DNA of 39,413 bases from a virus: the IMG/VR virus record IMGVR_UViG_3300021403_000029, positions 1-39,413 of that record. One strand, given 5' to 3'. Under the pieces are notes generated by a model. The model was not told the DNA's origin. It ran no database searches and worked only from the letters and a program-made list of their open reading frames with translations. The stretch's first letter is position 1. The number at the start of each line of letters is the position of its first letter. The translations under genes were made by a program, and so were the position numbers. Shown piece after piece: positions 1-39,413 of this stretch.

Positions 1-696
1 AGTCTCGGGCTCGACCCGATGACCAAACAGATCTACTTCATCAAGTACGATCGCAACCGACCGGGCGAGATCGTCACGGGCATCGACGGCTACCGCGCCC
101 GCGCCGAAAACAGCGGCGCCTACGCCGGCTCAGACCCGCCCGTGTTCGAGTACGAGGCGGTTGGCCAGCCCAACGGCGCGCCCTCGAAGGCGAGCGTCAC
201 CGTCTACAAGATCGTCCAGGGCCAGCGCGTGCCGTTCACCGCGGAGGCGCGCTGGGAGGAGTTTTATCCAGGCGAGGGCAAGCAGGGCGAGCAGTATCGC
301 AAGCGGCCCCACAACCAGCTCGCCATTCGCGCCGAGTCGCACGCGCTGCGTAAGGGTTTCCCCCAGGTCATGCTCGAGCTCGACATGCAGGCGCCGCCCC
401 CGACCTGGGAGGAGGCCGCCCAGAGCGACGACCAAGCGCGCGACGACCCCGAGAAGATCGCACGCGACTCGCGCCGCTACGCCGAGATTTTCGACGAGGA
501 CGAGGCACCCCGACCGCGCCCGAGCACGGCGCACCGCTCGCGCACGGCGTCGTCGGACGAGGACTCACCACCCGCGTCCGACGATGAGCGCGCCGCGGCA
601 CTCGTGGACAGGGCCCACGCGGCGGCGGCGGTGCGCGACGAGGAGCTGGACGCGATCGAGGCCGCGCGTCAGCAAGCGACGGGCGAATTGTTGTGA
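1..696 (+). CDS. recT: RecT/Bet-family single-strand annealing protein, C-terminal part
   Basis: This is the C-terminal part of the gene that starts at 39135. Joined across the circular junction it encodes about 281 residues. RecT-family proteins bind single-stranded DNA and anneal complementary strands during phage recombination. Visible family features are the LGLDP and QIYFIKY segment, the IDGYR and NSGAYAG segment, and the AES-ALRKGFP segment near the middle. The last 100 or so residues are acidic, rich in D, E, R and S, and probably disordered. The TGA overlaps the GTG of the next gene, indicating translational coupling. No lambda-Exo-like partner is adjacent; a VRR-NUC protein at 36208 is the nearest nuclease candidate. 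Family assignment is from recognisable motifs. Confidence 0.85.
   Translation, partial: SLGLDPMTKQIYFIKYDRNRPGEIVTGIDGYRARAENSGAYAGSDPPVFEYEAVGQPNGAPSKASVTVYKIVQGQRVPFTAEARWEEFYPGEGKQGEQYRKRPHNQLAIRAESHALRKGFPQVMLELDMQAPPPTWEEAAQSDDQARDDPEKIARDSRRYAEIFDEDEAPRPRPSTAHRSRTASSDEDSPPASDDERAAALVDRAHAAAAVRDEELDAIEAARQQATGELL
2..127. repeat. Left copy of terminal direct repeat (contig closes into a circle)
   Basis: These 126 bases recur exactly at 39286-39411. Base 1 and base 128 differ from their counterparts at 39285 and 39412. Joining the copies restores one uninterrupted recT-like frame across the junction, so the repeat is most simply an assembly overlap of a circular or circularly permuted genome of about 39,284 bp. 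A physical terminal repeat is less likely because it would lie inside a gene. Confidence 0.9.
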
Positions 697-941
697 GCAC
701 CACCGAGACCGAGCGCGAGCGGGCCTGGCGCGAGTATCCGAACGACGCCGTGACGGTGCTCGAGCCGAAGGACGCGCCGACGTCGCACTGTCGGCAGGCG
801 CTGTGCCACGCGCCGATCTGGTGGGGTCTGACGCGCGCCAATCACAAGCGGTGCCCGTTCGACATCATGCCCGACGGCACGCGCACCGCGACCTCGCACT
901 GGCGCACGTGCCGCGACCGCCCTGGGAGGACCAATGATTAG
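693..941 (+). CDS. Small zinc-ribbon-like protein
   Basis: An 82-residue protein starting at a GTG that overlaps the recT stop codon (GTGA). It contains a run of cysteines and histidines arranged roughly as C-x4-CH, a KRCPFD segment and SHW-x2-C near the C-terminus. Small phage proteins of this kind, with CR-x-C, PFD and SH-x-TC elements, are common beside DNA metabolism genes and probably bind one zinc ion. The zinc binding is inferred; the partner or nucleic acid target cannot be told from sequence. Its stop overlaps the start of the methyltransferase gene. Confidence 0.7.
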   Translation: MSTTETERERAWREYPNDAVTVLEPKDAPTSHCRQALCHAPIWWGLTRANHKRCPFDIMPDGTRTATSHWRTCRDRPGRTND

Positions 942-1971
942 CGACACGCCCGGGCTCGCGCGTCTGGACGAGGCTCAGCGGCTACTCGCGTCGATTCAGA
1001 CGCCGCGCGACGCGAAGTCGGCGATCGCGGCATTCGATGTCCTGAAACGGGTGGCAAAAGAGCTCGGCCTGTCGCTGCACCAGCAGAACCAGATTGCTGA
1101 GGGACGGCTGCGCGCCCAGCGCCGCGGTGGAGAACTCATTCCGGAGACTGGCATCGGCAAAGGCGTGAAATCTCGCACGCTGCGAGATTTCGAGATCGAC
1201 AAGGATGAGTCCGCTCGTTGGCAGGCGATCGCCGGCCTTCCGGAGGCGGTATTCGAGGGCTACATTGCTGAGGCTCTGGCCAGTGACGACGAATTGACAA
1301 CCGCTGGCCTGCTCAAACTGGTGCCGAAGCTCCCGAAACCGGTGCCTGATCCGGACTCGGTGTTACTGGAGGGTCCGTTGCTGCGGTTCAGCCAGGTCGA
1401 TCTGCCGACGGCAACGATCGTCGCGTTAGTCCTGCGTGTGGCGTTTCCGGATGCGGAGATGGCACTGGATACGACGTATGGCAGCGGTGGCTTCTGGGAT
1501 GGCTCAGCGCATGTGCGGGTCACGGCACACGACGGTCTCGCCGAGCGGGCGCCGCATGGAGTCGCCGACTTCGCGGACCTGCCCTACGCAGACGCGAGTT
1601 TCGATGTCGTGGTGTTTGATCCGCCACACATCGCCGACGCGGGGGCGGAGTCGATCATGGGCCAACGCTTTGGGACGTATGCCAGCGCCGATCTGGAAAC
1701 GGTGATCCGCGCCGGCACACGGGAAGCGTGGCGGGTGGCACGCCTGGGCGTCATCGTCAAGGTGACTGACCACACGCACAGCGAGCGCTACGTGCATGAG
1801 ACACGCTGGGTCTATGACGAGTTGGGCGAGCCGTACGACGTTGTCCACCAGGTGCGCAGCGGCGCGTTGATCGACCCCAAATGGGAAGAGCAGCGCCACG
1901 CCTACAACAACGGTTCCTCGTACCTGATCTTTCGACGGGAGGTCCGGCCGCATGACGACGGACGAGCATGA
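934..1971 (+). CDS. DNA methyltransferase with ParB-like N-terminal segment, DPPH motif
   Basis: A 345-residue protein with a good Shine-Dalgarno (GGGAGG, five bases before the ATG). Residues about 25-70 form a helical segment (LGLSLHQQNQIAEGRLRAQRR) seen in phage proteins related to ParB or methyltransferase N-termini. Residues about 177-345 carry a Rossmann-type methyltransferase: a motif I-like stretch LDTTYGSGGFWDG (about 179-190) and the catalytic DPPH at about 229-232, a variant of the DPP[YFW] motif of N6-adenine and N4-cytosine methyltransferases. It probably modifies phage DNA against host restriction. Target specificity cannot be read. It lies in the early block, overlapped at its end by the next gene. 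Confidence 0.75.
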   Translation: MISDTPGLARLDEAQRLLASIQTPRDAKSAIAAFDVLKRVAKELGLSLHQQNQIAEGRLRAQRRGGELIPETGIGKGVKSRTLRDFEIDKDESARWQAIAGLPEAVFEGYIAEALASDDELTTAGLLKLVPKLPKPVPDPDSVLLEGPLLRFSQVDLPTATIVALVLRVAFPDAEMALDTTYGSGGFWDGSAHVRVTAHDGLAERAPHGVADFADLPYADASFDVVVFDPPHIADAGAESIMGQRFGTYASADLETVIRAGTREAWRVARLGVIVKVTDHTHSERYVHETRWVYDELGEPYDVVHQVRSGALIDPKWEEQRHAYNNGSSYLIFRREVRPHDDGRA

Positions 1972-2155
1972 ATGGACGCGCGGTATGAGCGCGGAAATTG
2001 CGGCACTGTTTCTCGAGCAGCCGCGAGCGGTGCAGCGTGCGTATCTGGAGTTCTTCGCGGACCGGCGCGAGCGCAAAGCGGCGCACCGCGACACGTTGGA
2101 AGCGTTTGTTGCGGGGTGGAACATGCGTGGGCGAGTGACGCGCAAGGCCGCCTGA
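1952..2155 (+). CDS. Small helical protein of unknown function
   Basis: A 67-residue protein whose ATG lies inside the 3' end of the methyltransferase gene, 20 bases before that gene ends. It is predicted to be largely helical: EIAALFLEQPRAVQRAYLEFF followed by a basic stretch RRERKAAHRD. I do not recognise a family. Tight overlap with the preceding gene suggests the same transcript and real translation. A small DNA-binding or adaptor role is possible but unsupported. Confidence 0.55.
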   Translation: MTTDEHEWTRGMSAEIAALFLEQPRAVQRAYLEFFADRRERKAAHRDTLEAFVAGWNMRGRVTRKAA

Positions 2156-2166
2156 GGGACCCAGGC

Positions 2167-2805
2167 ATGCCGTGGGCGAAGTTCGAGGACAACTACCTCG
2201 GCAATCAGAAACTGGCGACGCTGACCACGGCGGCGATCGCGCTGGACATGGCGGCCATCATCTACTCCGCGCGCGAGTTGCGGGACGGTCTGCTGAGCGC
2301 CGCGGACGTGCAGACCGTAGCCGCGTTGATCCACCTGCGCCGCTGGCCGCCGGCCGCCGCGGAGCTGGTGCGCGTCCACCGCTGGACGACGCCAGACGGA
2401 GCGTTTTACGCCATCCACGACTACCTGGAGTACCAGCCCTCGCGCGACGAGGTGCTCAAACAACGCGAGGAGGACCGCGAAAGAAAACGCCGAGGCGGCC
2501 GGGCCCGCCAGGGGCAAAACTCCAGTGGGATTCCGGCCGGAAATCCGCCGGAGTCCGGTGGGATTCCGGCAGCTCCCGTACCCGGTCCCGGTCCCGGTCC
2601 CGGGATTCCGGCTACGCCGGAATCCTTCCCTACCCCCTACCCCTCCCCGCAAGCGGGGAAGGGAGCGCGCCCCAGTGGGGCGAACGGGAGTTTGACGAAC
2701 GGGAGTACGACCCACTGCTGCCTCATCGCGGAGTTGTCCGACGGCCGCGAGCACTCAAACTCGTGCTCGGTGGCCGTAGAGTTGGTGCGCAAGGACAGCG
2801 AATGA
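2167..2805 (+). CDS. Phage replication-type (winged-helix-like) protein with palindrome-rich linker
   Basis: A 212-residue protein; the ATG at 2167 was chosen because conserved-looking sequence begins there (PWAKFEDNYLGNQKLATL). Residues 1-100 resemble the N-terminal domain of phage replication-initiation or DnaD-like proteins: a W, a 'tDG-like' RDGLLS segment and the IHDYLEYQPSRDEV segment followed by basic residues. Residues about 110-170 are a G/P-rich linker encoded by palindromic and tandem repeats (see the repeat feature). The C-terminus shows no known domain. In phages such proteins often sit between recombination and terminase genes, as here. No helicase or primase follows, so host machinery would have to be loaded. 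Function is inferred from resemblance only. Confidence 0.6.
   Translation: MPWAKFEDNYLGNQKLATLTTAAIALDMAAIIYSARELRDGLLSAADVQTVAALIHLRRWPPAAAELVRVHRWTTPDGAFYAIHDYLEYQPSRDEVLKQREEDRERKRRGGRARQGQNSSGIPAGNPPESGGIPAAPVPGPGPGPGIPATPESFPTPYPSPQAGKGARPSGANGSLTNGSTTHCCLIAELSDGREHSNSCSVAVELVRKDSE
2527..2725. repeat. Palindrome and tandem-repeat cluster inside a coding region
   Basis: The element GGGATTCCGGC occurs three times (2527, 2560, 2602). The third copy forms a perfect 10-bp stem with GCCGGAATCC at 2616-2625 (three-base loop). GGTCCC is repeated in tandem just before it. Next comes a TCCCCGC-AA-GCGGGGA hairpin, then a CGCCCC-AGT-GGGGCG hairpin, then a direct repeat of CGAACGGGAGT. This resembles a REP-like palindromic element that entered the gene while keeping its frame open. 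Confidence 0.75.
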
Positions 2806-2993
2806 CCCGCACACCTGTTGCACCCGAGTTCTGCGTGTTCTGCGGCAAGCCCATCCCCGTGCCGGACTGGCCCGGCTACCTGCCGTTCGTGCACCATCGC
2901 TACTGTTCGATCAGCTGCGCCCACCGCCAGCAACTGGCCATCAAACGCCTCCGCGAGTCCACGCCGCCGCAGCCTGAGCCGAGCGGTGCATGA
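2802..2993 (+). CDS. Small zinc-ribbon protein
   Basis: A 63-residue protein; ATG overlaps the previous stop (ATGA). It has CVFCGKP near the N-terminus and YCSISC about 25 residues later, a C-x2-C ... C-x3-C pattern expected to hold one zinc ion, followed by a helical Q/R-rich tail. Such treble-clef-like ribbons (HNH without catalysis, or FCS-like) are common in phages. The position directly before the small terminase suggests an accessory role in DNA handling, which is inference only. The 3' end overlaps the next start. Confidence 0.65.
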   Translation: MTRTPVAPEFCVFCGKPIPVPDWPGYLPFVHHRYCSISCAHRQQLAIKRLRESTPPQPEPSGA

Positions 2994-3415
2994 CCCGCGG
3001 CGTCGCTCACCCGCAAGAGCTGCGCGCCCAGGTCGTCGCCGCTGTCCTGGCGGGTACGACGGTCGCGGAGGCTGCGCGGCAGTTCGGCGTCAGCAAGAGT
3101 CTCGCTTCGGAATGGTCGCAGTCTGCCGAGGTTCGAACGATTCGAACCGAAAAAATGGTGTCCGATGCCGAACTCATCATGGGCTACTTCCGCGCCGCGC
3201 TGCGCGCCATGATCGCCCAGGCCGAGCTGTTCGCGGATGACGACTACTGCCGACGACAGGACGCCGACAAGCTCGCCCTTGCCCACGGTATTCTGGGCAC
3301 TAAGCTCGCTGGGATCGCCGAAACCGCGCAGTCGCTCGGCCTCATCGGTCCTCCGCTCGAGCTCCCAGCTGGACCTGCCGACGCCGCACCCGGCGCAGCA
3401 GACGATGATCGGTGA
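2990..3415 (+). CDS. terS: Terminase small subunit
   Basis: A 141-residue protein immediately before the large terminase, overlapping it by about 10 bases. Residues 8-45 form a transposase-like helix-turn-helix (ELRAQVVAAVLAG-x3-EAARQFGVSKS-x2-SEW), typical of small terminase DNA-recognition domains. The middle is helical (oligomerisation region) and the tail is acidic and alanine-rich. It would recognise the packaging site and stimulate the large subunit. Overlap with the neighbouring large subunit and the HTH make this call fairly firm, though small subunits vary greatly between phages. Confidence 0.75.
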   Translation: MTRGVAHPQELRAQVVAAVLAGTTVAEAARQFGVSKSLASEWSQSAEVRTIRTEKMVSDAELIMGYFRAALRAMIAQAELFADDDYCRRQDADKLALAHGILGTKLAGIAETAQSLGLIGPPLELPAGPADAAPGAADDDR

Positions 3416-4604
3416 GGCCAAACGCTTCAATGTCGCCGCTTGCGGCCGTCAAATCGGCAAAACTACCCTCGGAATCGACCGTCTTGCACGCGCAGCTGCA
3501 AATGGGCAGCCAACGGCCTGGTTCGCACCCACCTACAAATACCTTGAGCAGGTGTGGCGCGCCCTGCGCCGGGCGCTCGAGCCGGTGACCACCGGCAAAT
3601 CGGAGCAGCAGCACCACCTGGATTTACGCGACGGCGGGAGTGTCGACTGCTGGTCGCTGGATGACGAGGACGCCGGCCGCGGCCGGCGCTACGGATTGAT
3701 TGTGGTAGACGAAGCTGCCATGGTCCGCAACCTGGAGGACGTGTGGCAGGCCTCGCTCCGTCCGACGCTCAGCGTCCTCGAGGGCGGCGCGTGGTTTTTA
3801 TCCACTCCGAAAGGACTGAATTTCTTCCACCGGTTGTATCAACTCGGCCAGGACGAGCTGGAGCCGGAGTGGCGCTCGTGGCAGATGCCATCCTCCGCAT
3901 CGCCGTACATCAAGCCCGAAGAGCTGGAGGCGGCGCGGCGCGCCATGCCGGAGCGGGTGTACGCCCAGGAGTTTCTCGCACAATTCCTCGAGGTCGAGGG
4001 CTCCGGCGTGTTCCGCGGCGTGCCGGCCGCCGCGTATCTCCAGCCGTCACCTCCGCAGCGCGGCCACACGTACGTCATCGGCTGCGACTGGGCGCGCTCC
4101 AACGACTTCACCGTGTTCAGCATCGTGGATGCCAGTACGTACGAGCAGGTGGCCATGGACCGCTTCACCCAGATCGACTTCGAGTTCCAGACCGAACGTC
4201 TGCACAGGTGGGCAGACGTGTACCAGCCGCGCGTCATCCTGGCCGAGGCCAACGCCCTGGGTCAGCCACTGGTCGAACGCCTGCAGCAGGGCTACGGGCG
4301 GTTGTACGGCGGCGGCCGGCGCGCGCTGCCGGTGCAGCCGTGGTGGTCAACGAACGCGACCAAGGCCGCGATCGTCCAGGGGCTGAGCGTCGCCATCGAG
4401 AACGGTGACCTGGCCTTGCTCGACGACACGGTGCAGACCGGCGAGCTGCAGGCGTACGAGGTCGAGCGAACCGTCAGTGGCATGCTCAGGTACGGCGCGC
4501 CGTCGGGCCAGCACGACGACACGGTGATCGCGCTCGCGTTGGCGTGGGCCGCGGCGAGCGTCGAGTCTCAGACGACGCGCTCGAGCTACGCCTTTTCGCG
4601 CTGA
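3405..4604 (+). CDS. terL: Terminase large subunit (packaging ATPase and nuclease)
   Basis: About 399 residues from the ATG at 3405. The ATPase has Walker A CGRQIGKTT (residues about 13-21) and Walker B LIVVDEAA (about 97-104), with LSTPKG as a coupling motif. The RNase H-like nuclease begins at GCDWARSNDF (about 226) and ends with HDDTVIALALA near the C-terminus, supplying the acidic metal ligands. The protein pumps DNA into the prohead and cuts it. The frame is open upstream, and LDLPTPHPAQQ, a typical large-terminase beginning, lies before this ATG. Translation may therefore start further upstream (ATG 3237, TTG 3279 or CTG 3369). The 3' end overlaps a leftward gene by about 19 bases. Confidence 0.92.
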   Translation: MIGEAKRFNVAACGRQIGKTTLGIDRLARAAANGQPTAWFAPTYKYLEQVWRALRRALEPVTTGKSEQQHHLDLRDGGSVDCWSLDDEDAGRGRRYGLIVVDEAAMVRNLEDVWQASLRPTLSVLEGGAWFLSTPKGLNFFHRLYQLGQDELEPEWRSWQMPSSASPYIKPEELEAARRAMPERVYAQEFLAQFLEVEGSGVFRGVPAAAYLQPSPPQRGHTYVIGCDWARSNDFTVFSIVDASTYEQVAMDRFTQIDFEFQTERLHRWADVYQPRVILAEANALGQPLVERLQQGYGRLYGGGRRALPVQPWWSTNATKAAIVQGLSVAIENGDLALLDDTVQTGELQAYEVERTVSGMLRYGAPSGQHDDTVIALALAWAAASVESQTTRSSYAFSR

Positions 4605-4834
4605 GTCGTCTCGGTGCGGGCGGGCGCCTTCGGCTGCTGCTGCGGTGGCGTCTGCGGCTGGCCAGGCACGATGCCGGCGCGGCGCTGCGCCTCCTGCTGG
4701 CGCTCGAGCTCGAGCGACTCGCGATCGGCCTGCGACTCTTCAGCGGTGCGCGGCACGCCCGTCATGCGCGCCATGGCGTCTTCCGGTGGCTGAACGCGCT
4801 TCTCGGTGGGCTGGTTGTCGGGTGAGGTAGTCAT
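4586..4834 (-). CDS. Small charged, proline/glutamine-rich protein
   Basis: An 82-residue leftward protein using the ATG at 4834 (MTTSPDNQPTEKR). It contains a charged helix with E, R and Q (residues about 33-55) and a Q/P-rich tail (PQTPPQQQPKAPA). No recognised domain; probably disordered. It converges with terL and overlaps its last bases. Together with the leftward gene at 4866 it forms a two-gene island running against the packaging and structural operon. Such islands are often lysogenically expressed extras, but nothing here shows that. A chance frame cannot be fully excluded. Confidence 0.5.
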   Translation of the reverse strand: MTTSPDNQPTEKRVQPPEDAMARMTGVPRTAEESQADRESLELERQQEAQRRAGIVPGQPQTPPQQQPKAPARTETTQREKA

Positions 4835-4865
4835 GCTTGCTGATGTGCACGATGCGCACCAGCGG

Positions 4866-5096
4866 TCAACCGATGGCTTCCCATTCGGCGAATGCTCGCC
4901 GCAGTTCGTCATCGTCGAACACGTGAGCTGTTCCCTCGGCCTGGCGTTCTAGCCACTCGCCTCTGTCCTCCTGGTCCCATACCCACCCCGACGCGCTTGC
5001 GTTGAAGCGGAGCCGGCTGATGATGTTGCGGGCGCGATACAGGCGGACCAGCGTACGGATCGGGTCGTCCAGGGGCACGGTAGGCTGTGACTGCAT
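4866..5096 (-). CDS. Small hypothetical protein
   Basis: A 76-residue leftward protein from the ATG at 5096. It has an N-terminal helix with DDPIRTLVRLYRARNI, a middle W-x-W and DRGEW segment, and an acidic C-terminal helix (FDDDELRRAFAEWEAIG). I do not recognise the family. It is divergent from the portal gene, with the palindromic gap 5097-5239 between them, so that gap could carry its promoter. It lies 31 bases upstream of the other leftward gene. Confidence 0.5.
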   Translation of the reverse strand: MQSQPTVPLDDPIRTLVRLYRARNIISRLRFNASASGWVWDQEDRGEWLERQAEGTAHVFDDDELRRAFAEWEAIG

Positions 5097-5239
5097 GGCG
5101 AAGATTCCCCTTCGTTGTGCGAGGTGGCCCGGTCCGAGCGCGCACTGGACCGGGCCGCCGACTATACGCCACGCATGACGGACGTGGCGTGACTTCTCGG
5201 TCACGTGAGTTGACGGTCACGTTACACTCACGCTCAGCC
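5097..5239. promoter_or_regulatory. Divergent, palindrome-rich intergenic region before portal
   Basis: This gap separates a leftward gene from the rightward portal gene. It contains a perfect 10-bp stem, GGCCCGGTCC at 5126-5135 with GGACCGGGCC at 5147-5156. A perfect 8-bp dyad follows, ACGCCACG at 5166-5173 with CGTGGCGT at 5183-5190. A direct repeat CGGTCACGT occurs at 5198 and 5214, 16 bases apart. TATAGT on the minus strand (5166-5161) and TACACT on the plus strand (5223-5228) are possible -10 boxes. Regulatory roles are inferred from position. Confidence 0.55.
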
Positions 5240-7213
5240 GTGGCTGACGACCCACCGAGCTCGAGCTATCTCAGCGAGCTCCAGGCGGAGATGTACGACC
5301 GCTACCGGCGCGACGACGTCCAGATCGACACGTACCGCGCCCAGCGCGAGATGCGCGTCCCGGCGATGATGGGCGCCGACGACAAGTACACGCTGGTCAA
5401 CGTCGACCCCAGGGATCCAGACGTCAGCGAGGAAGCGTTTCAGCAAACCGCGATGCTGACCTTGAACCGCCCCAAGCTGCACCTGGACGGCGGCGAGAGC
5501 GACACGGCGCAGACCGCGGCTAGCCAGCGCGAGCACTGGACCGAGGAGACGTTCTGGGGCAGCGGCTCGCGGACGCCGGGCATGGACACCATGACGTTCC
5601 TGACCGACGCGGCGCTCAACGACGGTGGCGCGTGGAGCAAAATCCTGTTCCTGCCCGACGCCTGGGACAAACGTTACGCCTACCCGGTGCCGAATCCTGG
5701 CGAGAGCGTCGAGGCCTGGCAGCACTACGACAAGGCGACGGAGGACGCCAAGAAGCAGTGCGGGCCACCCTTTGCCTGGGAGTTCGTGGACGCGCGCACG
5801 ATCTACCCGGACACCATGGGCGGCAGAATCGCCGAGGTCATCGAGGTCACCGATCGACCGGTCAGGACCACCTTCCGCCGCTACCGCCTGGGCTACGACG
5901 AGGACGGCAACATCGTGCCTGAGGAGCTCGGCCAGCCGCAGCCATCCAACGCCTGGGGCGCCAACGGGCGGCCGATCCTGCCGACGAGCATCACCATGCT
6001 CGAGCACTGGGACGAGACGTGGGCGACCTGGTGCGTCACTGGTGAGAACTACAAGCGTCAGCCGACCGGCCACATTGTGAAGCAGTTCAAGCACAACTAC
6101 GGGTTTATCCCCTACGACTTCGCACCCGGGCTGTGGATGAACCACTGGCGTAACCGCAAGGTCGGCTGGGGCGTGTCGCAGACCAAGCTGTGGCTGGTGC
6201 AGTACCGGCAGTACCTGCGCGCCATGCATGCGCAATACGTGGCGAGAGACCTGCTCAGCCCGCTGGTGACCTATGGCGACAGTACCGCGGCGCCGGTCAT
6301 CGGCGACGACGGCAAGCCGCGCGATCGGGATCCGGGCCCGCTGCCGGGCGAGGTCATCAACCTGGGCCCAGGGCGGCAGATGCAGCCGATCAAGTACCCC
6401 GACGCGGCCACGCTCGAAAAACACATGCAGCTGATCGACAACGCGATCAAGGAGCTCGAGTCGCCCAGAGTCACGACGCTGTCGGGCATGGAGGGCGCCG
6501 GCTTCGCGATCAGCCAGGTGCTTAGCTACTCCCGCACGCGCGTGGGCCCGATCGTCAACAACATCCAGGAGCTCCTCAAGCGGCAGACCGAGAAACTGTG
6601 GGACCTGGCCCAGAACAAGGTCCAGGAGAAGATCTGGGTCGGGTATAGCGGCCAGGACGTCAAGGGTGGCAGCGGCTGGATCGGGCTCGGGCCCGACGAC
6701 TTCGCGCGGCCGGTGCGCATCCGCTGGGACGTGCAGCAGGAGCTGCCGACCGACGACCTGATCAAGGCGCGCTACGCGCACGAGCGGCTGCAAGCCGGCA
6801 CCTGGGGCTCGGACGAGGCGATCGAGTACCTGGGCGACAATCCCGACGAGATCCGCAGGTCCAAGGCGCGCGACCGTATCCGCCAGTCGCCCGAGTACCA
6901 GAAGTGGCTGGACGAGCAGGTGTTCCAGTTCGCGGGCCGCGGCGACATTCTTGGGGCCGCGGCTCAGGCGCAGGCCATTGCGGCCAAGGTGCAGCCGACG
7001 ATGGGCAACATGGGACCCGGTGGCCCGTTCGCGCCACCCAAGCCGATGGCGCCCGGCGTCTTTGAGGGCGGCGGCCCAGGTGCAGGCGGGGTCCCGGACC
7101 TGGCCGCGCTCGCCACCGCGCCCAACGGGGTGGGGGCTCTGCCACCGCCGGGGCAGCAGGTCATGCAGGGCGCAGCGCAGAATGTCGGCGCACCAGGTGC
7201 AGGAGGTATGTGA
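5240..7213 (+). CDS. Portal protein
   Basis: About 657 residues from a GTG at 5240 (an in-frame ATG at 5291 is the alternative; no strong ribosome site decides). It sits after the terminase pair, has the usual size of a P22-type portal, and begins with the tyrosine-rich helix Y-x3-RDDVQIDTYRAQREMR. It continues with a wing/stem region and ends in a G/A/P-rich tail after about residue 570. Portals form the dodecameric ring through which DNA enters and leaves the capsid and to which the tail docks. The assignment combines position, length and overall character; no catalytic motif exists to test. Its stop overlaps the next ATG, which has AGGAGG upstream. Confidence 0.8.
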   Translation: MADDPPSSSYLSELQAEMYDRYRRDDVQIDTYRAQREMRVPAMMGADDKYTLVNVDPRDPDVSEEAFQQTAMLTLNRPKLHLDGGESDTAQTAASQREHWTEETFWGSGSRTPGMDTMTFLTDAALNDGGAWSKILFLPDAWDKRYAYPVPNPGESVEAWQHYDKATEDAKKQCGPPFAWEFVDARTIYPDTMGGRIAEVIEVTDRPVRTTFRRYRLGYDEDGNIVPEELGQPQPSNAWGANGRPILPTSITMLEHWDETWATWCVTGENYKRQPTGHIVKQFKHNYGFIPYDFAPGLWMNHWRNRKVGWGVSQTKLWLVQYRQYLRAMHAQYVARDLLSPLVTYGDSTAAPVIGDDGKPRDRDPGPLPGEVINLGPGRQMQPIKYPDAATLEKHMQLIDNAIKELESPRVTTLSGMEGAGFAISQVLSYSRTRVGPIVNNIQELLKRQTEKLWDLAQNKVQEKIWVGYSGQDVKGGSGWIGLGPDDFARPVRIRWDVQQELPTDDLIKARYAHERLQAGTWGSDEAIEYLGDNPDEIRRSKARDRIRQSPEYQKWLDEQVFQFAGRGDILGAAAQAQAIAAKVQPTMGNMGPGGPFAPPKPMAPGVFEGGGPGAGGVPDLAALATAPNGVGALPPPGQQVMQGAAQNVGAPGAGGM

Positions 7214-7404
7214 TGGCAAGCAAGTCAGGTGGCTGGAGCCCGCCGTCGGGTCGTGAGCATCCGCCGTTCAAGGGCGGACAGAAGACAAGCTCGGTGGGCA
7301 GTAATCACTGCGCCGGACCGATGACGAACAACGACACCAGTGGCGCGGGCAAGGTTCAGAGCAACGCTGTGACCCGACCGCCGCACGGCATCTCGACGAA
7401 GTAG
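7213..7404 (+). CDS. Small glycine/serine-rich protein
   Basis: A 63-residue protein with an ideal Shine-Dalgarno AGGAGG (7201-7206) six bases before the ATG. It is rich in G, S, K, N and T, lacks hydrophobic stretches and looks disordered. It lies between portal and the structural genes, so it may be a minor virion or assembly protein. No family recognised. Confidence 0.6.
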   Translation: MASKSGGWSPPSGREHPPFKGGQKTSSVGSNHCAGPMTNNDTSGAGKVQSNAVTRPPHGISTK

Positions 7405-7406
7405 CC

Positions 7407-7553
7407 ATGGTCCAGAAGCGGCGCGGTCGCAAGTGGACCGAGGCGAGTGATGCCGTGGCCGACAAGAAAGCCGGCATCAAGCCTGGCTCGGCGAAAGACA
7501 ACGCACTCGACAAGTCCCGCGGCGTGAGTACCAAGACCCCGAAAGGCAAGTGA
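7407..7553 (+). CDS. Small basic protein
   Basis: A 48-residue lysine-rich protein (starting MVQKRRGRKW, ending TPKGK) two bases after the previous stop. It is strongly basic and probably disordered, which would suit nucleic-acid contact inside the capsid. It resembles the preceding protein in composition, with STK at or near the end of both. The frame is supported by tight spacing to neighbours only. Confidence 0.55.
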   Translation: MVQKRRGRKWTEASDAVADKKAGIKPGSAKDNALDKSRGVSTKTPKGK

Positions 7554-7554
7554 G

Positions 7555-7758
7555 ATGGCCAAGCTCACAGCCAAAGCGCGTAAGGCCCTACCGGCCAAGA
7601 GTTTCGCGCTGCCAGGCGGTCGCTACCCGATCAACGATGCGAACCACGCGCGCAACGCCCTGAGCCGCGTGGCGCAGAACGGGAGCTCGAGTGAAAAAGC
7701 TCAGGTACGAGCCGCGGTCAAGCGTAAGTTTCCCGGCATCGGCAAGGGTGGCAAGTGA
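7555..7758 (+). CDS. DUF6582-like small phage/bacterial protein
   Basis: A 67-residue protein of a widespread type: KLTAKARKALP, FALPGGRYPI, HARNALSRVAQNG, VRAAVKRKFP. These segments match my memory of a short domain found in many phage structural regions and in head-maturation protease fusions (DUF6582). The molecular role is unknown. It begins one base after the previous stop and sits between portal and virion proteins. The name is from recall and should be treated as approximate. Confidence 0.7.
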   Translation: MAKLTAKARKALPAKSFALPGGRYPINDANHARNALSRVAQNGSSSEKAQVRAAVKRKFPGIGKGGK

Positions 7759-7846
7759 CGATCCGATCAGCGCTTTCCAGATCATTGCCATCTTCGCGCT
7801 GATGTTGCTCGTCCTGGCGGTGATCCTGCTCAACGAGTGGAAGTAA
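7691..7846 (+). CDS. Small single-span membrane protein
   Basis: A 51-residue product if translated from the GTG at 7691, which has GGGAG five bases upstream. A shorter 32-residue form would start at GTG 7748. The C-terminal half is one clear membrane helix (FQIIAIFALMLLVLAVILL) ending NEWK. It overlaps the previous gene in another frame. The basic N-terminus (KKLRYEPR) fits a cytoplasmic N-tail. Function unknown. Confidence 0.5.
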   Translation: MKKLRYEPRSSVSFPASARVASDDPISAFQIIAIFALMLLVLAVILLNEWK

Positions 7847-8377
7847 GTGGCCCAGAACCCGCAAGACCCTGAGGCGCTGCGCAACTCGCTGACGCGCGAG
7901 GTAACCACCGACGCCTACAACATCGCGGGCCAGATCTTCCGCGGTCCGCAGCCTGACGTCGCACACGTCAACAACGACGAGCTCGACCAGCGCTACTTGC
8001 AGGCGATCCACACCGACGATCGCCAGTACCTGATGTCCGAGGCCGCGCGCGACCCGACCCAGTTCCTGAACTCGATAGCCAGGTTGAGCGACGCAGGCAA
8101 GATCTTCGTGCCGCCCGACGCGGGTATCCCTCAGGAGCCGCCGCTACCACCAGGTGCGCGCTCGAACGTACCCATTCCTCAACCGCATCCCGACGCGCTG
8201 CCTGCTACGTTCAAGCAGCCCGACCAGGTGCCCGCCGTACCGGCAGTCCCCTCGCCGCCCACGGCGCCTGGACCGGTGCCGCTGGGCACGCCGCCGGTGG
8301 GGGCCACGGCGGCGTTGCCGCCGCCCATGACGACGCCGACGCCGAGTATCCCGCCGCCGCCGCAGCCGCCATACTGA
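7847..8377 (+). CDS. Virion-region protein with proline-rich tail
   Basis: A 176-residue protein from a GTG directly after the preceding TAA. Residues 1-95 are predicted helical (LRNSLTREVTTDAYNIAGQIF, then DELDQRYLQAIHTDDRQYL). From about residue 100 the chain is a P/A/T-rich, probably extended tail. I do not recognise a family. It lies just before the giant virion protein and could be a small capsid or ejection partner; this is inferred from position. Confidence 0.65.
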   Translation: MAQNPQDPEALRNSLTREVTTDAYNIAGQIFRGPQPDVAHVNNDELDQRYLQAIHTDDRQYLMSEAARDPTQFLNSIARLSDAGKIFVPPDAGIPQEPPLPPGARSNVPIPQPHPDALPATFKQPDQVPAVPAVPSPPTAPGPVPLGTPPVGATAALPPPMTTPTPSIPPPPQPPY

Positions 8378-8384
8378 GGCCACC

Positions 8385-11300
8385 ATGCCGTTTCTGCTGG
8401 CTGACGATGCGGCGGACGAGGCGACGCGTCGCCTGCAGGACTTCGGCGACCAGCAGCTCTCCAACCTGAGCAGCCTGCGCCAGGGCGCGCAGGACCTCGG
8501 CGCCAGCGCCCAGGACGCCACGCAGCGGCTGATGAGCTTCGGCCAGCAGCAGCTGAGCTCGAGCCTCACCAGCCTGCAGCCACCGCCGAACCCGATCCAG
8601 GCGCTGCCCACGCCCGACGTTGGCGCCGTCACCGATCGCCTGCACGCGTTCGGTGAGCAGGCGCTCACCAGTGCCACCCAGGGACTGCAGCGGGCTGGTC
8701 AGCAGGCGCAGCAGGGCATCCAGCAGCTGCAGCCACTCCAGCCCCTGGCGCCGCCTGCCGCGCCGTCCGCGCCGCAGAATCAGTCGCTGGACCAGCCGCA
8801 GCAGCCTGCGCCGCAGCAGGGGCAGCCGCTGGACAAGAACGGGGTCATCGCCTACGTGCAGCAGAAGGCGCGCGACTTCGGCCTCGACCCCGCGGCGGTG
8901 CTGGCGGTGGCCAACCAGGAAGGGCTCAACACCGACCCCGGCTCGCACTGGCAGCTACCCGGCGAGAAGAACATCAGCTTCGGGCCACCGTCGTGGTACG
9001 GCAACGGCGCCGGCGCGGACATCATCGCCAAGCACGGCGACGACGCGGCGCGCTGGTCGTGGACGCCCGAGGGCATCGACTACTGGCTCGGCCAGGTGCA
9101 GACCGCGGCGCAGGGGCTGAGCGGGCCTGACGCGGTGGCCGCCATCGTCAACAAGTTCGAGCGCCCGCGCGAGGACCTGGCCGCGGGCGAGATCGAAAAG
9201 GCCAAGGCTGCCTACAATCAGTTCACAGGCGGCGTGCAGCAGAAGGCTGCAGACCTGACCCAGACGGTGCAGCAGGGTGCTCAGAACCTGACCGGCCAGT
9301 CCAACACCAGCGGACTGGTTTTCCCGGTGGTCGGTTACCAGGGCGACATCAACGACCACTGGGGCTCGGTCAAGGGTGGCTCCGACATCATGGCCGACCG
9401 CGGCACGCCCGTCGTGGCCATGCGCGGCGGCAAGGTCATCGAGAGCGGCTGGAACAGCGTGGGTGGCAACAGCGTGCTAGTCCAGGCTGATGACGGCAAC
9501 CAGTACTACTACGCCCACTTCGATAAAGCGCCGTCGGTCAAGGTCGGCGACACGATTAGTGCCGGCACGTACCTGGGGCCGGTGGGCAACACGGGCGATG
9601 CTTCGGGCGGGCCGACGCACCTGCACATCGGCATCGGGCCCGACATCAAGCTCGGCGCAGACAAGTACGGCGGCACCGGTGGCGACTACGACGCCGTCGA
9701 CCTGCTCAAGCAGGCGCAGGCCGGGCAGCAGAACCAGCCTGCGCAGGCCGCGACCACGTCAGCGGCGGGCCCACAAGCGCTGGCCGCGCCGGTCCAGCAG
9801 GGTGCACAGAACGTCGCCAACGCCGCGGGGCAGGCTGCGAACCAGGGGCTCGAGGTGCTCGGTCGTGCGGCCGGCACCGCGGGCGACCTGGCCACCGGTG
9901 GCTTGACGCGGCGTTTCAACGAAAACCTGCAGGGCCTGGGCAGCGACCTGACCGCGGGCGGGACGCAGTCGCCCTTCAAGACCGCGGCCAATGCGCTCGA
10001 CCAGGTCGCCAGCACGGCCGATACGGTGGCACCCGGCGGCGGCGGGTTGGTGCCGAGCGACCTGATGCGCGTCGGCGCCAACTTCCTGCGCAGTCCGGGC
10101 GTGCTCGACTCGGTGAAGATCCTCCAGGACCTGAACAACAAGTACGGCTCGATGGACTCGAGCACGTACTCGCCTGAGGATCAGCGCGCGGCGGGGCAGG
10201 CGCTGGTGGCCGTCGGCGGTGTAGTCGGCGGTGGCGGTGCTCCTGAGGCCTCCCGCATGTACCACGGCACCGGCGCCGATTTTCCGAGGGTGGACCCGCA
10301 GGCGGTGAGTGGCGAGGAGAACCTCTTCGGGCCGGGCTACTACCTGACCAGCGACCCGCGCGTGGCCGGCGGCGTGGTATCGCAGGGTGGCAACCGCATC
10401 CCGATGAACGATGCGACGGGCGCGCCGATCCAGCATCAGGCGACGGTTATCTTTCCCGAGTCGCTGGAGAAGGTCACCAACGCCACGGCCGGCACGCCCG
10501 GCGGCCAGGTCGCGGCCCCGTTCGCGCTCGGCACCGGCGCCGCGGTCGGTGCCGGCGCGCTCGCCGCCAACAAGGACCGCATCAACGACGCGCTGCAGGG
10601 ATGGCAGGCGCCGTTCACGCTCGACGACGTCAAAGACAAGCTGGACGACCTGGGCTCGAAGCTCGAGGACTTCCGCCAGCAGCAGGCGGCCACCAGCCCG
10701 ATCCAGCCCGGAGGCTTCACGGCACCGGTGGCGCGCGGGCTCGAGGCCGCCAACGACGTACTGCAGCAGCGCACCCAGAACCTGGACCCGGCGCAGATCA
10801 CCCAGGACTACCTGGACGCGATCCGCAGCGGCGACGTCGGCGGCATCCTGGACGCGGCCGCACGCGGCGCGGACGTGGCCGCTGGCCCGGCGGGCACGTC
10901 GCTGGCCGACGTGAGTGCGCCGCTGAGTGCAGGCCTGACCGCGGCGGGCGTCGACCCGAACCTCTCGCGCGTGCTGGGCATGGCCGGCAACCTGGTGGCC
11001 CCCGCGGCGCTCGAGGGTGCGGTCGGGCGAGGGTTGCCACAGGTGGCTGGTGGCCTGGCCAGGGGCGAGGCGGGCACGCTCGGTGATTTCCTCGCCAACG
11101 AAGACGGCTCGCTCAACCTCGACAAGCTAGGCCGCGTCCTGCAGGCCACGCGCGTCGGCGCGCTGGCCGGTGGCCTGCCCACCCTGGCGCACATCGCGCT
11201 GAACACGCCGGTGCAGATCGGTACCAAGCTGGCGTCCGACCTGGGCGCCAATGTGCGCTACCCCGAGGCGACCGCCGCCGAGCTCTACGGCGCGATGCAG

Positions 11301-12977
11301 GGACTGCGCGCCTGGGGCATGAACGCCGCCAGCACGCTCAACAAGCCTGGGCCGCTGGCCAGCAGCATGGGCGCCACCAGCACCCTCAGCCTGCCCGGCG
11401 CAGGCGAGACGGCGCTGACTGGCCTGGTCAAGCTGCACCCGGTGTTGCAGGACATCCCGAAGCAGATGGCCAACTACATGGAGCTGTACCGCACCGCGGC
11501 GCAGCAGGCCACCGACGCGGGCCTGCCGCGAATGGGCACGCGGTGGCGCGCGGAAGTGGCGCGCCTGGTGTCCAGCCCCACGTCGGCGATGCAGTCCGCG
11601 GCCAACTTCGCGGCCGGCACCGCGGGGCTCTCAGGAGGCATGGGTACCACCGGCACGGCGATCAGCAAGCTGATCCACGACGCGCCGCTGGCGCGCTTCG
11701 CCATGCCGATCTTCGACATCGGCTACAAGATCGCGTCCAAAGGCGTGGAGATGACGCCGACGATGGGCCCGATCGGCACCGCCTGGGATGTGGCCAGGGG
11801 GCTCACCGGCAGCGGTCCGTACGCCGGCGGCAACTGGGGTGGCCGCGGCGCGAACGAGGCCGTCACGCCCCTGGCTGAGCGCGTACGTAACCACCTGATC
11901 GGCCTGGCGCTGATGTACGAGGGTTACCAGCAGGCGGCCCAGGGCAACATCACCGGCGAGGGCCCGTCGGACCCCGGCGAGCAGGCCGCGCTGCGGCAGA
12001 CCGGCTGGCAGCCGAGCTCGGTGAAGCTCGGTGGCCGCTACTTCGACGCGCACCTGTTGGGACAGCTGGGCTGGCCATTGATCGCGGGCGCGAACCTGTA
12101 CGAGGCGCGCAACGGCCCCGGTGGCCAGGGGCTGCCGCCCATCAAGACGCCCCAGGGCGAGCAGCAGCCTGGTGTGCTCGACGAGCTCGGCGATTACGTC
12201 GCGCGCCAGGGGCGCTACTTCAACGACGAGACGTTCCTGCGCGGTGTGGGCGACATCCTGAACCTGATGGGCTCCGGCTTCCAGCAGGGCAAGGTGCCAC
12301 AGCAGGAGGCCGCGGGCGTGCTGCAGTCGCTCGTCCCACAGGGCGCGCTGGGGGCCAACTGGGCCTCGAGCCAGGACCCGTTCCAGCGCAACCCGCGCGC
12401 GGGCGCCAACCCGCTTGAGGACATCCAGAACGCGCTGCTGGCGCGACTGCCCGGCCAGCGCGAAGGATTGCAGACGCGCATCAGCGCCACCGGTCGTCAG
12501 CTGGCCAACCCGCAGCAGGGCCTAGGCATCCTGATGCCGCGCTCGAGCGTGGTCCAGGGCGACCCGATCCTGGATGAGCTCGCCAAGGTCGGTGTCAAGC
12601 CGACCAACACGCCGGTCAAGTTGTCGTTCGGCTCGGCCAACGAGGTGCAGCTGACGCCTGGGGAGCAGTACCGCTGGCAGCAGTACCGCGGCCAGGCGCT
12701 GACTGACTCGGCCACCAAGCTGATGAGCTCGAGTGCGTATAAGAAGCTCGACGACGGCAGCGACAAGGGCAAGATCGCACAGCGCAACGCGGTGGCTGCG
12801 GTGGTGAGCTCGAGCGCCCAGGTCGCCGACGGCAAGCTGCGCCAGGAGCTGGCGAAGGACACCACCGGGCTGACCAGGCGCTTCATCGCTACCGGGTCAC
12901 AGGCGCCGGCGTATGGTTACGGCACCGGCGGTTACACGCCGCTGAGCCAGCCCCTGTCCGAGCAAACAGGCCAGTAA
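8385..12977 (+). CDS. Giant virion protein with lysozyme-like, M23-like and ART-like domains
   Basis: 1530 residues. Residues 1-145 are Q/A-rich helices. About 149-276 looks like a lysozyme/transglycosylase-type domain (VLAVANQEGLNTDPGS, EKNISFGPPSWYG). About 309-415 is an M23/LytM-like peptidase: GTPVVAMRGGKV, YYYAHF, G-x-VGNTGDASGGPTHLHIG. The HxH is present, but the usual first zinc His is Lys (KGGSD). About 625-690 resembles an ADP-ribosyltransferase fold: MYHGTGADF and LFGPGYYLTSDPRVAGG. The remaining 800 residues are helical and alanine/glycine-rich. It is probably ejected with or ahead of DNA to breach the cell wall and perhaps modify a host protein. No classical tape measure is seen elsewhere. 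The domain names rest on motifs, the ART call being weakest. Confidence 0.75.
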   Translation: MPFLLADDAADEATRRLQDFGDQQLSNLSSLRQGAQDLGASAQDATQRLMSFGQQQLSSSLTSLQPPPNPIQALPTPDVGAVTDRLHAFGEQALTSATQGLQRAGQQAQQGIQQLQPLQPLAPPAAPSAPQNQSLDQPQQPAPQQGQPLDKNGVIAYVQQKARDFGLDPAAVLAVANQEGLNTDPGSHWQLPGEKNISFGPPSWYGNGAGADIIAKHGDDAARWSWTPEGIDYWLGQVQTAAQGLSGPDAVAAIVNKFERPREDLAAGEIEKAKAAYNQFTGGVQQKAADLTQTVQQGAQNLTGQSNTSGLVFPVVGYQGDINDHWGSVKGGSDIMADRGTPVVAMRGGKVIESGWNSVGGNSVLVQADDGNQYYYAHFDKAPSVKVGDTISAGTYLGPVGNTGDASGGPTHLHIGIGPDIKLGADKYGGTGGDYDAVDLLKQAQAGQQNQPAQAATTSAAGPQALAAPVQQGAQNVANAAGQAANQGLEVLGRAAGTAGDLATGGLTRRFNENLQGLGSDLTAGGTQSPFKTAANALDQVASTADTVAPGGGGLVPSDLMRVGANFLRSPGVLDSVKILQDLNNKYGSMDSSTYSPEDQRAAGQALVAVGGVVGGGGAPEASRMYHGTGADFPRVDPQAVSGEENLFGPGYYLTSDPRVAGGVVSQGGNRIPMNDATGAPIQHQATVIFPESLEKVTNATAGTPGGQVAAPFALGTGAAVGAGALAANKDRINDALQGWQAPFTLDDVKDKLDDLGSKLEDFRQQQAATSPIQPGGFTAPVARGLEAANDVLQQRTQNLDPAQITQDYLDAIRSGDVGGILDAAARGADVAAGPAGTSLADVSAPLSAGLTAAGVDPNLSRVLGMAGNLVAPAALEGAVGRGLPQVAGGLARGEAGTLGDFLANEDGSLNLDKLGRVLQATRVGALAGGLPTLAHIALNTPVQIGTKLASDLGANVRYPEATAAELYGAMQGLRAWGMNAASTLNKPGPLASSMGATSTLSLPGAGETALTGLVKLHPVLQDIPKQMANYMELYRTAAQQATDAGLPRMGTRWRAEVARLVSSPTSAMQSAANFAAGTAGLSGGMGTTGTAISKLIHDAPLARFAMPIFDIGYKIASKGVEMTPTMGPIGTAWDVARGLTGSGPYAGGNWGGRGANEAVTPLAERVRNHLIGLALMYEGYQQAAQGNITGEGPSDPGEQAALRQTGWQPSSVKLGGRYFDAHLLGQLGWPLIAGANLYEARNGPGGQGLPPIKTPQGEQQPGVLDELGDYVARQGRYFNDETFLRGVGDILNLMGSGFQQGKVPQQEAAGVLQSLVPQGALGANWASSQDPFQRNPRAGANPLEDIQNALLARLPGQREGLQTRISATGRQLANPQQGLGILMPRSSVVQGDPILDELAKVGVKPTNTPVKLSFGSANEVQLTPGEQYRWQQYRGQALTDSATKLMSSSAYKKLDDGSDKGKIAQRNAVAAVVSSSAQVADGKLRQELAKDTTGLTRRFIATGSQAPAYGYGTGGYTPLSQPLSEQTGQ

Positions 12978-12986
12978 GGAGACGCG

Positions 12987-15215
12987 ATGCCGCTCAAGGT
13001 TGGTCCCGACCCGAACAATCCTGGCCAGTGGATCTGGGTTGACTCGGCCTCTGGCCAGCCCGCGAGCCAGCCCGGCGGCCCGGGCACGCCGTTTGTTGCC
13101 CAGAGCGACCCTGCTCCGGCGGCGGGGGGTCCGACCGGCAGACCGTCGGGCCCGTACGACACTCCCGCGGGCCCGCCCGCGCCAGGCGTCGGCACCACAC
13201 CGCGCACAGCGGGAGGCACCGGGCAGACCATCCAGGACGCCGTCAACAACCTGGGCGGTGGCCCCTGGACGCTGAAGGACCCGACCGGGCAGCCGATCGA
13301 AGAGACGGCCGTCGCCAGCATCCCCAACGCCACACCAGGACTGCCCGCGACGACGGCCAACCGCGGGACGGGCAACTACTACGTCGTCGTCAAGGGACCC
13401 GGTGGCGTCGAGCGCGCGCTGTTCCTGCACCCGAGCGCGTCCAAAGACGGCAAGGTCGCGCGGCAGACCGGCATCAATGACCAGGGCGACGACGCCAAGA
13501 ACATCTACGACGGCGACCTGCGCGATCTCAGCTGGACGCAGTCCAAGCCGCTCGCCGACGTACCCGAGAGCGCCACGAAGCAGCCGAGCGCCACCGCGCA
13601 GCTGACCAAGCTCAAGGGCGGCAAGGTCATTCCTGCCAGCGATACGACGACGAAGCCCGACCAGCTGCGCGACGAGGCGACAGGCACGGTCATCAACGTG
13701 CCGACCGATCCCGCTGGCACGCTCACGACGATCAACAACCAGCCCATGGTGGTCAAGCCCGATGGCACTGCCACCGCGGTAACGGGTTCCGACGGCAAGC
13801 CGATCGTCCTGACCAAGGACCACACCCAGATCAACGTGCCGGGCGTGGGCGTGTTCGACTACGACCCGTCCAAGACGGGCCCCGACGCGTACACCCCGGT
13901 CCCTGGCACCACCGCGCCCCAGACCACCGCGCCGAGCGACGTCATCTGGACCGACATCCCCGGCACCGACCAGCAGCAGGGCAGCCGCATCGTCGACGGC
14001 AAGAAGCAGGACATCGAGGGCCTGACGCGCAAGGCGTCCGAGGGGCACGCCACCAAGGTCTACGACGACCCCAACTCGCCGACCCTGGTCTGGTACGACG
14101 ACCAGGGCAAAGAGATCGCGCGCGCCGATAAGCCCGGCTACACGCCGCCCAAGAACGCCAACGCGGGCACGGCGATCACGCCCGACACCGACGCGCCGTT
14201 CACCGTCACCATCGGCAACGACGGGAAGCCGGTCTTCACCCCGAATCAGAACAAGATCTCGATCAGCGAAGCGCAGAAGCAGCTGATCCAGCAGCTCGGC
14301 GGCAAGGTCGCCGACGGCACGATGTCGGAAAAGGCCGCCCAGGACCTGATCAGCGACCTGACCAACTCGATGACCGCGCGCGCCAACATGCTGACGGCGC
14401 AGACCAACCAGCAGAAGCTCGGCGCCGACGCGGCGTCCACCTCGCTGAACGCGGTGCAGGCGGGCGCCCAGACCGGCGCCGGCTTGCTCCAGAACCGCGT
14501 CACCTCGGCGATGGGCGGGCTGAACAACATCATCTCGGCCGCGGCCAACTCGAAGATGACCAGCGCGCCGGCGGGCATGGCACAGGACCTGGTCGGCGGC
14601 TTGCAGGAGTGGGTGACGGGCCTGGGCGGTGGCCAGCCCGTCTACGACTCGGCCGCGGCGATGGTCAACCAGGCCGCGCCGGGCATGTTCAACGGCAACC
14701 CGACCCTGGCGCAGCAGGCGTACACCGCGCTGCGCGGGTACATGGACCTGTACAAGGCCAAGACCGGTGAGGACTGGCAGCCCGACAACAAGGCCTTCAG
14801 CGCGCCAACGACGGCGCCTGCAGCGCCGGGCACGCCAGGCAGTGGCACCGAGCAGGGCCAGATGACCAACGTCACCCAACAGCAGGCGCTCGCCAATCAG
14901 CAAGCTGCCGCTGCTGCTGCGGCAGGTGCCACCGGTCCGAGTACCGCTGCGCTCAACGCCAGGGGGCTGATGGACAACCAGCAGGGGCGGGCAATCGCCG
15001 CCGGGCAGACACCGGTGGCCAACGGCGTGACGGGCCCGATCGCGCCCGGCCTGTACAACCCGGCCTGGCAGCAGGGCATCCGCAGCGCCGTCGGGCAACC
15101 GGCCACCGGTCCGATCGGCACCATGCCCGCTGGTGCGGCGGTCCAGCCGCTACCCATCCCGACCTCGCCGTGGTATCCCGGCGCACAGCCGTTCGCGGCA
15201 CCGGTGACCGTGTGA
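12987..15215 (+). CDS. Large structural/ejection protein, unknown
   Basis: 742 residues, preceded by AAGGAG. Residues 1-110 are G/P/T-rich; about 110-410 are beta-rich with several short similar units around DGTAT, DGKPIV, NVPGVGVFDYDP and DGKPVFTP. About 425-560 are alanine-rich helices that could form coiled coils (SISEAQKQLIQQLGGKVADG). The last 180 residues are low-complexity A/Q/P/G. It lies between the giant virion protein and another low-complexity protein, ahead of the scaffold, so an internal virion role is inferred. No family recognised. Confidence 0.65.
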   Translation: MPLKVGPDPNNPGQWIWVDSASGQPASQPGGPGTPFVAQSDPAPAAGGPTGRPSGPYDTPAGPPAPGVGTTPRTAGGTGQTIQDAVNNLGGGPWTLKDPTGQPIEETAVASIPNATPGLPATTANRGTGNYYVVVKGPGGVERALFLHPSASKDGKVARQTGINDQGDDAKNIYDGDLRDLSWTQSKPLADVPESATKQPSATAQLTKLKGGKVIPASDTTTKPDQLRDEATGTVINVPTDPAGTLTTINNQPMVVKPDGTATAVTGSDGKPIVLTKDHTQINVPGVGVFDYDPSKTGPDAYTPVPGTTAPQTTAPSDVIWTDIPGTDQQQGSRIVDGKKQDIEGLTRKASEGHATKVYDDPNSPTLVWYDDQGKEIARADKPGYTPPKNANAGTAITPDTDAPFTVTIGNDGKPVFTPNQNKISISEAQKQLIQQLGGKVADGTMSEKAAQDLISDLTNSMTARANMLTAQTNQQKLGADAASTSLNAVQAGAQTGAGLLQNRVTSAMGGLNNIISAAANSKMTSAPAGMAQDLVGGLQEWVTGLGGGQPVYDSAAAMVNQAAPGMFNGNPTLAQQAYTALRGYMDLYKAKTGEDWQPDNKAFSAPTTAPAAPGTPGSGTEQGQMTNVTQQQALANQQAAAAAAAGATGPSTAALNARGLMDNQQGRAIAAGQTPVANGVTGPIAPGLYNPAWQQGIRSAVGQPATGPIGTMPAGAAVQPLPIPTSPWYPGAQPFAAPVTV

Positions 15216-15216
15216 C

Positions 15217-16824
15217 ATGGGACTTGCTTTCAATCCGCAGGGCAGTACCGCCGCTCTCAACGCCGCGGGCTACCTGGACACGCCCGAGGGGCGCGCGGCC
15301 TATCCAGGCACGAGCTACCCGACAGGAGGTGGGTCTACGGCCACCAACGATAGCGCTCAGTTAAGCTCGGGGCTCCAGAAGCTGTTCGGGGCGATTGCCT
15401 CGGGCAATACGCAGCAGGCGCAGGAGGCCATCCGCGAGTACAACCTCACGTACGCCAACGACGTCGCCAACTTGTACGGCCAGAACTTCGGGCCCGGCAA
15501 CCCAGCGCCGATCGGCGCGGCCACCCTGGCGGCGGGTCAGCAGTTCGGCTCGATCGGCTACATCCCTGGCTTCACCGGCAGCGACGCGGGCCAGAATATG
15601 TCCCAGATCGCGCAGAACAACTCGATCGCCCAGAACGCCGCGGGGCTGACGGGCTGGTACGCGCAGCCCGTCCAGAGTGCGTACACGCCAGGCACGTTCG
15701 TGCGTCTGGATCCGAGCACGTACGACACCAACCAGTACGGCCCGGTGCAGATCAGCTACGTGCTGCCCAGTGGCCAGCTGCAGCGCGTCAACATCCCCCA
15801 GGCGCAGGCGATGGGCTGGAACGGCAACCTGTCGACCATGCCCACTCTCTCTGCGCAGCAGGCCATCGGGCTCGAGCAGGCACCGCCACAGAACGCGCCG
15901 CAGCAGACCATCCAGGGTCTGACGGCGTACTCGAATCTCAACACCGCGGCGCAGAACAACGCGCTGTCGGTGGCCGGTGCGACGGGCATGTACACCGCGC
16001 CCGGCCAGGTGGTGCCACCAGGTACCAACGCCCAGGGCGGCAAGTTCAGCGACCTGGATCAGCAGACCCAGATGGCCTACTTCGCGTCCAACGGCAGTGA
16101 CTGGAACGCGGCCATGAACAAGTGGGTCGCCGACTCGAACGCCGCCATCCAGCAGGCGTACACGGCCGCCGGCGGCCAGGGTCAGGCGCCGGGTATCGGC
16201 ACGCCAGGCACACCCCAGGAGACGCTCGCGGCGCAGAACCAGTACTTCACCCAGGCGGGCGACCTGGCCAACCAGTTCGGGCAGTACTACACCCCGCTGA
16301 CCCCTGGGCAAACTGCACAAGCCGGCGTCAACGCGCCGCAGCAGGGCCAGTCGACGCTGGCGGCGCAACAGCAGACGTACGCGCAACAGATGGGGCTGAT
16401 CAGCCAGGCGGCGTCGTTGCAGGCCAATCCCTTCCGTCAGCAGCAGGCCATCGGCCAGATGGGCAACCTGCTGGGCGGCGGCGGCGTAGCGTCGTTCTCG
16501 GCGCCCAACACGGTGGCCGGTGTCGGGACGCAGGGCGGCAACACCCAGGGCGGCATGGGCTATATGCAGCAGATGATCGACGACATCCGCGGGGGCACCA
16601 ACGGCGCCAACCAGACCAGCATGCAGAGCGTGCTGGACGCGATCCCGACGCCGAACAAGGTCAACTCGGTCGAGTTCATGCGCTCGGCGCCGTCGACGCA
16701 GCAGATGGTGTTGCAGGGCATGCAGGAGAAGTACGGCCTGGACCCCAACGACTCGTTGACCCAGATTAAGAACACCCTGCCGGCGTTCCAGGCGCCGACC
16801 ACGTTCGGAAAGATCGCCGGCTAA
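15217..16824 (+). CDS. Glutamine/alanine/glycine-rich structural protein, unknown
   Basis: 535 residues starting one base after the previous stop. It is rich in Q, A, G, N and Y throughout (for example AQNNSIAQNAAGLTGWY) with few charges, and ends in a more ordered C-terminus (VEFMRSAPSTQQMVLQGMQEKYGL). This type of composition is common among internal or tail-tip proteins of podovirus-like phages. The three consecutive genes 8385-16824 may form one ejection apparatus. Function is inferred from context. Confidence 0.6.
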   Translation: MGLAFNPQGSTAALNAAGYLDTPEGRAAYPGTSYPTGGGSTATNDSAQLSSGLQKLFGAIASGNTQQAQEAIREYNLTYANDVANLYGQNFGPGNPAPIGAATLAAGQQFGSIGYIPGFTGSDAGQNMSQIAQNNSIAQNAAGLTGWYAQPVQSAYTPGTFVRLDPSTYDTNQYGPVQISYVLPSGQLQRVNIPQAQAMGWNGNLSTMPTLSAQQAIGLEQAPPQNAPQQTIQGLTAYSNLNTAAQNNALSVAGATGMYTAPGQVVPPGTNAQGGKFSDLDQQTQMAYFASNGSDWNAAMNKWVADSNAAIQQAYTAAGGQGQAPGIGTPGTPQETLAAQNQYFTQAGDLANQFGQYYTPLTPGQTAQAGVNAPQQGQSTLAAQQQTYAQQMGLISQAASLQANPFRQQQAIGQMGNLLGGGGVASFSAPNTVAGVGTQGGNTQGGMGYMQQMIDDIRGGTNGANQTSMQSVLDAIPTPNKVNSVEFMRSAPSTQQMVLQGMQEKYGLDPNDSLTQIKNTLPAFQAPTTFGKIAG

Positions 16825-17730
16825 ATGACCATCGACATCACGCGCACGATCCACCCCGACCTGCTCGATGAGTACGTCGAGCAGGTGAACCTTGCCGCGG
16901 GCGCCACCGCCGAGCGCACCTCACCTCGGCGACGGCGCGGGCGTGGTGCGCCGGCTCAAGCTGACGTCTCCCCTCCTGGGGACTCCCAGTCGGTAGAGCC
17001 CTCCGACGCACCACCTGATGGCGCCGAGGTGCGCGAAGACACCTCGGCGCCGACCGCGCCCGAATGGTTGGCAGCCGTCGATGCGGCCACCGATCCCAAG
17101 GAGAAGCTGGCGCTGCTGACGCGCAACCTGCCGCGCGAGGAGCTCACGCGCGACGACGTACTGGCCGGGCTGTTGGGCGATCTGAGCAACCAGCGTGCTC
17201 GCCGCCTGATCGAGGACCAGCAGCGCCAGGCTGAGGAGCAGCAGCGGTTACGCGCCTACGAGCAGGGGGACCTGTACACCCTGGGCCAGCTGAGCGCCGC
17301 CGAGCTGCAGCAGCGCCGCGAGGCCCAGGAGGCCCAGGCGCGCCAGCAGTCGGATCCGTACATCCACGCCGTGCGCACCTTCCAGGCCAGTTTGCCGGAA
17401 GACGTGCAGCGCGAGGTGCAGGGAAAGCAATACGATTCGTTCGGCGCGTATCTGACCGCCGTCCAGGACGCCGCGATTCGCCACGGCGTGAGCGAGGAAG
17501 TCAGAAAGCGCTCGGGGGCCCTGTCCAAAGCAGAGCTCTCGCAAACCGTCGGGAGTGAGATGTCACCCGAGCTAGACGGAGGACCTGCCCAGAGCACCCG
17601 CGAGATCACGGATGCCCAGGTTTCCGCCATGTCGCTCGAGGAGTACGACCGCTTCTTCGACGAAAAAGGCCGGCCTCGGCCGGGTGTTCGTGTGCGCCTG
17701 GAGCGCGGCATAGACGTGCGCAGGCGGTGA
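16825..17730 (+). CDS. Capsid scaffolding protein
   Basis: 301 residues directly before the coat gene. The composition is that of a scaffold: acidic and basic, Q/E-rich, with a long helical coiled-coil stretch at about 130-180 (LIEDQQRQAEEQQRLRAYEQG) and a basic C-terminus (GRPRPGVRVRLERG-x3-RRR) suitable for coat binding. A conserved-looking SLEEYDRFFDEKG segment precedes the tail. Scaffolds template prohead assembly and leave before packaging. Position and composition support this; no enzymatic motif is present. Confidence 0.75.
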   Translation: MTIDITRTIHPDLLDEYVEQVNLAAGATAERTSPRRRRGRGAPAQADVSPPGDSQSVEPSDAPPDGAEVREDTSAPTAPEWLAAVDAATDPKEKLALLTRNLPREELTRDDVLAGLLGDLSNQRARRLIEDQQRQAEEQQRLRAYEQGDLYTLGQLSAAELQQRREAQEAQARQQSDPYIHAVRTFQASLPEDVQREVQGKQYDSFGAYLTAVQDAAIRHGVSEEVRKRSGALSKAELSQTVGSEMSPELDGGPAQSTREITDAQVSAMSLEEYDRFFDEKGRPRPGVRVRLERGIDVRRR

Positions 17731-17734
17731 TCTC

Positions 17735-17755
17735 CCTCACCCCGATGGGGTGAGG
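17735..17755 (+). promoter_or_regulatory. Hairpin in the leader of the coat gene
   Basis: CCTCACCCC and GGGGTGAGG form a perfect 9-bp stem around a GAT loop, between the scaffold stop and the coat ATG (17775). No T-tract follows, so it is not a typical terminator. It could stabilise or define the 5' end of the coat mRNA, allowing more coat than scaffold. A ribosome site (GAAGGGAAG) lies downstream of it. Confidence 0.6.
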
Positions 17756-17774
17756 CCGCTGAAGGGAAGAAGCG

Positions 17775-18626
17775 ATGCCAGTAGGCGCAACGGAGTTTGT
17801 CGACAAGACGATTGCCGACGGTGTGTTCTCGCCCGACATCTGGTCGAAGCAGGTGTTGCGCGCCACCGAGTCGAACCTCGTGTTCGCCAAGGAGGTCAAC
17901 CGCGAGTTCGAGGACGACGCCAGCGTGGGCAAGGCGGTCAAGGTCGCCAGCATCGGCAACGTGGCCGCGCGGGCAAAAGCCGAGAACACGGCGATCACCT
18001 ACGAGACGGTGGCCGAGACGGCGACGACGATTACCTTGAACATCTGGGATTACGCTGCGGTTGGCATCGAAGATATCGTCAAGGTGCAGAGCATCGTCGA
18101 CGTCCAGAACGAGTACCAGATGAAGATGGGCTACGCCATCGCCCGCGACATCGACTCCAAGCTCGCCGCGGACGTGGCCGGCTTCACCCAGACGGTGGGC
18201 ACGCTCGGCACCGCGCTGGCCGACGTCGACGTGGTGCGCGGCAATCAGTACCTGGACGACGCCGACGCGCCCGAGAACGATCGCTTCCTGATCATGTCGC
18301 CGGCCGAGAAGGCCAACAAGATCACCCTGGACCGCTGGTCGAACGCCCTGTACATCGGCAATCCCAAGCCCGCGGTCAGCGGCTCGATCGGGGATATGTA
18401 CGGCCTCAACATCAGCATCACCACCAACCTGGTCAAGCCCGCCGGCGGCCAGGCCAACAACTTCATCTTCCAGCGTGAGGCGATCGCGCTGATTGTGCAG
18501 CGATCGCCGAAGATGCATCTTTTCTACGACATCGACTTCTTCACTTGGAAGCTGGCGTCGGAGGTCATCTTCGGGCACCAGATGATGCGTCCGACGTTCG
18601 GCGTGTGGGCCAAGGGCATTGGCTGA
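17775..18626 (+). CDS. Major capsid (coat) protein
   Basis: 283 residues following the scaffold gene, with a purine-rich ribosome site. It shows the character of a phage coat of HK97 fold without a protease domain: VLRATESNLVFAKEVNREFE, AENTAITYETVAETATTITLN, VQNEYQMKMGYAIARDIDSKLA, and a C-terminal beta-rich FGHQMMRPTFGVWAKGI. Length and the scaffold-coat order match P22-, N4- and T7-type arrangements. It forms the icosahedral shell. The hairpin just upstream may raise its expression. Its last bases overlap the TTG start of the next gene. Confidence 0.88.
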   Translation: MPVGATEFVDKTIADGVFSPDIWSKQVLRATESNLVFAKEVNREFEDDASVGKAVKVASIGNVAARAKAENTAITYETVAETATTITLNIWDYAAVGIEDIVKVQSIVDVQNEYQMKMGYAIARDIDSKLAADVAGFTQTVGTLGTALADVDVVRGNQYLDDADAPENDRFLIMSPAEKANKITLDRWSNALYIGNPKPAVSGSIGDMYGLNISITTNLVKPAGGQANNFIFQREAIALIVQRSPKMHLFYDIDFFTWKLASEVIFGHQMMRPTFGVWAKGIG

Positions 18627-19188
18627 GTCGCTGAGCCTGCTCGAGCGACTCGAGCAGCGTGCCGCTCCGACCGGGGCGGCCACGCCCCACCACGCGCTCA
18701 ACTACAACTATCCGCTGGCGTGGTATCGCCGACCCGACGGCGACATCGTCCAGCTGCAGAGCGACCCCAACAACCGCGCCATGTACGAGGACCTGGGCTT
18801 CGTCATCCTGCGCCTCGACGAGGTCAAGGAGTGGGAGCAGGAGGTGCGCCCCGAGGTCGTGGTGCAGCAGAAGCGCAAGGCGCAGTTGATCACCGGTATC
18901 CGCAGCCTGGTGGCGCGCCACCCGCAGATGCAGATGCTGCCCGACGACGACTTCGCGCTGCGCGACATGGACATCCCCGAGCTCGAGGCCGAGTTCGCGT
19001 CGCTGTGCGAGCAGGCTGGCTACAAGCCGCGGCTGCCGCGCATCCCGCCCGAGAAAGCGGCGCCCAAGGAGCAGCTGCTGATGGGCGTCGAGACGTCGGC
19101 GAGCCACACCCAGGAGGAGATCGCCAGCAAGCTGCAGCGCGGCGAGGGCTACGATCCGATCGACCACGCAAGGAGACGACCACGATGA
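18619..19188 (+). CDS. Head-region protein of unknown function
   Basis: 189 residues from a TTG at 18619 that overlaps the coat stop; no better start lies nearby. It has LAWYRRPDGDIVQLQSDPNNRAMYEDLGFV near the N-terminus, a helical middle rich in charged residues and a basic C-terminus. The PDGDIVQLQ-x5-NRA-x-YEDLGF segment is of a type seen in small proteins next to phage coat genes. It could be a head decoration or connector protein; this is inference from position. Confidence 0.65.
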   Translation: MAESLSLLERLEQRAAPTGAATPHHALNYNYPLAWYRRPDGDIVQLQSDPNNRAMYEDLGFVILRLDEVKEWEQEVRPEVVVQQKRKAQLITGIRSLVARHPQMQMLPDDDFALRDMDIPELEAEFASLCEQAGYKPRLPRIPPEKAAPKEQLLMGVETSASHTQEEIASKLQRGEGYDPIDHARRRPR

Positions 19189-19487
19189 GCGAGTTTCTCG
19201 ACGCGGCCCAGGCGAGCCCGTACATCGCCCCGCCCGCGACCCCGCCCGGCGACCTGTACTTCACCTTCACCAAACCCGACGGCGACTCGTTCCTGGCCAG
19301 CGCGGCACAGGCCGAGGGTTTCCTGCGGCTGGGCTACACCGTGACGGGGGAGCAGACGCTGAGCGATTCGGACACCTTTCGAAACGCAGTTAGCCCGGGG
19401 GCAGTCCTCCCGCCCGCCTCAGGCGTCGACACCACCGAGGCCACCGGCACGAGCGGTGCCCGCCCCCAGACCCCGCCGGCGGCGTAA
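19185..19487 (+). CDS. Small head-region protein
   Basis: 100 residues with AGGAG ten bases before its ATG, overlapping the previous stop. DLYFTFTKPDGDSFLASAAQAEGFLRLGYTV resembles the PDG and LGY parts of the preceding protein, so the two may share a small domain. The tail is T/A/P-rich and disordered. A role in the virion is inferred from position only. Confidence 0.6.
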   Translation: MSEFLDAAQASPYIAPPATPPGDLYFTFTKPDGDSFLASAAQAEGFLRLGYTVTGEQTLSDSDTFRNAVSPGAVLPPASGVDTTEATGTSGARPQTPPAA

Positions 19488-19490
19488 GTC

Positions 19491-19934
19491 GTGACCGAGA
19501 CGCAACCCGAGTCGGTCGTCCCGGCCGCGGGCCACGCCGCGGGCCTGTGGACGCACACGCCGGTGGACTGGCGCGGCAACGAGGGTGTGGCCAAGCCTGC
19601 CAACTGGCCCACCGACGCGGTCAACGGCAATCCGGGCAACGGCACGCGCCCCGGCTCGGCGATGCCACCGCCTGGGCTGACGATCCTGTCGGCCACGCCC
19701 GGCGTGGCCTCGGGCACCGTCACCTGGACGACCAGCGTGGCGAGCGACTCGACGGTCAACTACGGGCCAACCACCAGCTACAACAAGACGGTGAACGACC
19801 CGACGATGGTCACCGCGCACTCGGTGGCACTTACCGGGCTGACCAGCGGCCAGGTAGTGCACTACTCGGTCACCTCGAGCGGCGGTGGCTACTCCGCGAG
19901 CTCGGTCGGCGACAGTACCTTCACCCCGACATGA
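19491..19934 (+). CDS. Fibronectin-III-like small virion protein
   Basis: 147 residues from a GTG four bases after the previous stop. Residues about 60-147 look like one Ig/FN3-type beta sandwich: TILSATPGVASGTVTWTTS, STVNYGPTTSYNKTV, HSVALTGLTSGQVVHYSVTS. This pattern is shared with FN3 modules and with the N-terminal domain of purple acid phosphatases. In phages such domains decorate capsids and tails and may bind cell-surface carbohydrate. The N-terminal 55 residues are proline/asparagine-rich and may be the anchor. Confidence 0.75.
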   Translation: MTETQPESVVPAAGHAAGLWTHTPVDWRGNEGVAKPANWPTDAVNGNPGNGTRPGSAMPPPGLTILSATPGVASGTVTWTTSVASDSTVNYGPTTSYNKTVNDPTMVTAHSVALTGLTSGQVVHYSVTSSGGGYSASSVGDSTFTPT

Positions 19935-20326
19935 GCAACCACCGTCCTGGGTGCGTCTTCGGCCCAGGCTTCTATCGCGTCGTGCTCAGCGACGGTGGCC
20001 GCCGCTTCTGCCAGAACGAGCAACAGGTCGAGGCGGTGCGCCGACTGCTTCCGGCGGGCACCATGGTGCGCGTGCAGCGCGACGCCTGCCTGGATCCGCT
20101 CGAGCCCGACCAGGACGCGCGCGGCGTGGTCGATGGCGAGGCGTTTCTGAATATGCCGCGCGAGCGGGCAATGGCCGAACTCGGCATCACCACCGAGGAC
20201 GACTACCAGCGGACGTACCGCGCCATCGAGGAGGCGGTGCTGGCATCTGACAGGGCGGTGGCCAGTGGCGCTAGGGATCGTCCGTCGGTGGTCGTCAAGA
20301 AGCGCGGCACGCGGGTACTCGAGTAA
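19931..20326 (+). CDS. Hypothetical virion-region protein
   Basis: 131 residues, ATGA overlap with the previous gene. The N-terminus is beta-like (GPGFYRVVLSDGGRRFCQNEQQVEAVRRLLPAG), the middle carries ALAEL-like helical MAELGITTEDDYQRTYRAIEEAV, and the C-terminus is basic. No family recognised. It is in the head-to-tail transition region, where connector and completion proteins are usual. Confidence 0.6.
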   Translation: MSNHRPGCVFGPGFYRVVLSDGGRRFCQNEQQVEAVRRLLPAGTMVRVQRDACLDPLEPDQDARGVVDGEAFLNMPRERAMAELGITTEDDYQRTYRAIEEAVLASDRAVASGARDRPSVVVKKRGTRVLE

Positions 20327-20505
20327 TGCAGACCGACACGCGCATGCTGTTCACCGAGCATCGCACCGGTGGCACGTGGACGCACGTGGGACAGCTCATC
20401 GTGCGCTTTCAACTCGACGACGGCACGATCATCACCGTCACCTTGCCTGACGACCTGGTGGCCCTGCAAAAGCGCACGCTCGAGGACATGCAGTACGGAC
20501 ACTGA
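20326..20505 (+). CDS. Small beta-rich protein
   Basis: 59 residues. Its ATG overlaps the previous TAA by one base and its TGA overlaps the next ATG by one base, strong signs of a coupled real gene. The sequence ([29 protein letters not shown]) suggests a small beta barrel. Function unknown. Confidence 0.65.
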
Positions 20506-22313
20506 TGACCGAGACGCCGACGCTCAACCCGATGCAGCCGACCCAGGCCCCGCCTTTGAGGCCGGTGGGGGGTCCCGCGGCGCCACCGCTGGTCCCGCCG
20601 GGCGTGACGCCGCCACCCGTGCCGCCGTTCGAGCCTGACTATCCGCCGGCGTGGATCGGGCCGCCTGGTCCCGCGGGCCCGCCGGGTGCGACCGGACCGC
20701 AGGGGCCGCCTGGGGCGAATTCCACCGTGGCCGGCCCAGCTGGCCCGACGGGCCCCGCTGGACCCCAGGGCACGACCGGCGCCCAGGGCACGCCTGGTCC
20801 GCAGGGGCCCGCGGGGGCAACGGGCAGCCAGGGTCCGACAGGAACGAGCGGTCCACAAGGGCCGCAGGGCGTCCCAGGACCGCAAGGTACGGACTCGACG
20901 GTGCCGGGGCCGGCCGGCCCGCAAGGCGCCACCGGACCTGCGGGCCCGCCTGGCGGCGCGCCTAACTGGCGTGGCACGTGGTCGGCGGGCGCAACCTACG
21001 TCAGCAACGATGCCGTTTCGTACCAGGGCTCGAGCTACTACGCGCCGAGCAGCGTCACCATCGGCGTCGCGCCGCCCGCGGCACCCTGGGCACTCATCGC
21101 TGCCAAGGGCGATGTGGGCGCAACGGGCTCGCAGGGTCCACAAGGCACCACGGGCGCACAGGGCCCGCAAGGCACCCCCGGCGCCACCGGAGCCACAGGC
21201 ACCCAGGGCCCACCGGGCGCAACCGGCGCGCAAGGGCCCACGGGTTCGACCGGCCCCCAGGGCACCACCGGTCCGCAGGGCCTGAGCGTCACCTGGCGTA
21301 ACGCCTGGTCCGCGGCGACGGCGTATGCCGTCAACGACGCGGTGTCCGCGGGCGGCTCGTCGTATATCTGTATCGCCGCGGTCACCGGTGGGGCAGGACC
21401 AGCGAGCGACCCGACGCACTGGTCGCTGATGGCCCAGCAGGGCGCCCAGGGACCCCAGGGCACAGCCGGCGCGACTGGCAGCCAGGGCCCGCAGGGCGCG
21501 ACGGGATCTCAGGGCCCGCAGGGCACCACCGGCGCGACCGGGCCAGGCGTGGCCACTGGCGGCGCGGCAGGTCAGGTGCTGACCAAAAACACCGCGACCA
21601 ACTTCGATACGGGCTGGACGACGCCGTTTTCGCAGGCGCTCGCGGACGCGCGCTACCTGGCCCTCGCTGGCGGCACGCTGGCGGGCAACCTGCTGTTTTC
21701 GACCGACAACACGCGCGACATCGGCGCTAGCGGCGCGACCAGGCCGCGCGATCTGTACCTCGGGCGCAACCTGGCCGTGGGCGGCACGGTCACCGTGCCG
21801 AACGGTTCCATCGCCGGCGCGGCGATCGCGAGCGGTGGCATCACCGCGACGCAGATGGCAGCTGGTGCGGTGACGTCTGCTGCCATCCTGGACGGCACCA
21901 TCGCGACGGCCGACGTGGCCGCGAACGCAATCCAGCAAGCCATCGGCACCTACCTTGCCGCGCCAACCTTCTCGACCACGACCACGAGCGCCTGGGTGGC
22001 GACGCCAGCGACCTTCTCGGTGGCCTCACAGGGTGGCCTCGTGCGCCTCGAGTGGATGGTCACCCTCCAGCACACGGTGGCGACCGCGATCCTGTACTGC
22101 CAGCCCGGCATCGACGGTGTGCCCGGAAGTTCCCTGGGACAGATCACCCTGCCGAATGCGGGGCTGCCGTTCGTCATCACCGGGGTGACCTACGTCACGC
22201 CCTCGGTGGGCACGCACTCGTACACGCTGTATATCTGGCTGTTCTCCGCAGGCACCCTGTCGGCGTCTGCCGGGCAGAGTTGGGGTCTGTACGCGACGGA
22301 GCAGAAACGATGA
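20505..22313 (+). CDS. Collagen-like tail fibre with two carbohydrate-binding-like inserts
   Basis: 602 residues. After a proline-rich start, three blocks of Gly-X-Y triplets (about 53-150, 205-265, 310-345; rich in GPQGP and GATG) should form collagen-like triple helices. Two similar 50-residue modules separate them ([21 protein letters not shown] and [21 protein letters not shown]), resembling CBM5/12-type chitin/carbohydrate-binding folds. The C-terminal 230 residues hold a trimer-like [15 protein letters not shown] segment, then a receptor-binding-like domain that is paralogous to the C-terminus of the protein at 25511. It is likely a side fibre for host recognition. The GC-rich repeats are prone to recombination and assembly error. 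Confidence 0.9.
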
Positions 22314-22316
22314 AGC

Positions 22317-23357
22317 ATGCCTAGCCTGGCCCACTACCGGTCCACGTTCAGCGTCGAGGCCGGCCCGTACATCGGCCCAGATAGCTATGACGTCCGCGCG
22401 ATGGGCGGCTCAGACCTCCAGAATCTGTACTGTCGCGCGTACCCCATCCAGTCGGGCATCCCGCAGCAGGACCAGCTCATCGACCGCCCGCTGTACCGTC
22501 CGCAGGCGGTGCAGCCCACCGACAAGCACCGCTACATCAAGGCCTACACGCCGGCCACTGGGCTGATCGAGCCGGATCTGGACTGGGCCCTGCCGCCCAT
22601 CGCGGACCCCGGTGCCGGCACGCTGTATCAGGACCTGGAAGCCTTTACCTACGCCGAGCTCGAGCAGATGACCTACGACGAGATGGAGAACACCGGCCTG
22701 GCAGGCTTCGGCGAACGCTTCGAGGTCCTGGGCCCGTTCGACGTGCCGACGACACACCGCCTGATCAACGACGGCCTCAAACAGTGCTGGCTGGTCGTCG
22801 AGGTGGCGTGTATCCCCACGCCGCTGAAGAGCCGCCACAACCTGAGCGTCGTGTGCCCCTGGCTCCAAGATCCGAACGATGTGCTGCAGGTCGGCCTGAT
22901 CAAGGACTACGTCGATCGCGACCTGCAGGACCCGTTTGAGAGCGTGGTGCGCGGCCAGGTCGAGCGCGACGGCGGCGACTTCTATCTCAACACCGGGACG
23001 ACCAGCTTCGTTGACGGCGATGTCTTGTGGCTGCGCGTGCTCAAGCGCGCCTACGACCACTGCCGCGCGAGCGGTGGCGTCTTCGGCGAACAGCAGGGCC
23101 TGGTGCTCGAAACGGACGAGGCGCCATGTGAGCGGGACTGGGTGGCGTCCTCGGCGCTGGTGATCGCCTGGCGGCGCTTCGCGCACCTGCTCGAGGTCGG
23201 GGCCAACCAGCGCCTGATCCGCGACCAGGCTGCGGCCGCGGCGTGGTTCACCGACCGCTGCCGCGAGCACTTCACCGCGCCGCTGCCAGGTCGCACGCTG
23301 CGCCGACGACGCACCTTTGGGCCGCCGCGCCAGTTGGCAGGACAATACCTCGGATGA
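22317..23357 (+). CDS. Tail or head-tail connector protein, unknown
   Basis: 346 residues starting four bases after the fibre gene. It has a well-ordered, tryptophan- and tyrosine-rich sequence (DVRAMGGSDLQNLYCRAYPIQSG, LEAFTYAELEQMTYDEMENTGL). Together with the beta-propeller-like protein downstream it occupies the place of tail tube and adaptor proteins of podoviruses. No diagnostic motif; role inferred from position and globular character. Its TGA overlaps the next ATG. Confidence 0.6.
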   Translation: MPSLAHYRSTFSVEAGPYIGPDSYDVRAMGGSDLQNLYCRAYPIQSGIPQQDQLIDRPLYRPQAVQPTDKHRYIKAYTPATGLIEPDLDWALPPIADPGAGTLYQDLEAFTYAELEQMTYDEMENTGLAGFGERFEVLGPFDVPTTHRLINDGLKQCWLVVEVACIPTPLKSRHNLSVVCPWLQDPNDVLQVGLIKDYVDRDLQDPFESVVRGQVERDGGDFYLNTGTTSFVDGDVLWLRVLKRAYDHCRASGGVFGEQQGLVLETDEAPCERDWVASSALVIAWRRFAHLLEVGANQRLIRDQAAAAAWFTDRCREHFTAPLPGRTLRRRRTFGPPRQLAGQYLG

Positions 23358-23557
23358 CGATGCAAGACGACGACCTGAAGTGGGGCAAGCTCGCCTACGA
23401 CGCGTATGCCGCCGCGGCCGGCGGCCGTTCGCTGGTGACCGGCGACGACCTGCCACCGTGGATCAACCTGAGCGACCAGCTGAAGACGTGCTGGATCACC
23501 GCCGCAAGGACGGTGGTATTTCAGGCTGAGGCTGACGCGAGGGCCAGAGATCGGTGA
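23354..23557 (+). CDS. Small conserved phage protein
   Basis: 67 residues, ATGA overlap at its start and GTGA overlap at its end. KWGKLAYDAYAAAAGGRSLVTGDDLPPW followed by LSDQLKTCWITAA is a pattern I recognise from many short phage hypothetical proteins, in which GKLAYDAY and W-x3-A recur. Their function is unknown. The gene is translationally coupled to both neighbours. Confidence 0.7.
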   Translation: MTMQDDDLKWGKLAYDAYAAAAGGRSLVTGDDLPPWINLSDQLKTCWITAARTVVFQAEADARARDR

Positions 23558-25497
23558 GCCTGTACGCCAAGCGCGAGCCGTGGCCCTTCAACCTGAAGAT
23601 CTCGGGTACCGGCTTCCTGCTCGGCAGCCCTGGGCCGGGGAAGCCGGCGATGCTCTCGGCCAAGGCTGAGGACATCAGCAAGGTCGACCCGCCCGACTTC
23701 GACTACGCCAACCTGAGCCCGGTGGCCGATCGCGAGGAGCCGTTCGGACCGATGAGCATGGGCATGGGCATGCGTCAGCAGCACAAGTGGCAGGACTATC
23801 GCTACGCCGAGGCGATGGGCTGCGACCTGAGCGTCACGCCCTGGTGCAAGGGCCCGGAGATGCTGGTCGGCACCGGCCAGAGCAACGGCGAGGTCGTCGA
23901 TTTCTTTGAGCTCAACGGCGTACTGTTCGCCGCCGCGGGCACAAAGATCATGCGCTACGACCCGGCGGCCAACGCCTGGACCAGCACCGTCGATCTGGGC
24001 CACACCATCGTGTGTGCCACCGTGTTCGCGTCCAACTTCGACGGTGTGCAGCGCGTGTGGGTCGGCTTCGGCGCGGGCGTCAAGGCGGCGTGGAGCACCG
24101 ACGGCACGACGTTCACCAGCATGACCACCTTCGAGGCGCTGGCGTTCATCCGCATCGCGCGCGAGTGGTGGTGGGCCGACAACGTCAACACGCTGCGCAA
24201 GTGCGATACCAACGCCGACCCGACCGACGAGGCCAACTACACCGCGTTGATCTTCAAGGTGGGCGACATGAGCTCGCCGATTACCGCGCTGCTGGCCACC
24301 GCGGGCGGCGTGCTGGTGGTGTGCAAGACCGACGGGATGTACACCCTGGACCCGGCCGGCGACGACCACCCACTGTTTCCCTTCCTCCAATACGCGCCCA
24401 ACGCGCGAAACGGAAAGTGCCGCGGCCAGTTCCTGAACGACCTGTACGTCGGCTACGGCACCAACCTGTCGCGTGTGGGCCCCGATCTGGGGCTCGAGGA
24501 GATTGGGCCCGAGACACTGCCTGATCAGGACACCGTCGTCCACGGCCAGATCACCAGCTTCGTCGGCGTCGGCGCCCTGTTCGGCTACGCCGGCATCTAC
24601 AACGCCGACACCAACACCAGCTACCTGCTCAAGTTCGGCGCGTTCATCATCCAGGGCACCTTCAGCACGTACCAGACGCTGGCCAACGTGCTGCCAGCGC
24701 CGCAACGCATCGACGCCTGGAACGGCAGCTTGAACCGAGGCTGGAGCGGTAAGTACCCGACCAGGATGTGGACCACCGCTATCGGCGCACCTGGCGGCCA
24801 CAGCTTCACCATGATCGGTTTTTCCGACGGCAGCTTCGAGCGGCTCGTGAACCCCTGTACTTTCAACCCGCTGGCGTGCAGCACGTACCGCTTCCTGGTC
24901 GGTGACGATTGGGTGCGGCTGCCTGACTGGTCGGGCACGTACATCGCCACGCGCAAGACGCTGCGCTGCTTCAGCGTCACCGGCTCGAAGGTCGACGCGG
25001 ACGACTACGTCACGCTCGAGTACAAGACCGACCCGCACCAGGCGGCGTGGACCGACTTCGGCTACACCTTCCAGCACGGCGTGTTCGACCGCCAGCCGTT
25101 CCCGGTGGGCACGGTAACGATCCTGGCGCAGTTCCGCGTGCACCTGCACAACACGGTCAACACGAGCTCGCCCGAGCTCACGAGCGTCTCGATCGGCCAC
25201 GCGCTGCGCCCGTCCAGGCTGATGACGTTCGAAGGCGACATCCTGTGCGCCGACGGGCTGGTGCGGCGCGACGGGGTGCCGATCCGTATGGGCAGGACGA
25301 TGATCCGTCAGCTGGTCGAGGCCGCGGTCGACGACCCCGGCGCGGTCATGGTGGTCATGCCCGACGAGATCCAGACCGAGCTCAGCTTCATCGATTATTC
25401 CGTCAGCCAGTCGTTCGACGAGGTCGGGCGGCAGTGGCGCGGCAGCCTGCACATCAAGGCTGTCCAGTGGACGGCGGTCGAGCCACCACCCAGCTAA
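23554..25497 (+). CDS. Beta-propeller-like tail protein
   Basis: 647 residues from a GTG. The chain is beta-rich and lists short repeated strands of propeller type: VDFFELNGVLFAAAGTKIMRYDPAANAW, QRVWVGFGAGVKAAWSTDG, TALLATAGGVLVVCKTDGMYTL, ITSFVGVGALFGYAGIYN. Such proteins are frequent as tail-stabilising or tail-nozzle components (P22 gp10 type) and as host-binding proteins in podovirus-like phages. The C-terminal third (DADDYVTLEYKTDP, TVTILAQFRVHLHNT) forms a further beta domain. The exact role is inferred from fold impression and position. Confidence 0.7.
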   Translation: MSLYAKREPWPFNLKISGTGFLLGSPGPGKPAMLSAKAEDISKVDPPDFDYANLSPVADREEPFGPMSMGMGMRQQHKWQDYRYAEAMGCDLSVTPWCKGPEMLVGTGQSNGEVVDFFELNGVLFAAAGTKIMRYDPAANAWTSTVDLGHTIVCATVFASNFDGVQRVWVGFGAGVKAAWSTDGTTFTSMTTFEALAFIRIAREWWWADNVNTLRKCDTNADPTDEANYTALIFKVGDMSSPITALLATAGGVLVVCKTDGMYTLDPAGDDHPLFPFLQYAPNARNGKCRGQFLNDLYVGYGTNLSRVGPDLGLEEIGPETLPDQDTVVHGQITSFVGVGALFGYAGIYNADTNTSYLLKFGAFIIQGTFSTYQTLANVLPAPQRIDAWNGSLNRGWSGKYPTRMWTTAIGAPGGHSFTMIGFSDGSFERLVNPCTFNPLACSTYRFLVGDDWVRLPDWSGTYIATRKTLRCFSVTGSKVDADDYVTLEYKTDPHQAAWTDFGYTFQHGVFDRQPFPVGTVTILAQFRVHLHNTVNTSSPELTSVSIGHALRPSRLMTFEGDILCADGLVRRDGVPIRMGRTMIRQLVEAAVDDPGAVMVVMPDEIQTELSFIDYSVSQSFDEVGRQWRGSLHIKAVQWTAVEPPPS

Positions 25498-25510
25498 GGA
25501 GCATTCGAGT

Positions 25511-26140
25511 ATGGCGCGTATCGAGACCGATCCCAACTACACCAGTCCGACGTTCTCGCGTGCCACCGCCGCGACGGACATCGTCAAAAAGGAGGATGTT
25601 CAGGCCGTGGCCGCGGCGTTCTCGACGCATGTGCATGACGGAAGCGGCAAGGGGCTGGCGGTGGCGCTGATCAATGCCTCGGCCATTCCTGATAGCTCGA
25701 TCACCTCTGCCAAAATCGCGGACGGCACGATCGCCACCGCCGACATCGCGACGAATGCGGTGTCAGAGAAGCTGGCCAGTTATTTCGCGGCGCCGGTGTT
25801 TTCCACGACCACCCTCAACACGTGGGTGCTGGCCACGTCGGCCACCGCGAACACCCACGGCTCACCGATCCGCGCTGAGTTCATGGCGACCTTGCAGCAC
25901 ACCGCGGCCGGCGCGGTGTTTCTCATCGGTATCGGCGTGGACGGGGCTCCGCCGGCGGGGTGTGGGCAGGGCACGCTGCCCTCGGCCGGCTTGCCGTTCA
26001 TCGTGAGCGGCGAGATGTACGTGACGCCGTCGGCCGCCTCCCACACGTTTGGGATCTACGTTTACCTGATCTCCGCTGGCACGCTGTCCGCCTCGAGCGG
26101 CATCAACTGGAGTCTGAACTTGACGGAGCAAAAGAAGTGA
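25511..26140 (+). CDS. Short tail fibre sharing its C-terminal module with the collagen-like fibre
   Basis: 209 residues with AAGGAG upstream. The N-terminus (residues 1-45: SPTFSRATAATDIVKKEDV, FSTHVHDGSGKG) is a typical base or attachment segment of phage fibres. From about residue 55 it aligns with the last 180 residues of the 602-residue fibre. Shared blocks are DGTIATAD, the FSTTT segment, LQHT, TLP-x-[18 protein letters not shown] and the terminal TEQK. The two probably present alternative receptor-binding heads. Similarity is visible at the protein level; the DNA has diverged. Confidence 0.8.
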   Translation: MARIETDPNYTSPTFSRATAATDIVKKEDVQAVAAAFSTHVHDGSGKGLAVALINASAIPDSSITSAKIADGTIATADIATNAVSEKLASYFAAPVFSTTTLNTWVLATSATANTHGSPIRAEFMATLQHTAAGAVFLIGIGVDGAPPAGCGQGTLPSAGLPFIVSGEMYVTPSAASHTFGIYVYLISAGTLSASSGINWSLNLTEQKK

Positions 26141-26535
26141 CGAGCTCCACCGCTACCGGCATCGATGTGAGTGGACACGTCATCAACCTGTCCCAACTCC
26201 AGAACGAGCTCATCGCCGCGGGCGTGGCGGTCGACTATGGACTGCTGGTCCTTGGGCCGGGGTCCGAGGCGACCGGCGCGGACGCCCTTGGGGACCCACG
26301 CTATCCGGCGGATACGCGACTGTTTACGTGTGACGTGCAAGGCCAGGGGACCGACTTTCCGTCAGACCAGCTGGCGACCGTCAACAGCGTCGTCGCGGCG
26401 CACGTGGCGATGCGCGACAAGACCGACGCGGAATACTCGGCCGAGTTTCAGGACTCCGCCACGACGCCCGCGCGCAAACAAGAGATCCGCGACATCATGG
26501 CCGGCTTGCTGCCGCGCGAACAGGTGCCGATGTGA
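26137..26535 (+). CDS. Hypothetical protein downstream of fibre
   Basis: 132 residues, GTGA overlap with the fibre gene. The N-terminus is VSGHVINLSQLQNELIAAGVAVDYGLLVLG, the middle FPSDQLATVNSVVAAHVAMRD, the C-terminus a charged helix (PARKQEIRDIMAGLLPREQVPM). Proteins of this size with a 'vnavvaaH' segment follow fibre genes in some phages, but I assign no function. It may assist fibre assembly. Confidence 0.6.
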   Translation: MTSSTATGIDVSGHVINLSQLQNELIAAGVAVDYGLLVLGPGSEATGADALGDPRYPADTRLFTCDVQGQGTDFPSDQLATVNSVVAAHVAMRDKTDAEYSAEFQDSATTPARKQEIRDIMAGLLPREQVPM

Positions 26536-26723
26536 CCGACCAGGACTACACCGACCAGATCACCCAGCTGCAGGCCCAGCAGGCGCTCACCGTGCAGGCG
26601 CTGGTTGCTGCATTGGCTGGCAGATGGCAGGGCGAAGGTAGCGTGGAAGCCTACCTCTACGCCATCGATCCGGGGCTGCAGGGACAGTTGTCGCCTAACC
26701 CGCCCGTGGTCCAGAGCTCGTGA
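26532..26723 (+). CDS. Small protein sharing a module with the downstream peptidase
   Basis: 63 residues, GTGA overlap with the previous gene. Its first 55 residues match the N-terminus of the protein at 26932: QLQ-x-QQA-x-TVQ-x-L, then W-x-G, then AI-x-P-x-L. That segment is an amphipathic helix followed by a short linker. The protein has nothing else, so it looks like a free-standing copy of the module, perhaps a dimerisation partner or inhibitor of the peptidase. This is inference from the visible duplication. Confidence 0.65.
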   Translation: MTDQDYTDQITQLQAQQALTVQALVAALAGRWQGEGSVEAYLYAIDPGLQGQLSPNPPVVQSS

Positions 26724-26935
26724 CTGAGGTCATCCAGCTAGCGCCGTTCATGTTGCACGCGACGCTATGGGCGCCATTGGAAGCTCAAAGCCCTGACGGG
26801 CCGGTGTTGCTCTGTCGTGACTGCCTGATGGCCTGGAGAATTGTCCTCCCTGAATCCGACCAGTCCGGCTGGCAGGACTCGCTAGACGAAATCAAAGAAC
26901 ACGCTGAGGCCCACGAAGGAGGGCCGATCCAGTGA
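26720..26935 (+). CDS. Small C-x2-C protein
   Basis: 71 residues, GTGA overlaps on both sides. It has a LLCRDCLMAW segment and an acidic helical C-terminus (SLDEIKEHAEAHEGG). One C-x2-C plus two late histidines could bind zinc as a short treble clef. It lies inside the presumed lysis block, but no lysis function is visible. Confidence 0.6.
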   Translation: MTEVIQLAPFMLHATLWAPLEAQSPDGPVLLCRDCLMAWRIVLPESDQSGWQDSLDEIKEHAEAHEGGPIQ

Positions 26936-27597
26936 CCACCGCTAACGACATCGTCCAGCTGCAGCAGCAGCAGGCGTATACCGTCCAGACGCTGCGCGCC
27001 ATGCTCGAGGGACAGTGGACCGGCGCGCCGCCCAGCGCTGAGGCGCTGCTGCTGGCCATCAACCCCACGCTGGCGCCGCTGCAAACCGTCGATTATCTGC
27101 TCATCTCCGAGCAGGAGGAACTCGGGCCCGAGTGGTGGGAGTACTACGACCCCAACGAGCCGATGCCACGCCAGACGGCGTCCTGGACGTGCTCGGCCTG
27201 CTCGCTCGCCTGGGTCGAGCGGTCCATCCACGTCAACGGCGCCGCGGACGAGTGGAGCGCGGTCGAGGAAATTGGGAGTCCTGAGAACATCAATCCGACG
27301 TACGGGCTGATGAACGGCTCGGGCGTAGAGCTGCAGCGGGTCCTGCTCGAGTCGTACGGCGTGCCGAGCTCGCAGGGCTGGCTCAACTTCGACCAGGCGT
27401 ACGCCATCTACTCGACGACCGCGGGCTGCATGTCCGGTGGCAACTGGTACCACTGGGTCGGCGTGCGCGGCGTTGACGGGAACGGCAACCTGTGGATCGC
27501 CAATTCCGCGCCGAGCTATCAGGGTGTCTACGACACGCTATCGCGGGACGACTTCAACCGGCTCGGGCCGTTTTCTTGCGTATGGCTGGAGCATTAG
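26932..27597 (+). CDS. Candidate papain-like cysteine peptidase/amidase (possible endolysin)
   Basis: 221 residues from a GTG overlapping the previous stop. Residues 1-52 are the QLQ-rich module shared with the protein at 26532. Residues 80-221 look papain-like. Gln81 and Cys87 are six residues apart, as are the oxyanion Gln and catalytic Cys of papain. They are followed by a helix (SLAWVERSI), then His174 in NWYHWVGVRG and Asn191 in LWIANSA, with a final GPFSCVWLE strand. Position between fibre genes and a cassette of small membrane proteins suggests cell-wall cleavage at lysis. The catalytic assignment is from motif spacing; other roles, such as virion protein maturation, remain open. Confidence 0.6.
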   Translation: MTTANDIVQLQQQQAYTVQTLRAMLEGQWTGAPPSAEALLLAINPTLAPLQTVDYLLISEQEELGPEWWEYYDPNEPMPRQTASWTCSACSLAWVERSIHVNGAADEWSAVEEIGSPENINPTYGLMNGSGVELQRVLLESYGVPSSQGWLNFDQAYAIYSTTAGCMSGGNWYHWVGVRGVDGNGNLWIANSAPSYQGVYDTLSRDDFNRLGPFSCVWLEH

Positions 27598-27607
27598 GAA
27601 GGGAGCC

Positions 27608-27769
27608 ATGCGAAACATGCCCGCGTATCCGGTTGCGGCGCGCACGTGGATCGGCGCCGTCCTGGCACTGATCGTCCTGGTCCTCGATATCGTGTTCATT
27701 GCGCTCGGTCAGCTGGACCTCAAGCCTGGCCTGCTCATCGGCGGCCTCGCGCTCGCGCTCCTGCTCTGA
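27608..27769 (+). CDS. Two-span membrane protein, holin candidate 1
   Basis: 53 residues from the ATG at 27608, with GGAAGGGAG just upstream. Two hydrophobic helices (WIGAVLALIVLVLDIVFIALG and GLLIGGLALALLL) separated by a short QLDLKP turn. It is the first of five consecutive small membrane proteins. Size and place fit a holin or antiholin; nothing proves it. Confidence 0.6.
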   Translation: MRNMPAYPVAARTWIGAVLALIVLVLDIVFIALGQLDLKPGLLIGGLALALLL

Positions 27770-27772
27770 GTC

Positions 27773-27970
27773 ATGCCGGCCAACGAGGCGCCCAACTCCT
27801 CTGAGCGCCTGCCGCTGGTCAAGCTGCTCATCGAAGGCGTGCTCGCGCTCGTGCTGCTGGTCGGTATGGTCTGGATCGTCCTCAGCCCGGTGACTGACGA
27901 GGCGACGAAAGGCGCCCTGGTGATCCTGGGTGGTGCAGCAGGATTCATCTTCGGACGACAGACAGCCTGA
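27773..27970 (+). CDS. Two-span membrane protein, holin candidate 2
   Basis: 65 residues starting three bases after the previous gene. A charged N-terminus is followed by one strong helix (LLIEGVLALVLLVGMVWIVL) and a weaker glycine-rich one (ALVILGGAAGFIFG). The G-rich second helix and the short basic end are common in phage holins. It overlaps the next gene by 41 bases. Confidence 0.65.
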   Translation: MPANEAPNSSERLPLVKLLIEGVLALVLLVGMVWIVLSPVTDEATKGALVILGGAAGFIFGRQTA

Positions 27971-28169
27971 CGAGTGGCACGAGGACGCCTCGGTCACCAT
28001 CACGCGTCTGATCTGCCAGTTCATCCTGTCCGTGGGGACGCTGTGCGTCGCGCTGTGGCTGCTGCTGACGCACCCTGAGTACGCCGCCGGCATCGCGCTG
28101 GTAGCCGGCATCGTCCTGGGCGCATGGTTCGGCGTGGTCAGGGAGCCGATTTGGCGAGCACGCCGCTAG
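27930..28169 (+). CDS. Two-span membrane protein, holin/spanin-region candidate 3
   Basis: 79 residues from a GTG at 27930. A strongly acidic N-terminus (residues 1-22, rich in D, E and S) precedes two membrane helices (LICQFILSVGTLCVALWLLL and GIALVAGIVLGAWFG) and a basic end (REPIWRARR). The charge pattern suggests both ends lie in the cytoplasm. The start is uncertain because the N-terminus overlaps the preceding gene. Confidence 0.6.
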   Translation: MVQQDSSSDDRQPDEWHEDASVTITRLICQFILSVGTLCVALWLLLTHPEYAAGIALVAGIVLGAWFGVVREPIWRARR

Positions 28170-28435
28170 ATGTGGAAGAGCCCAGCACCAATGGACACGG
28201 CTCAGGCACCACGCGGACCGCGTCGGAAACCGCCAGCGAGCAGGCCGCCAAGCTCAACAACCGCTACGACATCATCCACCTGTGCTTTGAGTTCCTGCTC
28301 AGCGCGCTGATCCTGGCCGGCGGCTTCACCATCCTGGTGCAGTACAGGGACCCCAACGTCGCGAGCGGCGTGGTGGCGGTCTCGACGCTGGTGATCAGCT
28401 ACTGGTTCGGCCGAGCTCGGCCGTCAAGCCGGTGA
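28151..28435 (+). CDS. Two-span membrane protein 4
   Basis: 94 residues from a TTG with GGGAG five bases upstream (28141-28145). A polar N-terminal 45 residues rich in S, T, E and A leads to two membrane helices (CFEFLLSALILAGGFTILVQY and VVAVSTLVISYWFG). Fourth member of the membrane cassette. No family recognised. Confidence 0.6.
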   Translation: MASTPLDVEEPSTNGHGSGTTRTASETASEQAAKLNNRYDIIHLCFEFLLSALILAGGFTILVQYRDPNVASGVVAVSTLVISYWFGRARPSSR

Positions 28436-28668
28436 CCACGCCACCCGAAGGCCGGCCAGGGCGCGACCACGTCATCCTGGAGTGGCGCGGCCTGCGCATC
28501 ACGCTGGCTCTGGCCCGATTGTTCACGGGGTTCTGGCTGACCCTGTTCATTGGAGCTGGTTGCTTCGCCATCCTGATCGGCAGCGACAAGCCGGTCGAGG
28601 AGCAGGCGGCGATAGCGATTCTGTCTGCTGTGGTCACGGCGTGGATCACTGCATTGACCCGCGAATAG
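28432..28668 (+). CDS. Two-span membrane protein 5
   Basis: 78 residues from a GTG overlapping the previous stop. A basic N-terminus (PPEGRPGRD) and an amphipathic strand precede two membrane helices (FTGFWLTLFIGAGCFAILIG and AIAILSAVVTAWITAL). It is the last gene before a strong hairpin terminator, so it closes the rightward late transcript. Confidence 0.6.
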   Translation: MTTPPEGRPGRDHVILEWRGLRITLALARLFTGFWLTLFIGAGCFAILIGSDKPVEEQAAIAILSAVVTAWITALTRE

Positions 28669-28675
28669 GGCAAAA

Positions 28676-28715
28676 AGAAAGCCCGGCACGGTCGCGAACC
28701 TGTGCCAGGCTTTCT
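28676..28715. terminator. Bidirectional intrinsic terminator between convergent operons
   Basis: AGAAAGCC at 28676-28683 pairs perfectly with GGCTTTCT at 28708-28715, and GGCAC pairs with GTGCC inside it, with one mismatch and a short loop. On the minus strand the stem is followed by TTTTTG, and on the plus strand by TTTCTCT. It separates the rightward late genes from the leftward operon that begins at 32148. Confidence 0.85.
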
Positions 28716-28733
28716 CTACTGGAGGACGACGAT

Positions 28734-29114
28734 CTAGCGGTAGCTCGTGTCGCAGGACCTCGGTGTGTAGCACCAGGTGCTGGACGATTGGCCGTTCGAG
28801 TAGGAGGTCGTCGACGAGCGCCCTCCATCGTAGGACCAGGTGTTGCCGGTGACCCCGTTCGAGTAGTTGGTCGAGCAGGAGTTGGACGAATAGCACCAGG
28901 TACTTGAGGACCCGCCATTGGAGTACGTGGTGGACGCCGAGTTGCCGTTGCCGTACACCCAGGTGCTCGAGGACGAGCCATCTGAGCAGTTGGTTGAGAT
29001 GTTGCGGCCGTACGTCGACGACGTGCAGCTCGAGGCCGAGGCTATGCCAGGGATGAGCAGGGCACCGATAAGTGCCGCGGCGAGCAGCAGCAGGCGATAC
29101 GATCGAAAGTGCAT
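28734..29114 (-). CDS. Secreted serine/tyrosine-rich repeat protein
   Basis: 126 residues from the ATG at 29114 (GGAGG seven bases upstream). It has a clear Sec signal peptide (residues 1-27: RLLLLAAALIGALLIPGIASAS). The mature part consists of about four degenerate repeats of 15-18 residues around T-x-YSNG-x-SSSTW-x-Y, with paired cysteines (WCYSSNSC, WCYTPRSC) that could form disulfides outside the cell. It ends the leftward operon, just before the convergent terminator. This is typical of a lysogenic-conversion (moron) gene. I know no family. Adhesin, toxin-like or surface-masking roles are all possible. Confidence 0.75.
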   Translation of the reverse strand: MHFRSYRLLLLAAALIGALLIPGIASASSCTSSTYGRNISTNCSDGSSSSTWVYGNGNSASTTYSNGGSSSTWCYSSNSCSTNYSNGVTGNTWSYDGGRSSTTSYSNGQSSSTWCYTPRSCDTSYR

Positions 29115-29115
29115 G

Positions 29116-29134
29116 TCGAACCTCCAGTGTTCGA
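29116..29134 (-). promoter_or_regulatory. Hairpin holding the ribosome site of the secreted protein
   Basis: TCGAAC and GTTCGA form a perfect 6-bp stem. The GGAG of the Shine-Dalgarno lies in the 7-base loop and the start codon follows the stem by one base. Folding could limit ribosome access, so translation may be regulated. A second, larger hairpin lies just upstream. Confidence 0.5.
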
Positions 29135-29141
29135 TGTGTGT

Positions 29142-29171
29142 CCCCGGTGCCTGTTCGCGCAGGTGCCGGGG
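29142..29171 (-). terminator. Strong hairpin in the gap upstream of the secreted protein gene
   Basis: CCCCGG-TG-CCTG (29142-29153) pairs with CAGG-TG-CCGGGG (29160-29171) around a six-base loop; only the central 2x2 is unpaired. There is no T-tract, so it may attenuate leftward transcription or mark a processing site. A third dyad, CGCGC pairing with GCGCG, lies at about 29200-29232. Confidence 0.5.
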
Positions 29172-29250
29172 CAACTGACCCTAACCGACTGAGGCCAGGG
29201 CGCGCAGTTACAAGCGCGTGACCGCCCTAAGGGCAGTTATTTCTATCAAG

Positions 29251-29493
29251 TCATTCGAGGTTGGCGAGGATCAGGATCTGGTCGAGACGTGCTTCCAGTA
29301 TCTTTATCCGCGCACTGAGCGCGTTGACCTCTGGTCGCCAGGTCTTCTCGATAGCGAGTTCGGCGAGTTCGCTATCGAGATCGCCTGGATTGGCGTCCAT
29401 CAGTTCGCCCCGCAGCTGCTCGTTCTCAGCGCGGAGTTCTTGAATGCGTGCGAGCAAGTGTTCCTCAATACCCTCGCCCGGCTTGTCAGTCAT
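29251..29493 (-). CDS. Small coiled-coil protein
   Basis: 80 residues from the ATG at 29493. Residues 10-35 and 50-80 are strong heptad-type helices (RIQELRAENEQLRGELMD; ALSARIKILEARLDQILILANL). The segment LRAENEQLR is shared with two other coiled-coil proteins of the same operon, and the DNA encoding it (29415-29436) recurs at 30196-30216 with one mismatch. The start overlaps the end of the small membrane protein upstream. The role is unknown; a homo- or heteromeric partner is likely. Confidence 0.65.
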   Translation of the reverse strand: MTDKPGEGIEEHLLARIQELRAENEQLRGELMDANPGDLDSELAELAIEKTWRPEVNALSARIKILEARLDQILILANLE

Positions 29494-29599
29494 AGCGGCA
29501 CTTATCTCTAGCAACTTCAGCCCGCCACGCTGACACCGCGCAACTCAAGACGCCCAGAGCCCAGCCGGCCAGGAGAGCGGGTACCCAGTCAGGTATCAC
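29486..29599 (-). CDS. Very small membrane protein
   Basis: 37 residues from the GTG at 29599. It has a single hydrophobic helix (WVPALLAGWALGVLSCAVSAW) and a charged tail. A repeated junction motif (copies at 29600-29618 and 29497-29515) lies just before its start and near its end. It overlaps the following coiled-coil start by eight bases, as real coupled genes do. Confidence 0.5.
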   Translation of the reverse strand: MIPDWVPALLAGWALGVLSCAVSAWRAEVARDKCRYD

Positions 29600-29613
29600 G
29601 GCACTTAGCTCTA

Positions 29614-29877
29614 TCAAGCATGCTTGGATGCCCGCCGGTCGTAGATTGCCAGCGGTAGATCTTCGGGGCAGACAGCCCAGTCAGCGCAGTACACCCACCC
29701 GCCGCAGAAATCGCATCGATGCTGCGCGCCACGCCCGTAACGTCTCGTTTGCGCCTCGCTCCATGTGCTTGAGCCACGCTGGTGACTCCACGAACCGTGG
29801 CGAGGACAATCCCACGGCATAACGGCGTGCTGCGTCGGGGCTAGTGGCTCCGCAGAATCGGCATCGTTCGGGGTCAT
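29614..29877 (-). CDS. Zinc-finger-like small protein, frame A of an overlapping pair
   Basis: 87 residues from the ATG at 29877 (or GTG 29886). The C-terminal half has CDFCGGWVYCADWAVCPED, four cysteines suitable for a zinc site, and CPRHG earlier. It shares about 200 bases with the frame-B gene at 29681-29914. Frame A continues directly to the next junction motif, supporting it. I cannot decide which frame is translated; both have cysteine patterns. Confidence 0.5.
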   Translation of the reverse strand: MTPNDADSAEPLAPTQHAVMPWDCPRHGSWSHQRGSSTWSEAQTRRYGRGAQHRCDFCGGWVYCADWAVCPEDLPLAIYDRRASKHA

Positions 29878-29914
29878 CGTTCTCACCCAGGCAGTTAGTA
29901 CAACACCACGTCAA
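29681..29914 (-). CDS. Zinc-ribbon-like small protein, frame B of an overlapping pair
   Basis: 77 residues from a TTG at 29914 that overlaps the upstream TGA (TTGA coupling). It begins with a zinc ribbon (WCCTNC then CRFCGATSP), followed by a basic helical tail (LRAWRAASMRFLRRVGV). The double C-x2-C with ten intervening residues is a convincing pattern. It overlaps frame A almost entirely. Confidence 0.5.
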   Translation of the reverse strand: MTWCCTNCLGENDDPERCRFCGATSPDAARRYAVGLSSPRFVESPAWLKHMERGANETLRAWRAASMRFLRRVGVLR

Positions 29915-30297
29915 GCTAAAACGGCCTGCCCGCAAGCACAAACACGGGCACCTTGATGTATGACGTGCTCGCTCTCGTCGCAGAGCCTCGCCAACGCCGC
30001 CCGCAGGCGCTCGTTCTCAGTCTGAGCAGTAACGTGCGCTATTCCGATCTCCACCGCAGCCGCCTTCAGCCGCTCGATCTCGGCGCGGAGTTCCATCGCT
30101 CCTTCAGAGCATTCATCCCGTTCGCCCTCAACGAGCCGAAGCCGATTGCCTAACCGCTCGTTCTCGGCCTGCATGTTGAACCAGTCAGTGCGCCACTGCT
30201 CGTTCTCGGCGCGGAGTCGTTCGTTTTCGTCGTAAAGGTTATCAATGGGCGTCAGTTCATCGGCAGTTTCGCGCAGGCTCTTGGTCGACTTATCCAT
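29911..30297 (-). CDS. Coiled-coil protein with ENERLRAENEQ repeats
   Basis: 128 residues from the ATG at 30297, which overlaps the previous stop. Nearly the whole chain is a coiled coil: NERLRAENEQWRTDWF, NMQAENERLGNRL, ELRAEIERLKAAAVE, TENERLRAALARL. It ends in HVIHQGARVCACGQAV, which may bind metal. Its DNA carries several copies of GCTCGTTCTC on the plus strand, shared with two neighbours, indicating gene duplication. Possible role as a scaffold or regulator partner; no direct evidence. Confidence 0.65.
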   Translation of the reverse strand: MDKSTKSLRETADELTPIDNLYDENERLRAENEQWRTDWFNMQAENERLGNRLRLVEGERDECSEGAMELRAEIERLKAAAVEIGIAHVTAQTENERLRAALARLCDESEHVIHQGARVCACGQAVLA

Positions 30298-30691
30298 CTT
30301 TATGAGGCTCAAGCGCATCTAGATCGTCCAGCGCGTTGGCCATCTCAACCCAGAGTCGATGGCCGAACACGTCACGGTTCCAGCGTTCCATCTTGCGAGC
30401 GGTTTCGACAACTGCCCGCAGCCGCTCGTTCTCTTCGGTACGGTCGCGTAGTAACCGCTCACATGCCGCATACGTGCGAGCGAGCGAACCATTCTCTCGT
30501 TGCAGCCGCTCGATCTCGTTGGTGCGCTGAGAGAGGGCTAGCGCCAATTCGGCTGCCTCATCGCGAAGTCGCTCTTCTTCCGACTCGGCGAGCAATGCTC
30601 GTGCCCTCCAGTCATTGGGGATCGTGACGGTCACCGAGTCAGCATTCTTGGTTAGGGCCTCACGAAAAGGCGGCTCATCTTTGGTAGACAT
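30290..30691 (-). CDS. Coiled-coil protein
   Basis: 133 residues from the ATG at 30691 (GAGG about ten bases upstream; ATG 30700 is too close to it). Residues 30-105 are coiled coil (EEERLRDEAAELALALSQ, NEIERLQRENGSLARTYAACERLL, EENERLRAVVETARKM). The N-terminal 28 residues contain a beta-like VTVTIPNDWRARALLAE segment. It belongs to the same paralogous set as the two coiled-coil genes downstream. A helical C-terminus ends with EMANALDDLDALEPH. Confidence 0.65.
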   Translation of the reverse strand: MSTKDEPPFREALTKNADSVTVTIPNDWRARALLAESEEERLRDEAAELALALSQRTNEIERLQRENGSLARTYAACERLLRDRTEENERLRAVVETARKMERWNRDVFGHRLWVEMANALDDLDALEPHKDG

Positions 30692-30705
30692 ATGCACCAT
30701 TACCT

Positions 30706-30843
30706 CTATCCCGCCCAGTTGCGCGGCTCGTTGACGACATAGAACCGCTGGTTGCGGTCGTCGACCCACAGCGCCAGGGCGACGTAGGCGATGCACCCGC
30801 ACAGCAACGCCACGGCAGCCAGGAGCAGTACCTTGCAGATCAT
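30706..30843 (-). CDS. Very small single-span membrane protein
   Basis: 45 residues; ATGA overlap with the upstream gene. One helix (VLLLAAVALLCGCIAYVALALWV) followed by a polar tail (DDRNQRFYVVNEPRNWAG). The LLCGC could be read as a weak lipobox, but the hydrophobic stretch continues past it, so a plain membrane anchor is likelier. Its stop lies inside the copy-5 junction motif. Confidence 0.55.
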   Translation of the reverse strand: MICKVLLLAAVALLCGCIAYVALALWVDDRNQRFYVVNEPRNWAG

Positions 30844-30998
30844 CGGCGGACGGCTCGGTCGAAGGTTATCCCCAGACAGAAGCCGGCACACACGCCGACC
30901 AGGAGCGCCACGACGTACTGCTCGTTGGTGAGCAGGATGACGGCCGTGGCGGCCAGCAGGATGCCGGTCGCCCAGTCCAGGATGGTCACAGGCCTCAC
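30840..30998 (-). CDS. Small two-span membrane protein
   Basis: 52 residues from a GTG overlapping the upstream TGA. Two helices (ATGILLAATAVILL and VVALLVGVCAGFCLGITF) with a basic end (DRAVRR). Together with the 30706 gene it makes a coupled pair of membrane proteins, possibly exclusion factors or morons; this is inference from lysogenic-type context. Confidence 0.55.
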   Translation of the reverse strand: MRPVTILDWATGILLAATAVILLTNEQYVVALLVGVCAGFCLGITFDRAVRR

Positions 30999-31354
30999 TG
31001 CTCGACCCACTTGAGCCACTTGTCGGCAATCACCAGCACATGCTCGGAGCGGACGTCTTCGCGCGATTGGCCCCACAACCCCACAAATTCAGCCGCGGCC
31101 TTGAGCACTGCCAGCCGCGTGATGCGCTCGTCCTTGTCGCTCAAAACTGTGGGACCTGGATCTGGCGACAGGTTCTGCATGTCGACGATGTACCCCTTCG
31201 TGTCGATCTTGAGCCGCACGCGGGCGCCGCTCTCGGGCAGCTGCACCGGGTGAAAGCGCGAGACGTTGACCCACGCGCCGCCGATCTTGAGACCCGTCGC
31301 GTTGACGCTCTCGACGAGGCCCTCCACCTCCTCAGTCGGCACACGCCCGTTCAC
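30995..31354 (-). CDS. OB-fold-like protein with C-terminal helical domain
   Basis: 119 residues from a GTG at 31354 that overlaps the upstream stop. Residues 8-65 suggest a small beta barrel (EGLVESVNATGLKIGGAWVNVSRFHPVQLPESGARVRLKI, then KGYIVDMQNL), the pattern of OB-fold nucleic-acid-binding proteins. Residues 78-119 form a helical domain ending WLKWVEQ, as in some phage ssDNA-binding-type proteins with RLAVLKAAAEF. It would fit with RecT and the SWIM protein in recombination. The call rests on strand pattern only. Confidence 0.6.
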   Translation of the reverse strand: MNGRVPTEEVEGLVESVNATGLKIGGAWVNVSRFHPVQLPESGARVRLKIDTKGYIVDMQNLSPDPGPTVLSDKDERITRLAVLKAAAEFVGLWGQSREDVRSEHVLVIADKWLKWVEQ

Positions 31355-31605
31355 CAGTGCACTTCGCACTCGTCGTCGTCGAACACGGGCAGCGGCCGGC
31401 GATCGCTGGCCCGAACCGCGGCCTCGACGGCACCGTCCTCGAGCAGGTAGAGCAGCTCGCGCAGCTGAGGCACCAGGTCGCACACGCGCGTGCTGTTAGC
31501 GATCGCGGCACGGCCACCGGCCTTGTACGCGGCGGCCCAGACCGCGCTGGGGTCCTCGGCCTCGTGCGGGTGGTAATGCTTCCAGGCGAAGTACTCGGCG
31601 CTCAC
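31351..31605 (-). CDS. Small hypothetical protein
   Basis: 84 residues from a GTG at 31605, coupled to neighbours by GTGA overlaps. The N-terminus is histidine- and aromatic-rich (EYFAWKHYHPHEAED), the middle helical (VWAAAYKAGGRAAIANSTRVCDLV), and the C-terminus acidic (FDDDECEVHW). No family recognised. Possible metal binding is a guess. Confidence 0.55.
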   Translation of the reverse strand: MSAEYFAWKHYHPHEAEDPSAVWAAAYKAGGRAAIANSTRVCDLVPQLRELLYLLEDGAVEAAVRASDRRPLPVFDDDECEVHW

Positions 31606-31727
31606 GCCATGGCCCCGTGCATGAACTGGATGAGCGGGTCGTGACCAGGGGCTGGCGCCAGGAGCAGCCAGCCGATGAACACGAGCAGGGCGACCATGAT
31701 CGCCCAGTAGATGGCCGAGTCGGTCAC
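31602..31727 (-). CDS. Very small single-span membrane protein
   Basis: 41 residues from a GTG at 31727, five bases after the SWIM gene. A single helix (AIYWAIMVALLVFIGWLLLA) then a polar tail ending HGAMA. Overlaps at both ends support translation in the leftward operon. Function unknown. Confidence 0.55.
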   Translation of the reverse strand: MTDSAIYWAIMVALLVFIGWLLLAPAPGHDPLIQFMHGAMA

Positions 31728-31731
31728 CGGC

Positions 31732-32148
31732 TCAGTCCTCGCGCTCGATGAGCGCCGCGGGGATGACCCCGCGCTGCGGTCGGCCCAGGATGCGCGCGAG
31801 CTCGGGGCTCGAGGCGGACACCTTCGGGGCCTGCTCGGCGACGAGCTCGCAGTGGAGCTGCACCGCCAGCATGTGCTTGCAGGTGCGGCGCTGGCCGTCG
31901 TAGCAGGTGCACGAGGTGCGCGTCACCAGGTGGACCTGATCGGCGTTGCGGCTCGAGCGGATGCCGTAGGCCTTGCGGCCGTCGCGGGTGCGGCACTTGA
32001 GCCACTGGCCGGCGTCCGTGGCGATGGCGACGGCCTTGGCGCCGCGGGGATCTGTTTCGGGTAGGGTGATCATGGTCGATACCTCGCTCATCGGGGTGTT
32101 GGCCTCGAGCAGGTCGGCGGTCGTAACGCTGGCCTGCTCTCTTTGCAT
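31732..32148 (-). CDS. SWIM zinc-finger protein
   Basis: 138 residues from the ATG at 32148. Residues 80-92 give a full SWIM signature, C80-x-C82 then C90-x-H92, preceded by the usual beta strands (YGIRSS, VHLVTRTSCTC). SWIM domains bind zinc and occur in recombination and DNA-protein contact factors. It is the first gene of the leftward operon, starting about six bases from a TATACT box, so its mRNA is probably leaderless. It is divergent from the XRE regulator and likely shares its operators. This suggests control by the lysogeny switch. The specific partner is unknown. Confidence 0.8.
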   Translation of the reverse strand: MQREQASVTTADLLEANTPMSEVSTMITLPETDPRGAKAVAIATDAGQWLKCRTRDGRKAYGIRSSRNADQVHLVTRTSCTCYDGQRRTCKHMLAVQLHCELVAEQAPKVSASSPELARILGRPQRGVIPAALIERED

Positions 32149-32197
32149 GTCCAGAGTATACTGTCAGTGCATGGCTAATGCAAGTATACTGGGACAT
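32147..32197. promoter_or_regulatory. Symmetric divergent operator/promoter, leaderless on both sides
   Basis: A hyphenated inverted repeat spans this region: ATGTCCAGAGTATACT at 32147-32162 mirrors AGTATACTGGGACAT at 32183-32197, with one indel. TATACT is present on both strands: minus 32160-32155, plus 32185-32190. Start codons lie six to seven bases beyond each, so both transcripts probably begin at or very near the start codon. Weak -35 candidates are TTGCAT (minus) and TGTCAG (plus). The repeats are natural binding sites for the XRE protein. Confidence 0.75.
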
Positions 32198-32422
32198 ATG
32201 ACAACCACTAGTGACGCAGATCCGACCCTGTTAGGCCGGCGCGTCCGCCAGCTGCGACTCCTCCAGGCACTCAGCCAGGCTGACCTGGCCGAGATCGCCG
32301 GCGTCAGCGCCGCGGCCATCATCCGTATCGAACGCGGCACACATACCGCCCGCCCCAGCACCCTGCGCAAGCTGGCTCAGGCGCTGGGCGTCAAGCCCAC
32401 CCAGCTCACGTCGAACCAGTAA
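32198..32422 (+). CDS. XRE-family helix-turn-helix regulator (repressor candidate)
   Basis: 74 residues from the ATG at 32198, chosen because it lies seven bases after TATACT; ATG 32171 would give 83 residues. The protein is a single HTH-3/Cro-CI domain: VRQLRLLQALSQADLAEIAGVSAAAIIRIERG, then STLRKLAQALGV. It lacks any oligomerisation or protease domain. It is divergent from the SWIM operon and followed by the integrase. It probably binds the inverted operators at 32147-32197 and so controls itself and the leftward operon. It may be the repressor or the Cro-like member of a switch, the second HTH at 35318 being the counterpart. Confidence 0.8.
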   Translation: MTTTSDADPTLLGRRVRQLRLLQALSQADLAEIAGVSAAAIIRIERGTHTARPSTLRKLAQALGVKPTQLTSNQ

Positions 32423-32437
32423 AAAGGTGAAGAAAAA

Positions 32438-32467
32438 GCCCCGCATCGTTCCGTAGACGACCGGGGC
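32438..32467 (-). terminator. Hairpin between XRE regulator and integrase, T-tract on minus strand
   Basis: GCCCCG at 32438-32443 pairs with CGGGGC at 32462-32467, and TCGT pairs with ACGA inside. On the minus strand the stem runs into TTTTTC, so it should stop leftward (antisense) transcription entering the switch. On the plus strand it lacks T's and would be weak, allowing some read-through into the integrase. Confidence 0.6.
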
Positions 32468-32537
32468 ATGGCAGACCCTTTGGGATTGAAAGGACTGAAT
32501 CTGCAATGAGCACTCTACTACGAGGTGGGCCGACCGG

Positions 32538-34148
32538 GTGAGCGTCATCGACCTGCACACACGGCAACCCGTCGATGAGCGCCCAGGCGTCGTCCTGCTG
32601 CGCAATAGCACGCCGGGTCAGAAGGACAACGCCCGCTCAGTCAAGGCCGAAGAGGTCGCGCGCGCGCTCCTCATGTCGCTCGGCATCACGGTCGGCGCGG
32701 TGCTCGACGAGCAGGGCACCAGCGGCAAGGACCTCACCCGGCGCCCGGTGGCGCGGCAGTTGGTCGACGAGCTCCAGGCCGGCAAGTGGGCAGCCCTGGC
32801 GGTCATCGAAGTAAGCCGCACCTCGCGCGACCCCGACGGCGTCGATCAACGCATCTTCAAGCGAGCGTGCCGCCGCGGCCGTGCGCTCCTGGTGACCCCG
32901 ACGAAGTGCTACGACTTCCGCAACGACTCCGACGACCTGCAGTACGAGATGGAGTCGGTGCTCAGCGCCCGCGAGTGGCGCGTCCTTCGAAAACGGACAT
33001 GGGAGGGTAACGTCGAGCGCGCCCGCTTGCTGCCGGTGTTCTACGGCTTCGCGCCCTTCGGCTATCGCAAGGTGGCTGCAACCTACACCATCCGCGGCAC
33101 AACACGGAACGCGCTGGTGCTCGAGAAGGACACCGAGCAGGCCGGCCTCATGGAAGCCATCGGCGCGGCAATGGACGTCGAAGACGGCCTCAACGCAGTC
33201 GCATGGCGGCTCAACACCCAGGGCTGGCGGCAACCCAATGGGTCGCTGTGGTACTTCAGCCAGATCCAACAGGTGATCAAGCGGTCGTACTACCGCGGCC
33301 TCTGGACGCAGGGAGAGTACCGCGAGGCCAATGACCTCTACGAGATGGAAGGCGTTGAGCGGATTACCCATGAGCGCCCCGAGCTCGCGTGGTACACCGA
33401 AGAGCGCGTGGCGAAGTGGCAGCGCAAGTTCACGAGCAAAGGCCCGATCCGCGTGCGTCCGCAGGGCCACGACCACCCGGCGCTCGGCGTGCTGGTGTGC
33501 AGCCTCTGCCGTGGGTTGATGAACGGCCAGGGCGAGCGCGGGTATTGCTGCTCAAATCGGCGCGAAGGTCGCTGCAAGGGCCAGAACCTCAGTGATCTAC
33601 AGGCCAACGGCGCGATTCGTCGCTTGTTGGCCGATGTCCTGCCCGGCCTCGCCGACCTGACGCGCGAGGTGCGCGACGCGCTGACCTCGGACGCGCGACC
33701 CGACGACGCCGCCGAGTTGCGCGAGTTGGACCGCCAGATCGAGGCACGTTTCGAGGTCGCGACCGAAGCGAAGGCCAACGGCGTGCAGCCACCGTCGGGC
33801 TTCTATGCGAAGACCCACGACCTGCAGGAGCGTCGCGCCAGGCTCGCCGAGCGGATGGCTGACGTCGACCGCATCGAGTCTGAGCGACGCCGCCACATGG
33901 CCAGGCTGGCCGAGTTCAGCGACCCTGAACAGGCGCTGCAACTCTATGACGAGGTGATGACCACCGGCGAGCGACAGCAGTTCCTGGGCTACCTGTTCAA
34001 GTGGATCGTCATCGCCACCAACGGCGGTCGAGGTAACCGCGCCAGGGCGTGGGTGAGCGACTACGAGGCGACGTTCCCCAGCGATTTCAAGTCGGTTAGT
34101 GGGTTAGGTCCTTGGACCTTGTGGCTTAGCCGATTTGACGTCGCCTGA
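32538..34148 (+). CDS. int: Large serine recombinase (phage integrase)
   Basis: 536 residues from a GTG. The N-terminal resolvase domain has the nucleophile Ser24 in LLRNSTPGQ and the catalytic-site arginines around EVSRTSRDPDG (91-101). A recombinase domain follows (ALVLEKDTEQAGLMEAI, then LNTQGWRQPNGSLWYFSQIQQVIK-type repeats of the DNA-binding core). Next are a zinc ribbon at about 320-350 (C-x2-C ... CC ... C) and a long coiled coil (DLQERRARLAERMADVDRIE) of the integration-control type. It would join phage attP to a host attB. The ST in place of the common SS is within family variation. attP is expected nearby but cannot be recognised from one sequence. Confidence 0.9.
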   Translation: MSVIDLHTRQPVDERPGVVLLRNSTPGQKDNARSVKAEEVARALLMSLGITVGAVLDEQGTSGKDLTRRPVARQLVDELQAGKWAALAVIEVSRTSRDPDGVDQRIFKRACRRGRALLVTPTKCYDFRNDSDDLQYEMESVLSAREWRVLRKRTWEGNVERARLLPVFYGFAPFGYRKVAATYTIRGTTRNALVLEKDTEQAGLMEAIGAAMDVEDGLNAVAWRLNTQGWRQPNGSLWYFSQIQQVIKRSYYRGLWTQGEYREANDLYEMEGVERITHERPELAWYTEERVAKWQRKFTSKGPIRVRPQGHDHPALGVLVCSLCRGLMNGQGERGYCCSNRREGRCKGQNLSDLQANGAIRRLLADVLPGLADLTREVRDALTSDARPDDAAELRELDRQIEARFEVATEAKANGVQPPSGFYAKTHDLQERRARLAERMADVDRIESERRRHMARLAEFSDPEQALQLYDEVMTTGERQQFLGYLFKWIVIATNGGRGNRARAWVSDYEATFPSDFKSVSGLGPWTLWLSRFDVA

Positions 34149-34280
34149 GGCGCCGTCGACTTTTCGCTGGATCGCGGTCGCCAGGAGTTGCGCCAGGCCC
34201 TTCAGCGCGACCTGCTGCTCTGGCGTGTAGTCGCGCTCAGGCTTGACGGGGAGGCGGACCGGCTCGGGCTCGGACGGCAC
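34104..34280 (-). CDS. Small helical protein, antisense to integrase end
   Basis: 58 residues from a GTG at 34280 (a TAG closes the frame just upstream of TTA). It contains one amphipathic helix (TPEQQVALKGLAQLLATAIQRK) between proline-rich and basic tails. Its last 45 bases are complementary to the 3' end of the integrase. It follows the leftward gene at 34348. It could be a short regulator of lysogeny; evidence is limited to a plausible start and helix. Confidence 0.4.
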   Translation of the reverse strand: MPSEPEPVRLPVKPERDYTPEQQVALKGLAQLLATAIQRKVDGASGDVKSAKPQGPRT

Positions 34281-34347
34281 ACCGCCAGTCTGCGGCGTGC
34301 CGGCGTCTAACTAAAAGACTGAAGATGCGTCCAATGTTGGCGCCGGA

Positions 34348-35133
34348 TCACGTCCCGGCGTCCCCTGGATACTCGTACTTCGGCAACGTGCGGTTCAGGT
34401 ACTCCTGCATCAGCTCGGGGTGCTCGTTGAGCATCAGCACCGTGTTGACCAGTTCGCCCACGCCGCGGCTCTGGACCGCGCGGTAGGCCTCCGCCAGTAA
34501 CGACGGCGGTACCACCTTCATGGGTTTCAGATCGAGAAAGAGATTCTGCTGCACGTTGAAGACGTCGGCCTCGGGCACGTACGGTGCCCCGATGGGGTGG
34601 GAGCTGACGTAGAAACGGTCGGTGAGCTCACCCGTGTAGCGCACCTGCATGTCGACGAGCTGGCAGTGTCCGTCGGCGACATCGATCCAGGCGCGCTCGA
34701 TGCAGGCCACCTTGAAGGTCGGGTCTTGCTTGAGGCGGCGCATGCAGTCGACGGTTTGCTCGTCCATCTCCACCCCGTGCCGCAGCAGGTCGATAGACGG
34801 CTGGCCGACAAGGTTCTCGACGGGTTTGCCAAGTGCCCTGGCGACCGATTGGCGCGCATACGTGAGATCGAACGGTTTCTGGCCGAAGATGACCCACACG
34901 AAGTCGGCTTCGTCTTCTGGCAGCAAGGGCCAGGGCAGGTTGTAGTGCTCTTCGTAGTTGTAGAGGGTCTGCTTGGACATGCCGAAGCCGGCGTCCTCCG
35001 GCTTTGCCGACTCGAAGCCCTGAATAAACCCCGTCCGCGACGGATGTGGGTGGTGCTTCGCGCGTCGCCGCGTGTCGTATCGCTCGTATCTGGAGAGAAC
35101 GTCTTCGATGGTCAAAGAGGGTTTGCCCGTCAC
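34348..35133 (-). CDS. Leftward lysogeny-region protein of unknown function
   Basis: 261 residues from a GTG at 35133 with a purine-rich GGGGGTATT region upstream. Residues 1-60 are basic and polar with an HTH-like stretch (SKQTLYNYEEHYNLPWPLL). Residues 80-250 look globular (DFVWVIFGQKPFDLTYARQSVARALGKPVENLVGQPSIDLL; VACIERAWIDVADGHCQLVDMQVRYTGELTDRFYVS). I do not recognise a family. It is the largest leftward gene between the integrase and the second XRE regulator, so it might be a repressor, superinfection factor or moron. Confidence 0.7.
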   Translation of the reverse strand: MTGKPSLTIEDVLSRYERYDTRRRAKHHPHPSRTGFIQGFESAKPEDAGFGMSKQTLYNYEEHYNLPWPLLPEDEADFVWVIFGQKPFDLTYARQSVARALGKPVENLVGQPSIDLLRHGVEMDEQTVDCMRRLKQDPTFKVACIERAWIDVADGHCQLVDMQVRYTGELTDRFYVSSHPIGAPYVPEADVFNVQQNLFLDLKPMKVVPPSLLAEAYRAVQSRGVGELVNTVLMLNEHPELMQEYLNRTLPKYEYPGDAGT

Positions 35134-35317
35134 CCACCAATACCCCCAACGCGGGTTTAGCTTTGAGGCCGGTCAGGAGAGCGCCGCGGCCTCGCCTCCT
35201 CACCGTGCCTGACATAGCCGTCTAATGAAAAGCCTAAGAAAGGGTCACGTTAACGGCTAAAGAAGGCACTGTAAAGCAATGACGCAACATCCCAGTAATG
35301 GGACGCCGGCAGGTACG
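35134..35317. promoter_or_regulatory. Intergenic region upstream of the unknown leftward gene
   Basis: About 180 bases without a supported gene. It is locally AT-richer around 35219-35290, unlike its surroundings. It contains the dyad TCCCA-GTAA-TGGGA at about 35289-35302. The leftward gene at 35133 probably takes its promoter from here; I could not fix -10/-35 boxes. Confidence 0.45.
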
Positions 35318-35602
35318 CTAGTGGGACTCGGGAGGGACGCGTTGCAGACGGGCAGGTGAGACCCGCAGGGCGGCCGCGAGGCGGCGGACGCTGCTGATGC
35401 GGATCTCTTGCTGGGCCTCGGCGCGCATGACGGTCTTGCGACCGACCCGCGCGCGGTGGGCGAGTTCCTCCTGGGTCAGTGCGCGCTCCAGGCGGATCGC
35501 TCGTAAGCCGGGGACGAGCACCGCTGTCATGCTGACGGGCCGCCGCAGTGTCAGTACAGGTGAGTTAGTGTCCGTCTCAGGTAGCACTAATGTGTCGCTC
35601 AT
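35318..35602 (-). CDS. Second XRE-family regulator
   Basis: 94 residues from the ATG at 35602, or 71 from ATG 35533, which would leave the inverted repeat at 35565-35590 in the leader. The HTH is clear: LRAIRLERALTQEELAHRARVGRKTVMRAE followed by ISSVRRLAAALRVSPARLQ. It resembles the XRE protein at 32198 in length and pattern but is distinct in sequence. It is divergent from the early operon at 35698. It probably represses or times the early genes. Confidence 0.75.
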   Translation of the reverse strand: MSDTLVLPETDTNSPVLTLRRPVSMTAVLVPGLRAIRLERALTQEELAHRARVGRKTVMRAEAQQEIRISSVRRLAAALRVSPARLQRVPPESH

Positions 35603-35637
35603 CCTAGCACGCCTTGCCCAGGCAGGTTCCAGGCAAG
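35565..35637. promoter_or_regulatory. Candidate operators and promoter between second XRE gene and early operon
   Basis: Two inverted repeats are visible: TTAGTG (35565-35570) with CACTAA (35585-35590), and CTTGCC (35613-35618) with GGCAAG (35632-35637). On the minus strand TGCTAGGAT (35609-35601) is an extended -10 box. If used, transcription would begin near 35594 and favour the downstream ATG of the XRE gene. A rightward promoter for the early operon should lie in 35603-35697, but I see no good boxes. Confidence 0.5.
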
Positions 35638-35697
35638 CCAAGATTAGACCCATCCTTACCCTTTTAGTTTGACGCTCGGCCGTCGCAGACTGGCGGC

Positions 35698-35868
35698 ATG
35701 AGCGAGTCCGAGGCGCAGGAGCAGGTCGAAGGCAAAGTTATCTACGAGCCGCGGCGCGTGTGGAAGGCGATCGAGCGCCTCGCGGCGGGTGAGCGGCGGC
35801 ACTGGCGCGACCAGGCGGCCATCCTGCTCGAGCGCGCCACCGCGGACCAGTTCGAGTCGGTCGCCTGA
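35698..35868 (+). CDS. Small helical early protein
   Basis: 56 residues from an ATG with GGCGG upstream. The sequence (YEPRRVWKAIERLAAGERRHWRDQAAILLERA) forms two charged helices. It is the first gene of the rightward early operon and overlaps the next start (ATGATG). No family recognised; small first genes of early operons often take over host functions or regulate, but nothing here shows which. Confidence 0.55.
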   Translation: MSESEAQEQVEGKVIYEPRRVWKAIERLAAGERRHWRDQAAILLERATADQFESVA

Positions 35869-36104
35869 TGATGGTCGACCTGTTGCCGGCGCGCGTGCAG
35901 GAGCTGCTCGACCAGGCCTACGCGAGCGGTCTGGCGACGGGCTACCAGCAGGGCGCCGCGGAGACGATGCGCTCGATGACGCACCTGACCACCTGGGCCA
36001 ACGACCGCCGCTTGCGGGACGCGCTCGCGCAGGTCATACGCGTGCTGGATCACCTGGACGAGGACGAGCGCTCGAGCGACTACTGGCACGGGGACGCCGT
36101 GTGA
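35868..36104 (+). CDS. Small helical early protein
   Basis: 78 residues, overlapping neighbours at both ends. It is helical throughout (LPARVQELLDQAYASGLATGYQQGAAETMRSM; RLRDALAQVIRVLDHLDEDER). The ASGLATGYQQGAAET segment resembles short helical linkers in phage proteins. Function unknown. Confidence 0.55.
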   Translation: MMVDLLPARVQELLDQAYASGLATGYQQGAAETMRSMTHLTTWANDRRLRDALAQVIRVLDHLDEDERSSDYWHGDAV

Positions 36105-36211
36105 CCGACCCGGTCTGGCGCCCACCGCTCGGCGTCTGGCTGGCCGTCGGCGCAGCCCTGTTGTTCTGGCTGGGCCTGGTCGTCGTCGTGTGGAGGCTCA
36201 TCAGCCGGTGA
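36101..36211 (+). CDS. Very small single-span membrane protein
   Basis: 36 residues from a GTG overlapping the previous stop. One helix (LGVWLAVGAALLFWLGLVVVVWRL) spans most of the chain; the short ends are TDPVWRPP and ISR. It is tightly coupled in the early operon, before the nuclease gene. Function unknown. Confidence 0.5.
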   Translation: MTDPVWRPPLGVWLAVGAALLFWLGLVVVVWRLISR

Positions 36212-36600
36212 CCGGCCTCGCCACACGCGGGCTGACCTTCCCCAGGACCAGCGTGAAGCGCCGGCCGCAGGTCGCGCCGCCGCGCCTCCGCGAGTCGGAG
36301 TTCCTCGAGGACGTCGTGCGTGTCGCCAGCCTGTACGGCTGGGAGCACCATCACGAGCACGACTCGCGCAAGTCCTCGCCTGGTTGGCCCGACCTTGAGC
36401 TGGTGCGGCCGCCGCGCCACATCCGCGCCGAGCTCAAAGTTCGTGAGCGTGATCGACAGCTGCGCGGGGATCAGCAACGCATCATGGGCCTGCTGGCGCA
36501 GGTGCCAGGACTGGAGACGTACGTGTGGCTGCCGACCGACCTGCCGCGGATCGTGTTCATCCTGTCCCGCCACACGGGCCCACTGAGGTTCGGACGTTGA
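36208..36600 (+). CDS. VRR-NUC family nuclease
   Basis: 130 residues from a GTG at 36208. It has the VRR-NUC/PD-(D/E)xK core: Glu30 in SEFLEDVVRVASLYGWEHHHEHD, GWPDLELV (Asp62), AELKVRE (Glu75, Lys77) and a Gln-containing helix (DQQRIMGLLAQ), ending with a YVWLPTDLPRIVFIL strand pair. These enzymes cleave branched or nicked DNA and resolve Holliday junctions; phage versions are small like this one. With RecT it could form a nuclease-annealase pair, or trim replication intermediates before packaging. The catalytic residues are visible. Confidence 0.85.
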   Translation: MTGLATRGLTFPRTSVKRRPQVAPPRLRESEFLEDVVRVASLYGWEHHHEHDSRKSSPGWPDLELVRPPRHIRAELKVRERDRQLRGDQQRIMGLLAQVPGLETYVWLPTDLPRIVFILSRHTGPLRFGR

Positions 36601-36785
36601 TGGACACCGAGCCCAACTGGGACGCGCTGGACCTCGAGCCCGTGCCCGAGTTCTGCCAGGTGTCCGGGTGCACACACCCCGTCGAGACGTGGTGCCCCCT
36701 GTGCTCGCTGTTTCTGTGCGTCGAGCACGACGAGCTCACCCCGCAGCGGCGGCACAACTGCCTGGGCGGCCCGGCCGATGACTGA
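36600..36785 (+). CDS. Small double zinc-ribbon protein
   Basis: 61 residues, one-base overlap with the nuclease stop. Cysteines and histidines are arranged C-x4-C-x-H, then WCPLCSLFLCVEHDEL, then RRHNC. This is the look of a compact AN1/B-box-like zinc-finger with two zinc sites. It follows the nuclease and precedes a 28-residue membrane peptide. Zinc binding is inferred; the partner is unknown. Confidence 0.65.
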   Translation: MDTEPNWDALDLEPVPEFCQVSGCTHPVETWCPLCSLFLCVEHDELTPQRRHNCLGGPADD

Positions 36786-36864
36786 CGACACGGTGCGTGT
36801 GGTGATTACCGTCGGCACGTTCATGATTTTGCTGGTGCTGCTCTTCACGAGGGCCGGCGCCTGA
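36778..36864 (+). CDS. Very small membrane peptide
   Basis: 28 residues from the ATG at 36778. A single hydrophobic helix (VVITVGTFMILLVLLFTR) makes up nearly the whole peptide. Its TGA overlaps the ATG of the PP-loop gene and its start overlaps the zinc-ribbon gene, so coupling supports translation. Function unknown. Confidence 0.45.
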   Translation: MTDDTVRVVITVGTFMILLVLLFTRAGA

Positions 36865-37613
36865 TGAGGGTGCTGTCGTTAGGTGCCGGTGTCCAGTCCA
36901 GCACGCTGCTCCTTATGACTTGCGAGGGCGAGCTCGAGGTCGACGTCGCGGTCTTTGCTGATACCCAATGGGAGCCGGCGGCGGTCTACGCTCACCTCGA
37001 GTGGCTCGAGTCCGTCAGCACGGTGCGGATCGAGCGTGTGACGCACGGCGACATCCGCGCGGACACCGTGGCAGCGACGCGCTTCGCGTCGCTGCCGTTC
37101 TACGTCCAGCAGACCACCGGCGCGCAGGGCATGGGCCGGCGCCAGTGCTCCAAGGAGTACAAGATTTACCCCATCCGTCGCTGGCTGCGCGACCACGGCG
37201 CGACGCGCACCAACCCCACGACGCTGCTCTTCGGCATCAGCCTCGACGAGCACCAGCGCATGCGCGACTCGGACATCCGCTACGCCATCCACGAGTACCC
37301 GCTCGTCGACCGTCGCATGACGCGCGGCGACTGCCTGCTATGGCTCAGTATGCACGGCTATCCGCAGCCGCCGAAGAGCGCGTGCATCGGCTGCCCCTAC
37401 CGGCGCAATAGCGAGTGGCGTAACCTGAGCCCCGCCGAATTCGCTGACGCTGCGGACTTCGACGCCGCGATCCGCCACCAGCGCGGCATGCGCGGCGAGC
37501 AGTTCGTGCACCGCTCGCTGACGCCACTACTCGAGGTCGACCTGCGCAACCAGCAGGACCGCGGCCAGCTCGAGATGTTCGAGGAGGACTGCGTGGGAGT
37601 GTGCGGCGTATGA
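36864..37613 (+). CDS. PP-loop ATPase (PAPS-reductase-like) with conserved cysteines
   Basis: 249 residues from the ATG at 36864. The N-terminal PP-loop is LGAGVQSS (residues 6-13), followed by VAVFADTQWEPAAVYAHLEWLE and RRQCSKEYKIYPIRRWLR (Cys95). SACIGCPYR (Cys174, Cys177) and a C-terminal DCVGVCGV (Cys243, Cys247) complete a set that could hold a metal or iron-sulfur site. This matches a family widespread in phages and bacteria annotated as PAPS-reductase-like or adenine-nucleotide alpha-hydrolase. True PAPS reduction is unlikely. The reaction is unknown; nucleic-acid modification is a reasonable idea given two DNA methyltransferases nearby. Confidence 0.85.
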   Translation: MRVLSLGAGVQSSTLLLMTCEGELEVDVAVFADTQWEPAAVYAHLEWLESVSTVRIERVTHGDIRADTVAATRFASLPFYVQQTTGAQGMGRRQCSKEYKIYPIRRWLRDHGATRTNPTTLLFGISLDEHQRMRDSDIRYAIHEYPLVDRRMTRGDCLLWLSMHGYPQPPKSACIGCPYRRNSEWRNLSPAEFADAADFDAAIRHQRGMRGEQFVHRSLTPLLEVDLRNQQDRGQLEMFEEDCVGVCGV

Positions 37614-38086
37614 CCGCGCGCGTGCCAGCGTTCGTGGCCGGCCTGGTGTGTGGCCTGGTGCTCGGCACCGCGGTCATCATCGGCCACGCCGACGACGTCA
37701 GCGCGGAAGTGTCGGAAGCCGCCGTCGCGGCACACGTCGACCCGACCGACCTCGCGGGCGCGGTCTCCACCACCGGCATGGACCCGTGGACCTATCTGCG
37801 CGCCGTCGGTGAGCTGGACCAGCCCGCACCCAGCTCGCCGCCGGCAGTCAGTCCCCGCGTCGCGTGCATCATCACCCACGAATCTCGGGGGGATGCGCAC
37901 GCGGTGAATCCGCGGTCCGGCGCCAGCGGCCTTGGGCAATTTCTACCTGGGACGTGGAAAACCACACCCCAGGGCCGCGCCGGACTGTCGGTGTTCGACC
38001 CTACCGCTAATCGCGCAGCCATCCAGTACATGCTCGCCGCGGGCCGAGCGCGCGAGTTCGACGCCGTGCGCTTCAGTGGGTGTTGA
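37610..38086 (+). CDS. Secreted SLT/lysozyme-like muramidase
   Basis: 158 residues; ATG overlaps the previous stop. Residues 8-26 form a signal or membrane anchor (FVAGLVCGLVLGTAVIIG). Residues about 85-158 are an SLT/resuscitation-promoting-factor-like domain: THESRGD with catalytic Glu91, AVNPRSGASGLGQFLPGTW, then a short C-terminal helix (RAAIQYMLAAGR). It would cleave peptidoglycan glycan strands. Its early-operon position, far from the membrane-protein cassette, is unusual for an endolysin. It may act during lysogeny or entry, or be the real secreted endolysin. Confidence 0.8.
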   Translation: MTARVPAFVAGLVCGLVLGTAVIIGHADDVSAEVSEAAVAAHVDPTDLAGAVSTTGMDPWTYLRAVGELDQPAPSSPPAVSPRVACIITHESRGDAHAVNPRSGASGLGQFLPGTWKTTPQGRAGLSVFDPTANRAAIQYMLAAGRAREFDAVRFSGC

Positions 38087-39138
38087 TGCTCCATGGGATG
38101 GCTCTTTGTGCCGGGGCTGGCGGACTCGAGCTCGGACTCAGAATCGCTCTCGGCGATGACTACCGCTGTGTGGTGTACGTCGAACGGGAAGCCTACGCAG
38201 CGGCCACCCTCGTGGCGCGGATGGCAGACCAGGCCCTGGATCAGGCACCTGTCTGGGATGACCTCAGCACCTTTGACGGCAGCGGCTGGCGTGGCGTCGT
38301 GGATCTCATGTCTGCGGGGTTTTCCTGCCAGCCGTGGTCGCCCGCAGGCAAACGCCTCGGCATCGAGGACGAACGCTGGCTCTGGCCCGACATTGATCGC
38401 GTCGTTCGCGAAGTTGGACCCGAGTGGGTCTTCTTGGAAAACGTCCCAGGGCTTGTTCGAGGGGGACTTGAGCACGTTCTGCGAGACCTGGCCGCGCAGG
38501 GGTTCGATGCGGAATGGGATTGCGTTTCGGCGTCCGAAGTTGGCGCGCCGCAGCTGCGCGAACGACTCTACATCCTGGCCCACCGCAACCCGCCAGGACA
38601 GTGCCTCGAGCGGAGGCAATCCGAATACCACCAATACGCATGGGACCACGCTGACGGACACTCGCGTCCGTCAGCCGCTCTGGACGACACCAACGCAGGA
38701 CGACGCCGGAGGACGGACAACGAAGTACGCCCAGGGCGGGACTGCCCTGGGCGTACAGGTGCTGTGGGCGACGCCCAACACGCAGGATGTCAGTGGCTTT
38801 CACCCGCTGCGGATGGACGGTCGAACCCCACAGAACCATGGTGCCAACCTGAAGGATCACGCAAGCGTTTGGGCGACACCGCAAGCCGAGGACTGCGAGT
38901 CGGGTGGAGGACCAGAGCAGACGTGCTTGACGAATCAGATAGTGCGTACTGGCCACCAGACCGACGGTTCCGAGGGGTGTGGCCGAGTGGCTTTGAACCC
39001 GCTGTTCGTCGAGTGGCTGATGGGATGGCCCCCTGGGTGGACCGACTGCGGCTCACCGGTAATGGAGTGGTGCCGCTGGCTGCGGCAGTCGCGTTTCTGC
39101 GCCTACGAGATCGCCTTTGCACGGGAGGATGTGAATGA
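38086..39138 (+). CDS. C5 cytosine-specific DNA methyltransferase
   Basis: 350 residues from the ATG at 38086 (GTG 38080 is two codons further up). Motif I is LCAGAGGLELGL (7-18). The catalytic motif IV is SCQPWSPAGKR with Cys81 (Ser replaces the usual Pro before Cys). Motif VI is ENV (119-121) and motif VIII QLRER (156-160). The N-terminal half is conventional. The region 165-300 holds repeated DDT/GDA/GDT units as in several phage C5 methyltransferases, and motif X-like LTGNGVVPLAAAVAFL closes the protein. It methylates cytosine C5 in a target not predictable here. Its 3' two thirds is overlapped in another frame by a second coding-like sequence. Confidence 0.85.
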   Translation: MLHGMALCAGAGGLELGLRIALGDDYRCVVYVEREAYAAATLVARMADQALDQAPVWDDLSTFDGSGWRGVVDLMSAGFSCQPWSPAGKRLGIEDERWLWPDIDRVVREVGPEWVFLENVPGLVRGGLEHVLRDLAAQGFDAEWDCVSASEVGAPQLRERLYILAHRNPPGQCLERRQSEYHQYAWDHADGHSRPSAALDDTNAGRRRRTDNEVRPGRDCPGRTGAVGDAQHAGCQWLSPAADGRSNPTEPWCQPEGSRKRLGDTASRGLRVGWRTRADVLDESDSAYWPPDRRFRGVWPSGFEPAVRRVADGMAPWVDRLRLTGNGVVPLAAAVAFLRLRDRLCTGGCE

Positions 39139-39151
39139 CCCAGGCCATTGA
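38093..39151 (+). CDS. Overlapping second-frame gene with W-x-T-P repeats (dual coding candidate)
   Basis: 352 residues open from the ATG at 38093 in the +2 frame relative to the methyltransferase; the true start may be internal (for example ATG 38156). From about residue 130 it resembles a family I know from phage methyltransferase neighbourhoods. The matching elements are GSSWKTSQGLFEGDLSTFCETW and GSMRNGIAFRRP, then four repeats beginning W at 38576, 38681, 38765 and 38870 (WPTATRQD, WTTPTQDD, WATPNTQD, WATPQAED), then LNPLFVEWLMGWPPGWTDC and MEWCRWLRQSRFC. Repeats and motif in an unselected frame would be surprising. Long spurious frames are common in GC-rich DNA, so translation needs proof. 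It overlaps the recT start by 17 bases. Confidence 0.5.
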   Translation: MGWLFVPGLADSSSDSESLSAMTTAVWCTSNGKPTQRPPSWRGWQTRPWIRHLSGMTSAPLTAAAGVASWISCLRGFPASRGRPQANASASRTNAGSGPTLIASFAKLDPSGSSWKTSQGLFEGDLSTFCETWPRRGSMRNGIAFRRPKLARRSCANDSTSWPTATRQDSASSGGNPNTTNTHGTTLTDTRVRQPLWTTPTQDDAGGRTTKYAQGGTALGVQVLWATPNTQDVSGFHPLRMDGRTPQNHGANLKDHASVWATPQAEDCESGGGPEQTCLTNQIVRTGHQTDGSEGCGRVALNPLFVEWLMGWPPGWTDCGSPVMEWCRWLRQSRFCAYEIAFAREDVNDPGH

Positions 39152-39413
39152 AAAAGCCGCGCCCCGCGTGTCGAACCTGGCCCAGATCACCGGGTTCAGC
39201 GACCGCGTCATCCAGCTCATTAAGCAAACGGTGGCGCCCAACGCCACGCCGCTCGAGCTCGCGGCGTTCCTGTTCAACGCGCGCCGTCTCGGGCTCGACC
39301 CGATGACCAAACAGATCTACTTCATCAAGTACGATCGCAACCGACCGGGCGAGATCGTCACGGGCATCGACGGCTACCGCGCCCGCGCCGAAAACAGCGG
39401 CGCCTACGCCGCC
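39135..39413 (+). CDS. recT: RecT/Bet-family single-strand annealing protein, N-terminal part
   Basis: N-terminal 93 residues; the gene continues at base 1 after circular closure (see entry 1-696). It starts at the ATG overlapping the methyltransferase stop (GAATGA). IEKAAPRVSNLAQ, ITGFSDRVIQLIKQTVAP and TPLELAAFLFNARRLGLDP are the usual beginning of RecT/Bet proteins, in which the last segment is the most conserved. The final base pairs read AYAA instead of AYAG because of one base difference from the start of the contig (39412 against 128). Confidence 0.85.
   Translation, partial: MTQAIEKAAPRVSNLAQITGFSDRVIQLIKQTVAPNATPLELAAFLFNARRLGLDPMTKQIYFIKYDRNRPGEIVTGIDGYRARAENSGAYAA
39286..39411. 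repeat. Right copy of terminal direct repeat
   Basis: Identical to bases 2-127. It encodes part of RecT in the same frame, so it closes the genome rather than duplicating a gene. The base after it differs from the left copy, probably an end-of-contig artefact or population variant. Confidence 0.9.

Follow-up and report, generated by a model that had tools for sequence, protein, structure and literature searches.

Does a single kilobase of phage DNA encode two proteins in overlapping reading frames, and if so, are they parts of one enzyme? The question is raised by one end of a 39,413-nucleotide viral sequence (positions 1 to 39,413 of IMG/VR record IMGVR_UViG_3300021403_000029; hereafter the window, meaning this whole stretch), where two frames of the same strand, here called alpha and beta, overlap and are open for 352 codons apiece. 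An earlier note, made from the letters alone, had pointed out that both frames exceed 350 codons, as they do, and had inferred either that both frames are under selection or that a frameshift joins parts of the two. Our comparison with relatives indicates that the kilobase is very probably a dual-coding gene for a nested, two-polypeptide split C5-cytosine methyltransferase organised like M.EcoHK31I, a reading for which there are no expression or activity data.

Content of the two overlapping frames

Alpha showed similarity to the C5-cytosine methyltransferase domain PF00145 in Pfam (E = 8.5e-31, residues 7-171), to phrog_363 in PHROGs (4.1e-54) and to HhaI (6e-12). Motifs I, IV (PCQ), VI (ENV) and VIII follow one another in the order that a C5-cytosine DNA methyltransferase requires. 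The earlier note had credited this frame with all of the C5 methyltransferase motifs; I-VIII and X are indeed there, but a motif scan of frame 1 found no recognisable motif IX in alpha. An IX-like element lies instead in frame +1, in a different chain from motif X in frame 0, and the alpha reading of the same DNA (38993-39046) is FEPAVRRVADGMAPWVDRL. By comparison, the canonical methyltransferase of Streptococcus phage CHPC1148, taken as a control, carries motif IX (LTPRECWRLQGFP) in the frame of the enzyme itself, and its +1 frame is broken by 11 stops.

The features singled out in frame 2 (four W-x-T-[PA] units, WKTSQ, GSMRNGIAFRRP and LNPLFVEWLMGWPPGWTD) were all confirmed in place. Searched on its own, beta matched the PHROGs family phrog_1008, annotated 'DNA methyltransferase' (E = 3.7e-28, residues 74-319), as did its relatives (1.6e-74 to 2.2e-29), and no match to the beta sequence was found in the PDB or Pfam. 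The suggestion that these motifs belong to a phage protein family thus held, but the protein is not an unrelated one and looks rather like the missing part of the same enzyme. Across 76 beta proteins, residues L301, P303, E307, L309, M310, G311 and P313 are invariant.

Predicted structures were uninformative on what the repeated W-x-T-P modules of beta do, because confidence was low where it mattered: an AlphaFold model of beta alone had a mean pLDDT of 54.5 and was mostly of low confidence, except for the motif-IX helix and a C-terminal helix, and in a naturally fused homologue (L236) the recognition region fell below 50. The catalytic half of the fused homologue matched HhaI and HaeIII (Foldseek 4e-14, about 186 columns). 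A sequence profile of the fused form aligns with HhaI over motifs I-VIII only, so the homology of the LNPxFVEWLMGFP element to canonical motif IX rests on position and pattern alone.

Table 1. Positions in the window of the two coding frames, their motifs and their starts.
Feature	Position	Strand	Basis or remark
Alpha CDS, C5-cytosine methyltransferase (frame 1)	38086..39138	+	PF00145, phrog_363, HhaI
Alpha alternative starts	GTG 38080, ATG 38098	+	sequence
Beta CDS, W-x-T-P modules and motif-IX-like element (frame +1 of alpha)	38093..39151	+	phrog_1008; kept in relatives
Dual start region	38084..38100	+	stop TGA of upstream gene (38084-38086) overlaps alpha ATG 38086; beta ATG 38093; second alpha ATG 38098
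Alpha motif I (CAGAGG)	38107..38124	+	sequence
Alpha motif IV with catalytic Cys (GFSCQPWS)	38317..38340	+	sequence
Alpha motif VI (ENVPG)	38437..38451	+	sequence
Alpha motif VIII (QLRERLYIL)	38551..38577	+	sequence
Alpha motif X (RLTGNGVVP)	39049..39075	+	sequence
Beta conserved block WKTSQ...GSMRNGIAFRRP	38435..38536	+	consensus SSWKTxx...TWPxWGxxRxG (76 beta proteins); WKTSQ at 38435, GSMRNGIAFRRP at 38501-38536
Beta module 1 (WPTA...), possible recognition module	38576..38680	+	W-x-T-[PA] unit
Beta module 2 (WTTPTQDDAGGRTTKYAQGGTALGVQV, WTTP at 38681)	38681..38764	+	same unit in L009, L010, L011
Beta module 3 (WATPNTQDVSG...)	38765..38869	+	W-x-T-P unit
Beta module 4 (WATPQAEDCES...)	38870..38992	+	W-x-T-P unit
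Beta motif-IX-like element LNPLFVEWLMGWPPGWTD	38993..39046	+	in-frame counterpart between VIII and X in L218, L227, L236

The starts of the two frames lie close together, both here and in the relatives. The beta ATG in the window is at -5 nt from the second alpha ATG, and in relatives whose beta begins at the alpha start it lies at +4 nt (66 loci), -5 (18) or -2 (6) from an alpha start codon. A Shine-Dalgarno-like core precedes the first ATG in 70 of 106 loci, compared with 22 in a control window. As only a few bases separate the starts here and in roughly a hundred relatives, one ribosome-binding site probably serves both frames. In genes of the Paenibacillus type, the beta start is internal, about 15 codons before PCQ.

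Upstream of alpha lie a PAPS-reductase-like gene (36864-37613, phrog_424) and then a small transglycosylase-like gene (37601-38086), the stop of which overlaps the alpha start (TGATG). Downstream, a RecT-family gene (39135-39413) begins at the alpha stop (ATGA overlap, 39135-39138), and beta ends 17 nt into it. The window also carries a large integrase gene (32538-34148, phrog_95), so the phage is probably temperate. Elsewhere, two long open frames occupy opposite strands of the same DNA (5087-7213 on the plus strand, 708 codons; 5234-7219 on the minus strand, 661 codons); against PHROGs, the plus-strand frame gives no more than a marginal match.

Conservation and selection in both frames

Searches of each frame against phages with tblastn returned overlapping places in the same records. 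In Synechococcus phages PP438429 and OM868082, for instance, the same gene is present and the frame annotated differs between the two records; most records examined annotate one frame only. Scans of viral sequences yielded 215 relatives for the beta of the window, at least 599 for that of an Acinetobacter phage and 60 for that of a Paenibacillus phage. The gene is carried by phages and by prophages from many phyla, and a relative of the gene of Salmonella phage S9-5 was found in only 4 of 5,426 E. coli genomes. Beta lies in the +1 frame of alpha in 228 of the 231 relatives first examined. Among 379 loci with alpha, 313 have an element of the form LNPxFVEWLMGFPxGWTD, together with the W-x-T-P repeats, in +1, and motif X is in frame 0; in seven loci, which are of the M.AquI type, both the element and X are in +1, and in five both are in frame 0. 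A few loci of this set are copies of one contig. Beta was the route to most loci, which inflates the proportion whose beta is intact; this bias weighs less on the codon-position tests and on a set of 78 loci retrieved with a query mainly of alpha type. In the latter set, the repeats are in +1 in 74 of 78 loci, and the median open length after PCQ is 217 codons in alpha, 204 in +1 and 6 in +2.

Taken alone, the open beta frame of the window is a weak signal and its motifs a moderate one: the gene has 64% GC, and when alpha was shuffled synonymously, the beta frame stayed open in 2.6% of shuffles, at least four W-x-T-[PA] units arose in 0.06% and the motif-IX-like pattern in 0.24%. The comparison with relatives is decisive. 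The earlier note would have been refuted by homologues in which frame 2 is interrupted by stops while frame 1 is kept, and 166 of 168 annotated relatives have no frame-2 stop over the core. The other refuting outcome that it named, a frame 2 without database matches of its own, is contradicted by the match to phrog_1008. In 136 non-redundant genes, set against synonymous shuffles that keep the amino acids of alpha, there were 2 beta-frame stops compared with 303 expected over motifs IV-VIII, 0 compared with 174 over the recognition region and 0 compared with 55 over motif IX. Shuffles that keep the amino acids of beta gave the corresponding figure for alpha, which has 33 stops over the recognition region and IX where 510 were expected. 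Alpha is open throughout these parts in 121 of 126 genes (4.4 expected), and beta is open upstream of IV-10 in 117 of 135 (57 expected).

Substitutions divide between the frames along the gene. In 52 disjoint pairs, with no locus shared (earlier pairs for the codon-position and four-fold-site analyses were not independent), most of them fall at the third codon position of alpha over motifs I-VIII, as seen in 49 of 50 pairs, and over the recognition region most fall at that of beta (49 of 51 pairs). Divergence at four-fold sites in pairs 85-98% alike was 0.217 in flanking genes; in alpha it was 0.038 in the N-terminal part, 0.083 over IV-VIII, 0.015 over the recognition region and 0.008 over IX (in these two parts 4-7% of the flanking level), and 0.162 past the conserved part of beta. 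The recognition region of the window is 70, 51 and 58% identical to its three nearest relatives in beta, compared with 55, 35 and 41% in alpha. Judged by stop depletion, the codon-position pattern and low four-fold-site divergence, both frames are constrained, alpha mainly in I-VIII and X and beta mainly in the recognition region and IX. Selection in two frames, as inferred in the earlier note, is therefore supported by the stop depletion and by the codon positions at which substitutions occur.

Variant forms of the gene and other explanations

Natural variants bring the parts of the two frames together in other ways. In three loci (L218, L227 and L236) and in Gordonia phage Derg, the repeats (W-x-T-P or LPTP) and an LNPxWVExLMGFP element stand in the frame of alpha between VIII and X; beta-like remnants persist in the +1 frames of all four, so at least some of these single-frame forms look like fusions created by frameshift mutation. 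In a second group (L187, L216, L220, L222, L292 and mycobacteriophages Peaches, Artemis2UCLA and Dylan), the alpha chain goes no further than VIII, and the recognition region, IX and X are all found in beta, an arrangement like that of M.AquI. The fused and AquI-like variants imply that beta is the missing part of the same enzyme.

Adjoining or overlapping pairs of 'DNA methyltransferase' genes in Peaches, Artemis2UCLA, Dylan and Ovechkin (L389-L391, L394) resemble one split enzyme, and the second gene, read in frame +1, contains LPTP modules together with IX and X; in Peaches, beta-like sequence reaches upstream of the annotated start. Two further loci (L190, L207) are frameshift variants with the motif-IX-like element in the frame of alpha and X in +2. 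Both frames are listed, unexplained by the annotators, in such mycobacteriophage pairs and in Paenibacillus phage Diva, as a 'g49 internal gene'. We found no text linking either to one split enzyme family, and a paper on P. larvae phages does not discuss the internal gene.

The order of parts along the gene, I-VIII in alpha, recognition region and IX in beta and X again in alpha, is that of a single chain, and programmed frameshifting could in principle produce one long enzyme by a +1 shift into beta after VIII and a -1 shift back before X. The occurrence of single-frame forms fits such a scheme, as do three relatives (L024, L025 and L027) that retain X despite 12-14 alpha stops between VIII and X. 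It would, however, need the second frame only downstream of the shift, and would need no open alpha across the recognition region, whereas beta is nearly free of stops over IV-VIII and alpha is strongly depleted of them between VIII and X. Beta also has an ATG of its own, beside the alpha start or about 15 codons before PCQ. Since the beta frame is already open well before any point where a shift would be of use, and alpha is open across the recognition region, the frameshift offered as an alternative in the earlier note is disfavoured, and we consider it improbable as the main mechanism.

The same three relatives, together with L009, L011 and L056, nevertheless count against the split enzyme that we prefer. 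All six carry alpha stops (2 to 14) between VIII and X and have I-VIII, X and the whole of beta intact, and a continuous alpha gives no explanation for this. Motif X may be reached in them by re-initiation or by a shift out of the beta frame; decay of the gene is another possibility.

Beta might also be a genuine overlapping protein with another job, such as anti-restriction or regulation, unrelated to the catalytic cycle. Viral overlapping genes frequently have unrelated functions, and beta has no solved relative. We hold this to be less probable still, as the fused forms place the beta segment in frame exactly where an enzyme of this class would need it, between VIII and X; moreover, alpha lacks motif IX, and the last element of beta resembles motif IX, with beta running on into X in some phages. 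That frame 2 merely shadows frame 1 in a gene rich in GC, as its chance of staying open in shuffles of this one gene and the single frame annotated in most records might suggest, can scarcely be maintained and was rejected on the stop depletion over 136 genes and the third-position pattern of beta in the recognition region and IX, with the low alpha-synonymous divergence there also against it.

A probable split enzyme with a modular second chain and its known counterparts

In a split methyltransferase of this kind, alpha would supply SAM binding, the catalytic PCQ and ENV motifs, VIII and X, and beta would supply what usually lies between VIII and X, namely a target-recognition region, seen as the row of W-x-T-P modules, and motif IX. 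The translation of the recognition region in alpha would then amount to hardly more than an open linker, allowing ribosomes to continue to motif X. From adjacent starts, probably fed by a single ribosome-binding site, the two chains would be predicted to come together as a single enzyme, with phage DNA as its substrate and protection against host restriction as its probable purpose. The placement of the motifs and the clustering of the starts are observed; that both proteins are made, that both are needed and that they assemble is inferred, as are cytosine methylation, contact between modules and target, and the anti-restriction role. For the making of both chains and the need for both, selection in the two frames gives indirect support.

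Cutting beta at W-x-T-P gave 1,012 modules from 332 loci, with 1-8 per protein and a median length of 37 amino acids. Fifty-six clusters of modules occur in at least four loci each and together hold 842 modules, whose positions in the row vary. In 75 pairs, the modules are at least 80% alike in DNA and the adjoining catalytic halves less than 60% alike in protein; examples include modules 80-86% identical beside catalytic halves 40-59% identical. The pattern resembles the outcome of module exchange. Recognition domains stand in tandem in multispecific phage C5 methyltransferases (PMC8936443), which makes recognition units the natural interpretation of the modules, although this is inferred from position and there are no specificity data. 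A further step, for which we see about even chances, is that beta is a shufflable cassette of recognition modules in the second frame: phages would swap modules while keeping both frames open, re-targeting or stacking specificities against restriction with the catalytic half unchanged, and two starts separated by a few bases would be served by one ribosome-binding site.

A widely distributed family of phage genes seems to hold both halves of an enzyme within a single stretch of DNA. It offers a rare overlap that can be read codon by codon, with the catalytic half selected in one frame and the recognition half in the other, and its clustered starts provide a simple system for two-frame output. 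If the modules are recognition units, they constitute a natural parts list for cytosine-methylation specificity. The family also changes where the recognition domain should be sought in enzymes like M.EcoHK31I.

The small chain of M.EcoHK31I is encoded within the gene of the large chain, in another frame. Motifs I-VIII and X lie in the larger polypeptide of this enzyme and motif IX in the smaller, and the recognition domain was predicted to be part of the large chain (PMC3404938). The window shares this layout with M.EcoHK31I (and M.EaeI), having I-VIII and X in alpha and IX in beta, so the principle is not new and a precedent exists for what the earlier note had believed undescribed. Our literature search, which left most subscription papers outside its reach, found no description of such a phage system. 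Unlike the smaller chain of M.EcoHK31I, the beta open frame of the window is as long as that of alpha; in the phage family, moreover, the recognition region is selected in beta, beta is modular and often starts at the alpha start, spanning the whole gene, and the gene occurs in both phages and prophages, across many phyla. M.AquI has I-VIII in its alpha chain and the remaining variable region, IX and X in its beta chain. The window resembles it in the functional cut after VIII, and the AquI form itself occurs in the second group of variants above, but in the window X is in the alpha frame and beta is nested in alpha. With the multispecific Bacillus phage enzymes (SPR, H2 and kin), the window shares a tandem arrangement, its four W-x-T-P units between VIII and IX being recognition units only by inference from their position; those enzymes are single chains in one frame, whereas the units of the window are in frame +1 and are without specificity data. 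What appears to be new is how broad the family is, that its recognition region is assigned to beta and is modular, and that nested, AquI-like and fused forms occur side by side.
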